Assembly (NCBI GenBank): GCA_943788835.1
Contig: CALSRU010000002.1
Coordinates: forward strand, 1-64,000
Reading direction: 5' to 3'
DNA: 64,000 nt
DNA from: an uncultured Pseudomonadales bacterium
GTDB taxonomy: Bacteria > Pseudomonadota > Gammaproteobacteria > Pseudomonadales > UBA7434
Under the pieces are notes generated by a model that saw only the letters and a program-made list of their open reading frames with translations, searched no databases and was not told where the DNA came from. A program made the position numbers and the translations under genes. Shown here in pieces: positions 1 to 64,000 of this stretch. Position 1 is the first letter of the stretch; the number at the start of each line of letters is the position of its first letter.

Positions 1-2470
1 ACTCGCCACAGCCGCCGCACCCAGCGCCATCTGATAAACAATCTTCGACACACTGCCCCACAACGTTAACGCCTTCATCCTATCGGCATCTAACGGCACT
101 ACCACAGTATCGCCAGGCTGTATTGAACTATCACCGCGCTTAAACCAGCGCGAATTTTTGGGCAAAAACACGCTGCCGTTGGCTTTAACTACATAAATGC
201 GTTTTTCATCGGCTTTGAGTGTTGGCCCACCGCTGCGCTCAATAAAGTCTTTAACCGAGAGCTTGGCCTCATACAAATGCGAGGTGGGGTGCTGTACCTC
301 ACCCACTACGGTAACCGTTTGCCTTTGCATAGGCACAGTTAATTGGTCGCCGGCTTTAAGCACTACGTCGTAACTTTCGGGCCGTTCGATAATGGCCGCT
401 AAATCAATAACCATGCGGCCGGTGGGCACTATGTCTTGCATGCTTGTTAACAATTGATCGGCTTCTTGCTGGTCAACACCCTCGCCCTCTTCTTGAAGAT
501 TAGACGCGGCAAGATCCGACTCAAGGCGCTGCTGTAATTCGGCTAAGCGCACACGCTCTAGCTCACGCAGTGCTTTACGCGAAAACACGCCGGCCTCAAC
601 AAACGCATACTCGGTAAGGCCACCCGCGCGTTTAATTAACTGCGACAACGTTTCACCGCGTTGGATGGCATAGCTACCGGGAAAAACCACCTCGCCCTTG
701 AGCTCTACCGTTTCATTACCTACCCAGCTAGGCAGGTGCTTAATATGCAGCGCATCTTCCGGTGCCAGCGCGTAACTGCCGGCAAGATTCAAATCGATAG
801 TGGCGTGCTCAACCGTTTGACGCTGTTGCTCATCAAAGACGTAACGGGTCATATCAGCCGTTAGGCTAAACGCGCGGTCGGTTAGGCCGCCGGCCAAGGC
901 AATAAGATCTTTAGCGCTGGCGTTGCTCATTAACGGATACTGCCCAGGAAAACGCACGCTGCCATTAACAGAAACAATTTGCCGGCGCTGGCTGTCGTTG
1001 GCCTGCACGCTCAAGCGGGCAACAATATCTTTTAATTGATTAGCACGGTCACTTTTGTAATCAAAAATCATAATTTGGTCGCGCGCGCCCAACAGTGGGT
1101 CGCTTTGACTACCTGGGCTGCAAAGGCTGCAGCCGGGCTGAAGAACTGTACTTTAATTTGGCGGGTTGGCATTAACTCGCGCACAATAAGCGCTGCACTA
1201 AGATCGGGGTTAGGCAGCAACGCATTAGCACCCCCAATAAGATCGGTAAAGCGCATAGCCTTGGCGCCATGCCGAGCCACCCGGGCGCTTAACGTGACCT
1301 TCTACTAAAACAACATCTTCCATGGTGTCTAGCACCGAAAATACTTGCAACACGTCGGCGTCTTTTATCTTTAAGTTTTTGCCTTTAGCGCTTTTAAGAT
1401 CAACATCAACCAAGGTGCGCTGCCCGCCATCACTAATACGCTCAATGCGAGAGACTTGCGGATACGCCGTGGGTAAAAATCCGCCGGCCAGTGCCACTGC
1501 TTGCTGGGTGGTTTTTTCGTCTTTTAATTCATAAATAGCGGGCCTGCGCACCTCACCGCTCACACCCACCGTTTTGCCAATAGACGGCACAAAAATAACA
1601 TCGCCGGGCAGTAGCCGTGCATCATTGGAGGTATCACCGCTTAAAAGCAGGTCGTAAAGATCTAAATGGGTAACCAGTTGACCACCGCGCTTTAACTGAA
1701 TATTGCGCAGCGAGCCCATTTTAGAAATGCCGCCGCTGGCAAATAAAGCGTTAGTCATGGTAGATAGCGAATTAACGGTGTAAGAACCTGGCAGCTTGGC
1801 CTCACCCAAAATGAAAATGCGAATAGAACGCAACGCGCCCATGGTGACAGAGGCCTTAACCCCAATCATTTGCTCACCCACCGTGGTGTTAATTAAGGCT
1901 TTCACATCGGTAAAGCTCAGGCCGGCTACCACCAGCGGCCCTAAGTGAGGAAATTGAATTTCACCTTCACGGTTAATGGTAAGAGCATGACTTTCATTTT
2001 CTTTACCGTAGAGCTGCACAATAATGTTATCGCCCGGGCCCATCACATACTCAGACGGAATAGGAATATCGGTGGCCGGCATAAAACTGCGCCGATGGGC
2101 CGCTAAATAGCTCGTAACCAAACTGCTTGAGCTTTTGCCCGGTGACTTTTTGTTCTTTGACTTCACGTAGGTCAATGGCGTCAGTCGCTTCACCGGCATT
2201 TTGCTCAACCGCTGCCCCGCCCATAGAACGCATGGCGCGGCGAGCATCACTGCTAGCAGTCTGACCCAAATTGGGCTGGGCATTACTGCCTTGGCCTAGG
2301 GCATTTAAGTCAACCCCATACTGCTGAGCCAGCGCTTGCTGCTGTGCAGCCGGTAAACGTTTAAATTGTTCAATTTGAGCAGCGGTAGGGGTTTGTGCCA
2401 CGCTGAATGTACTGGCTAATAAAAGCAGCGCGCCGCACATTAGATAAGCAGTGTTTAGTTGAATAGGCAT
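1..2470 (-). pseudogene. SLBB-domain polysaccharide export protein (Wza-like), frame broken three times, 3' end outside window
   Basis: A periplasmic/outer-membrane exporter of the Wza/SLBB class, which forms the channel for capsule or exopolysaccharide. The N-terminus has a signal peptide (MPIQLNTAYLMCGALLLLAS) and a Gln-rich helix, followed by the polysaccharide-export motif SEYVMGPGDNIIVQLYGKE and repeated SLBB domains (VSGEVRRPAIYEL, VNGSVRFPGQYPL, LKGEVVFPGSYAI, VVGEVQHPTSHLY). Reading through needs three corrections: an extra base in the A-run 2083-2086, an extra base at about 1257 (restoring WRQG-MRFTDLIGG), and a missing base in the G-run 1115-1117. Outside those points the frame is open to the window edge. 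It lies 147 bp downstream of the Wzi-like gene, in the order expected of a polysaccharide locus. It is either a real pseudogene or an error-rich stretch of assembly; homopolymer involvement in two of three sites fits the latter. Confidence 0.85.
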
Positions 2471-2577
2471 AAATGAATAACCGTTATTTTTGATTCAATG
2501 TTGAGCCGCCCAGCAGGAGCAGACCATTAGTTATCGCGGGGGGATTCAGCTAGCGGCTGAGCAATAGAGTTTTATCC

Positions 2578-2625
2578 AATATCAATATCCGTATCCGTAT
2601 CCGCATCAATAGCAATATCAATATC
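2578..2625. repeat. Tandem hexanucleotide repeat, eight units
   Basis: Eight consecutive 6-bp units (AATATC, AATATC, CGTATC, CGTATC, CGCATC, AATAGC, AATATC, AATATC) cover the stop codon of the Wzi-like gene and the start of the following spacer. Unit changes of 6 bp would not alter frame but would move or remove the stop. Nothing else is visible in 2471-2617. Confidence 0.8.
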
Positions 2626-4137
2626 TAAAGTCGAGCGTTAATGAGCCACCGCTGTCGAGAACCTCGTTGTTAAAGACAATGGAATCTGAGGCGAAGTGTA
2701 AGCCAAATGAGGCCTGCCAGTGATGACTAATTGGCAAGGAATATTCCATGTTTACCATTTTGGTGCGGCCGCCTACACCAAACACGCTGCCGCCAGGAGC
2801 CGCTGCATTGGTGCCGTCGGTATTTAAATCTATTTTGCTCAACGACCAAGAAAATTGCTGACCACTGGATAAATAATGATCGGCTGCGAATGTCAACAAA
2901 CGGCTGTCGTTGTCCACACTGGCACCGATTGGCCGGCCTTTATAACGATAACCACTGCGGTAAATGCCATGCTCATACGCATAGTTAGGGCGCTCATCGC
3001 TATAGCTTTCGGAGGTGGTGTCGCTCAGCTCAAGCACAAAGCGATGCTGCATAGTGCGATAGAAGAAAACTGCTTTCTAAACCCAGCTGCACAATACCAC
3101 GCGAGGGCAAACCGCCGGCTTCATCTTCAGCGGTAAATTGAAAATACAGCGCATTGTGCGCCTGCCCTGTTGCAAAACTGTAGCGGGCATCCAAGCTGGC
3201 TTGCTGGTTGCCCGGCTCGTTGCTGCCATCGAGGGCAATGCCATCATCACCACGATTATCATTACCAATGATCAGAGTCTTTTAAAGAGTTCCAGCTTTG
3301 CGGCCTACCCTCGCCACCCCACTGTGCCGTGCGACTAACGGCCAGCTCTAGCCTGCTGAACGGCTTAAAGCTGAAGCGTGCGCCCAGCAAATACGCCTCG
3401 GGCACCTGCCTATCGGACTCAAGCTGACTGGCCATGCTAGTGAATTGCCACGGCCCGAGCCACGAGAGCCAGCGCGTACTGAAGGCCTCAGAACTTCTGC
3501 GCTGTAAACTTAAACCCGGTATGGGGCGAGCATTATTAGACACGGTAAGACTTGAATGCCAACCTGGCCCCCACCAGCGATCGATGGCGCCAGCAGTAAA
3601 AGCCCAGTTACCTAAGGCATAGCTAATATAGGAGCCATCGGCTCGCCATTGTTCTCCATCGGTAGGCTGATCGGCATAGCCTGCTGCCAGATGAACGGCC
3701 AGCGTATCGCTCATCCAATCGACGCCGACTTTAACTTCAGATTTTTCGCGGCGATGGTCGCCAAAATAGCGGATGGCCCGGCTATCTTCGCCCGCCGATA
3801 GTTGACTAGTAAAGCGCAAAGCGCCCTCAGTTTGGCGAGTAAACGCGTGCTTTACATAACGCAGCGACCACAGCGACGCTTCGTCTAGCTGCGCATAGTC
3901 TGCGCGGTTTACATCATGAATAATGCCAGCCCACATCAGGGGCCACGTGGTCACCGGTACCGTGATGATGTTGTTATCGGCCAAGAGCACGATGTGATGA
4001 CGCAGACGCTGGTCACCGCTATCAATCCACGGGCCAGAAGATGCCGTGCTGGAGAGATTGAAAAACAAAAAGACCGTTAAAAACGCTTTAAAAGCCCACG
4101 GAACGCCAGCTCTAGGTATGACTTTGGTATTTTTCAT
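2618..4137 (-). pseudogene. Wzi-like capsule-assembly outer-membrane protein, frame broken twice
   Basis: Outer-membrane beta-barrel of the capsule-assembly Wzi family, which anchors or organises capsular polysaccharide at the cell surface. A signal peptide precedes family-like text: WWGPGWHSSLTVSNNARPIP, QWGGEGRPQSWNSL, then in another frame LIGNDNRGDDGIALDGSNEP and EDEAGGLPSRGIVQLGLESS, then in a third frame MQHRFVLELSDTTSESYSDE to a barrel-like C-terminus ending LDFRY. The breaks are single-base shifts at about 3275-3285 and about 3062-3068. The first ATG with a GGA upstream (4137) is taken as the start; TTG 4158 and ATG 4146 are alternatives. It pairs with the SLBB exporter downstream. 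Two breaks here plus three next door point to decay of the locus or local sequence error. Confidence 0.82.
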
Positions 4138-4158
4138 AATGTCCATATTCGATAACAA

Positions 4159-4535
4159 TTTAACGCCGTTATGCTAAAGCATTAGGGCCTCTTTAGCTAT
4201 TTTGACTATCCCGTGTGGCGGGCCTATTTTGGTAAAAATGATGCCAGAAAAGCTGGAGGCACTCGCAATTTCAACACCAGCGGCCCCAGCGCCACCCGTA
4301 AAATAGAACAAACCGGCAATATTTACTGGCTATGTAGTAACAGGATACTACCTCCTATAGTTTTTTAATTGATATGATGCATCGTAGCATGCAAGTCAGG
4401 CTGGAAAAAATTATACCCATAAGTCAAACCTGTTGACGTGCCATAGCGCCTTCGCAAATTCTCCATGAACGAGAGATCTGCGCACAAAAGCTGCCGCCAA
4501 TCCTTACACCGCCAAGTTTGAGAAAACGTACACCC
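4159..4535. other. Intergenic region, no gene recognised
   Basis: A 377-bp gap between the divergent Wzi-like gene and the response regulator. It must hold both promoters, but no convincing -35/-10 pair or operator could be picked out. Short open stretches here resemble no known protein. Confidence 0.5.
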
Positions 4536-5738
4536 ATGGTTATTGACGAGAATCCGACTGACAACAAAGTTGCCGTTGTTGCTGAAACAGACGAACTTTT
4601 GACCGAAGTGCTGCACCATCTGAAAGAGTGTTTTGAGACGATTGAGCCAATCCTTATTGATAGAAATGCCGTCTCAAAGCTGGAAGAGTTCCAGCCTCAC
4701 ATCATCATCTTCTTCTGCCATAAAGTGAGCGCAGCCGAAGCATTTTATCTAACCCTGCATCGCACCTGCAATGGACTTTCCAGCTGGATGCATGAAAGTA
4801 TTATTTTATGTGCGCGAGAAGAAGCTAAAAAATGCTACCAGCTTTGCATTGATAACGTTTTTAATGACTTTTGTTTATTCAAGCCCGTCTATGAACCCTT
4901 CAGCCTTCGACTAACTGTGACCCAAGCAATAGAGCGAAGAAACATTCACTTAGAGAAGGCCGGACGACGAAATGAATTTAAAAGTATCGATAGAGAATTC
5001 AAAAGTATCGAAAACGAGCTCGATAAAACGGTTTACAAAATTGGCTGTATAGGCAAAACAAACGAGCAGATGGACCCATTTCTTGCAAATTTCGTCAGTC
5101 AGAAAGTTGATGCATTCCAGCAATCAATCATCATCGACCCTGAAGAAAATGGCCTTGAGGTTCTCGATGAAAACAAGGTTAAGGATTCATTTGAGCGATT
5201 AAAAACCGACGTGGCCGACACCGACCAAATCAAAACTCCAGAAGAAATCCAAAATGACGCCGTACTGGCCGTACAAAATGAGCTAGCAAAAATAGTTGCC
5301 GACATATCCACCCAACGTCGCCAGTTGGGAGAAACATCAACTAGCTTAAAAGAGGCTTGCGAGTTGAACAAAACCCATATTCTACTCATTGATAATGACA
5401 TCAAAAGCATAAAAATGATTCGTGAGGCTCTGAAGTCAGATAATTACGTGGTAACAATCGTACCAGACCCTCAGCAGGGCCGTGACGTTCTAAACAAATT
5501 GAGTATCGATGTGATTTTGGTCGACACCCAGCCGAGCGATATGCAGGGGGCCAAGTTTTTGCAAGATATACAAAGCAGCAAGCTACATGGCCACATACCT
5601 ATTGTTATAATTAGCAGAGCCAATGGTAGACAATCCGTACAGCACGGACTGAGACTAGGCGCCTCGGACTACATAATAAAACCTTTCGAAAAACAAATCA
5701 TAGAAAAACGAATTAGTCGTCTTTTAGAAGTGTCCTAA
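4536..5738 (+). CDS. Response regulator with degenerate N-terminal and intact C-terminal receiver domains
   Basis: A cytoplasmic two-component protein of 400 residues with no DNA-binding or enzymatic output domain. The C-terminal receiver (about residues 280-400) has the acidic pair in LLIDNDIK, the phosphoacceptor Asp in VILVDTQPSDMQG, the Ser of VIISRA and the Lys of DYIIKPF, so it should be phosphorylatable. The N-terminal 130 residues resemble a receiver fold (AVVAETDELL, HIIIFFCHK, LFKPVYEPF) but lack the phosphoacceptor Asp. A charged, probably helical linker of about 140 residues joins them. ATG 4536 is preferred to the in-frame TTG at 4518. No cognate histidine kinase is nearby. It may act through protein-protein contact. 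Confidence 0.75.
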   Translation: MVIDENPTDNKVAVVAETDELLTEVLHHLKECFETIEPILIDRNAVSKLEEFQPHIIIFFCHKVSAAEAFYLTLHRTCNGLSSWMHESIILCAREEAKKCYQLCIDNVFNDFCLFKPVYEPFSLRLTVTQAIERRNIHLEKAGRRNEFKSIDREFKSIENELDKTVYKIGCIGKTNEQMDPFLANFVSQKVDAFQQSIIIDPEENGLEVLDENKVKDSFERLKTDVADTDQIKTPEEIQNDAVLAVQNELAKIVADISTQRRQLGETSTSLKEACELNKTHILLIDNDIKSIKMIREALKSDNYVVTIVPDPQQGRDVLNKLSIDVILVDTQPSDMQGAKFLQDIQSSKLHGHIPIVIISRANGRQSVQHGLRLGASDYIIKPFEKQIIEKRISRLLEVS

Positions 5739-5876
5739 AAGCTAACGGCAAAGCTAGGGCCTAACAAACCGCTAATCTCGTTTTGAACCTATATTTGTAT
5801 GAAGGCCAGTGTCTATTAAAGCCATGAAATTTATAGGCGCTGCGGACCGATAAACACCACTGCTAAAACAGCCTGA

Positions 5877-7328
5877 TTACGTAATATTAAGGATGCCATC
5901 ATTGATTGAATGATTAAGCATAATATCCCTGTCGACCTTATAGTCATCCAAAACGATCCACGGCTGCTTGCTTCCTTGGCGCGGCAAGCGCTCACTCGCG
6001 CGTTCAATATAACCTGAACCCAAAGAACTCATTACCGTTGTGTCGAGCGCACATCCCTGCTCATCGCGAGCAACGGCTACGGTGGCGTTGTGCTGCTCCA
6101 TATAATTGAGTAGCCGACACGCATAGCTTGCCGAGAGATCCGCTTTCAATGTCCATGGAGCGTTGGTGTACCCAAACATAAAGACCATATTTGGGATATT
6201 TTGAACCATGGCTCCTTTATAAGTTAATAACTCGCTGAGCACCGGTGCCGCCTCATCAACTTTCAATTCGATGCCACCTAACAACTGAATATCAAGGCCG
6301 GTTGCCGTCACTATAATGTCGGCCTCAAGCTCTTGGCCTGACATCAGACGCAGGCCTGTCGCGGTAAAAGATTCAATCTGATCGGTAACAATCGAGGCCT
6401 CACCCGATTTAAGCACTTTGAATAAATCTGCATCGGGCACCGCACACAGGCGCTCATCCCACGGCTTGTAGCGCGGGGAGAAGTGACTGATGTCAAAATC
6501 CTTACCAAGATGCTTTTGCGCGCGCGCAATAAAAAAACGACGCATAAAATTAGGCCAACGCTTGGTCATCTTAAACATAATGCGCTGCAAAACAATGTTG
6601 CGTTTTCTTGCAAAACTATAAACCCATGGGTCAGGCAATATTTTTCGCAAAGCGGCAGAAACCGCGTCGTAGGCGGGCATAGAAAAAACATACGAGGGCG
6701 AGCGCTGTAGCATCGTCACGTGCGCGGCTTTTTCGGCCATAGCGGGAACCAATGTCACGGCGGTTGCACCACTACCAATAACGACAATCTTTTTTCCCGT
6801 ATAGTCCAGATCTGCAGGCCATTTTTGCGGATGAATACACAGCCCTTTAAATTCGTCTGCGCCCTTAAAGTTGGGCAGATACCCCGCATCGTAGTTGTAG
6901 TATCCGGTACCCGTTATTAAAAAAGCGCATTCATACTGGCTTTTTTCACCGGTTTCTTCATCCAGCGCGAGAACCGTCCAGCGTTTTTTTTGACTACTCC
7001 AATTGGCTGCCTGTACTTTCAAGCCAAAGTTTATTTTTTTATCAATGCCGTAGGCTTTTGCCGTATCGCTTATGTAGTTTCTTATTGATGTGCCATCGGC
7101 CAAAACATTGAGACTGCGCCAAGGACGAAATTGATAACCAAATGTGAGCATATCTGAGTCGGAGCGAACACCTGGATAACGAAACAGATCCCAAGTACCG
7201 CCAATAGCGCGGCGACGCTCTAAAACGGTAAAGGTTTTACTAGGGCAAGACTGGCTCAAGTGACAGGCCGCACCAATGCCCGACAGGCCGGCACCAATAA
7301 TCAGCACGTCAAAATACGTCGAACTCAT
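5877..7328 (-). CDS. Flavin-containing monooxygenase, Baeyer-Villiger type
   Basis: A cytoplasmic FAD/NADPH monooxygenase of 483 residues that should insert oxygen into ketones or similar substrates. It has the FAD-binding GxGxxG near residues 12-17 (IIGAGLSGIGAA), the GGTWDLFRYPGVRSDSDM segment typical of the family, the Baeyer-Villiger fingerprint FxGxxxHxxxW exactly at residues 160-170 (FKGLCIHPQKW, followed by P), and a second Rossmann motif for NADPH (VVIGSGATAV, about 182-191). Length is normal for the group. It stands alone between convergent and codirectional neighbours, so the substrate cannot be read from context. Residue-level motifs make the class secure; the precise reaction is inferred. 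Confidence 0.88.
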   Translation of the reverse strand: MSSTYFDVLIIGAGLSGIGAACHLSQSCPSKTFTVLERRRAIGGTWDLFRYPGVRSDSDMLTFGYQFRPWRSLNVLADGTSIRNYISDTAKAYGIDKKINFGLKVQAANWSSQKKRWTVLALDEETGEKSQYECAFLITGTGYYNYDAGYLPNFKGADEFKGLCIHPQKWPADLDYTGKKIVVIGSGATAVTLVPAMAEKAAHVTMLQRSPSYVFSMPAYDAVSAALRKILPDPWVYSFARKRNIVLQRIMFKMTKRWPNFMRRFFIARAQKHLGKDFDISHFSPRYKPWDERLCAVPDADLFKVLKSGEASIVTDQIESFTATGLRLMSGQELEADIIVTATGLDIQLLGGIELKVDEAAPVLSELLTYKGAMVQNIPNMVFMFGYTNAPWTLKADLSASYACRLLNYMEQHNATVAVARDEQGCALDTTVMSSLGSGYIERASERLPRQGSKQPWIVLDDYKVDRDIMLNHSINDGILNIT

Positions 7329-7541
7329 AGCTACACTCTTGTTATAGACGCGTTGAATAATGCACTTTGCAATTTCTTCATTTCACTTAATGAAGAATCT
7401 CAAGCGTAGCGCCACCAAGAAAGGCGTGGCTGTGTAAAGACTAGACGCTGCAGGTGTTTGAATGCCCTACACCCCCCCCGCCGTGTTTTTCTGCGCTTTT
7501 AGCAATTAGCCAAAAACGCATTAAGCCGTTACAAAACAGCA

Positions 7542-8042
7542 CTAACAGCCAGTATCAACCATGGCTAGCGTAGGCTTTGCACCCGGAGTGTTGTCCACCT
7601 GAGTATACTCTACATAGCAGTTGGTTCTATCTGGAATTGACCATCTAACCGTAGCATGACTTGTTGACGACAAAATAAAATCTGGCGCATCGACTAGATC
7701 ATCTATTTCATCACTGCGATTGGGATCTCCACCATCCGGGTAGCCATTCAACATGCGAACATGTTTATTCACTGCAGGAATATAGACTATCGCACCCCAC
7801 GCGGCATCCACGCAATCTGGCGTTAATTGACAACCGATATTGACCATCGTTATGGTTGAGCGAAGCGTGCCCATTAAGTTTTGCAACGTTGCAGAATGGG
7901 CATCTGCACTTAAATTGATAAACCTGGGTAGAGCCATTATCGAAAGAATGCCTAGCAACACAATGACGCCCACTAGCTCAACTAGTGTGAAGCCACGCTG
8001 TTGAAAGCCGTCTTGTAGAAATGCCTGTCTCTTCGAGCTCAT
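7542..8042 (-). CDS. Type IV pilin-like protein (MSHA-type prepilin)
   Basis: A prepilin of about 166 residues. The class III signal has a prepilin-peptidase site QQRG|FTLVELVGVIVLLG with the +5 Glu and a hydrophobic helix, continuing into ALPRFINLSADAHSATLQNL as in MSHA major pilins. The C-terminal part contains Cys pairs (IGCQLTPDCVD, TNCYVEY, VDTGC) consistent with a disulfide-closed pilin head. ATG 8042 gives a leader of normal length; an in-frame TTG at 8084 would add 14 residues. No pilus assembly genes are adjacent, so this is an orphan pilin or minor pilin whose machinery lies elsewhere. Family assignment is firm; calling it MshA itself is not justified. Confidence 0.8.
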   Translation of the reverse strand: MSSKRQAFLQDGFQQRGFTLVELVGVIVLLGILSIMALPRFINLSADAHSATLQNLMGTLRSTITMVNIGCQLTPDCVDAAWGAIVYIPAVNKHVRMLNGYPDGGDPNRSDEIDDLVDAPDFILSSTSHATVRWSIPDRTNCYVEYTQVDNTPGAKPTLAMVDTGC

Positions 8043-8103
8043 GCTATATCTGCCGCTGAAAGAATCCCACGATATTTTATACAATACTTTCTAATGACGA
8101 AAG

Positions 8104-10467
8104 CTACAAACCCGTGAGCTCAAAACTCCTGCGCTCAAGCTGCTCAGAGCCGCCCCCAACAAAAACATCAAAAGCGCCGGGCTCGACCCGATAGTCGCCC
8201 TGGCTATTATAAAAACCTAACGTTTTTTCATCGAGCGTAAAACTCACCTGTTGAGATTCACCGGCCTTCAGCGCAACTCGCGCAAAGCCTTTGAGCTCCT
8301 TGATAGGCCGAGTCACACTGCCAATACGATCGCGGATATAAAGCTGTACAATTTCTACGCCATCACGCTTACCGCTATTGGTGACGGTCACCGAAACCTC
8401 TAACGATTCATCAACTGCCACTGAGGTAGCACTGAGCTCAATCGCTGAATAATCAAACTGGGTGTAACTCAAACCGTAACCAAAGGGGTACAAAGGCGTG
8501 TTGGGGGAGTCGGTATAGTGAGTCCAAAACACATCGTCTTCTGAGCTGGGTCGGCCGGTATTTTTTTGGCTGTAATACAGGGGTAATTGCCCGGTATTGC
8601 GAGGAAAGCTCATAGGCAATTTACCGGATGGGTTGTACGCGCCAAATAACACATCGGCTATGCCATGGCCCGCTTGGGAGCCAGCGTGCCAGGCTTCTAC
8701 AATGGCCGTTGCTTTGTCAGCAATGGTGCTGATTGCCAGCGGCCTACCATTCATCAACACCACCACAATTTGATCGTTCACTGCGCTCACCGCATCAAAT
8801 AACGCTTGCTGCACGCCAGCCAGTTCTACACTCACCTGACTACGCGCCTCACCACTTTGATAAGCATCTTCGCCAATAGCCATCACCACCACATCGGCCT
8901 GGCGAGCTACCGCCAGCGCTTGCTCAAAACCCGAGGTATCCTCTGTGTTAATGGTGATTTCACTGTGAAAAGCACGCCCTGCAGTGGCTAACGGCGCTCC
9001 TTGGGCATACGTTATCAAGGCAGCATCAACCACCGCAGCGTTCACGCCCTCTAACAGTGATACCGCAGAGTTGGCCACAGCTTTAGCGCGCCAATTACCC
9101 AAAGGGTTGTCTTTATCATCAGCTAAAGGCCCTATCACTGCAATGCGCTGCCCAGAGGTTGCCAACGGCAAAATATCATTGTCATTTTTTAGCAGCACTA
9201 TCGACTTACGCGCCGCATCGCGCGCCGCACTTAAATGCTCTGCACTACCAATATTACTTTGCTCTCTTGACGCCGATGCATAGCGATAGGGATCCTCGAA
9301 TAATCCCAACCGGTATTTAAGCGCCAAAACTCGGCGCACGGCATTATCAACCACACTTTGGGCGACCTCACCACTTTTCACTAAGCCTGCGAGCTGACCA
9401 ATATAGGCCCCCGATTCCATATCAATATCGTTACCTGCATTGATAGCCTGTGCTGCGGCTTGCGATAAGTCAGCACTGTAACCATGTTCTTGCATTTCGC
9501 CAATGGAGTCCCAGTCTGAAACGACTAAACCACGATAGTCCCACCGCCCCTTCAGCAATGTGTTTTGCAAATAGGCGTCAGCGGTTGCGGGAACCCCATC
9601 TAACTCGCTAAATGAGTTCATGAAGGTGGCTACACCCGCCTCTGCGGCCGCCTTGAACGGTGGCAAAATAGTATTGTGCAAAGTGGTGTTACTCACATCA
9701 ACCGTGTTGTAGTCACGGCCAGCTTCGGCAAACGCATAGCCGGCAAAGTGTTTAGCACAAGCTGCAATGGTATCGGGCCGGCTCAAATCATCGCCTTGAA
9801 AACCCTTAATACGCGCCACCGCCATTTGTGCACCAAAGTAAGGGTCTTCGCCTGCACCCTCCATAACACGACCAAAACGCGCATCACGACCCACATCCAC
9901 CATCGGCGCAAAAGTCCAATGCAAACCGGCGGCCGACGCCTCAATGGCAGCAATACGCGAATTCTTTTCCACTAAATCCAAATCCCAACTCGCCGCCTCG
10001 CCCAGCGGTATAGGAAACATGGTTTGAAAACCATGAATAACATCAAAAGCAAACAATAGTGGAATGCCTAAACGCGTCTCTTCAACCGCTATGCGCTGAG
10101 CTTCGGTAGTGGCTGCAACTGATACAACGTTTAACATAGAGCCTACACCGCCAGAGCGTAAGTCCGACAAGCGCTGTTCGTTATAGTCGTCACCCGTTGC
10201 GACAGGGCCGGTTACGTCCCAACTGCCGCTATATTGATTTAATTGCCCCACTTTTTCAGCCAGCGTCATTCTTTGAAGCAACGCCTCTATATTTTTATCG
10301 GTATCCAAATTGCCAGAGCTATAAATTGCTTGAGGAGCTGGCTTAAGGACACTACAAGCACTGAGCGTTGCCACCAATATAGCCATCAGCACACGACGCG
10401 ATACATCCTTAACCGCGGCCTTATGAAAAAAGAAAGGAGAATAAAATGAGGGGCGTCTGTTATTCAT
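8104..10467 (-). CDS. Family 3 glycoside hydrolase (beta-glucosidase), lipoprotein
   Basis: A secreted, lipid-anchored exo-acting glycosidase of about 787 residues that releases terminal beta-linked glucose or related sugars. The lipobox LSAC lies near residue 38. The GH3 N-terminal barrel contains ARFGRVMEGAGEDPYFGAQM, the KHF substrate-contact motif (about 239-241) and the nucleophile Asp in GLVVSDWDSIGEM (about 318). The second alpha/beta-sandwich domain (SIVLLKNDNDILPL) and a C-terminal fibronectin-III-like domain (SVTVTNSGKRDGVEIVQLYI) follow, the BglX layout. The start is the ATG at 10467; a GTG at 10482 is also in frame. No transporter or glucan-binding partner sits beside it, so the natural glycan is unknown. 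Confidence 0.9.
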   Translation of the reverse strand: MNNRRPSFYSPFFFHKAAVKDVSRRVLMAILVATLSACSVLKPAPQAIYSSGNLDTDKNIEALLQRMTLAEKVGQLNQYSGSWDVTGPVATGDDYNEQRLSDLRSGGVGSMLNVVSVAATTEAQRIAVEETRLGIPLLFAFDVIHGFQTMFPIPLGEAASWDLDLVEKNSRIAAIEASAAGLHWTFAPMVDVGRDARFGRVMEGAGEDPYFGAQMAVARIKGFQGDDLSRPDTIAACAKHFAGYAFAEAGRDYNTVDVSNTTLHNTILPPFKAAAEAGVATFMNSFSELDGVPATADAYLQNTLLKGRWDYRGLVVSDWDSIGEMQEHGYSADLSQAAAQAINAGNDIDMESGAYIGQLAGLVKSGEVAQSVVDNAVRRVLALKYRLGLFEDPYRYASASREQSNIGSAEHLSAARDAARKSIVLLKNDNDILPLATSGQRIAVIGPLADDKDNPLGNWRAKAVANSAVSLLEGVNAAVVDAALITYAQGAPLATAGRAFHSEITINTEDTSGFEQALAVARQADVVVMAIGEDAYQSGEARSQVSVELAGVQQALFDAVSAVNDQIVVVLMNGRPLAISTIADKATAIVEAWHAGSQAGHGIADVLFGAYNPSGKLPMSFPRNTGQLPLYYSQKNTGRPSSEDDVFWTHYTDSPNTPLYPFGYGLSYTQFDYSAIELSATSVAVDESLEVSVTVTNSGKRDGVEIVQLYIRDRIGSVTRPIKELKGFARVALKAGESQQVSFTLDEKTLGFYNSQGDYRVEPGAFDVFVGGGSEQLERRSFELTGL

Positions 10468-10899
10468 AAATCGACTAATCACTGTGTGTTGTTTTGCACA
10501 TTCCTAAAACATTTGGCAGAAGCAATACTTACACCACTCATGGGCGCTCGATGTGCTCATGGCATAACAATGCAGACTGCGTCCCATTGCGTGCGCCGAT
10601 GGGATTTTACAAGATCCGACCGGCTTATCACATCAGTAATTTTGAACTGTCAATACGTGCGGCGGTAGCTTTTATTTGACCAAGCAAGACTTCACGAGGA
10701 TTTGCCATCGCCTTGACCGCTCTTCTCTTGCGGTTTGCTCTGCGCTTGGCTGCACAGCGGCCTATATCGGTTATACTCGACAAAAGACTACAGTTTTGCA
10801 AAACAGATGCACGGTCCACATCGCCAGTATGTGCGTAAAGATTGGCAGACATGCTTGCGTAGGGTTAGGCTCAACTGCCATTTAATAGAACGAGAATTT
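10468..10899. other. Divergent intergenic region with a 12-bp palindrome
   Basis: About 430 bp separating the glucosidase (leftward) from the DUF1456 gene (rightward). Short open frames overlap here on both strands but none resembles a protein. The perfect palindrome GTTTTGCAAAAC lies at 10793-10804, shortly after a TATACT that could be a -10 element (10772-10777). Confidence 0.5.
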
Positions 10900-11358
10900 A
10901 TGCTCAACAATGACGTATTGAGGCGCCTTCGCTATATATTGGATCTTAATGATTCAACGATGATCGCTATATTTGGCCAAGCTAACCTTCAAATCACTAG
11001 AGAGCAAGTTAGCGCCTGGCTCAAGCGTGATGATGATCCCGATTTTGTAAAGTGCAATGACCGGCAGCTAGCCACTTTTCTAAATGGCTTAATTAATTAC
11101 AAGCGCGGCAAAAAGGAAGGCGAGCAACCTGAGCCCGAAAAAACGCTTAGTAACAATATTATTTTAAGAAAATTGAAAATTGCCTTTGATATAAAAAGCG
11201 ACGATATGATTGACATTCTTGCCCTCGCCGACCTTCGATTAAGTAAACATGAGCTAAGTGCCTTTTTCAGAAAACCGGCGCACAAACATTATCGCGAATG
11301 CAAAGATCAAGTATTGCGTAATTTTTTGCACGGCTTGCAAGCGCAGCATCGCCCCTAA
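10900..11358 (+). CDS. DUF1456 family protein (YehS-like)
   Basis: A small cytoplasmic protein of 152 residues made of two similar halves. Each half starts with a helix of the type NDVLRRLRYILDLNDSTMIAIF or NNIILRKLKIAFDIKSDDMI, continues through an SAWLKRDDDPDF or SAFFRKPAHKHYRECKD turn, and ends FLNGLI or FLHGL. This internal duplication is the signature of DUF1456 (YehS in Escherichia coli). The function is unknown in the family. ATG 10900 is taken as start because it gives the usual length; upstream in-frame sequence to 10735 does not look like protein. It stands alone before the proteorhodopsin promoter region. Confidence 0.85.
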   Translation: MLNNDVLRRLRYILDLNDSTMIAIFGQANLQITREQVSAWLKRDDDPDFVKCNDRQLATFLNGLINYKRGKKEGEQPEPEKTLSNNIILRKLKIAFDIKSDDMIDILALADLRLSKHELSAFFRKPAHKHYRECKDQVLRNFLHGLQAQHRP

Positions 11359-11744
11359 TCAGCAATTACTTCAAAGCTTGCTCGTTGTAAGCATTCCAAT
11401 CTAAATTGGAATCACGCTCAGTGATTACACTTAGCCTTAATTGGCAATTGATCCAATTATTCATACCGCAATCAAGAAATTCGTTTAAATGGCTCAGGCA
11501 TCCCTCCAAACTGTTTAAAAATCAAACGAATTGCAGTGTAAAATTGGTTAATCTTACCTATTACTTTATCTCGTCAAAAACACTGAGCTACAATTAAAGC
11601 TCTCAAGAGTGTTGGTTTTTTCATTTGAGCCATGTCGTCATCTTCAGAGTATATAAAGAGAGTTTTATTAATCGCCGAGTATCAGTGTGTATTCGTCCTC
11701 ATTGAAACCTCGGTATAAGAAAAAATAACTTTTTGGAGATCTAT
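11359..11744. promoter_or_regulatory. Proteorhodopsin upstream region with CCAAT/ATTGG inverted repeats
   Basis: A 386-bp AT-rich leader. ATTCCAAT-ctaa-ATTGGAAT is a perfect 8-bp inverted repeat at 11393-11412, and TAATTGG-N8-CCAATTA a perfect 7-bp inverted repeat at 11438-11459. A possible promoter is TTGAGC (11625-11630) with TATATA (11650-11655), spacing 19. A GGAG ribosome-binding site (11735-11738) lies 6 bp before the ATG. Confidence 0.45.
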
Positions 11745-12440
11745 ATGCAATTTTTAGCAGACGGAGACTTTGTAGGAGTCTCATTTTGGATTGTGTCGGT
11801 GGCGATGATCGCATCAACAGTATTCTTTCTCTATGAAGGAATGAATGTTAAGCGAGAATGGCGACTTTCCTTATTAATCGCTGGTTTAGTAACACTGGTT
11901 GCAGGTGTTCATTATGCGTATATGCGCGATTACTGGGTGATTGAGCAAGCCACCCCTATCGTTTATCGCTATATTGATTGGCTGATTACCGTACCTCTAT
12001 TGATGATCGAGTTTTACATTATCTTAAAAGCGGTCGGCGCATCGGTTAGTAGTGGCTCATTCATGAGACTGCTCGGCGGCACACTGGTTATGCTAATATT
12101 TGGCTACCTAGGTGAAGCTGGCGTAATGAACAGCACTATCGCCTTCTGGTTAGGCATGGTTGGTTGGGCTATTATCATCTACGAAATTTTTGCAGGTGAA
12201 GCTTCAAAAGCAGCAGCGGCCAACGAAAGTGTCAAGTCAGCATTCAACTACATGAGGCTAATTGTTCTTGTAGGCTGGGCGATTTATCCGGTTGGCTACG
12301 TCATGGGCTACATGATGGGCGGTGTCGATGAAGGCTCACTCAATCTTGTATACAACCTAGCCGATTTCGTGAATAAGATTCTCTTTGGTCTTATCATCTG
12401 GAATTTAGCTTATAACGATTCTGCCGAAGGCAAGCATTAA
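11745..12440 (+). CDS. Proteorhodopsin, green-type light-driven proton pump
   Basis: A seven-helix retinal protein of 231 residues in the inner membrane that exports protons in the light. Numbered from ATG 11745, the helix-C motif gives Asp78 (counter-ion), Thr82 and Glu89 (proton donor) in RYIDWLITVPLLMIEF, the DTE pattern of proton pumps. Leu86 sits at the spectral-tuning position, predicting green absorption. His56 (GVHYAYMRDYW) matches the conserved His that modulates the counter-ion, and Lys211 (LADFVNKILFG) is the retinal Schiff-base Lys. Unlike many relatives it lacks an obvious cleavable signal. The RBS GGAG fixes the start in preference to the TTG at 11733. No blh or carotenoid genes are in the window, so retinal must come from elsewhere. 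Confidence 0.97.
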   Translation: MQFLADGDFVGVSFWIVSVAMIASTVFFLYEGMNVKREWRLSLLIAGLVTLVAGVHYAYMRDYWVIEQATPIVYRYIDWLITVPLLMIEFYIILKAVGASVSSGSFMRLLGGTLVMLIFGYLGEAGVMNSTIAFWLGMVGWAIIIYEIFAGEASKAAAANESVKSAFNYMRLIVLVGWAIYPVGYVMGYMMGGVDEGSLNLVYNLADFVNKILFGLIIWNLAYNDSAEGKH

Positions 12441-12461
12441 AGTTGTAAGTTCACTCGTTAC

Positions 12462-12493
12462 AAAAAAAGCCCCGCTTATGCGGGGCTTTTTTT
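12462..12493. terminator. Bidirectional rho-independent terminator
   Basis: GCCCCGC (12469-12475), loop TTAT, GCGGGGC (12480-12486), flanked by seven A and seven T. It ends proteorhodopsin transcripts 22 bp after the stop and can also stop leftward transcripts from the TonB-dependent receptor. Confidence 0.95.
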
Positions 12494-12549
12494 GTACTTT
12501 TGAAAGAGCACTTAATAAGAACCTTAAATCATACGAGCCTGTGAGTAGC

Positions 12550-14538
12550 TCAAAAAATCAGGCGGAAACCGATCTCAACAGATCTCCCCGGAGCTGGCGC
12601 AACAGACTTTATAAAAGAAGTATGCGCACGTTGCTCATCGTTAGTGAGGTTCTTGCCAAGCACGAAGCCGATCAGTGAAGTTGTTGCAGACAGTGGTTGC
12701 GTAAACTCTGCATAAGCACCCAGATCGTTATACGCATCTGTAGCAAATTCAAAATCAGCTGTGTCTTGCTGCTGTTTAACGCGCAAATAATCTAACGAAG
12801 CACTAAATCGCCCCCAACTAGTTTCAAGCCCCAGGCCATAACGAGCCGGCGGTATGCGAGGCAAATTCTGGTTGCCACTGACATCCAACTCGGCATCAAC
12901 AAAATCGTATAGCGCTTTTAACTGCACGACATTCTCCGCATCTTTTATGAGATTAACGGCCACTTCCGCATCAGCCCCAACAAATGTTGCATCTTGTTGT
13001 TGGTAGATAAAAACCGGCAAATCATCTAATTGATTACCATTAGCCTGCTGATAAATAAAATTGGAGAATTCAGTTTGGTAGGCGGTAACCGCGGCAGACC
13101 AGCGATCATTTTGGTACTGCAATGTAGCTGAAACATTGATGGCTGATTCATTTTTTAATGTAGCATCGCCTATCTCATAACTGTTGGTGGTTAAATGCGG
13201 CCCATCAGAATAGAGCTCTTCTGCCACCGGTGCGCGCGAAGAGTAGTCAACAATAGCATTGAGCTGCCAATTGGAATCGAAAGGTATAACAGCACCCAGC
13301 GACCCACTCACGTTTGAAAAGTCTTTGCTCACAGAGGCGCTAGGACTGTGCCGCACTTCGCCAACCCGCAGACCTGCCTCAACGTTCACAGCATTAATAC
13401 TGCGCTCGCCCAACCAAAAAATGCCGCTTTCTGCCGTATCAACCGGCTGAATAAATGCCTCCTCGCCCAACGCAGAAAAGTCTCGCTGACTGTGCTGCAA
13501 ACCTAGCACATGGGTCCAATCGCCGGTTTCAATCATGAACTCCGCACGGGCTTCCCACGCCTTATTAGAAAAACGTGTAGCCACCTCGCCATCTGGCTCA
13601 ATTTCTTGATGCTCATAATCATTTACGCCAAGCCTGAGGTTAATACTACTAATTACATCGGATATTTTATCTAGACCCAGCTCAAAATCGGTTCGCGTTT
13701 GCGCCAACTCTAAGGTGGGTGTTGCACCACCCTCAGCATGCCCCGGCAAACCATAGTCAGCATCAGTATCGCTTACAGAGATACCCACAAAACCCCAGTC
13801 TTTGATATAGCTTGCACCGATTGCTCCCGACTCAAAGGTAAACCCACTGCCCAGTAGAGTACCGCTTATATGCTCTTCACCAGGCTCTAATGCACGCAAT
13901 TCCGCCGATTCGGCGAAGCCCGGAATGTCGTAATTGTTAGCGTCTTTACGCGTACCATCAACATGCCAGGCAACATTGCCTTCGCTACCATTGAGTTTTA
14001 GCGAGGTTGTATTGCCATCTGAGTTCGAATTGTGGCGTGTTTCAAAACCACCTGACAATGACTGATCGGATAAATAATGAGGAATGCGCCCGGTGTGAAC
14101 GTCTACCACGCCACCAATGGCGCCTGAACCATAGAGTAAAATGCCGGCGCCCTTGAGCACCTCAATCCGCTCAGCAATAAAGGGCTCAACACTCACCGCA
14201 TGGTCACCACTAGTGACCGAAACATCCAGTGTATCGATACGATCTTCCATTATTTTTACCCGAGGCCCGCCCAGCCCATGGATAACCGGCCGGCCTACGG
14301 CACTACCAAAAGACGCAGAGTGAATACCCGGCTGCTTTGATAAAGTAGCGCCTATATTAGTTGACAGCTTGCGCTCTAATTCTCCGCCTTCTAAAACATC
14401 AACGGCTTGCGACAAACCTTCACCCGACAAAGGGTGAGCCACAACAATAACGTCTTCAATCATTTCTTCAGCTATGGCAGTAGTTGCAGTAGTGAATAGG
14501 CAGGCAGCCCAAACAACTTTTATTAATAAAGTATGCAT
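12550..14538 (-). CDS. TonB-dependent receptor, ZnuD-like
   Basis: An outer-membrane TonB-gated receptor of 662 residues. Signal peptide, TonB box region (IEDVIVVAHPLSG), plug with GRPVIHGLGGPRVKIMEDRI, SGDHAVSVEPFIAERIEVLK and LYGSGAIGGVVDVHTGRIP, then a 22-strand-type barrel ending in a C-terminal aromatic (IGFRLIF). The plug text closely resembles the ZnuD/TdfJ group of zinc receptors, but there is no obvious His-rich extracellular loop, so zinc is likely, not proven. The start has a GGAG 7 bp upstream. It lies 69 bp downstream of a His/Cys-rich small exported protein, with which it probably forms an operon. Confidence 0.88.
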   Translation of the reverse strand: MHTLLIKVVWAACLFTTATTAIAEEMIEDVIVVAHPLSGEGLSQAVDVLEGGELERKLSTNIGATLSKQPGIHSASFGSAVGRPVIHGLGGPRVKIMEDRIDTLDVSVTSGDHAVSVEPFIAERIEVLKGAGILLYGSGAIGGVVDVHTGRIPHYLSDQSLSGGFETRHNSNSDGNTTSLKLNGSEGNVAWHVDGTRKDANNYDIPGFAESAELRALEPGEEHISGTLLGSGFTFESGAIGASYIKDWGFVGISVSDTDADYGLPGHAEGGATPTLELAQTRTDFELGLDKISDVISSINLRLGVNDYEHQEIEPDGEVATRFSNKAWEARAEFMIETGDWTHVLGLQHSQRDFSALGEEAFIQPVDTAESGIFWLGERSINAVNVEAGLRVGEVRHSPSASVSKDFSNVSGSLGAVIPFDSNWQLNAIVDYSSRAPVAEELYSDGPHLTTNSYEIGDATLKNESAINVSATLQYQNDRWSAAVTAYQTEFSNFIYQQANGNQLDDLPVFIYQQQDATFVGADAEVAVNLIKDAENVVQLKALYDFVDAELDVSGNQNLPRIPPARYGLGLETSWGRFSASLDYLRVKQQQDTADFEFATDAYNDLGAYAEFTQPLSATTSLIGFVLGKNLTNDEQRAHTSFIKSVAPAPGRSVEIGFRLIF

Positions 14539-14582
14539 AGATTTCTCCTAACGAGTGGATGGTTTACCGGTGTTGGCAAACC

Positions 14583-14601
14583 TAGCTATAACGTAGCTAT
14601 A
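14583..14601. repeat. Direct repeat TAGCTATA, 11-bp period
   Basis: Two identical 8-bp elements (14583-14590 and 14594-14601) separated by ACG lie in the gap between the small His/Cys-rich gene and the receptor. Each contains the palindrome TAGCTA and the period is close to one DNA turn, so they could be an operator or part of an mRNA hairpin. No Zur-type consensus was recognised. Confidence 0.5.
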
Positions 14602-14607
14602 GATTTG

Positions 14608-14910
14608 TTAGGATTGTGGCGGCGCGCGCGTTAAGTACCCTTGCGCTGGGTTTGATTGCACACAGCATAGGTGCGGAACAGGATAAATATGGTGATGAAT
14701 GCCCTGGTAGGAGCTAATAGATAACTGATTGACAGGCGACGCCTGGTATTGCTCATGAATGCAAACAATACATACTGCATCGGCATGGCTATCGGTATCA
14801 CTGTGTAAATGGTTCGATGCTAGCAGCTGCCCGCTGATGAAAAAAAACATCACGGTCAACAGGCTCAGGCTAAAAAACTTGGAGCCTAATGACTTTTGCA
14901 TAATTTGCAT
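14608..14910 (-). CDS. Small exported His/Cys-rich protein (DUF2946-like)
   Basis: A 100-residue protein with an N-terminal hydrophobic signal (FFSLSLLTVMFFFISGQLLA), then a short domain rich in potential metal ligands: HLHSDTDSHADAVCIVCIHE, a central HHH (GIHHHIY) and a C-terminal HLCCVQ. The CxxC plus His spacing recalls DUF2946-type proteins found near metal-related TonB receptors. Its location immediately upstream of a ZnuD-like receptor suggests a periplasmic or membrane metal-binding role. An in-frame ATG at 14901 is an alternative start. Function is inferred from context only. Confidence 0.6.
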   Translation of the reverse strand: MQIMQKSLGSKFFSLSLLTVMFFFISGQLLASNHLHSDTDSHADAVCIVCIHEQYQASPVNQLSISSYQGIHHHIYPVPHLCCVQSNPAQGYLTRAPPQS

Positions 14911-15091
14911 TAAGTGAAATACTCAGACATTAGTTATCCGATCCGATCCATGGCAAGTTTTTTTGCGCAGCTGATCTACCTAGTTTACCCAGTCTACTTC
15001 TTCAAATGCCACCTTAGATGGCGACTGTCCGACAACAGAAACACTGTAAACCCGATTTCAACTGCAGCCTATCGGCTGCATGAGCCGATAT

Positions 15092-17710
15092 TTATAAGAT
15101 CTCTATCGTTAATTGCTCTAATGGCCAATGACCATCAATAGCAACTACTCGCTTGTTGCCCAATTTTAACAGCGTTTTTTGCCCAGCTACAAATTTAACC
15201 GACAAGGGCTTGCCAATGGCGCTATTCCAAGCACCACGGCCAATAGTTATTGTCTCGCCAAGCTCATAATCGCGAATTTTAAGCCTAGCATCGCCACTAA
15301 GCACAAACGCATCCTGGCCGTATCCACCAAACAACTCTACCGATTTGACCCGCGAGCTTGCGCCGGAGTTTAAGGTATCGTCGCCATAGAACCCATAGAC
15401 CTCTGCGTGGCGACGAGTAACGTTATGGGCTGAGAGCTCATCGGCACTCATCGTGCCGAATAAAAGTTTAGGTGACTTCTCAAACCAAACGACGGAAAGA
15501 TCAGGTGTGCTTACTGCATTCCCACGCATTAATGCCTTAACTTTTGCCAGAGATGCGTGACCAACCTCAATACCAAATTTCAAACCGATCCAATTGCCCT
15601 CTTGCATATGAATACCGCCATACAAACGCGACATACCCGCTTCTTCAGCGGCCAGCGATAAATAAGCCCAAGATAATTCGGTGAATTCATTACCATTGGA
15701 GGGATCGCCATCAAAGCCATCGTCCAGATCAAAACGTGAGTTGAATGAATGCGATTGATAACCGAAATAATTAGATGCAAACGTTTCCTTTAGCACTGTA
15801 CTTGCAGCGTAGCTAAAAGAAGAATGGCCCGAGGGGATGTCGGGAAAAGGCGGTGTAAAGTTTCGGCGGAGCTGGTAGGGAAACCAAACATCGCGATCAT
15901 CGGTTCCAGCCAACACTTCCCCTCGAAATGAAGGAACCTTACTACCAAAGAACAATTGGTTGATTACAGTGAATGGCCGAACGCTGTCAAAATGAAACTT
16001 CGAATCCCATGATGCAATACCAGCATCAAAAACAGCTTGACTCAAACTCATGGTGATAGTCAGCGCCGTTTTCAAATCAGTATCGGCTTGCTCAATAAGG
16101 TCAATAGATGTATCCAGCCACCAGCCTGGAGGGTACTGCGTATTATCGCCTAGTTCCCAGTATTCAGACTGCGCTCGCTGAATGTCTCCACCTTCAACGC
16201 CGTCAACCATTGTTGCCGCAAACTGTGTAACTTGAATCGTTTCTGCAACAAATTTTTCATCCAGCTCGCCGTTTGCATTGTAAGGTGTCAAAATACTTGC
16301 GGGCCTTAAATAATTCCCGTTTGGCAATACAAAAGGAATCACATTGCCCCAATGAGAAGTAAGCGGAGTTTGCGTTCCCCCATCATTTATTCCAGGGAAG
16401 ATGCCCCATTCGCTTAATGACTGCCACGCACCCGTAAGTTTAATGTCGCCACTGGCAACCGCTGGGTTCACAACCATTGTTTCGGGCGATACAACGGCTA
16501 GTACACCATTGGCATCCCAAGTGGCACCCACAGACTGAGCTGCTGCTACCGGATCAAATTCTGGAAATGTATACTTCGGGTACAGTACCCCGTCGTCATC
16601 GGTGTATTCGGTTTGATTATAAAAATTGATTTTATTCCTTTGCTCTCGCACAGGCCGCGGCAGCGCCCAAGGAGTGGGCTCAAATATAACCTGCGAGTCG
16701 GCATAATCATTAGCTACCTGCGAACCGTCAGAAAAAGCAAAGGCCAGCAGCTGCTCAGCTAATTCGTTGGCTTCCGCTCTGACACTGGCTAACTGCGCTG
16801 CTGCATTTTCATCGATAAGACGGCTCGCGGCTTTTTCCGCCGACCTATTTAACAAGGCATCGGCCTGTTCAGTCATTTCTGCTCTTAATACCTCAGCATC
16901 TTCTCCGGTATCAATTTCTAGATACTTTTGCCTAAGCATAGTGGTATCGCCCGCAGCAAATTCGTAAAAAACGTCGTAGGCTGCGCTTGCCATTGCATAT
17001 TCTTGCAAGGTTGCTCGGGTGTTTCCTTTTGGATAGTCATCCACAAGATCTGCATTGACCAGCCAACCCAGAGCTTGCTTATCAAAAGCAGCCCAAGCGC
17101 TATACAGCGCCGTATTCATGTAGGCTGTGAATCGACCCGATATAGTAGGCCCACGCTCAGATCGCTTAATCAACTCCAAAGCCAGAGCGTTCCAATCACG
17201 GACCACAGTCGCGTCGATAACGGGATTGACTTGGATACTGACGGTGTCGGTGACTTTTGTGTACTCTTTGTTCTTTTTATACTTAACGACTAAGTTAAAT
17301 ACCAGTGTTTGTGGGCTAGTTACCTGTGGTGCAATAAACGATACCTTGCGGCGGTTTAGTTTCTTCAGTTCTACAGGCTCACCAGAAACCTGCTTCCAAC
17401 TAATGGATTTTTTACCTCCTCCCTTGACAGTCCCTTTGAGCTTAACGGCTTTGCCCGCCAAAACAGACTGATCATTTCCTGCACAAACAACAGGTAACGG
17501 TTTATCAAATGAAGTTGAACCTTTGCTGCTTTTTTTAGATTGAGCCGCTTTCCTAGCGGCACTGCCTTTAATTTCATCGCATCGAGAATCAATTTCGGTA
17601 ACTACCACATCACCCTGCTTGTGTTCGTTTAACGAACCTTTATTGGCAAACGCATGGTTTGAACTAACGAAAACAAACAGGCAGGTAAAACAGGTGACTA
17701 GTACCTTCAT
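15092..17710 (-). CDS. Vanadium-dependent haloperoxidase-like protein (PAP2 superfamily) with PKD-like N-terminus
   Basis: A secreted protein of 872 residues. Signal peptide (1-22), a low-complexity Lys/Ser region, a PKD/Ig-like domain (about 70-162: VVCAGNDQSVLAGKAVKLKG to DTVSIQVNP), then an all-helical catalytic domain. The vanadate-pocket residues are in order and spacing: Lys571 and Arg578 (SKFHFDSVRPF), Ser627-Gly628-His629 (IPSGHSSFS), Arg695 and His701 (SRLYGGIHMQEGN). The last 130 residues include FYGDDTLNSGASSRVKSVEL and FGGYGQDAF, resembling a calcium-binding or RTX-like fold. It could oxidise halides or act as an acid phosphatase; the pocket cannot distinguish these. GGAGAG precedes the ATG. 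Neighbours give no clue to substrate. Confidence 0.83.
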   Translation of the reverse strand: MKVLVTCFTCLFVFVSSNHAFANKGSLNEHKQGDVVVTEIDSRCDEIKGSAARKAAQSKKSSKGSTSFDKPLPVVCAGNDQSVLAGKAVKLKGTVKGGGKKSISWKQVSGEPVELKKLNRRKVSFIAPQVTSPQTLVFNLVVKYKKNKEYTKVTDTVSIQVNPVIDATVVRDWNALALELIKRSERGPTISGRFTAYMNTALYSAWAAFDKQALGWLVNADLVDDYPKGNTRATLQEYAMASAAYDVFYEFAAGDTTMLRQKYLEIDTGEDAEVLRAEMTEQADALLNRSAEKAASRLIDENAAAQLASVRAEANELAEQLLAFAFSDGSQVANDYADSQVIFEPTPWALPRPVREQRNKINFYNQTEYTDDDGVLYPKYTFPEFDPVAAAQSVGATWDANGVLAVVSPETMVVNPAVASGDIKLTGAWQSLSEWGIFPGINDGGTQTPLTSHWGNVIPFVLPNGNYLRPASILTPYNANGELDEKFVAETIQVTQFAATMVDGVEGGDIQRAQSEYWELGDNTQYPPGWWLDTSIDLIEQADTDLKTALTITMSLSQAVFDAGIASWDSKFHFDSVRPFTVINQLFFGSKVPSFRGEVLAGTDDRDVWFPYQLRRNFTPPFPDIPSGHSSFSYAASTVLKETFASNYFGYQSHSFNSRFDLDDGFDGDPSNGNEFTELSWAYLSLAAEEAGMSRLYGGIHMQEGNWIGLKFGIEVGHASLAKVKALMRGNAVSTPDLSVVWFEKSPKLLFGTMSADELSAHNVTRRHAEVYGFYGDDTLNSGASSRVKSVELFGGYGQDAFVLSGDARLKIRDYELGETITIGRGAWNSAIGKPLSVKFVAGQKTLLKLGNKRVVAIDGHWPLEQLTIEIL

Positions 17711-17984
17711 GATCTCTCCAGGATGATTTTTGAATTAATATGCGCCGGCTTCTAACGAGCTAGCTACAGTTGGATTGAGTGTATGCGTTGACAACAACTA
17801 ACGGAAGGTGGGAGCGGCAAAAGTATTGAAAAATGCCGTATTCATTTTTATGAAAGTTATTATTATTTAATCAGGATGAATAAATATCACACCGAAGTAG
17901 TATATAAAAGACACAATATAGCTATTTTTTAAACGATATTTCTTGGGCGGGCAGAGGAAAAGTGTACTGCCTACCAATGGGTAA

Positions 17985-18854
17985 TTAAGGCTTTCCCGCA
18001 TGCGCTGCGGCAACGCGTGCATACTCAATTTTTCCGGAAGGTGACCGCGCAGCCTCTAACGGATCGGCCGAGCATGCGGTCGCGGCAAACAAGGTTTTAC
18101 CGTCATCGCCACCCAACATACAGGCAAAACACAGCTGGCTGGTTTGCACGCGCTCAACAATGGCTCCACCCTCTGCTACTAGTAGTACCTCAGGAGCAAC
18201 CGCGTTAGCCAGCCACACCCGGTTATTCTCATCCAAACAAATACCATCGGGAAAGACACCGTCTAGCGATGCCCACACGCGACGATGGGTGAGCGTCTTA
18301 TCGGCCGCAATGGTGAAGGCGGTTAGGCAATTGCCGAGCGTTTCGGCAACAATTAGCGTTGATCCGTCAGCTGTAATGACACTGCCATTAGGAAACTGCA
18401 GGTCTCGGGCCGCCAAGTGGACCGAGCCATCTGCATCAACGCGCACCAAATTGGCTGTTGGATGATTCAGCAGCGCACTAGGGCCTTGTGTTCTTAACTT
18501 GGTATCTAAATCAAAACCAAAGTTACCCACCCAGGCACTACCTTGCCCATCAACGACCATATCGTTGCACAAATACGCGGTGAGTTCGCTAATATCGGCA
18601 TGAAGCGCAAGTCCAGCTGGGTCTAAACGCTTGACGGCGCGCTCGCGCATGGCCACTACCAGCAAGCGGCCATCGGGCAACCAACCCAGCCCTGAAGGCT
18701 GATCGTCTAATTGCAGCTCCGTGCGCAGGTTGCCGCTAGCATCGACGGAATGAACCGCTTGGCCATAAAAATCACTAAACCATAAGCGCCCTTCATGCCA
18801 TCGAAGACCCTCACCAAAATAAATACCTTCTATGAGAGTGTTCGTAGCTATCAC
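17985..18854 (-). CDS. SMP-30/gluconolactonase family protein
   Basis: A six-bladed beta-propeller lactonase of 289 residues, probably cytoplasmic, that opens sugar or other lactones using a divalent metal. Metal-ligand positions are visible as Glu in IYFGEGLRWHEGRLWFSDF, Asn in LQFPNGSVITADGSTLIVAE and Asp in GVFPDGICLDENNRVWLANA. The start codon is GTG. It follows the methylmalonate-semialdehyde dehydrogenase gene on the same strand with a 45-bp gap, so the two may be cotranscribed; a joint role in catabolism of a polyol such as inositol or of another carbon source is possible but not shown. The true lactone is unknown. Confidence 0.85.
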   Translation of the reverse strand: MIATNTLIEGIYFGEGLRWHEGRLWFSDFYGQAVHSVDASGNLRTELQLDDQPSGLGWLPDGRLLVVAMRERAVKRLDPAGLALHADISELTAYLCNDMVVDGQGSAWVGNFGFDLDTKLRTQGPSALLNHPTANLVRVDADGSVHLAARDLQFPNGSVITADGSTLIVAETLGNCLTAFTIAADKTLTHRRVWASLDGVFPDGICLDENNRVWLANAVAPEVLLVAEGGAIVERVQTSQLCFACMLGGDDGKTLFAATACSADPLEAARSPSGKIEYARVAAAHAGKP

Positions 18855-18899
18855 GATCTCACAATACCCCGCACTGCACGCCGACGATCTACAACCTAA

Positions 18900-20399
18900 T
18901 TAATCCATCGCCTTAAAATTAAACTCACCACCCTGCTTAATACCTGAAGGCCAGCGCGACGTGATAGTTTTCGTGCGCGTATAAAACTTAAAGGCATCGG
19001 GGCCATGCTGGTTTAAATCACCAAACACTGATTTCTTCCAACCCCCAAACGTGTGATAGGCAAGCGGTACTGGGATAGGCACATTAATGCCTACCATACC
19101 CACGTTAATTCGATGCGCAAAGTCGCGCGCCGCATCGCCATCGCGGGTAAAAATTGCCGTGCCGTTGCCGTACTCATGATCCATGGCCAAGCCCAAGGCC
19201 TCTTCATAGCTCGCAGCTCGGACAACGCTCAATACAGGGCCAAAAATTTCTTTTTGATAAATATCCATTTTAGGTGTGACGTGATCGAACAAATGCGGGC
19301 CAACGAAAAAGCCCTCTTCATGCCCAGGCAAACTAAAATCGCGGCCATCAATGACTAATTCGGCACCCTGCTCAACACCACTTTCAACGAGTTTGAGGAT
19401 ATTTTGCTTGGCTGCAGCCGTGACCACCGGACCATAATCAATGCTACTACCGCCGGTATAGGGCCCCACGGTTAATTGCTGTACCCTTGGAATCAGTTTT
19501 GCAATTAAACGATCAGCCGTTTCTTGGCCTACCGGTACAGCCACCGAAATAGCCATGCAGCGCTCGCCCGCTGCGCCATATCCCGCGCCCACCAATGCAT
19601 CGGCCACTTGATCCAAGTCGGCATCAGGCATAATAATCATATGGTTTTTAGCGCCGCCAAAGCACTGCACACGCTTGCCTTTGCTACAGCCGCGACCATA
19701 AATGTATTCGGCAATAGGCGTAGAACCGACAAAACCGATCGATTGAATAACCGGGTGATCAAGAATGGCATCGACGGCGGCTTTATCGCCATTAACCACT
19801 TGCAAAACGCCTTTAGGCAAACCCGCCTCTTCGATCAGTTCGGCCAACATCAATGGCACAGTAGGATCACGCTCGGACGGTTTGAGAATAAACGCATTGC
19901 CGCAGGCAATCGCTGGCGCGAACATCCACATGGGAATCATCGCTGGAAAATTAAATGGCGTAATGCCCGCACTAACGCCCAGCGCCTGGCGCATGGAATA
20001 CATATCAATACCCGGGCCTGCGCTATCGGTGAATTCACCCTTCAATAGTTGCGGCGTACCAATGCAGTATTCAATAACTTCAAGTCCACGCTGAATGTCA
20101 CCTTTGGCATCGGGCAGCGTTTTACCATGCTCACGGCTCAGTGCTTCAGCCAGTTTATCCATGTCACGATTGATTAAATCCACCAACTTCATCATAACCC
20201 GCGCACGGCGCTGCGGGTTGACCGCCGCCCAAGCTACCTGCGCTTGAGCCGCTATGGTAACGGCTTGCTCTACCTCTTCAGTTGAAGCTAGAGGCACTTT
20301 AGCTTGCACATTACCCGTTGCAGGATTGAACACATCGGAAAAACGACCGGAAGTCCCTTTCACATGAGCGCCATTAATATAGTGCGTGAGTTCTCGCAT
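18900..20399 (-). CDS. mmsA: CoA-acylating methylmalonate-semialdehyde dehydrogenase
   Basis: An NAD-dependent cytoplasmic enzyme of 499 residues that converts methylmalonate semialdehyde (from valine, thymine or inositol breakdown) to propionyl-CoA, and malonate semialdehyde to acetyl-CoA. ALDH-superfamily text diagnostic for this subfamily: HYINGAHVKGTSGRFSDVFN, SAGITPFNFPAMIPMWMFAP, the catalytic Cys in GAAGERCMAISVAV, and GMVGINVPIPVPLAYHTFGG. The start at 20399 matches the usual N-terminus; the frame continues open to 20444. It probably heads a two-gene unit with the SMP-30 protein. Motif agreement is strong along the full length. Confidence 0.93.
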   Translation of the reverse strand: MRELTHYINGAHVKGTSGRFSDVFNPATGNVQAKVPLASTEEVEQAVTIAAQAQVAWAAVNPQRRARVMMKLVDLINRDMDKLAEALSREHGKTLPDAKGDIQRGLEVIEYCIGTPQLLKGEFTDSAGPGIDMYSMRQALGVSAGITPFNFPAMIPMWMFAPAIACGNAFILKPSERDPTVPLMLAELIEEAGLPKGVLQVVNGDKAAVDAILDHPVIQSIGFVGSTPIAEYIYGRGCSKGKRVQCFGGAKNHMIIMPDADLDQVADALVGAGYGAAGERCMAISVAVPVGQETADRLIAKLIPRVQQLTVGPYTGGSSIDYGPVVTAAAKQNILKLVESGVEQGAELVIDGRDFSLPGHEEGFFVGPHLFDHVTPKMDIYQKEIFGPVLSVVRAASYEEALGLAMDHEYGNGTAIFTRDGDAARDFAHRINVGMVGINVPIPVPLAYHTFGGWKKSVFGDLNQHGPDAFKFYTRTKTITSRWPSGIKQGGEFNFKAMD

Positions 20400-20707
20400 A
20401 GACTCTGTCAAAATAAATACCCCGGTTAGTTGCTCGGTAAACATCAGTCATGTTTGTTGGCCACGGTCAGCCCCTTGATATGTCGGGACTCTATGCGGTT
20501 AATCCGTCTAGGCAACCTATCTGGGTAGCTTGGTCTTAACCGCGAGCTTCGACGGCGCGCGAGTATAACACCTTGCGCGCGGGGATTTTATTTGAGAGAA
20601 GGACGCAAGATTAAAACATTGTCATCATCGCCCTATTTTTGTGGCTGCGCTAGACGAGCGTAACTTGCCTAAGCGGGGTACGCCACTTCAATCTTTGAGG
20701 AGAATTC

Positions 20708-21382
20708 ATGGATTTTTCATCCTTTGCACAATCCCGAAAAAGTGTTCGGGGCTTTCAAAAAAAAACCATCCCTAAAGCCGTAGTTGATGAAATTATCAAC
20801 GTCGCAAAATGGGCGCCCTCTTCTTACAACACACAAACTTGGCGTGTTCATGCAGTCACGGGGGAGGCTTTAGATAAAATTCGTGAGGGCAATACTAACA
20901 ACACTCTGGCAGGCAAACCCCATCAACGCGACTTCCCCTATAAAGAAGACTATGAAGGCGAGCATCGGCGCCGGCAAATTGATGTAGCTATACAGTTGTT
21001 CGAAGCTATGGGTATTGCGCGCGATGATAAAGAGAAACGCATGGATTGGATGTTACGTGGCTTTCGGCAATTCGATGCGCCCGTGTCGCTGGTGCTTACC
21101 TACGACAAGCATCTTGAACCGGCGGCGATTAGCCAATTTAGCTTAGGCTCGCTGGCCTACGGCATTGTGTTGGCAGCCTGGGAGCGCGGCATCGGTTGCG
21201 TTATTAACGGCCAAGGCATTATGCAATCAGATGTGGTGCACGAACACGCCAATATCTCCGATGATGAGAGCATCATGATTTGTATTGCTATGGGCTATCC
21301 CGATGATAGCTTCGCGGCCAATGATGTGCGCTCAACGCGTGCCGACAACCAGGATTTTGTGCGTTACGTAGGATTTGAATAA
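20708..21382 (+). CDS. Nitroreductase family FMN oxidoreductase
   Basis: A cytoplasmic flavoprotein of 224 residues that reduces nitro groups, quinones or similar acceptors with NAD(P)H. The N-terminal FMN-binding SRKSVRGFQKKTIP and WAPSSYNTQTWRVHAV are typical, as is the C-terminal GIGCVINGQGIMQSDVVHEH and ICIAMGYPDDSFAANDVRS. GAGGAG lies 6 bp before the ATG. It is monocistronic, convergent with a rhodanese gene 13 bp downstream. Natural substrate unknown. Confidence 0.9.
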   Translation: MDFSSFAQSRKSVRGFQKKTIPKAVVDEIINVAKWAPSSYNTQTWRVHAVTGEALDKIREGNTNNTLAGKPHQRDFPYKEDYEGEHRRRQIDVAIQLFEAMGIARDDKEKRMDWMLRGFRQFDAPVSLVLTYDKHLEPAAISQFSLGSLAYGIVLAAWERGIGCVINGQGIMQSDVVHEHANISDDESIMICIAMGYPDDSFAANDVRSTRADNQDFVRYVGFE

Positions 21383-21395
21383 CAACACATAAAGG

Positions 21396-21725
21396 CTATT
21401 GAGTGAGACCGCGGGCACTGCGCGCGTTGTCAATACCACCCATGTTAAACACATGGGTGTACCCCGCCTCTTGCAATGCCGTCATCGCCTTACTCGCTCG
21501 ACCCCCACTGCGACAATACAGGCGAATCTCAGTACTCTTATCGGGAAACAGCGCACCGGCCTTTGCAACAATCTCGTCATATGAAATGCGTACATCGCCA
21601 TCAATGCGGTCAATCATATGCTCGGCTGAGCTGCGTACATCGATCCAGACCGCATCGCCATGCGCGCCCACGCAAAAGCATAGAGCAACCAATACTAAAA
21701 ACGTTTTGCATCGTTTGGTAAGCAT
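21396..21725 (-). CDS. Periplasmic single-domain rhodanese (PspE-like)
   Basis: A 109-residue exported sulfurtransferase. A signal peptide (TFLVLVALCFCVGAHG) precedes one rhodanese domain: AVWIDVRSSAEHMIDRIDGD, then the active-site loop CRSGGR at residues 71-76, then ALQEAGYTHVFNMGGI. The loop is complete with catalytic Cys71, so it should transfer sulfane sulfur from thiosulfate-like donors in the periplasm, as PspE does. It is convergent with the nitroreductase gene and has no evident operon partner. Confidence 0.9.
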   Translation of the reverse strand: MLTKRCKTFLVLVALCFCVGAHGDAVWIDVRSSAEHMIDRIDGDVRISYDEIVAKAGALFPDKSTEIRLYCRSGGRASKAMTALQEAGYTHVFNMGGIDNARSARGLTQ

Positions 21726-21835
21726 CGTAATTACCTCATTGCTGCTTTAGGAGAGCTAGCATCCATCTACTCATCCACAATCATTCAGGACAATGTTTGC
21801 TTTAATCCACCGAACCCACTGCATTTTAGTAAAGC

Positions 21836-21865
21836 AAAAAAAAAACGGTGCCTAAACAGGCACCG
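21836..21865 (-). terminator. Rho-independent terminator, minus strand
   Basis: A perfect 8-bp stem (21846-21853 with 21858-21865), four-base loop, and ten A on the plus strand (21836-21845) that read as U10 on the minus strand. No protein gene lies upstream of it on that strand, which is why a small RNA is proposed. Confidence 0.9.
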
Positions 21866-21916
21866 CAAGGATATCAGACCTGGAGGACTGAAATTTCTGT
21901 GTTGGAGATACACAGG
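21836..21916 (-). ncRNA. Candidate trans-acting small RNA with CUCC loops
   Basis: On the minus strand a predicted transcript of about 75-80 nt starts near 21914-21916. Hairpin 1 is CUGUGU/ACACAG (21915-21910 and 21902-21897) with loop AUCUCCA. Hairpin 2 is UCAG/CUGA (21891-21888 and 21877-21874) with loop UCCUCCAGGU. Hairpin 3 is the terminator CGGUGCCU/AGGCACCG followed by ten U. The loops expose CUCC and CCUCC, complementary to Shine-Dalgarno sequences, a layout known in bacterial anti-SD small RNAs. No coding frame fits. This is inference from structure; expression is not shown. Confidence 0.5.
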
Positions 21917-21920
21917 ATTC

Positions 21921-21949
21921 AAATTATCAAATGACCTTCAACGGGTCAA
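21921..21949 (-). promoter_or_regulatory. Candidate sigma70 promoter for the small RNA
   Basis: On the minus strand TTGACC (21949-21944), a 17-bp spacer and TAATTT (21926-21921). The -35 matches five of six consensus bases. Predicted start is about 21914-21916, right at the first hairpin. Confidence 0.5.
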
Positions 21950-22272
21950 TAAGTAAAAGTACTTATTGATTCGAGACTTTATGCTTATAAAACAATCACT
22001 TGGGCGCTTTTTGTGCAAGCATGTATTTATTATGAACGATCGGAGTGCAGAAAATAACCTAAAGCTTAATGCTGGCATGTCAGCCCCCACAGAAAGCATC
22101 TCAGCGGTATGCGCACTCACAGCTGTTCTTTCTGATCGATCCGCGCACTTAACGCCACCAATAAAACTGCACCAAAATGGTCGTATCAAGCAACTATTCA
22201 GCAGCCAACAGAAAGTTATATATACTCTAAAGTCAGCTATCTATAACCTCGCTCAAACACCGAAGCCACTTA

Positions 22273-23682
22273 ATGTTAAAACCTAATACCGAAGCCACCC
22301 TCACCGCGCGACAAAAAGCGCTAGATATCAATCTAGACCCAAGTTGTTACGGCACTATTGTCGAAATTGGCGCCGGCCAAGAAGTAGCCGGCCAATTTTT
22401 TCGCGCAGGTGCCGCAGCGGGTACTGTGGCTAAAACTATGTCGGCTTACGACATGGAGTTTAGCGATCAGATATATGGCAAAGTGGGACGCTATGTTAGT
22501 CGTGATCGTTTAGACCAAATGCTCGCCCATGAATATGCCCTGCTATGCAGCAGACTCGGTGCATCGCGCGGCGAGTCCAGTGCTTTTTTTACCTATGCAG
22601 CAACTGTAGCGGCAAAAAGTTATGACCAAGATAATTTCTGCCATGCTCACGTTGGCATCCGCTTTCAGCGCGAAGCCAACACTGATTACAGCAACATCAT
22701 TATTCATGCCCGCATGCACGACAACGACAGCGAAAAGCAAGCACAGGCGTTAGGTATTTTAGGCGTTAATATGATTTATGGGGCATTTCGCCTCAATCAT
22801 AGTCCGCGTGAATTCATCGAGCATTTGCTCGATGATTTGAGCTCAGAGCGTATCGAAGTCGATTTTATCGAATTCAACGGCGAAGCCTTTTCGAACGTGG
22901 AAAACCGCTTGATGAATTTACAACTCATTCGAAGCTGGTGTACTCGCGCAGTAGTCTTCGATGCCAAAGGCCACTCCCAAGTACCGGCCAACATATTGCG
23001 CAAAAGCCCCATCATGGTTATTCGCGGTTCGTTCATGCCGCCAACCAAAGTTCATGCTGACATGTTTGAGGCGGGGCGAAGTGCTTTTGGCACACTCAAG
23101 TCGATTGATGAAAAAAGTATTGTCAGTTTAGCTGAAATCACCATGGCCGAACTTGACAAAGACACGACGACCGGCGACGCTGATTTTTTAGCGCGTGTTG
23201 ATCTATTAAACTCGCAGGGACACAGCGTATTAATTTCAGATTACTTTCGATTTTTTAGTTTACGCCACTGGCTACGTAACTATACCCATGAGCCCCTTGC
23301 CATTACTTTAAGCGTGCTCGACTTTGATCACTTGTTTGACCCAGCTTATTATCAGGGACTTGAGGGTGGCATTCTCGAGGCAATGGGTAAGCTTTTTCCC
23401 GATAATACCCATGTATTTGTATACCCCACAAAAATTGACGGTAACCTAGTAACACTCGACAACGTGCGGGTAGAACCCTCGCAAAAATTCTTATTGAAAT
23501 ATCTGGTTGATAATGAGTTATTGCTCGATTGCGCTGTTAAAAACGAAGCTAACTTACACATCTCGGCGGCTACCACTTATCAAATGATTGCTTCACAAAA
23601 ACCCGGCTGGGAAGTGAATGTTGATGGCAACATTGCAGCACTCATCAAGCAGAGAAGTTTTTTTAAAGCGGCAGCTCCCTAA
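22273..23682 (+). CDS. Conserved uncharacterised protein, about 470 residues
   Basis: A soluble, probably cytoplasmic protein of 469 residues without signal peptide or membrane segments. It resembles a widespread bacterial family that has been given inconsistent names (including nicotinate-nucleotide adenylyltransferase and TonB-dependent receptor), none of which its sequence supports. Family-like segments are INLDPSCYGTIVEIGAGQEV, AGTVAKTMSAYDMEFSDQIY, GILGVNMIYGAFRLNH, IEVDFIEFNGEAF, VLISDYFRFF and GLEGGILEAMGKLFPDN. The acidic and aromatic conserved positions suggest an enzyme, but I see no known nucleotide-binding or catalytic motif. It is divergent from the candidate small RNA and convergent with the next gene. 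Confidence 0.7.
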   Translation: MLKPNTEATLTARQKALDINLDPSCYGTIVEIGAGQEVAGQFFRAGAAAGTVAKTMSAYDMEFSDQIYGKVGRYVSRDRLDQMLAHEYALLCSRLGASRGESSAFFTYAATVAAKSYDQDNFCHAHVGIRFQREANTDYSNIIIHARMHDNDSEKQAQALGILGVNMIYGAFRLNHSPREFIEHLLDDLSSERIEVDFIEFNGEAFSNVENRLMNLQLIRSWCTRAVVFDAKGHSQVPANILRKSPIMVIRGSFMPPTKVHADMFEAGRSAFGTLKSIDEKSIVSLAEITMAELDKDTTTGDADFLARVDLLNSQGHSVLISDYFRFFSLRHWLRNYTHEPLAITLSVLDFDHLFDPAYYQGLEGGILEAMGKLFPDNTHVFVYPTKIDGNLVTLDNVRVEPSQKFLLKYLVDNELLLDCAVKNEANLHISAATTYQMIASQKPGWEVNVDGNIAALIKQRSFFKAAAP

Positions 23683-23726
23683 ACTGCGCAGGCAAAGTTT
23701 GTGGCGCGCGAGCCTGTAAGAAAGAA

Positions 23727-24356
23727 TCAGCTAGGCAGGTCTTTCATTGCCATCATCAAAAACCCAGAAAAAGCTGCATTTGACGGCGACAAACTGCTGT
23801 CGACCTGCTGCTTAGCTGTGTTGATCAAGTCACGATAGCCTGAATAAAAAGTCCAGCTTGGCAAGGGCTTATACTCTAACTGATCAACGTCGAAATTTTT
23901 TATCACACCCTTAGCTGTAGTAGGCTTTACAAAAACTTCGGCTGTCGGTGCGTAGTAAGCCGGGATAACACTAATCAAGCTCCACTTGGCAATTTTTTCA
24001 GTTTGCAACAAATCAACTAACCCCTCAAAACCTGCTTGTTGCTTGCCGTGTAACAATCGCTTAAGTGCATTAGCCAAAAAGTGCTTTTCGTTCATATCGA
24101 GCCGCTGCACGAAGTCGCGAAACTTGGGTTTTTCGAACATCGACACCATGGATGAGCGACCTACCAGTTTAATCATGTCTTCCGCTATTTTTTCCGCATC
24201 GTTAAAGCGTCGTTTAGCAAAGCTTTGATGAGCAAATTCAATCAATTTATCCATATTATGTTTTTTACGAACGGCCGCCATTTGAGGGGCGCTAAAACCA
24301 CCAGGATACTGGGCCAGGAACATGGCCTCCGCCATTTTTAATTTTTGTAAATTCAT
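23727..24356 (-). CDS. Hypothetical protein
   Basis: A 209-residue protein I do not recognise. It lacks a signal peptide and membrane segments and is rich in Lys and in predicted helix. The N-terminus LKMAEAMFLAQYPGGFSAPQ and KKHNMDKLIEFAHQSF precede a central RLDMNEKHFLANALKRLLHG, and then a more beta-like C-terminal half with Pro and Tyr (VIPAYYAPTAEVFVKPTTAK, PLPSWTFYSGYRDLI). ATG 24356 is preferred over TTG 24365. It is convergent with the 469-residue protein, 44 bp apart. Coding is supported by length and composition only. Confidence 0.6.
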   Translation of the reverse strand: MNLQKLKMAEAMFLAQYPGGFSAPQMAAVRKKHNMDKLIEFAHQSFAKRRFNDAEKIAEDMIKLVGRSSMVSMFEKPKFRDFVQRLDMNEKHFLANALKRLLHGKQQAGFEGLVDLLQTEKIAKWSLISVIPAYYAPTAEVFVKPTTAKGVIKNFDVDQLEYKPLPSWTFYSGYRDLINTAKQQVDSSLSPSNAAFSGFLMMAMKDLPS

Positions 24357-24509
24357 CGTACGCAACGTTTGTGAATTGGATTTAACTTAAATTAGGCGCG
24401 CTTGCTGATAAAAAATTATTGTTTTCGTGGCATCGTCACGCTGATACACTAAAAGCCAGTTAAGCACACTCAGCAGACCGTTTATTTATTCATTTGAGAC
24501 CTTCCTATT

Positions 24510-24950
24510 ATGCACTATCTTCACACCATGATCCGCGTTGGCGATTTAGATGCCGCACTCGATTTTTTTTGTGAGAAATTCGGACTCATTGAGGTCAATC
24601 GCTACGATAATGAAGCGGCTCGATTTTCGCTAATTTTTTTAGCAGCCCCCGGCGACCTCGAGCGAGCCAAGCAAGAACAAGCCCCTTTGGTAGAGCTTAC
24701 TCACAACTGGGACGAAACCCAGTATGAGGGCGGGCGGAATTTTGGCCACCTGGCCTATGCTGTCGACAATATCTATGCGATTTGCCAGCAATTACTCGAC
24801 AAAGGTGTCATTATCAATCGTCCACCGCGCGATGGCCACATGGCTTTTATTCAATCTCCTGATGGTATCTCCATTGAGCTACTGCAAAAAGGCGAGCGCC
24901 TGCCAGCTCAAGAGCCATGGGCATCCATGGAAAACACTGGCACCTGGTAG
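24510..24950 (+). CDS. gloA: Lactoylglutathione lyase (glyoxalase I)
   Basis: A cytoplasmic metalloenzyme of 146 residues in the VOC superfamily that isomerises the methylglyoxal-glutathione adduct to S-lactoylglutathione. The metal ligands are in family positions: His5 (MHYLHTMIRV), Glu (LVELTHNW), His (NFGHLAYAV) and Glu (GISIELLQK). The segment LDFFCEKFGLIEVNRYDNEA is close to bacterial GloA, with the Arg of the usual RY... region replaced within a similar context. It is followed 69 bp later by msrA on the same strand; both deal with reactive-molecule damage. Confidence 0.88.
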   Translation: MHYLHTMIRVGDLDAALDFFCEKFGLIEVNRYDNEAARFSLIFLAAPGDLERAKQEQAPLVELTHNWDETQYEGGRNFGHLAYAVDNIYAICQQLLDKGVIINRPPRDGHMAFIQSPDGISIELLQKGERLPAQEPWASMENTGTW

Positions 24951-25019
24951 GCGGGAACTTCTGCGACTCCTGATGCTCTGAGTCATTCAATCTTAACAAC
25001 TACAAACCCCAAGCAGCCT

Positions 25020-25733
25020 ATGCCTAGCACATCCTTCAATCGTCTCGCTAACCGATACCCCTCAATCTTGTTGCTTACCTTACCGGCGCTCATCACCCTG
25101 CTCGTCTCATTCCCTAGCGCAGGGCAAACCACCGCCGCTGAAGTGAAGCCACTGGCTCCCGCAAGCAGTCCTACGGTAGTAACGACTGCCACATCCGCTA
25201 AGGCCACTTTCGCTGGCGGCTGCTTTTGGTGTATGGAGGCTGTGTATCAAAAGCTGGAGGGCGTTAGCGATGTCGTCTCTGGATTTACCGGCGGCACCAG
25301 CACTAATCCCACCTACGAAGGAGACCATAGCGGACACTATGAAGCCATAGAGGTAACGTACAACCCGAGCGTTATAAGCTACACACAACTGCTAGAAATA
25401 TTTTGGGTCAATGTCGACCCGTTTGATGCCGGCGGGCAATTTTGTGATAGAGGCCCAAGCTATTTAAGTGCCATTTTTGCTGCCAATAAGGAACAAAAAA
25501 ACGCTGCTGAACAAAGTCGCGCCGGTATTACTCAAAGCTTTGCCAACTCATCTCAAAGCCGTGCCGCGGCAACTACTGCAAAAATAGTCACGCCTGTGCT
25601 GGCTGCATCTGCCTTTTATCCGGTGGAAGAATACCATCAAGATTATTTTTTAAAAAAACCGCTACGTTATAAATTTTATCGCTCACGATGCGGACGCGAC
25701 GCACGATTGCGCGAGCTCTGGGGCGAACGCTAA
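25020..25733 (+). CDS. msrA: Peptide-methionine (S)-S-oxide reductase MsrA, exported
   Basis: A repair enzyme of 237 residues that reduces methionine-S-sulfoxide in proteins. The MsrA signature ATFAGGCFWCMEAVYQKLEG with catalytic Cys, and the downstream YEGDHSGHYEAIEVTYNPSV and FWVNVDPFDAGGQFCDRGPS, are complete, as is the C-terminal VEEYHQDYFLKK. About 55 residues precede the domain and include a hydrophobic stretch (SILLLTLPALITLLVSFPSA), so the enzyme is probably exported to the periplasm. It is downstream of the glyoxalase gene and may be cotranscribed. Confidence 0.93.
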   Translation: MPSTSFNRLANRYPSILLLTLPALITLLVSFPSAGQTTAAEVKPLAPASSPTVVTTATSAKATFAGGCFWCMEAVYQKLEGVSDVVSGFTGGTSTNPTYEGDHSGHYEAIEVTYNPSVISYTQLLEIFWVNVDPFDAGGQFCDRGPSYLSAIFAANKEQKNAAEQSRAGITQSFANSSQSRAAATTAKIVTPVLAASAFYPVEEYHQDYFLKKPLRYKFYRSRCGRDARLRELWGER

Positions 25734-25978
25734 GCAACATTTCGGTTGAATCCAGTACCAATGGTTTCATCAGCAGCTTCGATACTATAGCTAGCCCTTT
25801 TAAAAGAATACGTCAACAAGCCTACTTAAAACTACGCAGTTGTGTCCGCAAATAAAAACTAAAAAAACGGGACCACCGCTACTCAAGAAATCCCATAAAG
25901 CGCACCAGAAATGCGCGCAGAAGAAGTCACATCTATTTTACAAATTCACCCTACTTGACCCGCAGGGTAACTAACCCA

Positions 25979-27394
25979 TTATGATTCCCAGTCACCACCT
26001 AGAGCTAGGTATAGGTCGATGCGTTGCTGTAATTGTAAACGCTGAATAGTCGCCAACGAGCTGTTAGCTGCATTGACACGACGCTGAATCGTTAAAGTAT
26101 CTAATAGCTCGGCCTCTCCCTCTTTGTAACGCAACTGACTAATGCGAAAGGCTTCGGCTGATTCGGTAGCCACCTCTGCTAGTTCAACGTTTCGATTTGC
26201 CAAAACGGTTCCTTGATCAAGAGCAGATTCAACCTCAGAAAAAGCGGTTTGAGCCGTAACACCATATGCAGCCAATGCTTGCTCTTGTTCGGCCGTCGCC
26301 ACTTTAACTTCTTGCTTGCGAGCCCCCCCATCAAAAATGGGTACCAGCAAACTAGTGCCGGCCTGCCAAGCTAAATTGGCAGGATCCAGCAAACTAGACA
26401 GCGCATCGGATGAACCACCAAAAGAGCCCGTTAGGCCCAACGATGGCAACCTCGCCGCTTTAGCTTGCTCAGTATTATTAAAAGCAGCGGCCACTCGACG
26501 ATCAGCGGCCACGACATCAGGACGACGCTCTAACAACTCTGAAGGCAAGCCCACTGGCGGAGCAGCCGGCAATACGGGCAGATTTTCAGGCAGCTCGGTT
26601 TCAGCACTAGGATAGCGGCCCAACAAAATTTCTAACGCTCTAACCGAATCGCGGTAAGATCCCTCTATAGTAATCAACGATTCACGCGCGGCAGCAAGGT
26701 CTGACTTAGACAACGCTACATCTTGTGCGTCTCCCATGCCATTGTCATAGCGGACCTGAACAATACGCAGTGTTTCGGTCAGTATTGAAACACTATCTTT
26801 GGCAACAGCTGCTTGAAGCTTTGCCTCAATTGAAGTGATGTAGGCGCTCGTTGTTGCTGCAGCCAATGAGTCTTGCGCGTATTGATAGTCAGCCTGCACT
26901 GCACGAAATGATTCTGTTGCACTGCGCTCTCCGGCACTCAAACGACCCCATAAATCTGCCTCCCAAGACACCTGCAAGCCCACCGATTGACCTGATGCAC
27001 TAGCAATCTCCGAACTTGGGCTACCCGAACGTTGATCGCCTGCTACGAGATTAGCTGTAGGCGCCAACGCTGCACCAGCCTGTGCAGCCAAGGCCTGTGC
27101 CCGATTAACATTGGCTGCCGCCGCTGCTAAATTTTTATTATTTTCCTGCGCCTCCAAAACTAACGCTTTCAACGTGTCGTCATGAAACTCATCCACCCAA
27201 CCCACCAGTATCGGTGCTGCCTGCCCTGCCGCCTCACCAAAAGCTTCCGGCACATCGTTGACCTGTTGTGCCACAGCCTCGGCAACCTCACTCTCTACTT
27301 GCTGCCCCGTGGTACCACATCCACTTAACATCGCTACCACTGCCAGACTACTCGCAGTAAAAATACCGCGCACAATAAACATATCAAGCTTCAT
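25979..27394 (-). CDS. RND efflux outer-membrane lipoprotein (OprM/NodT family)
   Basis: A trimeric outer-membrane channel subunit, 471 residues from ATG 27394. It has a lipoprotein signal (VVAMLSGCGTT) and duplicated OEP helical repeats with the family pattern VSWEADLWGRLSAGERSATE, LPVLPAAPPVGLPSELLERR, RRPDVVAADRR and SQLRYKEGEAELLDTLTIQR. The start overlaps the 3' end of the RND permease by 11 bp, which indicates translational coupling and decides against the upstream in-frame start at 27448. It is the last gene of the adaptor-permease-channel operon and should connect the pump to the outside. Confidence 0.93.
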   Translation of the reverse strand: MKLDMFIVRGIFTASSLAVVAMLSGCGTTGQQVESEVAEAVAQQVNDVPEAFGEAAGQAAPILVGWVDEFHDDTLKALVLEAQENNKNLAAAAANVNRAQALAAQAGAALAPTANLVAGDQRSGSPSSEIASASGQSVGLQVSWEADLWGRLSAGERSATESFRAVQADYQYAQDSLAAATTSAYITSIEAKLQAAVAKDSVSILTETLRIVQVRYDNGMGDAQDVALSKSDLAAARESLITIEGSYRDSVRALEILLGRYPSAETELPENLPVLPAAPPVGLPSELLERRPDVVAADRRVAAAFNNTEQAKAARLPSLGLTGSFGGSSDALSSLLDPANLAWQAGTSLLVPIFDGGARKQEVKVATAEQEQALAAYGVTAQTAFSEVESALDQGTVLANRNVELAEVATESAEAFRISQLRYKEGEAELLDTLTIQRRVNAANSSLATIQRLQLQQRIDLYLALGGDWES

Positions 27395-30300
27395 GCTGAA
27401 CTTCCTCAGAACCAATGTTAAAAAAGATAGCGTATAAAACCGGCACAATCACCAACGTTAATAGCGTAGCGAAAGTCAAACCAAACACCAACACAATAGA
27501 CATCGACTTGAAAAATGCGTCAAAGAATAATGGCATAACACCTAACACCGTGGTGATAGCGCCCATCATGACCGGCCGTACGCGACTGACTGATGCATCT
27601 AACAAGGCATCATATCGCGGCTTGCCAGAAGCTATATCGGCATCAATTTGATCGACTAAAACGATGGCATTTTTAATCAGCAGCCCGGATAGTGAAAGCA
27701 AACCAAGAATCGCCATAAATTCCATTGGCACATCCATAATAAGCAAACCAGCCACTACGCCGATCAACGCTAGCGGCACCACCAACCAAATAATCACCGG
27801 TTGCCGGACACTGCCAAATAAAATAAACACTACCAACACCATCGCTAACAAGCCAAATGGAAGGGTAGAGGCTAGTTGTTCATTAGATTCCTTGGAATCA
27901 CCGTATTCACCATCCCAGGTCAGTGAATAACCGTCGGGCCGCTCAATCGCTTCAATATCTGGCATGAGACGAGTCAATAAATTGGAAGCCAGCTCGCCTG
28001 GCTTAGGATCCGACTGCGCCTTGATGCTCCAGATACGGTCTTCTCGCTTTAACAAACCATCGCGCCAGATCGTCTTAAAGCCGTCGGTCACCTGCGCTAT
28101 AGGCACCGTTTTTCCAGTAATCGAACTTAAAATTTGTACATTCTCTATATCGCTAATATCCTGCCGCTCATTGGCCGGCGCGCGACTAATGATAGGTAGC
28201 AAGTCGTTGCCTTCGCGGTAAACACCGACATTAGTGCCGGTAAAGTTGTAGGTAAGCGACGCTGCTAAATCTTCACGTGAAATGCCCGCTCGCAAACCTT
28301 TATTGTCTGAATACAACGGCTCAATAACGGCCACCCGCTGGCGCCAGCTGTCTTGAATCGACAACGCGCCACCGTCGGCAATCATAATGGCCTTAGCCTG
28401 ATTGGCTAAATCACGCAACACATCTGGGTCAGGCCCGGAAAAGTTAGCCTCGATTTTAGATCCACCACCCGGGCCGGTCACAAATCGCCAGACCTTTGCC
28501 TGAGCATTTACGAAATTCTCGTCGATATGGTCTTGAATAGTTGGCATTAGATCATCGATAAGATTGTAGTCGTCGACTCGCGCCAGCAACTGCCCGTACG
28601 ATGAGTTGTTAGATTCAGGGCTGTATACCAGCATGTAACGAAGGCCACCGGCCCCCACTGAGGTCTGTACGGTGTTGACGCCCGGCAGCGACTTAACAAA
28701 GCCTTCTACCTGACGGACATCTTGCTCTGTGCGTGCAATATCGGTTCCTTCCGGCAACCAATAATCGATAACGATCTGAGGCGTCGTCGAGGCGGGAAAA
28801 AAGCCTGACTTCACAAACTGGAAACCCCAAAGAGAAACAGCCAGCATAGCCACGCTCACAGCAACAACCAAAATGCGCAGACTCAGCGCCTTACGCATAA
28901 GGCTTTTATAAGCACCCAACATCTTGCTTTCTGATTTTGGTGCTTGCGACTCTGCTGACGAACCTTGTTTATCGGCGTCGAATAATAAGTAGCAGAACAT
29001 AGGGGTTAACGTTACCGCAAAAATCCAGCTAAACATCAGGGAAATTAGAACCACCCAAAACAAGTCGCCGGTAAATTCGGCAGTATTGCCGGGCGCAAAA
29101 CCAATTGGACCAAAGGCGATAATACCTACCAACGTGCCACCTAAAAGCGGCCATTTAGTACCATCAACAATTTCTTTGACGATATCCATTTTCTTGCGGC
29201 CGCTTTGTATACCTACCAAGATACCCTCGGTCACCACTATCGCATTGTCGACCATCATCCCCAACGCAATGATAAGCGCGCCGAGTGAAATGCGATGCAT
29301 AGGAATACCTCCTATATCCATGGTGGCCAGCGTTGCACCAATAGTCAGCAGCAGAATTGCGCCAATAATTAATGCCGATTGCAAACCCATAAAAAGAAAC
29401 AGCGTGACAATGACGATAACCAATGCAGCAATGACATTGGCAACAAAGTTTTTCACTGAGGCGTCAACAATATCGCCCTGATGATAATACTGCTGAACCT
29501 CAATACCCAATGGCCGACGGCTCTCGCTCTCTGCCAACTTGGCGTCAATTTCTTTGCCAATTTTTACGATGTTCCCGCCTGATATTCCGGCCACGCCCAA
29601 ACCCATGGCCGGTTCATTGTTGTAGCGATAAATACTATCAGGCGGTGTTTTATAGCCACGCCACACATGTGCAACGTCTTTTAAATAAACTAAACGACCT
29701 TCTTGAGAGGTAGTAACCAGTAGGTTTTCAATCGACTCAACTGAGTCGATTGCACCCGACGGATCAATAACAATGCGCTTTTCGCCAATAACCACATCAC
29801 CTGCAGCCACTACCGCATTTTGCTGACCCAGTATGTCGTATAAATTGGCAATCGATACACCGAGTGCCGCTGCACTAGCGCGCGATATCTCAACAAAAAT
29901 AGCCTCTTTTAAATCGCCAATATAAGAAACTTTAGAAACGCCATCGACCTGCAGCAAATCACTGCGTAAATCTTTTGTGTACTCACGCAACTCGGCAGGC
30001 GTGTAGCCGGCACCGGTGATGAAATAATAAATGCCATAGACATCACCAAACTCATCGTAAACGATAGGCTCGCTAGCACCAGGGGGCAAACTACGCGTTA
30101 CATCTTTAACTTTATTCCTAAGCTTGGTCCAAATTAATTGCAGATCGGCTTTCGACTTCGAAAATTCGTATTTTATTTCAACCTGGATTTCCGACTTGCC
30201 GGCAGAAGACGTAGACTCTAATGACTCAACTTCTTGCATTTGCTGCAAGGCCCGCTCAATGGGCTCGGTGACCTCTTCGGCCACCTCGAAGGGACTTGCC

Positions 30301-30458
30301 CCAGGATAAAACGTAATGACCGGCGCGATACGAATGGTAAATTCAGGATCTTCAAAACGCGGCATATTCTCATAAGCCGACCAGCCACCCCCGATTGTTA
30401 ACAAGATAACAATAACGCTCAGTACGCGATTTTTTATAGTAAATTCAGCAATATTCAT
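27384..30458 (-). CDS. RND efflux permease (AcrB-type superfamily)
   Basis: An inner-membrane proton-driven exporter of 1024 residues with twelve transmembrane helices and two large periplasmic loops. The N-terminus MNIAEFTIKNRVLSVIVIL and PRFEDPEFTIRIAPVITFYP is typical, the proton-relay helix is ALGMMVDNAIVVTEG with a single Asp, and the repeat half ends FATLLTLVIVPVLYAIFF. The single Asp-Asn instead of Asp-Asp places it with a large group of less-studied RND pumps, not the AcrB/MexB core. It sits between adaptor and channel genes. The exported compound cannot be read from sequence. Confidence 0.94.
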   Translation of the reverse strand: MNIAEFTIKNRVLSVIVILLTIGGGWSAYENMPRFEDPEFTIRIAPVITFYPGASPFEVAEEVTEPIERALQQMQEVESLESTSSAGKSEIQVEIKYEFSKSKADLQLIWTKLRNKVKDVTRSLPPGASEPIVYDEFGDVYGIYYFITGAGYTPAELREYTKDLRSDLLQVDGVSKVSYIGDLKEAIFVEISRASAAALGVSIANLYDILGQQNAVVAAGDVVIGEKRIVIDPSGAIDSVESIENLLVTTSQEGRLVYLKDVAHVWRGYKTPPDSIYRYNNEPAMGLGVAGISGGNIVKIGKEIDAKLAESESRRPLGIEVQQYYHQGDIVDASVKNFVANVIAALVIVIVTLFLFMGLQSALIIGAILLLTIGATLATMDIGGIPMHRISLGALIIALGMMVDNAIVVTEGILVGIQSGRKKMDIVKEIVDGTKWPLLGGTLVGIIAFGPIGFAPGNTAEFTGDLFWVVLISLMFSWIFAVTLTPMFCYLLFDADKQGSSAESQAPKSESKMLGAYKSLMRKALSLRILVVAVSVAMLAVSLWGFQFVKSGFFPASTTPQIVIDYWLPEGTDIARTEQDVRQVEGFVKSLPGVNTVQTSVGAGGLRYMLVYSPESNNSSYGQLLARVDDYNLIDDLMPTIQDHIDENFVNAQAKVWRFVTGPGGGSKIEANFSGPDPDVLRDLANQAKAIMIADGGALSIQDSWRQRVAVIEPLYSDNKGLRAGISREDLAASLTYNFTGTNVGVYREGNDLLPIISRAPANERQDISDIENVQILSSITGKTVPIAQVTDGFKTIWRDGLLKREDRIWSIKAQSDPKPGELASNLLTRLMPDIEAIERPDGYSLTWDGEYGDSKESNEQLASTLPFGLLAMVLVVFILFGSVRQPVIIWLVVPLALIGVVAGLLIMDVPMEFMAILGLLSLSGLLIKNAIVLVDQIDADIASGKPRYDALLDASVSRVRPVMMGAITTVLGVMPLFFDAFFKSMSIVLVFGLTFATLLTLVIVPVLYAIFFNIGSEEVQHEA

Positions 30459-30541
30459 AATTGGGTAACTTTGAGGCTAGCAACTAATTGGATTGAACAA
30501 AGGCTTTTGGCAACATACAGGCTCACCAACGCATGGTCGAC

Positions 30542-31666
30542 CTATTTTTGGGACTCCCAGGCGCGAACCTGCATGCCTTCTGAAAGATAATCAGCGCCAG
30601 CTATAACAATCGTATCACCGGTACTTAAACCGTCGGTGACGAAAAGATATTCACCAATGCCTTCTTCGACTTCCACCACACGCTGAGAAACTGTCATTGC
30701 TTGGGGCTCAACTATCCAAACAATTTGCTCATCGGCATTACTAACAAAGGCACTCAAGGGCACATCTACGCGGGTTTTAGGCACACCGCCCTCTTGGTCG
30801 TTACGCCCCACTGCAATCTCGACGGTAGCACTCATACCCGGCAAGATGAGTTGATCGGCAGGCGGTACAAAAGTTAGCGTGATGGCATAGGTTTGCGATG
30901 TAGCATCAGCGATTAAGCTAGCCTCCTCAAATTTTGCTGGAAACCTCTGATCAGGAAAGGCTTCTAAAACGACGAAGTTATCTTTATTTCTATCCTTTAC
31001 CTGCGAAATAATGCGAGCAGGCAAATCAAACTCAACATCCATTTCTGTGCCATCGATTAACGTAGCAATCAACTCACCTGCCTGCACACGTTGCAGCGCC
31101 TTGACAGGAATTTTTGCAATCGCGCCAGAAAACGGCGCGACAATAATGCTATCTTTCACCGCTTTTTGTGCCGACTCGTAAGCGGCCAAAGCGACATCTC
31201 GCGCTGACTTACGCTGAGCCACCACGTTGCGTGCAATCGCATCTTCTTTTAATAGGCGCTCACCTGTTTGGTAGTCTTCTTCGGCAACGTCATACTGAGC
31301 CTTAGCAGAGGCCAGCGCATTGTCGAGATCTTGCGCGTCCAACTTAGCCAGCACATCGCCCTGCTGCACAATTTGCGCTTCCTTGATATTAAGTTCAGCA
31401 ATTTTACCGCCCACCTGAAAACTCAAGTCAGATGATTGACTAGCATCGAGAGTAGCTGGATACCGATTGACTTTTTGACTAGCCGTATGATCGATGGTTA
31501 ACAACTTGACCGGCCTAACAGCAGGCTCCTTCGCCACTTCATCGGGCTTACTACAAGCTGCCAAAAAGGCGCAAAGGCCTACCAATGCAGCCCCGGTTAA
31601 ATAAGAGCGAACTTTAGCGTAACCAGAGAATTGCTGACGAGCGTCGGACATATTCATAAACCCCAT
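30542..31666 (-). CDS. RND efflux periplasmic adaptor (membrane fusion protein), lipoprotein
   Basis: A 374-residue adaptor linking permease and outer-membrane channel. The lipobox is FLAAC near residue 39; then come the barrel-sandwich hybrid halves (YPATLDASQSSDLSFQVGGK, IIVAPFSGAIAKIPVKALQR) around an alpha-hairpin (AKAQYDVAEEDYQTGERLLK), and the beta-barrel and membrane-proximal domains (LPGMSATVEIAVGRNDQEGG). Three close ATGs (31666, 31657, 31651) could each be the start. It is the first gene of the efflux operon, 83 bp ahead of the permease. No regulator is adjacent. Confidence 0.92.
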   Translation of the reverse strand: MGFMNMSDARQQFSGYAKVRSYLTGAALVGLCAFLAACSKPDEVAKEPAVRPVKLLTIDHTASQKVNRYPATLDASQSSDLSFQVGGKIAELNIKEAQIVQQGDVLAKLDAQDLDNALASAKAQYDVAEEDYQTGERLLKEDAIARNVVAQRKSARDVALAAYESAQKAVKDSIIVAPFSGAIAKIPVKALQRVQAGELIATLIDGTEMDVEFDLPARIISQVKDRNKDNFVVLEAFPDQRFPAKFEEASLIADATSQTYAITLTFVPPADQLILPGMSATVEIAVGRNDQEGGVPKTRVDVPLSAFVSNADEQIVWIVEPQAMTVSQRVVEVEEGIGEYLFVTDGLSTGDTIVIAGADYLSEGMQVRAWESQK

Positions 31667-32011
31667 GACATGATTTTTGGTGGTGCCTGCAAAAAACTAT
31701 CGCTAGCTTGACGCCTTAGCGGGTTAATTGCATGCAAAATACACAGTTACTGCATTAAAGAAGAAGACCACTTCACACTGATATCGACCGGCTTTTACTG
31801 CTTATTATTTGCTCAGCCGCTAGATTGATTCGGTTAAATGAGCAATATTTAAACCACAGTGTAAGTGGGCTGCCATTCTAACCTAACGAGCTTGATTTGT
31901 CTGACCAGCTTAATCTGACCAGCTTAAATAGCAACTAACAACTATTAACTAGTAACTAACCGCTTGTACTGAGCCTCACATGATGCTCCCTCACCGCGGC
32001 AATCAGCCCAT
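31667..32011. other. Intergenic region between efflux and HupE units
   Basis: About 345 bp with no gene seen. It includes a perfect 14-bp tandem duplication (31900-31927) and should carry the leftward promoter of the efflux operon. No clear terminator for the HupE unit was found. Confidence 0.5.
31900..31927. repeat. Perfect 14-bp tandem duplication
   Basis: TCTGACCAGCTTAA occurs twice head to tail (31900-31913, 31914-31927). It is followed by further loosely repeated AACTA-rich sequence. Probably a slippage product. Confidence 0.85.
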
Positions 32012-33154
32012 CTAGCTCGGCAAAAGCAGTCGCTGCAACATCCAATAAGCCGCGATGATACCCACACAGTAAATAGCCGCATAAACCACCTTTTTTTGAA
32101 GCTCCGATCCCAGCGCTTGCCTCAATACCCAGACTAACAACAAGCTGGCAACAATGAAAATAATTTGGCCCAGCTCCACCCCCAAATTGAAAAACAAGAG
32201 CGCCGTTGTTTTCATAGCCACAGGCAAACCTAACTCACTGAGTACTCCAGCAAAACCGAAGCCATGTAAAAAACCAAAGCCGGTGGCCGCCAAAATAGGA
32301 TAGCGCCAAGTGAGTGAACGCCAAGAACCTGCCGACCGTGTTGCCGACCAATGCTCGGTTCGCACTACGCGAATAATTTCGGCCGCTAACACCACCACAC
32401 TCAGAGCAATCAGTATTTCTACATAAAACATAGGCAGCACCACAATATTTAGCGTAGCCAGTACAAGCGTAATGGTGTGCGCTAAGGTAAAGCCCGTTAC
32501 TGCAATTAATAACCGAGAAAAAGAACCCGCTATAACCATTAAGCAAACTACAAAAAACAAATGATCAAAGCCCACCAAAATATGCTTGATGCCGCCCAAC
32601 GTGTATTGACTCGCAATACTTATAATAGAGGCATCAGTGGGTATAGGGACCAGTGCTTGTTCAGGCGCCGAAAAAATATGCTGGCTGTTGCCGTACCGAT
32701 CATACGCAACAATCAGTGATGACAAAGCAGGGTTCGATTCGGGATAGCGAATAGCAATGGCAAGCGATTCTGGCAAGGACCCACAGTGATAGATTAAGCG
32801 GCCGATCAGCTTTGGTTGATACCGATGATTCGCCAAGCCGGGTGCTAAAGCGCAACTATCGGCCACCAACAAAATACTCGGCTCTAAACCTTCAGCAATA
32901 ACCGGCGGAATTTTCCAACGCAACTCATAACGGAACGTATTTTCGACTGCCTCATTGGCCGAAAGCTCTAATGCTGTCAATTCAATAAATACGGGGCGAC
33001 CTTCATGGGCACTGGTAAGAGGCGACCCCAGACTCATCGAAGCCAAACACAGCCACAAAAAAACCACTCTCAAGCGCGCCAAAAAAAGCTGCAGAAATGG
33101 CGTCCAAAAAAGATGGCGCTTCAGGAGTATTGAAAAGCGAGATAGCAAGAACAT
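32012..33154 (-). CDS. HupE/UreJ-family membrane protein
   Basis: An inner-membrane protein of 380 residues. The N-terminal signal and a periplasmic beta-rich domain of about 150 residues (HEGRPVFIELTALELSANEA) precede a membrane domain with six or seven helices. Helix text is characteristic of HupE/UreJ_2: GGIKHILVGFDHLFFVVCLM, TGFTLAHTITLVLATLNI, LAATGFGFLHGFGFAGVLSE, with the conserved His and Asp residues that in relatives bind metal such as nickel. Here the large periplasmic domain and the neighbours (parvulin, DUF3604) argue for a role other than hydrogenase or urease assembly. Its ATG overlaps the parvulin stop by one base. Confidence 0.85.
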   Translation of the reverse strand: MFLLSRFSILLKRHLFWTPFLQLFLARLRVVFLWLCLASMSLGSPLTSAHEGRPVFIELTALELSANEAVENTFRYELRWKIPPVIAEGLEPSILLVADSCALAPGLANHRYQPKLIGRLIYHCGSLPESLAIAIRYPESNPALSSLIVAYDRYGNSQHIFSAPEQALVPIPTDASIISIASQYTLGGIKHILVGFDHLFFVVCLMVIAGSFSRLLIAVTGFTLAHTITLVLATLNIVVLPMFYVEILIALSVVVLAAEIIRVVRTEHWSATRSAGSWRSLTWRYPILAATGFGFLHGFGFAGVLSELGLPVAMKTTALLFFNLGVELGQIIFIVASLLLVWVLRQALGSELQKKVVYAAIYCVGIIAAYWMLQRLLLPS

Positions 33155-34041
33155 TAATAACTCGCGCCTGAGCGTGCAGAGGGCTCGGTTACCACTGTAT
33201 ATTTTGCAACAAGCTCCTCAATAGCTCGCGCCTTGATTTTCTGGCGCTGCTCGCGCTGCATATCGGCCAAGACAATGGGGGCCACCTCCACCAAATCGGG
33301 CGTCCGTGCAGCAGCTTTATCTTTCAGTAAAATTAAGTGCCAACCATAATCAGAGCTCAGTGGCCCTTGCCAAACGCCATCTATCGCTAAGGCAAAAACC
33401 TCCTGCTGAAAGGCATCGCCAAAATGGCTGGAGACAAAACTAGGCGTGCGCTCAATGTAGTTGCGACTATATAAAAAGCGCTCGCCATATTGACCGGCCT
33501 GAGCGAACGTCACCTGCTTTGCGTTGAGCTCATTCAATAACTGCTGAGCCACTCGCTGAGCCATTGGGGTTTTTTCACTGACAAATATGTGGGTGAACGT
33601 AACAAAACTTTCGATCGCATATAAGTCGCTATTGGCAACAAAAAACTGTTCTAATTGCGCCTCATCAATCGGCGCTATATCGTCATAAAAACCTTGAGCA
33701 ATATATTCCATCTTTTGAATCAATCGGCGCCTTATGATTTCATCGTTTTCATTCAAGCCCAGCGCTAACGCCTCTCTAAATAATACTTCGTCTCTCACAT
33801 AGCTTGTGTGCAGAACCTGTTTTTCTGATGCACTCATAGCCGAAAATAACGTGGCAGCATCGCTGGCATTAAAGCTTTTGCGCTGAAACTGCAGGTATTC
33901 GGTTATTTTTTCTTCAGTGATCGCAATATCAAAAGGTTTAACCACCGCTAACCGCTGTGGCATAAGAAGATCGAGAACAATGAATAAAAACCCAGCCAGC
34001 ACAAAAAACTGTAGGAGTGGTTCAGTGAAAAAGCGTTTCAT
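33154..34041 (-). CDS. Membrane-anchored parvulin-type peptidyl-prolyl isomerase
   Basis: A 295-residue protein with one N-terminal membrane helix (FFVLAGFLFIVLDLLM) and a periplasmic part. The N-terminal helical region (EITEYLQFQRKSF-like, VRDEVLFREALALGLNENDE) resembles SurA/PpiD chaperone domains, and the C-terminal parvulin core includes SFVTFTHIFVSEKTPMAQRV, FSSHFGDAFQQEVFALAID-like text and SSDYGWHLILLKDKAA. It is expected to assist folding of an exported partner. It lies 89 bp downstream of the DUF3604 gene and overlaps HupE by one base, so all three are probably one operon. Confidence 0.86.
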   Translation of the reverse strand: MKRFFTEPLLQFFVLAGFLFIVLDLLMPQRLAVVKPFDIAITEEKITEYLQFQRKSFNASDAATLFSAMSASEKQVLHTSYVRDEVLFREALALGLNENDEIIRRRLIQKMEYIAQGFYDDIAPIDEAQLEQFFVANSDLYAIESFVTFTHIFVSEKTPMAQRVAQQLLNELNAKQVTFAQAGQYGERFLYSRNYIERTPSFVSSHFGDAFQQEVFALAIDGVWQGPLSSDYGWHLILLKDKAAARTPDLVEVAPIVLADMQREQRQKIKARAIEELVAKYTVVTEPSARSGASY

Positions 34042-34130
34042 GATGACTATAAACTCAATTAAATTGTTATTGGATAAAAACCAATTGTTAACTAGCGATT
34101 AATGGACCGCGAGGCAATTATAAAAAGGCA

Positions 34131-36161
34131 TTACTGGCTGCTGCTGGGCGAGTACCAGATAGGCGATGTATAAGCACGCTCTTGAATAGTGGCCGGGGCC
34201 TCTTCGGGTGCTTCAATTTGCAAGGCCACCGCATCGTACAGTGAATGGCGCGGTGTAGGGATTTGTAATACTCGCACGTAGTAAAAAGCCCGTTGCTCGG
34301 CGTCAAACTCAGGGTCGGCCCACAACGTAGATAACTCTGCAGCCCCAATAGTATTGGTATAAGTAGGAATAGACTCATCGACAGTACTGCCAATGGCCGT
34401 TAATTCACCCGTACTAGTCAGCTCGCGCAGCACCTCACCATCTGCCGCTGCTCTATCTTCGTGTGCAAACGCCACATTAAATATTTTTTCATGCGTTTGA
34501 CCGCTTGCATCTACCCAGCCTTTGACAACTTGTACTCGATCGAGGTTACCACCTAACGGGTCCTTTACCGCGCGAATCAATAATTGCAGTGGCCGCATAG
34601 GCTGACTGGACTGCAACAAGCCACTGCCCATCGGTACGCCTTTGGCATAACCTACACTGGCAAAATCTTGGGCCACAACGTCAGCTTCATTAAAATTCCA
34701 GCCGGCGAATACCCGCACGCTAATTCTAGGCCCGGTGGTTGCATAAACTTCTTTGCGTTTAAACGCTGCAAAGATTTCTTCGCGCGTATTATCGTACGCC
34801 CATACTGCCGCTAAACCACCGGCAGCCATATGCCAGCCTGTAGCACTATCTTTTGCATCGCGAATCAAACCGCCACGCTTGGTTTCAGGCGTTGAGTCGG
34901 TCGCCATTTTTCCCCAAAAATTATACTCCTCAGCCGAGGCCATACCCGTGTGCGAGTCGGTGGCACCAATCAAACCAAACTGATAAGGGTTCACTCCTAC
35001 CTGCTGCTCAATGGCAAGACCCTGCTTGAGCGTCGGTCGAATATAATCGCCCTCTTTAGGTCCGTAAGACTCCCACGTTTGCTGAATATAAAATTCATAG
35101 GGTTCGAAGTCGGCAAATTTATCATCCGGCGAAAAATCTGGGTGTGTTTCCGAGTCGCCTTTTATTTGCGTGACTTCAACAATCGGCTCCCATTGAACGC
35201 GCTGGCGCGCATAGCTGGCTGTGATGGGCTGACCCTTCAAGGTCGTTGTGCCGAACATATATCCCTTAGAAATATTGGAGTTATGCGGTATGGCAATAAA
35301 TCGCGCACCGGTGGCTGCCTGAGTTTGCTCCAACCACTGCCAAAGGTCCTCGGGGTATTGGCTTTGATCGGAGCCAAAGGGTAAAAACTGTTTGGCTTTG
35401 TCGGCGCCGTCGGGTGTCAGCACAACTCGATGAAGGTTGGCTCCGGTGGGTGTAGAGCTCCACTCCCAACCCAATAAACTTGTGAATTGGCCAGGGTCAT
35501 TATGACGCTCGGCGGCATCAATAATCTCATGCCATGCAGTGGTTTCTACTGCTGTAGTGTCGCCCAATAAATCAATATTCATTTCATTATTGGGGTCGAC
35601 TACTGGATCGGGCGCGCCTGGAGTTTTTGGCGCCACAGGAATCGCATAGTCGGCAAAAATTTGTTTACCTTCTTTTTTTTCAACCGCATCTAACAAAAAA
35701 TAAATATAGATGCGGCGCAACAGGCTTTTAAAAAACCCCACTTCACTCAGCTCAGCGGTATCGTTCACTAAGGCTCTTATCACACCCATTGTTTCAGCAT
35801 GATCGGCCACCACTAAAAAATCTAACGGTGTTTCAATTTGCACTCGCGTGCGATTATATGGGTGAATAACGGGCAGACCTTTAGCCCAGCGATAGGCTGT
35901 ATCGGGGTCGGCCGAATGATTTTGATTGAGAAAGGCATCAAAGGAATAGGATGTATGCAAATGCGTGTCGCCCCATAATAGGCGATCAGGCTGACCGCCC
36001 GCATTGCTATGCATAACACCAGGATTAAGCACGTTATTCACAGTAACTGCGCTCAGACCTGTAGCCTGTGCGGCGGCGTGAAGTACGTGAGATGTAAGCG
36101 ATGCACTTAAAAATATCGCTGGCAAAATCAATTCTTGAAAAGACAAGGCGTTTTTATGCAT
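34131..36161 (-). CDS. DUF3604 protein, secreted PHP-like metallohydrolase candidate
   Basis: A 676-residue exported protein with signal peptide (LILPAIFLSASLTSHVLHAA). Metal-ligand-like motifs of a PHP-type hydrolase are present in order: RLLWGDTHLHTSYSFDAF (His-x-His), LDFLVVADHAETMGV, TSLLGWEWSS, IAIPHNSNISKGYMF and LIGATDSHTGMASAEE. The reaction is unknown for the family. ATG 36161 with an upstream AGGA fits the signal peptide better than ATG 36203. It heads the DUF3604-parvulin-HupE unit, an association I recall from other marine gammaproteobacteria, which suggests that the parvulin folds it or that HupE supplies or moves a metal. Confidence 0.82.
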   Translation of the reverse strand: MHKNALSFQELILPAIFLSASLTSHVLHAAAQATGLSAVTVNNVLNPGVMHSNAGGQPDRLLWGDTHLHTSYSFDAFLNQNHSADPDTAYRWAKGLPVIHPYNRTRVQIETPLDFLVVADHAETMGVIRALVNDTAELSEVGFFKSLLRRIYIYFLLDAVEKKEGKQIFADYAIPVAPKTPGAPDPVVDPNNEMNIDLLGDTTAVETTAWHEIIDAAERHNDPGQFTSLLGWEWSSTPTGANLHRVVLTPDGADKAKQFLPFGSDQSQYPEDLWQWLEQTQAATGARFIAIPHNSNISKGYMFGTTTLKGQPITASYARQRVQWEPIVEVTQIKGDSETHPDFSPDDKFADFEPYEFYIQQTWESYGPKEGDYIRPTLKQGLAIEQQVGVNPYQFGLIGATDSHTGMASAEEYNFWGKMATDSTPETKRGGLIRDAKDSATGWHMAAGGLAAVWAYDNTREEIFAAFKRKEVYATTGPRISVRVFAGWNFNEADVVAQDFASVGYAKGVPMGSGLLQSSQPMRPLQLLIRAVKDPLGGNLDRVQVVKGWVDASGQTHEKIFNVAFAHEDRAAADGEVLRELTSTGELTAIGSTVDESIPTYTNTIGAAELSTLWADPEFDAEQRAFYYVRVLQIPTPRHSLYDAVALQIEAPEEAPATIQERAYTSPIWYSPSSSQ

Positions 36162-36418
36162 CCTAGTTAGTCCTAAAAAGTTTGGCCGATTTAACTGTCG
36201 CATTGTATCGCAACATAACTCTCACTTTATGGGTATTAACAGACAGTCATTTTGCGCCGGACTGCCTAGAAGAAAATATCAACAGCGCATAAGAGATCAG
36301 TAGATTGAGATAGCACTAGATTGGGAAGAATAAATAAAATAAGTATTTGAAAAAAGACTAGGGGGGTAGCGCGTGGTAAATCGAACGATGCGGCGAACGC
36401 GCAGCAGAGTTAGGAAGG

Positions 36419-36462
36419 CACCATGGGCTGCCAGCAGTAATAAATGCGAGCAGCCCATGGTG
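36419..36462. terminator. Long perfect inverted repeat downstream of the thiolase gene
   Basis: A perfect 13-bp inverted repeat, CACCATGGGCTGC (36419-36431) and GCAGCCCATGGTG (36450-36462), with an 18-base loop, 10 bp past the thiolase stop. There is no U-run, so it is either an mRNA-stabilising hairpin or a weak terminator of the acyl-CoA operon. Confidence 0.55.
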
Positions 36463-36472
36463 TTACATCAAC

Positions 36473-37654
36473 TTAAAGGACTTCAAATAAACCTGCAGCG
36501 CCCATGCCGCCACCCACACACATAGTGACTACCACATATTTAACACCGCGGCGCTTGCCTTCGATTAACGCATGCATTGCCATGCGCGCACCACTCATAC
36601 CATAGGGATGGCCAATAGAAATAGCGCCGCCGTTTACGTTGAGATTTTCGTTCGGAATACCTAATTGATCACGACAGTAGATGACCTGCACAGCAAAGGC
36701 TTCGTTGAGTTCCCACAAGCCAATATCGTCCATGCTTAAGCCATTGCGCTTTAACAATTTAGGGATGGCAAACACAGGACCAATACCCATTTCATCAGGC
36801 TCACAACCTGCTACCACCATACCGCGATAAACACCCATCGGCTCGATGTTACGCTGTGAAGCGAGCGTGCCATCCATTAATACGAGTGCCGCTGCGCCGT
36901 CAGAAAGCTGCGAGGCGTTGCCACCGGTGATGGTGCCGCCCTCGCGCACTGTTTTTAAACCACTCAAACCTTCCAGTGAAGTGCTAGGCCGATTACCTTC
37001 GTCTTTGGCTAAGGTCACTTCAACTTTGCTGACGTCGCCGGTAGCGCGGTCAGTTACTAACTGCGTTGCCGTTACCGACACAATTTCATCGTCAAAACGT
37101 CCCGCTTCTTGCGCGGCTGCTGTACGCTGCTGAGATTGCAGCGCGTATTCATCTTGCGCGTCACGGCTAATGTTATAGCGCTTAGCGACCACTTCGGCCG
37201 TATCGAGCATCGGCATATGGATATTAGGCGCATGCGCCATTGCCATAGGATCGACATACCGATGCATGTTCATATGCTCTGTTTGCGCAAGACTAATAGA
37301 CTCACAGCCGCCGGCAACGATCACCGGTGAACCGTCAACAATAATTTGCTTGGCGCCAGTGGCAATGGTCATCAAACCCGATGAACATTGGCGATCGATT
37401 GACATACCCGATACCGATACCGGCAAGCCGGCAGCCATGGCAACTTGTCGGCCTAAATTACCGCCCTGAGTGCCCTGCTGAAGCGCGGCACCAAATATAC
37501 AATCATCAATCTCGCCGGGGTCAACACCTGCGCGAGCAACCGCCGCGGTAATAGCGTGCGATGATAGCGATGGAGCCTCAAGGTCATTAAAGGCTCCGCG
37601 GTAAGCCTTACCTATGGGCGTGCGTGCGGCGGATACTATTACGGCATCTTTCAT
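36473..37654 (-). CDS. Acetyl-CoA C-acyltransferase (thiolase)
   Basis: A cytoplasmic thiolase of 393 residues. All catalytic elements are present: nucleophilic Cys in [20 protein letters not shown], His in [17 protein letters not shown] and the second Cys in [18 protein letters not shown]. The opening [20 protein letters not shown] is typical of degradative thiolases. It cleaves 3-oxoacyl-CoA or condenses acetyl-CoA. It is last in a minus-strand run of SDR, acyl-CoA dehydrogenase, SDR and thiolase, the set needed for a beta-oxidation cycle apart from an enoyl-CoA hydratase. The specific chain or ring substrate is unknown. Confidence 0.93.
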
Positions 37655-37697
37655 AATAAAAACTCTTTGTAAGTTAAATTAACGATGGACGAGCCAT

Positions 37698-38615
37698 CTA
37701 TTTTTGCGCTTGCAAATGCTGCATCGCTTTCGTCAAAAATTTCTCCGACTGCTTCGCGCCCGTTTCAAGCTCAGACTGGTCGTTCGTGTCATTAATTGCA
37801 GCCCAGTTATTTAAAACATCGTCGGCTGTTTGCTTTTCGGGGGATAAATAGACCCCGTCGGTTTCAAACAAACGAGTACTCGCATAACCACCCGCACCTG
37901 CACAAAGAATCATTCGGTTAGGCGCATCGTCGTGACACAGCGTTAATGCGCCAGCTGTAACAGCCTCGGGTGTGAGTATGTCGAGGATTTCCGCAGGCAT
38001 CAAATCTTCAGTCATACGCGTACCCGCTACTGGGGCTAACGCATTCACGCGGATGTTGTATTTCATGCCTTCAATAACCAAAGTATTCATCAAGCCCAAT
38101 ACTGCCATTTTAGCCGCGCCATAGTTTGATTGGCCAAAGTTACCGTACATGCCACTTGACGAGGTTGTGACCACAATGCGGCCATACTCTTGGGTTTTCA
38201 TAATTTCCCAGACGGCTTTGCAGCAATTCACCGTTCCCATAAGATGCACGTCAACCACTAAACGGAAATCATCGAGTTCCATTTTAGAAAAGGATTTGTC
38301 GCGTAAAATGCCCGCATTGTTAATTAAAATATCAACGCGACCCCACTTGTCCATGGTTTGTTTAACCATGTCTTCGACTTCATCAAACTTCGCCACGTTA
38401 GCACCATGCGCTAACGCTTCGCCGCCATCGGCTTCAATTAAAGCAACCACCTCATTAGCCGCTTCAGAACCGCCGCCACTGCCATCGCGCGCACCGCCTA
38501 AATCGTTAACGACCACTTTGGCACCTAACTTAGCTAATGCCAGAGCATGAGAACGCCCAAGGCCGTTACCCGCACCTGTCACAATGGCTACTTTTCCTGT
38601 TAAATCAATCGACAT
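37698..38615 (-). CDS. SDR-family 3-hydroxyacyl-CoA dehydrogenase-like protein
   Basis: A 305-residue NAD(P)-dependent dehydrogenase. Cofactor motif TGAGNGLGRSHALALAKLGA, then NDLGGARDGSGGGSEAANEV, the NNAG motif (DILINNAGIL) and catalytic Ser and YxxxK equivalent in TSSSGMYGNFGQSNYGAAKM. The long insert after the first strand and the C-terminal extension are typical of the dehydrogenase domain of peroxisomal multifunctional enzyme 2, here as a free protein. That supports oxidation of 3-hydroxyacyl-CoA. It lies 43 bp upstream of the thiolase gene and is likely cotranscribed. Confidence 0.88.
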   Translation of the reverse strand: MSIDLTGKVAIVTGAGNGLGRSHALALAKLGAKVVVNDLGGARDGSGGGSEAANEVVALIEADGGEALAHGANVAKFDEVEDMVKQTMDKWGRVDILINNAGILRDKSFSKMELDDFRLVVDVHLMGTVNCCKAVWEIMKTQEYGRIVVTTSSSGMYGNFGQSNYGAAKMAVLGLMNTLVIEGMKYNIRVNALAPVAGTRMTEDLMPAEILDILTPEAVTAGALTLCHDDAPNRMILCAGAGGYASTRLFETDGVYLSPEKQTADDVLNNWAAINDTNDQSELETGAKQSEKFLTKAMQHLQAQK

Positions 38616-38688
38616 TTTTAACTCCTCTGTTCAATCGCGTTTTAAATAAGATTGTATGGGTTTAATAAGGCTATCTTTGGGCACAGGC

Positions 38689-39918
38689 CTAGCTATATTT
38701 TTGAATTTCGGCTCTTGCCACCACCATGCGGTGCACCTCATCAGGCCCATCGGCTAAGCGTAAGGTTCGATTGCCGGTATACATTGAAGCCAGCGGCGTC
38801 CACTGCGAAACGCCGGTACCACCGTACATTTGAATGGCTCGGTCAATAATTTCACCGGTTATTTTAGGCACCATCGCTTTAATAGCCGAAATATAAATCC
38901 GCGCCTCTTTGTTACCCAGCACGTCCATGGCCTTAGCCGCTTGCAATACCATTAAACGGCAGCTGTCTATTTCAATGCGGCTGTTCGCCACTAAATCAAA
39001 ATTACCACCTAACTTAATCAACGGCTTACCAAACGCCTCACGTGATAAGCCACGCTTAATCATGAGCTCTAACGCTAATTCAGCCTGACCTAACGCACGC
39101 ATGCAGTGGTGAATTCGGCCTGGCCCTAAACGCCCTTGGGAAATTTCAAAGCCACGCCCTTCGCCTAACAAAATATTACTTTCGGGCACACGACAGTTAT
39201 CAAACTTTAAGTGCATATGGCCGTGGGGTGCATCGGGATTACCAAATACATGCATGGGCCCCAGCACTTCAACACCGGGATTATCCATAGGCACTAAAAT
39301 TTGGCTCTGGCGCAAGTACATTGGCGCATCGGGGTCGGGGTTAGTTTGAACCATAACAATCATGATGGCGCAACGGCTATCGCCTGCCCCCGAGATATAA
39401 AACTTCTCGCCATTAATGACCCACTCGCCATTTTCCAGCACAGCTGTAGTGGAAATATTTTTCGCATCGGACGATGCTACATTTGGCTCGGTCATCGCAT
39501 AAGCCGAGCGAATTTCCCCCGCCAACAACGGCTCTAACCACTGCTTTTGTTGCTCCGGCGAGCCGTATTTTGCCAGCACTTCCATGTTACCGGTATCGGG
39601 TGCGGCGCAATTAAATACTTCGGGTGCTATAAAGCTTTTACCCATTTCTTGGGCTAGGTATGCGTAGTCTAAGTTGCTAACACCCTCGCCATTCCAATCG
39701 GGCAAAAAGAAATTCCACAAGCCCTGCTCGCGTGCTTTGGCTTTGAGGCCTTCAATAATCTCACTTTGACGATCACTCAATGTCCAAATATCGTCTTTGT
39801 TAGGCGAATGATGAAACTCCTCTTCTAGCGGGGCAATTTCTTTTTCAATAAAACGCTTCACCAACTCCAGCGTTGGCACAAACTCGTCGGACAACTGTAA
39901 ATTAAATAACTCGGACAT
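38689..39918 (-). CDS. Acyl-CoA dehydrogenase
   Basis: An FAD-dependent enzyme of about 409 residues that oxidises acyl-CoA to trans-2-enoyl-CoA. Recognised text: AYAMTEPNVASSDAKNISTT, the substrate loop, GLSREAFGKPLIKLGGNFD, QMYGGTGVSQWTPLASMYTG and the C-terminal LADGPDEVHRMVVARAEIQK typical of the ACAD10/11-like group, in which the catalytic base position is the Asp/Glu of DGPDEVH. ATG 39918 is preferred to 39930 because it gives the normal MSELF start. It is the second gene of the four-gene acyl-CoA unit. Confidence 0.9.
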   Translation of the reverse strand: MSELFNLQLSDEFVPTLELVKRFIEKEIAPLEEEFHHSPNKDDIWTLSDRQSEIIEGLKAKAREQGLWNFFLPDWNGEGVSNLDYAYLAQEMGKSFIAPEVFNCAAPDTGNMEVLAKYGSPEQQKQWLEPLLAGEIRSAYAMTEPNVASSDAKNISTTAVLENGEWVINGEKFYISGAGDSRCAIMIVMVQTNPDPDAPMYLRQSQILVPMDNPGVEVLGPMHVFGNPDAPHGHMHLKFDNCRVPESNILLGEGRGFEISQGRLGPGRIHHCMRALGQAELALELMIKRGLSREAFGKPLIKLGGNFDLVANSRIEIDSCRLMVLQAAKAMDVLGNKEARIYISAIKAMVPKITGEIIDRAIQMYGGTGVSQWTPLASMYTGNRTLRLADGPDEVHRMVVARAEIQKYS

Positions 39919-39970
39919 AATTAACCTCATTAACCTTTAAGATGAATTTGATACAACGCCTACCCAGCGC

Positions 39971-40735
39971 CTAGACAGTGAAGCCACCATCCACCACTAT
40001 ACACTCGCCCGTGGTGTAACTCGACGCATCGGAGACCAAATAAAGGACGGTGCCTGCCATTTCTTCAGGCTCAGCGTGACGCCTCATGGGGACGCTTTGA
40101 ATAGCGGTATTATAAATCTCTTCATTGCTGAACAAAGCGCCAGCAAACTTAGTTTTGGTAAAGCCCGGCAGCAACGCATTCACGCGGATGCCATGGGGCG
40201 CACATTCCTTGGCAAAGGCTTTGGTCATGCTCACCACTGCCGCCTTAGTAATAGAATAAATACCCTGCAAAGCCCCAGGGATTAACGCATTGACCGAAGC
40301 GGTGTTGACGATAGTACCGCCGCCACTGTCGCGCATTAAGCGACCACCCTCAACCGACATAAAAAAGTAGCCGCGTACATTCACATCAACTGTTTTGGTG
40401 TAGGCACCTAAGTCGGTATCGAGGATATCCCCAAAGTACGGATTAGCCGCAGCATTATTGACCAAAATATCTAATTTGCCGTGCTTGTTCTTAATGTGGG
40501 TGAAAATCGCACTAATGTCATCCATGTTACCCACGTGGCAGGCGAATGCTTCGGCGCTGCCGCCGCTCTCGTTAATGGCATTAGATACCACTTCGCAACC
40601 ATCTATTTTGCGGCTAGAAACAATAACATGGGCGCCCTGCTCAGCTAACAATTTAGCAATGGATTCACCAATGCCACGGCTTGCGCCCGTCACTAAAGCA
40701 ATTTTTCCGGTTAAATCGAATAAAGTGGTACTCAT
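39971..40735 (-). CDS. Short-chain dehydrogenase/reductase
   Basis: A 254-residue classical SDR. TGxxxGIG motif (LVTGASRGIGESIAKLLAEQ), NNAA (VNNAAANPYFG), Ser in NTASVNALIPG and YxxxK in GIYSITKAAVVSMTKAFAKE, with the substrate-side PGFTKTKFAGAL and C-terminal ECIVVDGGFTV. It is the first gene of the minus-strand acyl-CoA cluster, 52 bp before the acyl-CoA dehydrogenase. It probably acts on a hydroxy or keto intermediate of the same pathway. Substrate not determinable. Confidence 0.88.
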   Translation of the reverse strand: MSTTLFDLTGKIALVTGASRGIGESIAKLLAEQGAHVIVSSRKIDGCEVVSNAINESGGSAEAFACHVGNMDDISAIFTHIKNKHGKLDILVNNAAANPYFGDILDTDLGAYTKTVDVNVRGYFFMSVEGGRLMRDSGGGTIVNTASVNALIPGALQGIYSITKAAVVSMTKAFAKECAPHGIRVNALLPGFTKTKFAGALFSNEEIYNTAIQSVPMRRHAEPEEMAGTVLYLVSDASSYTTGECIVVDGGFTV

Positions 40736-41067
40736 CTGTTAACTCCAACAATGACAGAAAAAACCAGCCTCAAGTGCCGAAGCTACTTAAACACGCACAT
40801 TAAAAACTGCCACTAACACACCGCCAGCCACAATAGCAGGCAACATCTTAGAGAAAAGCGAGAATAAAATCAGCAAAAAAGGCCAGCGGGGTTGGTTTTG
40901 GCTCGCAGCACATTAACCGCTGCCGCGGCAAGCCTAAGCGGCGGCCCCAAGCATTCACATGCCAAGCCAGAATATTATGGCATTATTTGTGTCATTTTGT
41001 AAAGATTCAGGCCGCAGAAGAGAGCTAGATCTCGCTGGAAGCGTTAATAAATAGGCAGTGCGAGATG
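40736..41067. other. Intergenic region, nothing recognised
   Basis: A 332-bp spacer between two leftward genes. It should hold the promoter of the acyl-CoA operon, but no convincing promoter, terminator or repeat could be assigned. Confidence 0.4.
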
Positions 41068-41655
41068 TTAGGTGGGGTTGTCATCAAAGGGATGCTGGCC
41101 TGATACTTTAATCCAGAGTAAAAAGCAGCCCAAAGCAGCCAGCACCAGTGCGCCGGGCAGCACCCAAGTATTCATCACATCAAAATGCAACGGGAAGTAG
41201 ACATCTACCTTCAGCATCGCCGCCACGCGCACAATATTAAGAATAAAAATCGTAATCATGCTTAAAATAACAGCCGCGATTTTTTTCGGCAGGCTCCCGG
41301 GCCACGCAACGATAGCGGCCACCAATGCAGCCATGATCATCAAGCCATCAGTGCCCTCGCCAAAGCGTATTACCGCGCCATCGTGCGCGCGGATTTCGCC
41401 GAGCATACCGTTAGGCAAAGAACTCAGCTCAACTTGCTCGCCTAACATGTTCAGTAAATCTCTTATAATTGGGACACACACATCAAGGTACTGCCCAAAA
41501 CTATTAGTCCCCAAAAAATAGTTGTTGTAACAATAATTCAACAACCAAAACAACGAAAAAAATATTGCGCCGAACTTCAGCATACCTTTATTGCCGAAGA
41601 AACCTCCTATTGCTTTTTCATTAGCGTTAGATTTTTTTAGCTGGCTTGGCAACAT
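41068..41655 (-). CDS. Exosortase/archaeosortase-family membrane protein with replaced catalytic residues
   Basis: A 195-residue inner-membrane protein with about five hydrophobic helices. The layout and spacing follow exosortases, especially the short XrtH type. The helix normally opening with the catalytic Cys reads EGTDGLMIMAALVAAIVAWP (Thr102 at the Cys position), the Arg is kept (Arg143 in FILNIVRVAAML), and nineteen residues later the usual His is Asn162 (HFDVMNTWVLPGAL). Exosortases cleave C-terminal sorting signals by a Cys-dependent transpeptidation; this version should not use that chemistry. A protein with an exosortase-style C-terminal tail is encoded 2.3 kb away. Family membership comes from pattern recognition by eye. 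Confidence 0.68.
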   Translation of the reverse strand: MLPSQLKKSNANEKAIGGFFGNKGMLKFGAIFFSLFWLLNYCYNNYFLGTNSFGQYLDVCVPIIRDLLNMLGEQVELSSLPNGMLGEIRAHDGAVIRFGEGTDGLMIMAALVAAIVAWPGSLPKKIAAVILSMITIFILNIVRVAAMLKVDVYFPLHFDVMNTWVLPGALVLAALGCFLLWIKVSGQHPFDDNPT

Positions 41656-42053
41656 TTCGTTATTCCGCAGTGATTCTTGACATGGCCGCTATACTAACAT
41701 TTAAGAGCGCCACTTTGCAGGTCATAGATTCATTTGTTATGGCATTGCAAACCATATTCAAGCGCAGAACGTGCCAATACTATTAAAGCCAATACCCTAA
41801 AAACTGCAAAAAATTCGGTACATTATAAAAATATCGGGCGATTATTTCTTTATCAACCCATAAGCCATACTCAACTACCGATAGTGATTTGTGATGCTTA
41901 GACCTAACATGCATGTATTGATAACTAGCGACAACTTGGTTATTACTATTGTTTTTCTACTTGTTTCCTCAAGGCTCATACTAACTGAACACTAGTCAAA
42001 AAGTTGATATACTTCTTGGAAGCCAGAATACGGAGAAATGAGGCGACTCTTAT
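41656..42053. other. Divergent intergenic region
   Basis: A 398-bp AT-rich gap between the exosortase-like gene (left) and the oxygenase gene (right). A possible rightward promoter is TGAACA (41986-41991) with TATACT (42008-42013), spacing 16, and GGAG and GAGG lie before the ATG. No other structure seen. Confidence 0.4.
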
Positions 42054-42779
42054 ATGCAAAACAGACGCTATGTAAAAAACTTTTCGTTTCTTGAAGACAC
42101 CGCATGTTACTGCGGCAGCCAGCAGCCGTTTTCATTGTGCTGCGGACCCAAATCAAAAAAACGAAAAGTTCCTAATGGAATTTCTATTGTCAACGACTTT
42201 TTAAGCGCCCCACAAATAAACAACTTAATACGCTGGGCAGAAAAACAAAAAAGATCTTGGCTGACAACCATCGACTTAGAGAAGTCGATGGCAGGGAAGA
42301 CGATTCAAAAAAAAGATGCAGGACGAGTCACACAAACCGTTGCGCTGGGAACTCGCCAAGCGAAAATCAATTCGCTATTGCACAAAGCCTACACCAACGA
42401 AATAACACCAAGATCAGGATTGCAGATCGAGTCGTTTGAGCCCGCCAGCATGCTGCGATACGGGCCTGGAGGCAAATATGGGGCACATGCAGACGCAGAG
42501 CAAGATGATGAGCACGGGGTATTTTACAAAGTACTAGATAGGGATATCAGCTTGCTTTTATACTTGAACGATAATTATGAAGGAGGCGAACTTAAATTTA
42601 CCCGCCTAAACTATACTTATAAACCTAAAGCAGGGGACCTTGTTTTCTTTCCTTCAAATCATATTTTTACGCACGAATCTACCCCACTTACCGTCGGGGT
42701 AAAGTGGGCTATCGTATCATGGGCCAAACTGACTCAGTCGGTTCCCTTACCTGACAGCATCAAACGCATTAGCCTGTAA
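42054..42779 (+). CDS. SEC-C motif fused to a 2-oxoglutarate/Fe(II) dioxygenase
   Basis: A 241-residue cytoplasmic protein. The N-terminus carries a zinc-binding SEC-C-like motif (Cys18, Cys20, Cys29, Cys30 in CYCGSQQPFSLCCGP). The rest is a prolyl-4-hydroxylase-type double-stranded beta-helix: iron ligands His145 and Asp147 (YGAHADAEQ) and His207 (IFTHEST), the 2-oxoglutarate contact Lys217 (TVGVKWAIVSW), and LLLYLNDNYEGGELKFTRLN and GDLVFFPSNHI. All catalytic residues are present, so it should hydroxylate a protein or small molecule. It is followed 80 bp later by a methyltransferase gene and lies between the exosortase-like gene and its possible substrate. Confidence 0.85.
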   Translation: MQNRRYVKNFSFLEDTACYCGSQQPFSLCCGPKSKKRKVPNGISIVNDFLSAPQINNLIRWAEKQKRSWLTTIDLEKSMAGKTIQKKDAGRVTQTVALGTRQAKINSLLHKAYTNEITPRSGLQIESFEPASMLRYGPGGKYGAHADAEQDDEHGVFYKVLDRDISLLLYLNDNYEGGELKFTRLNYTYKPKAGDLVFFPSNHIFTHESTPLTVGVKWAIVSWAKLTQSVPLPDSIKRISL

Positions 42780-42859
42780 CCCTTATTTATGTTTGAGAGC
42801 GTCACATAATATTAGTGGGCGGGCCCAAAAATCTCCGTACCTGACTTAGAGATATAAAA

Positions 42860-43825
42860 ATGAGTAATCTTAGTGCAGAAAAATGGTCTGCATTGTGGAG
42901 CAATCAAACAACCACAACGCTACCCAGCATGTTTGAAGAGAATTATGATTTAAACATTGCAGACTTCTGGCATGAGGTCCTAGACGGCAACCACCAAAGC
43001 ATTATCGATCTCGCGTGCGGCAACGGAGCACTCGCTTGGCTTGCTAACGATCTGTTTTCTCAGCAAGAACGAATTACAAAAGTTACTGGTATCGATACGG
43101 CAAACATCGATCCGTTCAAAGTGCTAAATAAAGATAGAAAAAAATTTCCAATGCTTGACTTCATCGGCAACACAGCAATAGAAAAACTACCCTTTAACGA
43201 TGACTCAATCGATCTAGCGATCAGTCAGTACGGATTAGAGTATTCTAATTTACAGGAGTCGATTCCTGAGATCAGTCGAGTTTTAAAATCCAAGGCAAAA
43301 GTCGGCTTCATCTTACACAATAATGAATCTTTTCTTTTGAAAGGATCAACAATATCTTTGGACCGTCATTTACGAGTCTTACGCGAAGTAAAAATCCATG
43401 ATCTCTTTTTCGAGCTAGATCGCCTATTTGGCAGAAGTAAAGACTTAGAAAAAATCATCGCCAAGCCTAAAATTCGGAAAAAAATGAATGCTATTAACGC
43501 CGCAACTCTCCAAATCAAAGACATTATGAGCGACGTAAAGGCAGGCCTTGAAATTGAGCGCTATTCTCAGTCTATGTTTAATGCATTTTCTGAAGAATCT
43601 ATTCGAAAACGCATTGACCGAAAAAAAGCGATTCATCAAGCAATAAATCATTTGCAAAGCTACATTGATCGCATAGTGGATTTGAAAACCGCTGCTTTAT
43701 CTCCCGCCGAACTTGGCGTACTCGTCAACCTTATCGAAAAAGAAGGATTTACAATTAGCGAGAACCATCCCATTGCTTATAAAGAGCACAAAAACTTAGG
43801 GACTGCATTTGTAGCCCATCGTTAA
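42860..43825 (+). CDS. SAM-dependent class I methyltransferase
   Basis: A 321-residue soluble methyltransferase. Motif I is IIDLACGNGALAWLANDLF, the acidic SAM contact follows in VTGIDTANIDPF, and the later strand motif is DLAISQYGLEYSNLQESIPE, then VLKSKAKVGFILHNNES. The C-terminal half is an unusual, strongly helical and basic extension (KIRKKMNAINAATLQIKDIM, RKRIDRKKAIHQAINHLQSY) with no recognised domain. It is downstream of the oxygenase gene, likely in one transcript that ends at the terminator at 43881. Target unknown. Confidence 0.83.
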   Translation: MSNLSAEKWSALWSNQTTTTLPSMFEENYDLNIADFWHEVLDGNHQSIIDLACGNGALAWLANDLFSQQERITKVTGIDTANIDPFKVLNKDRKKFPMLDFIGNTAIEKLPFNDDSIDLAISQYGLEYSNLQESIPEISRVLKSKAKVGFILHNNESFLLKGSTISLDRHLRVLREVKIHDLFFELDRLFGRSKDLEKIIAKPKIRKKMNAINAATLQIKDIMSDVKAGLEIERYSQSMFNAFSEESIRKRIDRKKAIHQAINHLQSYIDRIVDLKTAALSPAELGVLVNLIEKEGFTISENHPIAYKEHKNLGTAFVAHR

Positions 43826-43880
43826 ACCTCTTGCTTTGCCAAAAAATCATCAGAGCATGAGCATGTTAAATACTACAAGC

Positions 43881-43912
43881 AAAAAAAAACCCGGATAAAC
43901 CGGGTTTTTTTT
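43881..43912. terminator. Bidirectional rho-independent terminator
   Basis: Nine A, CCCGG (43890-43894), loop ATAAA, CCGGG (43900-43904), eight T. It separates the rightward oxygenase-methyltransferase pair from the leftward sorted-protein gene and can end both. Confidence 0.92.
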
Positions 43913-43961
43913 GTTCGAATAAAAAAATCTTAAACGAACCTATCCATCGCAAAACCGCCTA

Positions 43962-44888
43962 TTACTTGATAGCGCGACGACGGCCAGTCAGGTAAGTAAT
44001 ACCGAGCAAGCCAAGACCCAAGGCAGCTGCAGCAAAAGCCGGTACCGGCACAGACTTGCCAAATTGCCCGCATTCAGTCGATACATCGCATGTTGTGTAT
44101 GCAACATCGATGAAACCAGCTAAATCCCAGCTAGTATCACCAGCTCCAGCGGCTGGGCCAGGGTATGGACCAATTGACGCAGTGCCACCACTTTTGTAGG
44201 TGTCAATGAGAGTTTGCGTATCAGCAAACGAAGGCAGGTTGCCAAAAGGACTGACAGCGCCTGCTGTTCCGCCTTGGTAAGCTACAGCAACTTTGCTATC
44301 CCATGAAGTGACGATATAACTGTTGATGCCTGTAACGCCCAGCGCAAAAAACCCATAATAGCCGCCTGTTATTTGGCCTTCTGAGTTCGTACAAATGCTC
44401 GACACGGTTGGAGTTGCATCTAGATTTTCAGTATTCTGAAATCCAGCCGCTGCGTAGGGTGCAGCAATTTGAGGAACATAAGTGTTTGAGGTTGTACGTA
44501 GTATGGCTGTCATATCGCCACTAGTAAAATTAGCGCTGCCTGTGTCTGGAATTGCATTGCCCGATGCATCAAAAACATAATCAGCAGCGCTGTAAGTGTA
44601 ACAATCAGCTGTGGGCGTGTAAGCTCCCGAAGCACCCCCAAGCGTTTTATTCGTGATGATGATATGACTCAAAGCTTCCCCCGGTAGCGTTGTGCCAAAA
44701 GCCGGGTTTGTACAGTTACCTGATACGCAAGCATTAGTGCCAAAGAGAGGCAGCGTGGCCATAGTTTGGTGATATTCTTTTAGAGCACCACCTTGCCAGT
44801 TAACACTATCATATGCCATTGCTCCGCCGCTCATGAGCATGCCTGCACCTGTTGCAGCCACAGCTGCCGCTAAAATTGATTTTTTCAT
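43962..44888 (-). CDS. Secreted protein with an exosortase-type C-terminal sorting signal
   Basis: A 308-residue exported protein. An N-terminal signal peptide (MKKSILAAAVAATGAGMLM to GGAMA), a Gly/Ser/Thr-rich body with paired Cys (NACVSGNC, DCYTYS, SSICTN, TTCDVSTECGQF), and a tripartite C-terminal tail: VPVPAF motif, an Ala/Gly/Leu helix (AAAALGLGLLGITYL) and a basic end (TGRRRAIK). This tail architecture is that of PEP-CTERM-like proteins processed by exosortases, though the motif is not PEP. It probably reaches the envelope by Sec and is then processed or anchored. The body resembles no family I know. The exosortase-like gene 2.3 kb away is the obvious partner. Confidence 0.75.
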   Translation of the reverse strand: MKKSILAAAVAATGAGMLMSGGAMAYDSVNWQGGALKEYHQTMATLPLFGTNACVSGNCTNPAFGTTLPGEALSHIIITNKTLGGASGAYTPTADCYTYSAADYVFDASGNAIPDTGSANFTSGDMTAILRTTSNTYVPQIAAPYAAAGFQNTENLDATPTVSSICTNSEGQITGGYYGFFALGVTGINSYIVTSWDSKVAVAYQGGTAGAVSPFGNLPSFADTQTLIDTYKSGGTASIGPYPGPAAGAGDTSWDLAGFIDVAYTTCDVSTECGQFGKSVPVPAFAAAALGLGLLGITYLTGRRRAIK

Positions 44889-45378
44889 GATACTTCTCCA
44901 TTCATTATTGATATTAATGTTAGCCTACTAGTTTTCAAAACTTTTAGTTCTCCGCCAATTTCTTCAACTTTGGCTTATGATCAAATCACATGACATAGCA
45001 ATGCTTAAATAAATCTAACGGCATAACTAAGTTTCTCAACTATTTGTAACGCGTGATTTTTTCAGCTAGACGATGTTCCGGTTGAAAGCGCCACACAACA
45101 TTAGTATAGTGCAGTCAAATATGACATCAAGTGTGACATAAGGGGATTTGAAGTTCCCTCATTTAATTTGCAGATCAGAAAAGCAAAAAAAAAACACTGA
45201 TAATTTTTGCACAATAAAAAAGCAAAAATAAACAGGCTAAAGCAGGAACGTGAGGCAAAGGTCAAAAATCAGGATGCAACCCGGCAAGTCAGGCCCTTTT
45301 TTTGCAAAGGCCTCTGTGCATTTACGATAATATGTTTTGCAAATACGCACAAATAAGGATCACCGAGCGAGAATTTAA
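44889..45378. promoter_or_regulatory. Intergenic region with promoter for the TonB-dependent receptor
   Basis: A 490-bp AT-rich divergent region. A good rightward promoter is TTGCAA (45302-45307), 18-bp spacer and GATAAT (45326-45331), about 50 bp before the receptor ATG. The palindrome TTTGCAAA occurs twice, at 45301-45308 overlapping the -35 and at 45336-45343 near the start site, 35 bp apart, as for a repressor with two operators. Confidence 0.5.
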
Positions 45379-48297
45379 ATGAAGTTGACAAGCTATTTAA
45401 AAGTTACCCCATCTTCTATCAACAGCGCCGGTCTTGGTTTTTTACTCAGTGCAGCACTGCTTGCCGCACCCTATACTCGCGCGCAAGATGTTGAAGAAGT
45501 GATTATTCAAGGCGAGCAAATGACGGACCAAGTTTTGGATGACTTGGTCTCGGTATCAGCTATTGATGCTGAAAAGCTGGCCGATGCTGGCATAGAGAAC
45601 GTTGAAGACGTAGCGGCCTATGTACCCAACCTCGTACTAACCCAATCGATTACCGGTACCAACATTTTCATTCGCGGCATTGGCTCTGGCGTAAATCAAG
45701 GCTTCGATCAATCGGTTGGCTTATATGCTGATGGTGTGCCGCTCCCACGAGCCAACATGGCTCGCTCACCATTTCTAGACCTGGCTGGTGTGCAAGTGTT
45801 GCGCGGGCCCCAGTACGTTCTCGATGGGAACTTCAGTATAGCGGGCTCAGTGCACATGCTCAGCAACCTATCTTTGGATGAGTTCAAAGCCGGTATCGAT
45901 TTAAACTATCAGCCGGCTCAAAACGACCGCAAGATCTTATTAACTGCCGGCGGGCCCATAAACGATTGGTTTGCAATAAATGCAGTGGTGCAAAGCAAAA
46001 AATCTGACGGTTACATGGAGAATGTATTTCAAGATAGCCTAGAGCCGGGGGTAGACGAACTGACGGGCAGATTCGTTCTGGGTTTCAATCCTACGGATAA
46101 TTTCTCTATTAAATTTAAAGCCGAACGCGGTTCTTTCGATACTACCGGAAGGCCCATAGAAGTGATTTTTTCGGAACAATCTGGACGGCTAGACAAAACT
46201 GCATTGACCCCCATAGGCTTTGAGATCACCCGAGACGCTTTGGTCGCTGGAACCCTAACTGCCACCCCATGGATCACTGAATCCGACTACTTGCTGGCCC
46301 CTCGCGACGTTAGGTACCGACAAGGGCTCGTAGTAGATGGAGTCCCGACTGAGCAATTCCTATTCGCGGGTAACGAATATTTTTCACAATGGAGCGAGTT
46401 TTACTCTGACAATGGAGCCACCGCTCCAACGGGGCTTTTAGATACAACGGCCAATTACAAACGAGCCGCAGACACCAAGGAATTTAGCAACAACGACAGC
46501 ATAAACTATACGCTCGTCAGCGACCTCTGGCTAAATGATTCTAAGTTGACCTCAACATCGTCCTACATTGAGTATTCGTTCGACGAGGCGATTGATGGCG
46601 ATATAACGCCGATGCCCTTGCTTGTCATTAATCAGAGCGAGAACTATGATCAAATTTATCAAGCGCTAAAATTTGAATCGCCCAAAGGCGGTTTTATTGA
46701 GCTCACCGCTGGAGCAAGCTACCTAAACTCGCACTTGAAGTTTAGGGATAATATCAACCTTGAGATTGACTCTCGGAATATCCCACCTGGCAGTTCATTA
46801 GACGCCTTTGACGTTAACGCACCTGTGGGTGCTTTCTTCGCCCAATTCATCACGGTGGAGCAAATTCAGGGTTTTGCGGATTTCGGTATTATCAGAAACT
46901 TTAAGCAAAGCAATACTATTCAGGCAGCTTTCATTCAGTCTACATTTAACTGGAGCGATGTATTCCGATCAACGATTGGCCTTCGCTACACTCATAGCGA
47001 AAAGGCCGCCTTTAAAGAGCTTTACTTCACAGATAAAGATTTTGTTGACTTTGACATCAATGTCGATCCTCTTGCTGTGGGTCGCGAGAGCCGAACACCC
47101 AATATTTCTGAGGCATTGCTAAACTCAATGGAGATTGCCACGCGTGATTTTGTGACTTTCTTTGGGCTGCAAGTGCATACTGATCGTTACGACGTACCGA
47201 ATACCGGTATTGATTCAGCGCCGCTGAACGAAGTTAGGCGCGAGGAAACACTCCTACCCAGCATCACCTTTGAATGGGACATCACTACCGATTTAACAAC
47301 GCTGGCCTCGGTACGCCTAGCAAATAAGCTTGGGGGCTTCGATGCCAGATCAAATACTCGGCCTGACGTTCCCGGCGGGCGAGGCGCTCCCGTCGGCACA
47401 TTTGAATTTAAGGATGAGAGTGCGCTAGTTTATGAATTAGGCACGAAATGGTTTTTCCCTCAAGGTAATGGACAGCTGTCTGCGACAGCATTTTTTAGCC
47501 AGTTCACTAACCTACAAACAAGCCGATCAGACGGGAAAGTGGGTGCAAATGTCACCAACGCAGGTGCCGCAGAAACTCGAGGAGTTGAAGTAGAAGGCTT
47601 TCTTGCCTTGAGCGAGAAGTTTAATATGCAATATTCGTTGGCTTGGATTGATTTTGAATTCACCGATTTCATCACTGGCACATGTGCACTTAACAGAAGA
47701 CCAGACAATGTGGTTGTCGTTATTGATGCAGGGGGGTTTGCGCCTGACGGCGCAAGTACGGGCTCGGTATCTCCCATTGCTTATGAAGAAGTTATTCGCG
47801 CTCAAAGTGGTGGTGACTTTGGTACCACAACCCAAGGAAACGGTTCATTATCACAACCGCTACCTAGTGGCAGTGTGCCTTTCGATGACTTGCTGTTCGG
47901 CTCACCGATCTTTTGCGATTTCAATGAAAGAACGAACCAGTTTGTTGCAGAGTGGCAAGGCACATTCACATTTAATTACCAGACCGAAATTGCAAAGCTT
48001 GGAGTATTCAAACCTACTGTGGACATTCTCTACAACAGCGGCTACTTTACTGATGTTGCGCAAGACGCTGATATTGCTCAGGAGGCCTATACACAAATAA
48101 ATGGGCGTTTAGGCCTCTCAGATTTTGACGGGCGATGGACCGTGGCTATTACTGGCCAAAATCTTACCAACGAAACGATTATTGGCTCGGCCGCTCCGGT
48201 GCCGATAGCTAGCGGAATTAATTTTCAGCGAGCCTATTTCGGTTTTATCCGTCCACCACGAACAATTGGCTTAAATCTAAGATACAATTTTTTCTAG
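45379..48297 (+). CDS. TonB-dependent receptor
   Basis: An outer-membrane TonB-gated receptor of 972 residues. Signal peptide, TonB-box-like EEVIIQGEQM, plug domain (IENVEDVAAYVPNLVLTQSI, IFIRGIGSGVNQGFDQSVGL, YADGVPLPRANMARSPFLDL), then a barrel with an aromatic C-terminus (IGLNLRYNFF). The plug's usual RGPQGTLYGRN stretch is altered to RGPQYVLDGNFSIAGSVHML. The general type is that used for large or hydrophobic substrates in marine gammaproteobacteria (iron complexes, glycans, others); substrate not determinable. It is followed 71 bp later by a small exported protein, likely cotranscribed. Confidence 0.9.
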   Translation: MKLTSYLKVTPSSINSAGLGFLLSAALLAAPYTRAQDVEEVIIQGEQMTDQVLDDLVSVSAIDAEKLADAGIENVEDVAAYVPNLVLTQSITGTNIFIRGIGSGVNQGFDQSVGLYADGVPLPRANMARSPFLDLAGVQVLRGPQYVLDGNFSIAGSVHMLSNLSLDEFKAGIDLNYQPAQNDRKILLTAGGPINDWFAINAVVQSKKSDGYMENVFQDSLEPGVDELTGRFVLGFNPTDNFSIKFKAERGSFDTTGRPIEVIFSEQSGRLDKTALTPIGFEITRDALVAGTLTATPWITESDYLLAPRDVRYRQGLVVDGVPTEQFLFAGNEYFSQWSEFYSDNGATAPTGLLDTTANYKRAADTKEFSNNDSINYTLVSDLWLNDSKLTSTSSYIEYSFDEAIDGDITPMPLLVINQSENYDQIYQALKFESPKGGFIELTAGASYLNSHLKFRDNINLEIDSRNIPPGSSLDAFDVNAPVGAFFAQFITVEQIQGFADFGIIRNFKQSNTIQAAFIQSTFNWSDVFRSTIGLRYTHSEKAAFKELYFTDKDFVDFDINVDPLAVGRESRTPNISEALLNSMEIATRDFVTFFGLQVHTDRYDVPNTGIDSAPLNEVRREETLLPSITFEWDITTDLTTLASVRLANKLGGFDARSNTRPDVPGGRGAPVGTFEFKDESALVYELGTKWFFPQGNGQLSATAFFSQFTNLQTSRSDGKVGANVTNAGAAETRGVEVEGFLALSEKFNMQYSLAWIDFEFTDFITGTCALNRRPDNVVVVIDAGGFAPDGASTGSVSPIAYEEVIRAQSGGDFGTTTQGNGSLSQPLPSGSVPFDDLLFGSPIFCDFNERTNQFVAEWQGTFTFNYQTEIAKLGVFKPTVDILYNSGYFTDVAQDADIAQEAYTQINGRLGLSDFDGRWTVAITGQNLTNETIIGSAAPVPIASGINFQRAYFGFIRPPRTIGLNLRYNFF

Positions 48298-48368
48298 AGA
48301 ATTAGTTTAACCTCCGCCGATGTTTTGAAGAACGCCTGAACCATTGCCAACCCTCAGAGACACCTCAG

Positions 48369-48947
48369 ATGAGCAAGCGAAGCCTAATTCAACAGTTAAT
48401 TTTGATCGTTTTGCTAGCTACACAGGCCTCATGCCTAGATCGGGACTTCACTTACAATAGGCTTCTGGGTAGCTGGGAGGGAGCCAACGGGGCTGATACC
48501 AGTTGGTGTGCTACGTATACTACAGACGGGCGCTTTTCTTTATTTAGCCGATCACCCATCATCGACATGACGTCTCCCACGACATCAGATTCGAACATGG
48601 AAGATAAGATCCCGGCGGAGGCAAGCTTAACAAATAAAACCGAACTGGGCGTTGGCTATGTTGCCGGCTATTGGTCAGTTGCCCGCGGCGGACGGCTCTC
48701 CCAGCGCGGCGCGTTAGTCCGAGATAATAATGGCAGAGAACTGGCAAAGGCGCACCGCGTGCTACAACCCTCCACCGAGTACGTCATCCGTTTTAAAGGC
48801 AACGACAAGTTGTCACTACAAAACATTGAAAATAAAACGGACCACGCCATGCTAACCCGCGCTGCTAATTGTTTTCATTTTAGCAAGGATGTCAATATGG
48901 TTTTTGATGAAGCCATATGGGATGAAGACTCTGAGAGTGCTCCCTAG
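48369..48947 (+). CDS. Small exported protein of unknown function, possible lipoprotein
   Basis: A 192-residue protein with an N-terminal hydrophobic signal (IQQLILIVLLATQASC). The Cys could be lipidated, but the preceding TQAS is a poor lipobox. The mature part has GSWEGANGADTSWCATYTTD and GVGYVAGYWSVARGGRLSQR, resembling a small beta-barrel or lipocalin-like fold, plus a second Cys (RAANCFHFS). I recognise no family. It lies 71 bp downstream of the TonB-dependent receptor and may be its periplasmic partner. Confidence 0.6.
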   Translation: MSKRSLIQQLILIVLLATQASCLDRDFTYNRLLGSWEGANGADTSWCATYTTDGRFSLFSRSPIIDMTSPTTSDSNMEDKIPAEASLTNKTELGVGYVAGYWSVARGGRLSQRGALVRDNNGRELAKAHRVLQPSTEYVIRFKGNDKLSLQNIENKTDHAMLTRAANCFHFSKDVNMVFDEAIWDEDSESAP

Positions 48948-49232
48948 CCTGATCGGCCGATGAACCCCTGCTGTACATCACGTCAATTCAATGACTGTTC
49001 GGACTGAAGTAGGTACCCTCAGCTAGAAATCACCTCAGCCACCTTAAAATATTAACTTCCTGTAAGTATCTCGTACCGCAAAGTACTTTATCCTCCTGTT
49101 TTGCCTTTGCTAGCCCTTAGCGCTGCCAGCTCGTAGACTTACCACCCGAAATCCTGCACGCGATCTAAGGAAATAGCGGTAAAAGCACTGAAACAGCCTG
49201 TTCACATATATCCCCCTTCAGGATGACAGCCA

Positions 49233-49907
49233 ATGATTACCCTACACGGCTTTGCTTACAGCAACTATTACAACATCATCAAACACGTGCTGTTATACAA
49301 AAACATTCCGTTTACTGAGAGCCTCCAATATGGGGCTAATGAGCAATTTCTTGAGATAAGCCCCGCAGGTAAAATACCGGCCATCACCACCGAACAAGGC
49401 ATCCATTTATCGGAGTCGAGTGTGTGCTGTGACTACCTAGAAGATGCCTACCCTGAGGAGCCACTCTACCCCGCCAATAACGAAGCTCGCGCCCAAGTTA
49501 GGCAGATAATGAAGATTAGCGAGCTTTATTTAGAGCTGCCTTGTCGCCGCCTCATACCCTTCGTGTTTACTCAAACAGCTGTGCCTAAAGTAGTGGCCGA
49601 AGAGGTACGCAATACGCTTAGCCGTGGCATTGAAGCGCTGATCCATCTATGTGTATTTACTCCATATCTTGCCGGCAGCAAACTGACCATGGCCGATATT
49701 TACCTGCACTACGTAATGAATGTGGTCGATGGCGTGGGCAGCTCCGCCTTAGATTGGAAGATAGGTGATGAGATCGAAGGCTTAACAGAGTGGCAAACCC
49801 TAATAGCCGGCTGTGACATTGCGCAAAAAATCAGTGTCGATCGCGAGGCTAACCGCGAAGATTTTTTTGCCACCATGATGGCAAGAGTCAACAATCAGCC
49901 TAAATAG
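49233..49907 (+). CDS. Glutathione S-transferase family protein
   Basis: A 224-residue cytoplasmic GST. The thioredoxin-fold N-terminus has the catalytic-region sequence LHGFAYSNYYNIIKHVLLYK, the cis-Pro loop in SPAGKIPAITTEQGIHLSES and CDYLEDAYPEEPLYP, followed by the helical C-terminal domain with the N-capping GSKLTMADIYLHYV motif. It may detoxify electrophiles. Monocistronic and convergent with the copper module. The specific class is not clear. Confidence 0.88.
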   Translation: MITLHGFAYSNYYNIIKHVLLYKNIPFTESLQYGANEQFLEISPAGKIPAITTEQGIHLSESSVCCDYLEDAYPEEPLYPANNEARAQVRQIMKISELYLELPCRRLIPFVFTQTAVPKVVAEEVRNTLSRGIEALIHLCVFTPYLAGSKLTMADIYLHYVMNVVDGVGSSALDWKIGDEIEGLTEWQTLIAGCDIAQKISVDREANREDFFATMMARVNNQPK

Positions 49908-49985
49908 ATGACTGCTTTGAATCGATGACTCAAATGGCTCTTTTATACATGATGAGTTGGATCTAAAAACACAGCCGAAAAAACC

Positions 49986-50363
49986 TTATTGATTGACAAC
50001 AATCAACTCACCCCGATACATCTGCATTTGGCAGGTAAACCCATAACTGCCCGCTTGCAATGGCGGCAATGTAACGTCGACCGGTTGATTCAAAGGTAGC
50101 TCCGCGCTGATATCTAAATCGGCAAACTTCAGCGTAGCCGCACATGGCGAAGCATCTTTGCGAATAAAACTCAGTGTGATTGGCTTAGGCTGGGTCATAC
50201 TTGCCACCACCTGAATTTTTGCTGGCGTGTAAACTCCTTTCTCAACCACGATCGTCACACTGCCCTGACTTACATTGAGTTGGCGCGGCTTATACAGCCA
50301 AAACCACCAAGCAATAAATGCAATTAACGCCAAACCCAACAGGTTAAACATGATCATATTCAT
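49986..50363 (-). CDS. Membrane-anchored cupredoxin-domain protein
   Basis: A 125-residue protein with one N-terminal helix (FNLLGLALIAFIAWWFWLY) and a periplasmic cupredoxin-like beta-sandwich (VEKGVYTPAKIQVVASM, ITLSFIRKDASPCAATLKF, LQAGSYGFTCQMQMYRGELIVV). Potential copper ligands are the Cys of SPCAATLKF and the Cys/Met of FTCQMQMYRG; a conserved His is not evident, so the site may be Cu(I)-type. It is 9 bp downstream of the copper ATPase gene, so a role in passing copper to or from that pump is likely. Confidence 0.82.
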   Translation of the reverse strand: MNMIMFNLLGLALIAFIAWWFWLYKPRQLNVSQGSVTIVVEKGVYTPAKIQVVASMTQPKPITLSFIRKDASPCAATLKFADLDISAELPLNQPVDVTLPPLQAGSYGFTCQMQMYRGELIVVNQ

Positions 50364-50372
50364 TCATCCACT

Positions 50373-52645
50373 TCATTCATCTAACGAGCGCGCAAGCGCG
50401 CTCGTAGTATGTAAATGCGGTTTGAAAAAACGTAATCTATTAGCATTGCTTACCACGGTCAGCGACGAGAATGCCATGGCCGCCCCTGCAATAATGGGGC
50501 TGAGTAGTACGCCAAACCAGGGGTACAACAAACCCGCGGCGATAGGCACGCCAGCTGTGTTGTAAATAAAAGCGCCCAGCAAGTTTTGCCGGATGTTGCG
50601 CAAAGTTGCCTTACTTACCGCAATGGCATCAGCCAAGCCATGCAAGGAGCCGCGCATTAAAGTAATGTCGGCACTTTCAATAGCCACATCGGTGCCGGTA
50701 CCAATAGCAAATCCCACATTCGCCAGCGCAAGAGCAGGCGCATCGTTAATGCCATCTCCGGTCATTCCCACAATATGACCGCGTTGCTGCAACTCAAGCA
50801 CTTTGGCGGATTTTTCTTCGGGTAACACCTCTGCAAAAAATTCCGTAATACCAACTTTTTTAGCAACCGCTTGAGCTGTGGCGCGGTTGTCACCGGTTAG
50901 CATCACCACGCGCAGGCCTAAGTGTTGTAAGCGATTGATGGCTGCAATGGAGTCTTCTTTAATAGGATCGGCCACCGCAATAATAGCCGCCAACTGTCCA
51001 TCCACGGCCAAATACATGGGCGTTGCAGCACCAGCGGCCATCGCCTGCGCACTCGCGAGGTAAGCCGCAATATCAATGGAGTTATCGCGCATCAGCTTTT
51101 CATTGCCAAACAACACCGTATGCTATCGCGCACACGCCCCTGCACGCCATGACCCGCCACCGCCTTAAACTGGGCAACCTTATCTAACGAAAGACCTTGT
51201 TCTTTGGCAGAATCAATAATCGACAAGGCCAGAGGATGCTCGGAGCCGGATTCGAGGCTAGCGGCTAATTGCAACACGCTTTTTGCATCGCTCGCATGTG
51301 CTAGCTCGATGTGGGTGACTTTGGGCTTGCCCAACGTGATGGTGCCCGTTTTATCTAAAATCATAACGGACACTTTAGAGGCTGTTTGCAAGGCCGCACC
51401 ATTGCGGATGAGTACACCGGCTTCAGCTGCCTTACCCACCCCCACCATTACCGACATAGGCGTGGCTAAACCCAGGGCGCAGGGGCAGGCAATAATGAGC
51501 ACCGTAGTGAAGGACACCATAGCAAACGCAATACGGGGTTCAGGGCCCAAGTTAAGCCAAAGCAGCGCACTGGCTAATGCGATCATCATAATGACGGGCA
51601 CGAAATACGCGGCAATACTATCGGCTAAACGACCAATAGGTGGCTTAGAATTTTGCGCACGCTTGACCAACTCGACAATGCGCGCCAACGCCGTATCGCG
51701 ACCAATGCCGGTAGCCACCACAACAATCGAGCCATTTTTATTGATGGTTCCCGCCACTACCGCATCACCCACGGTCTTTTCAACTGGCATGGGCTCGCCG
51801 GTGAGCATCGATTCATCAACCGACGTGCTGCCTGTTAACACGCGACCATCGACCGATATTTTTTCACCCGGGCGCACCCGCAGCTGATCCTTAAGCTGCA
51901 CGTGCTCGATGGCAATATCAAACTCCTCTCCATCACGAATCACTCGCGCCATTTTTGGCTGCAAGCCTATTAAACGCCGAATAGATTCTGAGGTGCGACC
52001 ACGCGCTCTGACTTCTAATGCCAAACCCAGATTGATTAAACCAATAATCATCGCGGTCGCTTCGAAATAAACGTGCCGCGCCATTTCGGGTACCAGCGCG
52101 GGGAACACCACCACAAACATAGAATACAGCCAAGCAGCTCCGGTACCTAAAGCAATCAGGGTATCCATGTTTGCATTGTGGTTGACGAACGAATGCCACG
52201 CACCGACATAAAAATTGCGTCCCGTCGCTACCATCACGGCTAAGGTGAGTAAGCCGACCAGCAACCAAACGCCGCGCTGCATGGGCGAGTTAACACTCAT
52301 GTCGCCAATCACCATGCCATACAGCATGAGTGCCATGCCCAGCGATAGAGCAACCCACATGTTGCGCATGAGCTCTTTGTAATAGCGCTGATCGGCTTGC
52401 TCTTTTTCAGACACCGCACGCAAGCTTAATACATCGCGGATACTTTGCGCGGTATAACCCGCAACGGCAATAGCTTTGATGAGTGAAGAGATATCGGCTT
52501 TGCCGGTCACCGTTACCGTACTATCGGCCAAATTCATGACCGCATCATCAACACCGGCTACTTGTTTCAACGCGCCCTCTATTTTTTGCACGCAACTGGC
52601 GCAAGAAGCGCCGTCGATATGCAAATAAAGAGTAGGTATTTTCAT
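50373..52645 (-). pseudogene. copA: Copper-translocating P1B-type ATPase (CopA-like), single frameshift
   Basis: An inner-membrane Cu(I) exporter. One N-terminal metal-binding domain with CxxC (GASCASCVQ, Cys15 and Cys18), actuator TGEP (282-285), the transport motif CPC (Cys387-Pro-Cys389 in [14 protein letters not shown]), phosphorylation DKTGT (431-435), SGSEHPLA and hinge GDGIND. The frame breaks near 51116: the upstream part ends [10 protein letters not shown] and the downstream part resumes [14 protein letters not shown]. One missing base in the CC run at 51116-51117 would restore the protein, giving about 757 residues. All motifs are otherwise intact, which favours a sequence error or a very recent mutation. 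It is followed by a cupredoxin gene in the same direction. Confidence 0.9.
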
Positions 52646-52693
52646 ACGCTACGCAGTAAACCTATTTGTAGCTCGATACTCATATAAAAAACC

Positions 52694-53413
52694 TCAACGA
52701 TAAGTCACCAAGTTGTTTTGCTTATGCTCATTCCTTTGTAGCCCAGCCGCCTGTAAATATGAAATATCATTAAACACTGAAAGCGAGGCCTTCTTAGACC
52801 CATAAATTATTTGTGTAATAGAGCAGTTCATCATGGGCTCATAAAAGCGATAGGTATGCTCGCCTCCCAACTCCAATACCTGCGCAACAGCGGTAGCAAT
52901 AGTGCCACCCGATGAAAAAACGGCAATCGTCTTACCCGCCCCCTCAGCTTGCCTAATGTGGGAAAAAACCTTCAACACATCGGTAGAAAAATCAGCCCAG
53001 CTTTGAATCGCCGGATGCTTACAGTCAGCCGACACCCAATAATTAAACACCGCCTCAATAGCCTTTTGATAATCGCGACTCTCACGCAGGCCTTTTTCTA
53101 ACAAAGCCTGAATAGCTGGATCCTGCGCTGAAACAATAGGTAACAAATGCTCAAAGTGCTCGTCATTGTTGACTTCGTTAAGCCGTGCATCAATTATCGG
53201 CTCGCGCACATGAGGCTGTAATGCCAAGGCCAGCCTCGCAGTTTTTTGTTGGCGGGCTAAATCGCCGGCATAAGCTGCATCGAAGTGAATACCCGCATGG
53301 GAAAAATACTCGCCCAGCATTTCAGCTTGAGTACAGCCCAATGGTGACAACTTGTCATAATTTTCGGAGCCGAACGAAGCCTGCCCATGGCGTACTAAAT
53401 AAATTACAGACAT
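52694..53413 (-). CDS. Histidine phosphatase superfamily protein
   Basis: A 239-residue cytoplasmic enzyme. The phosphorylated His is in VIYLVRHGQASFGSENYDKL, and the conserved acid/base region is LNEVNNDEHFEHLLP, with the second His in VFSSGGTIATAVAQVL-type context, as in the phosphoglycerate-mutase-like fold. The likely reaction is removal of phosphate from a small molecule or protein. It lies 48 bp upstream of the copper ATPase gene and 47 bp after the flavin monooxygenase gene on the same strand, but the functional link is unclear. Confidence 0.85.
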   Translation of the reverse strand: MSVIYLVRHGQASFGSENYDKLSPLGCTQAEMLGEYFSHAGIHFDAAYAGDLARQQKTARLALALQPHVREPIIDARLNEVNNDEHFEHLLPIVSAQDPAIQALLEKGLRESRDYQKAIEAVFNYWVSADCKHPAIQSWADFSTDVLKVFSHIRQAEGAGKTIAVFSSGGTIATAVAQVLELGGEHTYRFYEPMMNCSITQIIYGSKKASLSVFNDISYLQAAGLQRNEHKQNNLVTYR

Positions 53414-53460
53414 AGTTTAATCATTCTCTTCTTGAATTGGCTGTAAGCTTTATATTCTAC

Positions 53461-54711
53461 TTACAATAACTTTACCGTAAGCGCATTGTAGCGATACAGC
53501 GCCAGCATAGTGGCACGCGCTTGGCGGCTAAACATGGCCTGCCTAAACTCACGCCGCAATGCCTGCTCGGTAGGCAAATGAAACAAGGTTGCGTTATCGG
53601 TGGCGCGCTGCTGAATGGTTTGAGTGCGGCCCATGCGATTGCGTTGATAGCATTGCAAGGCCGCAGCAGGGCTCGTGCTTTGCTGTAATGCCCGATCCAG
53701 TACGCAGGCATCTTCAATAGCCATACCTGCACCTTGCGCTAAAAAAGGCAGCATAGGATGCGCTGCGTCACCTAGCAAGGAAGTACGCGGTGTGCTCCAG
53801 TTATTTAGCGGCGGTCGTTCGTAGAGTGCCCATCGATAGCAAGCATCGTGATCGACGGCATCGAGTAGCGTTTGCACCGTCGGATGCCAGCCTTCGAAAT
53901 CAGCCTTGAACTCACTCCACGGCGCTTTTTGCTGCCACGACTCATGCGGCCAATGAGTGGCTGTTTCAACCACGCCCACTAAATTGATTAACTGCTGATT
54001 GCGCAAATAATAAATCACTATGTGCTTGCCAGGACCAACAAAAACGCTCGCCACTTTGTCCATAAAATGTTTCGGCAGTCGCGAGCTTGGCACAACTGCG
54101 CGCCAAGCAACGTTACCGGTATAACTAGGCTCTGCAGGCATAGTTGATGTGGACGCCCCACCGCTTTGAATATGTTGCCGCACTACCGATTTAATGCCAT
54201 CGGCACCAATCAATAAATCGGCGCTAACCGAGCTGCCATTAGCGAGCTGCACGGTCACGCCATCGGCCTGCTCTGCAACACTTTGCACCGTAGCACCGAG
54301 CATAATGGCAGCTGGCGATAGTTCACGCACCTTGACCTCGAGTACTTGGTGTAAATCGGGACGGTAAATATGCAGGTAAGGCGCGCCAAATGCCAAGCGG
54401 TGTATCCAACCTAAGGGCACCCGTAACAATTGTGCGCCGCTGTTATACAAGCGCGTAATAGCCGCACTAGGCGCTACTGCTTGAGCCATTACCGCATCTA
54501 AAACACCCTGTGCGCGTAAAATTCGCGTGGCATTTGCGCTTAACTGCACGCCGGCACCCACTTCAGCAAACTCTTCTGTTTGTTCAAGCACATGAACTTC
54601 ATGCCCAGCTTGCAGCAAACTTATGGCCGCACTCAAGCCACCAATACCCGCCCCGATAATAAGTATTTTATATTTTGTTGGATAATTCGGTGAGCGTGCA
54701 GAAGCTTTCAT
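53461..54711 (-). CDS. FAD-dependent aromatic hydroxylase (salicylate hydroxylase-like)
   Basis: A 416-residue group A flavin monooxygenase. GxGxxG near the N-terminus (ILIIGAGIGGLSAAISLLQA), the middle DG motif (LLIGADGIKSVVRQHI) and the GD motif (TSLLGDAAHPMLPFLAQGAG, then MAIEDACVLDRAL) are all present. It hydroxylates an aromatic or heteroaromatic ring with NAD(P)H and oxygen, and resembles salicylate/3-hydroxybenzoate 6-hydroxylase-type enzymes. No other aromatic-degradation gene is adjacent, so the substrate is unknown. It leads a leftward run with the phosphatase gene. Confidence 0.88.
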   Translation of the reverse strand: MKASARSPNYPTKYKILIIGAGIGGLSAAISLLQAGHEVHVLEQTEEFAEVGAGVQLSANATRILRAQGVLDAVMAQAVAPSAAITRLYNSGAQLLRVPLGWIHRLAFGAPYLHIYRPDLHQVLEVKVRELSPAAIMLGATVQSVAEQADGVTVQLANGSSVSADLLIGADGIKSVVRQHIQSGGASTSTMPAEPSYTGNVAWRAVVPSSRLPKHFMDKVASVFVGPGKHIVIYYLRNQQLINLVGVVETATHWPHESWQQKAPWSEFKADFEGWHPTVQTLLDAVDHDACYRWALYERPPLNNWSTPRTSLLGDAAHPMLPFLAQGAGMAIEDACVLDRALQQSTSPAAALQCYQRNRMGRTQTIQQRATDNATLFHLPTEQALRREFRQAMFSRQARATMLALYRYNALTVKLL

Positions 54712-55046
54712 ATCAGACTCACGATAAGTAGCCCGCTAAAGGCATAATAAACAATAGGCAATACCCGTTTTTGTATGCAGTTGATTCTTCGTAGTTATGC
54801 CCCCCCGCAAAACACCATAACAAATAAAGCACCAACATCTCGGCGCTTAGCTCAAATCTGTTAGTGACCCACTTGGCGCAATAGAAAAAACCAGCACGAC
54901 ACCATTTTCCACCAATCGCCAATCATTTAAAGAGGTTTTTTTCCTATATTAATACAGTATTGAGCCAGTATTGGAGAAAAACAATCATGGTGTATAGTGC
55001 GATCAATATTAGCCATGCTGAACATGCAAATCGCAGGATGCTCCCC

Positions 55047-55550
55047 ATGTCTGAACATTCAAAAAAATACCCGGTAAAAGCCAAGACTATTATCGGCTGG
55101 AGAGAATGGTGCGCTCTAGACTCGCTAGGCTTGCCAGCAATAGCTGCGAAAATTGATACTGGTGCAAAAACGTCATCACTTCATGCCTTTAAGTTAAATT
55201 TTTTTGAAACAAGCGAAGGCACGCGGGTTGAATTCTTTATTCACCCACTGCAACGACGCAAGCATCCTGAAATTAAATGCAGTGCCTCAGTGGTAGAGAT
55301 GCGCTCAATAACGAGCTCAAACGGAATAGCTGAAGTTCGCCCTGTGATTAATACAGTCATTGCGCTTGGTGAGCATCGCTACACAACAGAAATCACGCTA
55401 ACTAATAGAGATGAAATGGGTTATCGCATGCTGATTGGCAGGCAATCATTAGCACCCCGCTTTATTGTCGATTCAAGCCTTTCATGGGCACTGGGAGAGC
55501 TGGATGTAGACGACTTATATCCAGCTAATTTCACGCCGGAGATTACTTAA
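55047..55550 (+). CDS. rimB: Retropepsin-like zinc/aspartic protease of the RimB type
   Basis: A 167-residue protein of the family called ATP-dependent zinc protease and found with RimK. It has the aspartic-protease-like motif [17 protein letters not shown] and the family text [20 protein letters not shown] and [23 protein letters not shown] 8 bp upstream supports ATG 55047; an in-frame start at 54960 would add 29 poorly conserved residues. The stop overlaps the RimK ATG by one base. In pseudomonads the RimB protein acts with RimK to remodel ribosomal protein S6 tails; the same role is inferred here. Confidence 0.85.
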
Positions 55551-56461
55551 TGAATATTGCCATACTATCGCGTAACAAAAATCTTTATTCCACCCGACGG
55601 ATGGTTGAAGCGGGCATAGAGCGCGGCCATCATGTTCGCGTGCTCGATCATCTACAGTGCTTTATGGACATCACATCAGACAAGCCAAGCATCCATTATA
55701 AAGACGAGGAATTTTCGCCTGCTGATTTTGATGCGGTGATTCCACGCATCGGTGCCTCAGTGACCTTTTATGGTACTGCGGTTGTTCGCCAATTCGAAAT
55801 GATGGGCGCTTACTGCGTTAATGAATCGGTTGCTGTGTCGCGCTCACGCGATAAGTTGCGCTCGCTGCAATTGTTGTCGCGTAAAAATATTGGCATCCCG
55901 ACGACCGCTTTTGCTCACTCAGCCAAAGATGTTGAAGGGTTAATTCGTGAAGTGGGTGGAGCGCCCTGTGTCATAAAGCTGCTCGAGGGAACCCAAGGCA
56001 TTGGCGTGGTATTGGCAGAAACAAAAAAAGCCGCTGAGAGCGTGATTCAAGCGTTTATGGGGCTAAACTCCAACATACTGGTGCAAGAGTTTATTGCCGA
56101 AGCAAACGGCTCTGACATACGTTGCTTCGTTGTGGGAGATAAAGTTATTGCCGCCATGCAGCGACAGGCACCCGAAGGTGAATTCCGCTCTAACATTCAT
56201 CGCGGCGGCACCGCAACACTCGTCAAACTAACACCACAAGAGCGAAAAACAGCCGTCAATACTGCCAAAGTAATGGGACTAAATGTATGCGGCGTTGATT
56301 TGCTGCGATCGAACCGCGGCCCGCTCATAATGGAAGTCAATTCATCACCGGGACTCAGAGGGATTGAAGAGGCTACGCAAAAAGATATTGCTACGCTGAT
56401 CATAGAATTTATTGAAAAGAACGCGAGACCTAGCAGAACAAAAACCCGAGGCTCTGGTTAA
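55550..56461 (+). CDS. rimK: RimK-type ATP-grasp ligase (ribosomal protein S6 glutamate ligase)
   Basis: A 303-residue cytoplasmic ATP-grasp enzyme that adds glutamates to the C-terminus of ribosomal protein S6 or a related target. The N-terminal domain reads [20 protein letters not shown], and the ATP-grasp core has [53 protein letters not shown] and the Mg-binding [18 protein letters not shown]. Length and motifs match RimK. Its start overlaps the stop of the RimB-type gene, and the aspartoacylase-family gene starts 1 bp after its stop, showing a tight operon. Confidence 0.92.
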
Positions 56462-56462
56462 T

Positions 56463-57536
56463 ATGCCAAGAACGTCCTTTGAAATATGTGGTGAAACCAT
56501 TGCTCCGGGAACACGCGCAACTTTATCGCTACCGCTGCCCAGCCAATCATCCTATACGCCGCTCTCTATGCCGGTACATGTGGTGCATGGGAAAAAAGAC
56601 GGCCCGGTTGTATTTATTTCCGCCGCCATTCACGGTGATGAAATCAACGGTATTGAAGTCATTCGCCGTGTACTACATATCAAAGCGATAAGCCGGCTAC
56701 GCGGCACTTTAATTTGCGTACCCATCGTTAATGTTTACGGCTTCTTTAATCACACTCGCTACCTCCCCGATGGACGCGATCTAAATCGCTCGTTTCCTGG
56801 CTCTAAAAGCGGCTCGCTTGCGGCCCGAGTAGCAAAAATATTTGCCAGCGAAATCGTGGATAAATGCTCTTACGGTATTGACTTACATACCGGCTCTAAC
56901 CATCGCATTAACCTACCGCATATTCGTGCAAACCTCGAAAACCCAGAGTGTGCGCGACTTGCGAAGGCCTTTGGTGCACCCGTGGCTATTGATGCCAACC
57001 TGCGAGACGGTTCACTGCGCCAATACGCAATGGAGAAAGGCCTGTCGATGCTGCTGTATGAGGCTGGCGAAGGCCTGCGCTTTGATAACCTTTCAATAAG
57101 AGCTGGCGTTCGCGGCATAACCAACGTACTGCGCGCGCTGGAAATGATTCCTAACCGAAAAACGGCCGAAAAATCAGGCGCCTCAAAATCAGCTGACAAA
57201 CCCCAAGTGATTGAAACCCGCTCATCACAATGGGTGCGAGCCCCTCAAGCAGGCCTTATGCGTATTGAGGTACCGCTAGGTAGTCGAGTCGAACCGAATC
57301 AGATAGTTGGGCGCATTGCCGACAGTATTGGTGAAAATGAAACGCTCGTTGAATCACCTGTGACTGGCATTATTATTGGGCGCAATAATTTACCGGTAGT
57401 CAACGAAGGTGATGCCCTCTTTCACATCGCGCTATTCGATGATTCTAACGATGTTAAAAAAGCTATCGACAATTTTCAGGACTTGCACATTGAGGGGCTC
57501 GACCCAAATGACTACCCCGACAGCCATGTCATTTAA
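56463..57536 (+). CDS. Succinylglutamate desuccinylase/aspartoacylase family zinc hydrolase
   Basis: A 357-residue enzyme that hydrolyses an amide of an amino acid. Zinc ligands are His and Glu in AAIHGDEINGIEVIRR and His in YGIDLHTGSNHRIN; the catalytic Glu is in MLLYEAGEGLRFDNL. A C-terminal biotinyl-like domain (VRAPQAGLMRIEVPLGSRVE to VTGIIIGRNNLPVVNEGDAL) follows. ATG 56463 directly follows the rimK stop and is preferred to the overlapping in-frame start at 56412. Placed with rimB and rimK, it may trim or modify a glutamylated or acylated product; the real substrate is unknown. Confidence 0.88.
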   Translation: MPRTSFEICGETIAPGTRATLSLPLPSQSSYTPLSMPVHVVHGKKDGPVVFISAAIHGDEINGIEVIRRVLHIKAISRLRGTLICVPIVNVYGFFNHTRYLPDGRDLNRSFPGSKSGSLAARVAKIFASEIVDKCSYGIDLHTGSNHRINLPHIRANLENPECARLAKAFGAPVAIDANLRDGSLRQYAMEKGLSMLLYEAGEGLRFDNLSIRAGVRGITNVLRALEMIPNRKTAEKSGASKSADKPQVIETRSSQWVRAPQAGLMRIEVPLGSRVEPNQIVGRIADSIGENETLVESPVTGIIIGRNNLPVVNEGDALFHIALFDDSNDVKKAIDNFQDLHIEGLDPNDYPDSHVI

Positions 57537-57784
57537 GTATGATCTAAAACATTAATAGGCATTAAAGCTGCCCCCACCTCTCTGTAGCCCCCCCTATTGA
57601 ACCGACCAGTCTCTTTTTTGCTGACTACACCCAGGCTTCCTCAGCAAACCTAATGATGTAGAATATCCCCACGCTGCGCGAAGCAACTAAAGCCTCACCT
57701 CCGGCCTGTTCGACACAAAGTTAGTGATATTATTGCAAGCAATATTGGTTCAACGCCCACTCATAACCCAATGGTCACTTCCCA

Positions 57785-59260
57785 ATGCCCGAATCTTTAA
57801 GAATAGTGCTTGAATTTTTGGTTTACGGCTTCGTGCTTTTATTAGCTGCTTTGTCTCTATTAATTTTAGTGTTTTATATTCAAGACAGGCTGCAAACAAA
57901 GCATGCGGTGAGGCACAACTTTCCTGTTATTGGCCGTTTACGTTATTTGTTTGAAAGCTTTGGTGAGTTTTTTCGCCAGTATTTCATTGCCCTCGATCGC
58001 GAAGAAATGCCGTTTAACCGCGCTCAGCGAAGTTGGGTTTATCGCGCGGCTAAAAATCTTGATAATACAGCTGCCTTCGGTTCAACCGTTGATTTGCGTA
58101 TACCTGGTACTATCTATTTTACTAATAGTTTATACCCACTCCTCGATGCAGAAACATCTGTTGCACCGGTAACCATCGGGCCACTAGCGGCACAGCCTTA
58201 TACAACAACCAGTTTTTTTCATATCTCGGCTATGAGTTATGGTGCTATTTCTGTACCGGCTATCAAAGCATTAGCTAATGGGGCTCGACAAGCCAACATA
58301 TGGCTGAATACTGGCGAAGGCGGACTTACTGAATATCATTTAGCCGCCAACTGTGATTTGGTTTTTCAAATTGGGACCGCTAAATTCGGTGTGCGCGATT
58401 CACAGGGACAGCTCTCAGAAAAGCGGCTTAGAAAAGTGGCCTCTCATGCTTCCGTCAAAATGATAGAAATAAAATTAAGCCAAGGAGCGAAGCCAGGTAA
58501 AGGCGGTATACTTCCTGGCGAGAAAGTGACTGAAGAAATTGCAGCCATTAGGGGTATTGAAATCGGCCAGTCGGCTATTAGTCCTAATCGCTTTAGCGAA
58601 ATATCTAGCTCGGACGAGCTGCTTGATTTCATAGAGCGAGTTAGAACTATTAGTGGTCGCCCGACAGGCATAAAAGTATGTCGCGGGCAACTATCAAGAG
58701 CTAGAACAACTATTCACCGCGAGTTTTGAATCGTGGCGAGAGCTTGCGCGCCAGACTTCATCACCATTGACAGTGGCGACGGCGGCACAGGTGCCGCCCC
58801 GCTTAGCTTAATTGATAATATGGGGGCACCTATAGAAGAAAGCCTTCCGCTGGTGGTAGACCTCCTCAATCGTTTCAAGCTACGCGATAGAATTAAAGTG
58901 ATTGCCAGTGGCAAATTACTCAACCCAGTCGATATTGCTTGGGCCCTTGGTGCCGGAGCAGACTTTGTTAATAGCGCTCGCGGCTTTATGTTCTCGTTAG
59001 GATGCATTCAGGCCATGCGCTGCAACAAAAACACCTGCCCTACCGGCATCACGACTCACGACAAGCGCCTGCAAACAGGCCTTGACCCTATAGATAAAGC
59101 CAGTCGCGTGAGCCATTACGCATTAAATATGCACAAAGAAGTCAACATTATTGCCCGTAGCTGCGGAGTCAGTGACCCCCGCCTACTCAAACGTGAGCAT
59201 ATGCGCTTTATTACCGACAATGGCATAGCGGTGAACTATACCGAACTCTACCCCGGGTAA
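57785..59260 (+). pseudogene. FMN-binding glutamate-synthase-like protein, two compensating indels and an in-frame stop
   Basis: A protein of the glutamate synthase central/FMN-binding domain family with one N-terminal membrane helix (VLEFLVYGFVLLLAALSLLI). Family text: SFFHISAMSYGAISVPAIKA, NTGEGGLTEYHLAANCDLVF, KPGKGGILPGEKVTEEIAAI, DFITIDSGDGGTGAAPLSLI, NSARGFMFSLGCIQAMRCNK (cluster-binding Cys). Translation hits TGA at 58727. The correct reading needs one base removed near 58682 (giving IKVCAGNYQELEQLF) and one added near 58750 (giving ELARPDFITIDSG). These two nearby, opposite single-base changes look like sequence error or very recent decay. The expected whole protein is about 490 residues, the family norm. 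Confidence 0.82.
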
Positions 59261-59313
59261 AGATACGAAAGCTGACTAGCACACACCGCCAGCTACTTTA
59301 AATCAACTAGCAA

Positions 59314-61461
59314 TCAGGCAGCGGTAACGCGCACCGGCACACCGTTTAGCGCGGCATTACCCGATAACTTGTCGTATTGAGCATCGTCAGTCAGGTCATT
59401 CATATTGATACCCTCATGCTGCGATGCGATCGACAGCTGCACGCCCTCGCGCTTGTGCCCCCAACCATGCGGAACGCTAATAACCCCAGGCATCATGTCG
59501 TCACTGGCCTGGACTTGCGTGGTCACTTCGCCGGCTACAGAACTTATAACCACTTGCTGTCCATCCATGATGGATAATTTTGCAAGGTCATACGGGTGCA
59601 TCAGGCATTGCCAGCGCGGCTTACCTTTCACTAAACGATGCGAATTATGCATCCAAGAATTATTACTGCGCACATGACGCCTACCAATCAATAATAGCTC
59701 GCCCTTCGCAACAGTAGGTGCCTCAGTACTGAGCCGTTTAATGTCGATTGGAATATCTTCCCACAGTAAATGAATTTTTTTATCTTCCGTACATAACCGA
59801 TCCAGCAATGACGGAACCAATGGCCCTAAATCAATACCATGAGGGTTGTCCTTTAACACTTGTAAGCTCAATGGGGGCTCGTGGGTACTATTTTTACCGT
59901 AAGGTCCAGCCTGCAAGCCTATATCGATCATCGTGTCGGGCGGCGGTAACAACTGCACGGCAATGTTTTTACATTCGCCAAGTTTGGCAGAAAGTTGATT
60001 AATGATTTCCCAGTCGTGCAGAGCGCCGGCCTCACGCTCAAACACCGGTTCGTTGAAGCGGGTGGTATTGCGCACTGCTAAGCGATGAAAGGCATAATCG
60101 TAATGATCGTGCTCGAGCGCCGTTGTAGGTGGCAAAATATAGTCGGCATGCCGCGTGGTTTCATTGATATATATATCAACTGAGACCATAAAATCCAAAC
60201 CTGAAAAAGCCTCTTCCAAGCGCCGGCCGTTAGGTGCGGATAAAATGGGGTTACCAGCCAGCGTCATCATCGCTTTAATTTGACCCTCTCCTGGCGTGAG
60301 TATTTCTTCAGCCAACACTGTGCTTGGAAACTCACCGGAAAATTCTGGCAAGCCACTTACGCGGCTACGAAACGCGTTAAAGTGACCAGCCCCGGGCTCG
60401 CCGGGCTGAACGTAACCCACCGCCGACGACGCTACTAGTGCGCCACCTGGCTTATCGACGTGATCGGTGAGTATATTAATAACCTGAATAGCCCACTGGC
60501 ATAAAGCCCCATGCATCTGCACAGAAACGCCCATACGGCCATAGCAAACGGCTCTTGGTGTGCTAGCTAGCTCTCGAGCAATACTCTCGATAGTGGCGGC
60601 CGCAATACCTGTGTGTTGCGCAGCTAATGCCGGAGTAAATGCCTCAACTAATTCTGGCAATTGCTCTAAATCCGTTAGGTGCTGGCTAAGATGACCCGGG
60701 TTGACTAGGCCCTCTTTGAAAAGAACGGCAATGATAGCGAGTAACAAATAGGCATCGCTGCCCGGTTTTATAAAGTGATGCTCATCGGCAATCGCAGCCG
60801 TTTCAGTTTTGCGCGGGTCAATGACGACGAATCTACCACCGCGTTGCTGAATCGCTTTCAAACGATTTTTCACATCGGGCACCGTCATCAAACTGCCATT
60901 GGACGCCAGAGGGTTTCCACCAATAATCAGCATATAATCGGTGTGATCGATATCGGGTATGGGGATTAAAAATTGATGACCATAAAACTGGTAAGCCACT
61001 AGCTGGTGCGGTAACTGGTCTAACGATGTCGCCGAAAAATTATTGCGTGTGCCCAACGCCTTGCGTAAAACCTTAGCATGGGTAATGTTGCCATAGTTGT
61101 GCACATTAGGGTTGCCTGCATAGACCCCCAAAGCATTACTACCATGCGCACTTTGCACCTGAGCAATACGTTCAGCGACCTCAGTCAAGGCCTGCTCCCA
61201 ACTTATTTCTTGCCATTGCCCATCGACCTTCTTGACCGGTTTACGCAATCGATCGGGGTCCTCGTGTAAATCTTGTAATGCCACGGCTTTAGGACAAATA
61301 TGACCCCGGCTGAACGGATCGTCAGGATCGCCCTTAATTGATAAAATTTGCTCGCCCTGAGTTTGTATTGCAACACCACAAATAGCCTCACACAAATGGC
61401 AAGCGCGGTAGTGCATTTTAATAGGGGCATCAGCATTGCTAGGATCAATGGTAGAGGACAT
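59314..61461 (-). CDS. Molybdopterin-dependent oxidoreductase
   Basis: A 715-residue enzyme of the DMSO-reductase superfamily. The N-terminal [4Fe-4S] motif is Cys21-x2-Cys24-x3-Cys28-x27-Cys56 (YRACHLCEAICGVA to GHICPKAVA). Then come molybdopterin-binding text such as ALGVYAGNPNVHNYGNITHA, YMLIIGGNPLASNGS, FVVIDPRKTETAAIADEHHF and the C-terminal RRHVRSNNSWMHNSHRL and VPHGWGHKREGVQLS. No Tat signal is visible, so the enzyme is probably cytoplasmic. It resembles formate dehydrogenase-like and acetylene-hydratase-like members; the substrate is unknown. No partner subunit is adjacent. Confidence 0.88.
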   Translation of the reverse strand: MSSTIDPSNADAPIKMHYRACHLCEAICGVAIQTQGEQILSIKGDPDDPFSRGHICPKAVALQDLHEDPDRLRKPVKKVDGQWQEISWEQALTEVAERIAQVQSAHGSNALGVYAGNPNVHNYGNITHAKVLRKALGTRNNFSATSLDQLPHQLVAYQFYGHQFLIPIPDIDHTDYMLIIGGNPLASNGSLMTVPDVKNRLKAIQQRGGRFVVIDPRKTETAAIADEHHFIKPGSDAYLLLAIIAVLFKEGLVNPGHLSQHLTDLEQLPELVEAFTPALAAQHTGIAAATIESIARELASTPRAVCYGRMGVSVQMHGALCQWAIQVINILTDHVDKPGGALVASSAVGYVQPGEPGAGHFNAFRSRVSGLPEFSGEFPSTVLAEEILTPGEGQIKAMMTLAGNPILSAPNGRRLEEAFSGLDFMVSVDIYINETTRHADYILPPTTALEHDHYDYAFHRLAVRNTTRFNEPVFEREAGALHDWEIINQLSAKLGECKNIAVQLLPPPDTMIDIGLQAGPYGKNSTHEPPLSLQVLKDNPHGIDLGPLVPSLLDRLCTEDKKIHLLWEDIPIDIKRLSTEAPTVAKGELLLIGRRHVRSNNSWMHNSHRLVKGKPRWQCLMHPYDLAKLSIMDGQQVVISSVAGEVTTQVQASDDMMPGVISVPHGWGHKREGVQLSIASQHEGINMNDLTDDAQYDKLSGNAALNGVPVRVTAA

Positions 61462-61706
61462 AGTTGGCGCTTCCCGCTGTATCTCGCAGCATGAGGGTTA
61501 CTGAAGTGATTGGCACGCCAAGTATATAGTAATGCACTTAACAACTGACGCATCCATACCAATGTTTCATCGAGTAAAAAAGAGGCCAGCCCTACCCGAC
61601 ACTAAACTTTCGACATGAAAACATGAAAAATCTTTTACTGCAGCATTGCGTTAAACGGAATTTTTAGCCACCATAGCCCGAACGCCAATCTTGACAGGAA
61701 TAAATT

Positions 61707-61898
61707 ATGGACATGCAGGTTTCAGGTTTTTTTGGCTTGCTGATACTCATTGCCGATGTGTGGGCAATTTTAAATATATTACAAAGCAGCAGCAGCATGG
61801 CTAAAAAATGTCTGTGGGTGGTAGTCATTTTAGTGCTACCTCTGATTGGTCTTATCATTTGGTGGCTGTTTGGACCGCGCGAGTCAAAATTTTTATAG
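61707..61898 (+). CDS. Small membrane protein, PLDc_N domain
   Basis: A 63-residue protein with two membrane helices (FFGLLILIADVWAILNIL and CLWVVVILVLPLIGLIIW) ending WWLFGPRESKFL, the PLDc_N (phospholipase D-nuclease N-terminal) pattern. AGGA precedes the ATG. Such short proteins occur widely without a catalytic domain; function unknown. Its TAG stop abuts the stop of the convergent dehydrogenase gene with no bases between. Confidence 0.85.
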   Translation: MDMQVSGFFGLLILIADVWAILNILQSSSSMAKKCLWVVVILVLPLIGLIIWWLFGPRESKFL

Positions 61899-63038
61899 CT
61901 AATAAGCATTTTCTCGATTAACAAAATTGATAAGCCTGTCTCCAACAATGTAGCGCCGCAAATTTTCTTGTGCGATTAGGCGCGTCAGCTGGAGACTTTT
62001 GTTTGACATTGCCGCCACATGCGGAGTGATGATCACATTTTTAAAACCCCACAAAGGGCTTGTTTTAGGTAACGGTTCGGGGTTTACTACATCCAACCCC
62101 GCCCCACCAATAGTATTATTTTCTAGCGCACTCACCAAGGCAGCCGTGTCAACGGTACCGCCGCGGCCTACATTGATAAATAGCGCATCGGTAGGCATTG
62201 CGTGAAAAAACTCGGCATCAACAAGATTTTGCGTTGCTGGAGTTAAAGGCAAGGCGTTAATGACCACATCGGCTTGTGCTGCAAGCGCGAGCGCCTCGTG
62301 CGACAAGCCCACATAATCAACATAATCGGGCCCCTCTCGACGACTATTGCGCGTAGCAACCACGCGCATACCCAAACCATGCGCGCGTTGTGCCGCTTCA
62401 CGACCTATGCTGCCCAGCCCCAGCACCAATACCGTTTTACCTTCAAATGACCAAAAATTTTCACGGGGCAGCGCGTTATTACCAGCCCAATGTTGCTCAA
62501 GCATATTACGCTGGTAGAGTGGCAAGTTACGCCCGAGTGAAAACATCAACGCAATGGCATGCTCAGCTATGGTTGAAGCGCTAGCACCGCGACTATTAGT
62601 TAATAAAAGATCGTCGGAATTTTTTATTTTTGAATGGGCCAAACACCCTTCAATGCCCACGGAATAACTATGCACCCAATGGGTATTTTTTATTGCACGC
62701 AAATTAGATGGCACAGAACACGTACTCAATATCACATCAAAGGGCCCTGACGGAACCTCTTTAAAAGCAAAACCAGGAACTTTATAAACATCGACGCCTT
62801 CTAACTCTTGCTCGAGTCCGTCGGTAATCCCCATTGATGCCAACGTTACCAGTATGCGCTCAGGCTTGCGCCAACCGGGCATCTCGCGCGCCGGCAAATC
62901 GCTCAACACAAACCCTTCTAGCGCCTCAGGTAAACGGTCATCAGACCGACCTTTGTCCGCCACACTCAGCGTTGTACTGCAGCTAGCTAATAAAGCCAGT
63001 AGGCAAACAATAAAAATTGTATTTACGGCAACCTTCAT
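61899..63038 (-). CDS. D-2-hydroxyacid dehydrogenase with a lipoprotein signal
   Basis: A 379-residue NAD(P)-dependent dehydrogenase. The cofactor motif is VLVLGLGSIGREAAQRAHGL and the catalytic triad is complete: Arg in INVGRGGTVDTAAL, Glu in DVVNPEPLPKTSPL, His in NVIITPHVAAMS. The N-terminus (VNTIFIVCLLALLASCSTT) is a clear lipoprotein signal with lipobox LASC, unusual for an enzyme needing NAD(P)H. ATG 63038 has an AGGA 9 bp upstream; the in-frame TTG 63056 is less likely. Either the protein is exported and uses a periplasmic cofactor or has another role, or the hydrophobic start has another function. It has no operon partner. Confidence 0.85.
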   Translation of the reverse strand: MKVAVNTIFIVCLLALLASCSTTLSVADKGRSDDRLPEALEGFVLSDLPAREMPGWRKPERILVTLASMGITDGLEQELEGVDVYKVPGFAFKEVPSGPFDVILSTCSVPSNLRAIKNTHWVHSYSVGIEGCLAHSKIKNSDDLLLTNSRGASASTIAEHAIALMFSLGRNLPLYQRNMLEQHWAGNNALPRENFWSFEGKTVLVLGLGSIGREAAQRAHGLGMRVVATRNSRREGPDYVDYVGLSHEALALAAQADVVINALPLTPATQNLVDAEFFHAMPTDALFINVGRGGTVDTAALVSALENNTIGGAGLDVVNPEPLPKTSPLWGFKNVIITPHVAAMSNKSLQLTRLIAQENLRRYIVGDRLINFVNRENAY

Positions 63039-63056
63039 AGCAAATCCTATTGGCAA

Positions 63057-63621
63057 GGGGTATTGCGCTTCATTTACGGAGAGCCAAACAGAGCGCGGCT
63101 TTTAAAATGAACTTTTTGTTGAGGTCTTTCTCTAGCCTAAGATCAAATTAAACCGCTAAAAAACTCAGTTCAGTGGCTTGAGAATAAGCGTGTTGAGATA
63201 CGATGTATAGTCTTTAGCACGACCTAAACTTTTCGTAATTTTCCGTATCTTTCCATATCTTTTGTATCATCTCCTCTGTGCCTAACCTTTTGTAGCTTAT
63301 TGCAAACTTCCAACTTATCCACCATCACACAGCGCGCTTAAAAACCAGCTATAGAGCAACGCATATAAAGCAACGCGTATATATTGCTGCATACAAGTCA
63401 CCGCCTATGATAAAGCTCGCCATTTACTCTGTGTAAACAGCGCATGATCGATTGATTTAGCGCTATAATTAGACCGCCAAACCGGTACTGCGCTGCACGA
63501 TTCGTTTAGCGACCGTGATTTTATTGACACTCAATCCTTACACAGTGACTTCGCTTGACCTAGCGAAGCCCTTCACGCCACCTGCCCATTGTGCTCGGGC
63601 CATCAACTGGAATAAAAACAA
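63057..63621. other. Intergenic region with phased short repeats
   Basis: A 565-bp gap. It contains four 10-bp-phased TTTCCRTATC-like repeats (63230-63269), a spaced direct repeat AGCAACGC (63355-63362 and 63369-63376) and a possible -10 element TATAAT (63464-63469) for the thioesterase gene. No gene or tRNA was seen. Confidence 0.5.
63230..63269. repeat. Four 10-bp phased imperfect repeats
   Basis: Successive units TTTTCGTAAT, TTTCCGTATC, TTTCCATATC and TTTTGTATCA. The 10-bp period places each on the same DNA face, as for a regulator binding cooperatively or a short iteron-like array. Confidence 0.55.
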
Positions 63622-64000
63622 GTGAGTAAAATTCTCGAAGCCTTGCAGCTGGATCAAATCGAAGAAGATACTTATGAAGGGAGAAGTAGAGACATAGGCA
63701 CACCCCAAGTTTATGGCGGACAAGTGCTAGGGCAGGCCTTAGAAGCCGCACGGCGTACGGTAGAAGGCCGCGAGGTGCACTCGGTGCATGCCTATTTTCT
63801 GCGGCGTGGTGACTTCGATATACCCATTATTTACCAGGTAGACCGCAATCGAGATGGCGGCAGCTTCACCGCAAGGCGAGTAGTTGCAAGCCAGCACGGC
63901 AAACCCATATTCACATTGTCGGCTTCATTTCAAAAACAAGAAACTGGACTTGATCACTACGAATCAATAACAATGCCAGCCACACCCGACCAATTAACCG
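63622..64000 (+). CDS. tesB: Acyl-CoA thioesterase II, 5' part only
   Basis: The N-terminal part of a TesB-type hot-dog-fold thioesterase that hydrolyses acyl-CoA to free acid and CoA. Text from the GTG start includes [58 protein letters not shown] and [20 protein letters not shown], closely matching TesB. GTG 63622 is the first possible start after an in-frame TAA (63613-63615), with GGA about 11 bp upstream. The gene runs off the window, so the C-terminal catalytic half is not seen. Confidence 0.9.

Follow-up and report, generated by a model that had tools for sequence, protein, structure and literature searches.

Gene content of the locus

The DNA analysed here (the window, 64,000 nucleotides) carries minus-strand genes for an exosortase-like membrane protein and a secreted protein with a C-terminal sorting tail, and plus-strand genes for a TonB-dependent receptor and a small lipoprotein-like protein. 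The features considered are listed below.

39971-40735: SDR gene, used for the silent-site rate
41068..41655, minus strand: exosortase-like membrane protein with a degenerate catalytic triad, 195 aa (from TIGR04178 and alignment)
41170..41172, minus strand: Asn162 codon, catalytic His column (from alignment; Asn also in the G007 ortholog fragment)
41227..41229, minus strand: Arg143 codon of the N-x-x-R motif (from alignment; invariant in all four module members)
41350..41352, minus strand: Thr102 codon, catalytic Cys column (from alignment with intact homologues)
42054..42779, plus strand: SEC-C/2OG-Fe(II) oxygenase between the module genes (PF13640, 66.4 bits)
42860..43825, plus strand: methyltransferase-like protein between the module genes (PF08241, 35.7 bits)
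43962..44888, minus strand: secreted protein with a signal-peptide-like N terminus and a C-terminal sorting tail, 308 aa, body without known domain
43965..44060, minus strand: sorting tail GKSVPVPAFAAAALGLGLLGITYLTGRRRAIK (tail profile E 4.8e-21; the profile was built from this tail and three others)
45379..48297, plus strand: TonB-dependent receptor, divergent from the tail gene, 972 aa (Plug PF07715, 50.1 bits, cut-off 23.9)
48369..48947, plus strand: small lipoprotein-like secreted protein with a GSWEG motif (atypical lipobox QASC in the window copy, by reading)

Family membership and catalytic columns

Profile searches bore out the proposed exosortase-like identity of the 195-aa protein, as the exosortase/archaeosortase signature was matched at 33.4 bits in comparison to a cut-off of 23 (TIGR04178, exo_archaeo). 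It resembles that family in size, in hydropathy, in its N-x-x-R motif and in the nearby gene for a protein with a tripartite tail. Three further copies, from the modules described below, scored 28.0 (C4), 36.1 (C95a) and 22.8 bits (C95b, just under the cut-off). The nearest exosortase models to the window protein were XrtX (NF046081; 50.6 bits, cut-off 170), XrtF (44.7 bits, cut-off 90), XrtM (44.0 bits, cut-off 125) and XrtH (40.8 bits, cut-off 86); assignment to XrtX or any other named subfamily was rejected, as all module copies scored far under every subfamily cut-off.

The published exosortase description (PMC1569441) gives as enzyme features an invariant Cys within Cys-Xaa-Gly, an Asn-Xaa-Xaa-Arg motif and a His in a third motif. 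The window protein possesses the second of these (N140, R143) and differs from the family in the other two, with Thr102 aligned to the Cys of intact homologues (FGEGTDGL in comparison to VARGCDAS) and Asn162 to their His (FDVMNTW in comparison to FDLFHEW). These assignments coincide with those made in the sequence-only reading of the window, and the alignment revealed no intact Cys or His elsewhere in the protein. His157 was rejected as a displaced catalytic His because the copy in a second species (genome G007) has Gln at that position. A sequencing artefact was also rejected as the source of the replacements, given that the G007 fragment has Asn162 and Arg143 too; this argument covers those two residues, as the fragment stops short of the Thr102 column. 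On sequence grounds, the 195-aa protein belongs to the exosortase family, retains its Arg and has other residues at the Cys and His positions. Three hydropathy peaks were found in the window copy in comparison to four in each of the other module copies and in two intact members tested. AlphaFold2, run on the window protein as a single sequence, gave a poor model (pLDDT 49.4, pTM 0.32), and no solved structure matched the family profile at E <= 1.

The VPVPAF-tailed protein and the repeated module

A secreted protein with VPVPAF, a helix and an RRR end had been described 2.3 kb from the exosortase-like gene, and the ORF at 43962-44888 on the minus strand encodes exactly this. Its N terminus is signal-peptide-like by reading and hydropathy, without the use of a signal-peptide program, and its C terminus, VPVPAFAAAALGLGLLGITYLTGRRR, reads by the same means as a tripartite tail of motif, transmembrane helix and basic cluster. 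As in the VPLPA-CTERM and PEP-CTERM systems, a short Pro-containing motif, a hydrophobic helix and a basic end are carried by otherwise dissimilar secreted proteins. The proteins with the VPVPAFAAxxLGLGLxxITxxTGRRR tail differ in falling outside the NCBIfam models, including those of PEP-CTERM type, with no match on the three of four tail proteins scanned (window, C4 and C95a). Three proteins of the window were also scanned against PHROGs, and none matched.

The link between an exosortase-like protein and a tail-bearing protein recurs beyond the window, within a module that comprises these two proteins, a TonB-dependent receptor and a small lipoprotein-like protein. There are four copies in total, in the genome of the window and in one congener (two of them in G009), and in each the exosortase-like protein is accompanied by all three partners. 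Searches of the order and class samples detected the module in one genus only. Identity across the four tail proteins is 61-84% over the final 31 alignment columns in comparison to 15-31% over the bodies, and this tail conservation against divergent bodies is judged to be beyond chance. The tail gene is head-to-head with the receptor gene in every module. The window receptor shares 48-50% identity with its three module counterparts (42.5-52.9% between modules overall), and the barrel domain PF00593 was matched in the C4 and C95b receptors and unmatched at E 0.1 in those of the window and C95a. Within the 12 genomes of the genus, a profile built from the four lipoprotein-like proteins (A1) gave strong E values for those four only. 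The receptor/tail intergenic regions showed a sigma-54-like pattern in none of the four modules.

Among 293 genomes sampled from the order and 369 from the class, only two had strong VPVPAF tails (E <= 1e-5), and both carry degenerate exosortase-like genes, as the proposed correlation between tail and gene predicts. Weak matches (E 0.001-0.01) occurred in seven other genomes. A third VPVPAF protein of G009 lies on a 9.3-kb contig (C10) without an exosortase, an arrangement that would be expected if tails are cleaved in trans. A scan of the window's own genome with a looser VPxPA-type DNA pattern gave 31 matches in comparison to 27 for the reversed pattern and is thus uninformative.

Altered triad in the modules and intact triad elsewhere

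Comparison of the four module exosortases at the Cys, Arg and His columns gave T/R/N (window), S/R/S (Ser in the Cys column of C4), C/R/S and A/R/K (Ala in that of C95b), so that none is intact and each is different, while N-x-x-R is kept in all four. In C95b, a His stands one residue before the aligned column and a one-residue shift would place it there. Outside the modules, Cys, Arg and His were kept in all 62 homologues of the order and class samples that cover the three columns, including 25 of 25 non-own matches in the class sample. One homologue search gave 43 matches, made up of the four module members, 37 intact sequences (27 read in the tree alignment and 10 separately, including L071 and L092, some of them truncated), a G007 fragment that is without the Cys region and has Asn in the His column, and a G005 fragment also without the Cys region, in which N, R and H are present and which is probably the other part of L092. 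In the phylum sample, Cys and N-x-x-R were present in 98 of 98 non-own TIGR04178 matches from 85 genomes (one, G655, also counted in the class sample), and two (L215 and L221) were without His at the expected place; this survey is biased, because sequences with the Cys motif are favoured by TIGR04178, so that members as degenerate as the C95b copy would escape it.

Phylogenetic analysis did not settle a grouping of the four degenerate copies as a single clade (support 54/10). Three rows were omitted from the tree, namely L048 (a second row for part of the C95b gene), L092 (truncated at a contig end) and L071 (interrupted by a stop).

The genome of the window also encodes an intact exosortase of the ARGCDAS type (G000:C3:46218-46784) with Cys, Arg and His all present, which is 34% identical to the window protein and 40% to the C4 copy, and beside which no tail protein was seen. 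Each of the two genomes that carry complete modules encodes an intact close paralogue elsewhere. Three of the 12 genomes of the genus (G000, G007 and G009) have the ARGCDAS type, and these are also the three with a module or module fragment. Neither was found in the remaining nine, five of which are less than 90% complete (70-88%), and the three genomes behind this co-occurrence are probably related. The sequence-only reading had noted neither that the module is repeated, nor its TonB-dependent receptor and lipoprotein-like components, nor the intact paralogue.

A contig scan, which may omit records very near the window's genome, returned one relative, on CAJQKT010000057.1, identified by the position of its match as the truncated G007 copy. 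The evidence base thus consists of four modules in two genomes and one truncated fragment. The G007 genome yielded no module tail protein, receptor or lipoprotein-like gene. Its ortholog fragment differs from the window copy by 7 changes in 195 bases, whereas about 31 would be predicted at the rate seen for silent sites in the SDR gene nearby. Four of the seven are replacements, and the replacement/silent ratio alone was not significant (P = 0.20).

Interpretation

The reading that we consider reasonably probable is that the module protein is a pseudo-exosortase, which would act as a cassette-specific, non-cleaving receptor or escort for the tail, with cleavage left to the intact paralogue. 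An exosortase duplicate may have become tied to a surface-uptake cassette of TonB-dependent receptor, lipoprotein-like protein and VPVPAF-tailed protein, and this copy would then have lost the catalytic Cys and His while the family signature and N-x-x-R stayed. The most likely action of this copy is to bind, within the inner membrane, the tail encoded by its own cassette and to leave that tail uncut; the tailed protein would be held, escorted or passed to the intact paralogue (G000:C3, ARGCDAS/R/H) for cleavage, so as to reach its own TonB-dependent receptor. Of the two functions first suggested for the window protein, the better fit is a membrane receptor that binds such tails without cleavage, with the sequence facts compatible and with binding and non-cleavage as its presumptive part. 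A pseudo-exosortase of this kind was not described in the literature searched.

The same sequence facts would equally suit a degenerate copy that competes or heteromerises with its intact counterpart and adjusts how the tail protein is processed, instead of assisting that protein. A precedent is found in PMC3149277, where iRhoms, which are inactive rhomboids, are described as inhibiting rhomboid-dependent signalling. However, a cargo-specific helper would account more readily for a private copy linked to each cassette, and we regard an inhibitor or regulator as rather unlikely. It is still more doubtful that the module copies are functionless remnants of exosortase duplicates that have travelled with the cassettes. 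Decay could account for the lost catalytic residues, the fast evolution with long end branches in the tree (6.05 changes per column for C95b) and a G007 fragment whose replacement/silent ratio is not significantly under neutral. Nevertheless, all four ORFs have stayed open (184-195 codons) at 16-37% mutual identity, N-x-x-R is invariant, and the G007 fragment has changed far less than the silent sites of the neighbouring gene.

The first function suggested, a chemistry other than Cys transpeptidation with the Thr102 hydroxyl (Ser in C4) as nucleophile, assisted by Arg143, for cleavage or transfer of the VPVPAF tail, has in its favour a possible nucleophile (T, S or C), which might allow residual chemistry, in the Cys column of three of four members and Arg in all, but it is very improbable, because the replacements are four different pairs at two positions, because N, S, S and K in the base column and Ala in the fourth nucleophile column leave no common alternative dyad, because both genomes with complete modules possess an intact close paralogue, and with Cys173, Arg214 and Arg253 given as critical in archaeosortase ArtA in a published review (PMC9263693). 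A hydroxyl-nucleophile, Arg-assisted reaction in place of Cys transpeptidation would have to exist as a separate variant in each cassette, for which the chance appears equally slim.

Exosortases are known as enzyme families paired with tail families, and rhomboids are a protease family different from exosortases. The likeness of a pseudo-exosortase to iRhoms would be one of working only, in that PMC6451368 and PMC7618786 describe iRhoms as relatives of intramembrane proteases that are themselves inactive and recognise client transmembrane domains; these pseudoproteases are described in human and mouse, unlike the bacterial module protein. If the pseudo-exosortase reading is correct, a lineage with a catalytically degenerate exosortase in every module, still linked to the tail protein, would be the sorting counterpart of the inactive rhomboids and would offer a case in which nature has separated the recognition of a tail from its cleavage. 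The head-to-head tail and receptor genes in every module would also link C-terminal sorting to TonB-dependent uptake.

Two window genes that lie between the module genes appear to be outside the module. The ORFs listed for the remaining three modules do not include the methyltransferase-like protein. The 2OG oxygenase was rejected as a module part, as a single-protein search was unmatched in G009, which has two modules, and matched in six module-less genus genomes (those in which no module was detected). Pairs of receptor and tail genes are present in sister species too.

Catalytic columns and the four-gene module

The sequence-only reading had proposed an exosortase-like protein with a replaced catalytic Cys and His, encoded near a secreted protein with a VPVPAF tail, and both open reading frames were confirmed at their places (41068-41655 and 43962-44888). 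Profile searching placed the former in the exosortase/archaeosortase sequence family, with a score of 33.4 bits on TIGR04178 (cut-off 23); it scored under the cut-off of every named exosortase subfamily listed. Alignment with homologues from the genus, order and class assigned Thr102 to the Cys column, Asn162 to the His column and Asn140 with Arg143 to the N-x-x-R motif. No solved structure of the family was found by sequence search.

Our search of the window's own genome (G000) and its relatives identified paralogues of this protein and a four-gene module seen in one genus only, which in the window comprises:

41068-41655, minus strand, exosortase-like protein (195 aa)
43962-44888, minus strand, VPVPAF-tailed secreted protein (308 aa)
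45379-48297, divergent from the tail gene, TonB-dependent receptor
48369-48947, lipoprotein-like protein

The second copy in this genome (contig C4, 849762-850313) has Ser in both the Cys and His columns, and next to it are encoded a VPVPAF-tailed protein of its own, a TonB-dependent receptor and a small secreted protein with GTWEGE. The congener G009 carries two adjoining modules on contig C95 (C95a and C95b) with triads C/R/S and A/R/K. The tail gene adjoins the receptor gene in divergent orientation in all four modules, and in C95b a 92-codon ORF, probably no gene, lies between them. Sequence identity across modules is 42.5-52.9% for the receptors and 20-31% for the lipoprotein-like proteins, and the tail proteins share 15-31% in the body in comparison to 61-84% over the final 31 alignment columns. 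When the four lipoprotein-like proteins were made into a profile, it gave strong E values for those four alone in 12 genus genomes, with one weak match in G008 (E 0.008) containing stop codons. In G007 a 65-residue end of an orthologue of the window gene, 94% identical, was found at a contig end, and the remaining module genes were not found in that assembly.

Three genus genomes have a 2OG-Fe(II) oxygenase gene close to an exosortase gene (window 42054-42779; loci L036:12034-12606 and L037:2632-3198). These oxygenases fall into two Pfam families, and the window oxygenase is not an obligate module part. A sialyltransferase-like (GT29) gene (L025:8933-9580) adjoins the C4 copy.

Triad degeneracy and module membership

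In the sequences surveyed, triad degeneracy goes with module membership. The order sample (293 genomes) gave 43 exosortase matches, comprising the 4 module members, 37 with Cys, Arg and His, and 2 fragments without the Cys region, and all 25 non-own matches in the class sample (369 genomes) were intact. Phylum-wide (398 genomes), 98 of 98 non-own matches possessed Cys and N-x-x-R, although this survey is biased because the TIGR04178 model used favours the Cys motif; His was absent from its expected place in two of the 98. N-x-x-R is kept in all four module members, whose invariant columns include W118, P119, L139, N140, R143, D151, P155, F158, P167 and F178.

The four reading frames are open across 184-195 codons at 16-37% mutual identity. 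The G007 fragment differs from the window gene by 7 changes in 195 bases, where the neighbouring SDR gene, by its silent-site rate, would predict about 31; the fragment's replacement/silent rate ratio of 0.39, based on seven changes only, does not reach significance (P = 0.20). Both species have Asn162 and Arg143, and residue 157 differs.

VPVPAF tails and intact exosortases

The 43962-44888 product has a signal-peptide-like start and the C-terminal end VPVPAFAAAALGLGLLGITYLTGRRRAIK, and matched no NCBIfam or Pfam model. In the samples of 293 genomes from the order and 369 from the class, VPVPAF tails with strong matches (E <= 1e-5) were confined to G000 (two) and G009 (three), both module-bearing; weak matches (E 0.001-0.01) occurred in seven further genomes. 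The tail seems not to require an adjacent exosortase, because one G009 tail protein lies on a 9.3-kb contig without any, albeit one that stops 318 bases beyond the gene.

The window's genome also possesses another four exosortases whose triads are intact: two of EpsH type, one XrtM-type just past the window end, which scores 136.3 bits (cut-off 125), and one of ARGCDAS type on contig C3. Of these four, the ARGCDAS type is closest to the window protein (34% identity; XrtM-type 24%), and it is 40% identical to the C4 copy. Among 12 genus genomes it was found only in G000, G007 and G009, exactly those with the module or a module fragment, a co-occurrence that is weak as statistics because these genomes are probably related to one another and, of the nine others, five are <90% complete.

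A putative pseudo-exosortase

The sequence-only reading had offered either altered chemistry or a non-cleaving receptor for such tails. Had a new catalytic residue set arisen, the copies should have it in common; instead the Cys/His positions are T/N, S/S, C/S and A/K, which argues against altered chemistry. What stays constant is the family signature (three of four members over the TIGR04178 cut-off, the fourth 0.2 bits under), N-x-x-R and linkage to one tail, and the simplest reading of these sequences is that the tail may still be recognised, in favour of the second proposal. The module protein would be a putative pseudo-exosortase that binds the tailed protein of its own cassette through the tail and then retains, escorts or regulates it, while the intact paralogue would do the cleaving; the effect of the pseudo-exosortase could be that of either helper or inhibitor. 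Inactive rhomboids, described as recognising transmembrane domains of clients (PMC6451368, PMC7618786), offer a functional parallel. No description of a Cys-less exosortase was found in the open-licence full texts searched, and the 2012 archaeosortase/exosortase survey may contain a mention.

Other sorting tails in the genus

Sister species (L036:9760-18128, which is G008:C66; L098-L101) have TonB-dependent receptor genes whose neighbours encode secreted proteins with other sorting tails (VPAMGAFGL, VPIPAIFIYL, VPFPVYGLML). No exosortase was present within the 3.7-4.8 kb examined around the pairs on G008:C37, G010:C342, G002:C1 and G003:C155, and an intact one lies 3.5 kb from the G008:C66 pair. 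Two kb past the window end, the intact-triad XrtM-type exosortase is followed by a 203-aa protein without NCBIfam match (L024:9865-11021). Near this exosortase lies a 1159-aa protein (L024:12741-16220) whose C-terminal end VPMMPAFALVCSMAVIFFSYVLSGRRRELNVETQTE is a possible further sorting tail. The pair of XrtM-type exosortase and 203-aa protein recurs in G007, G008, G009 and G010.
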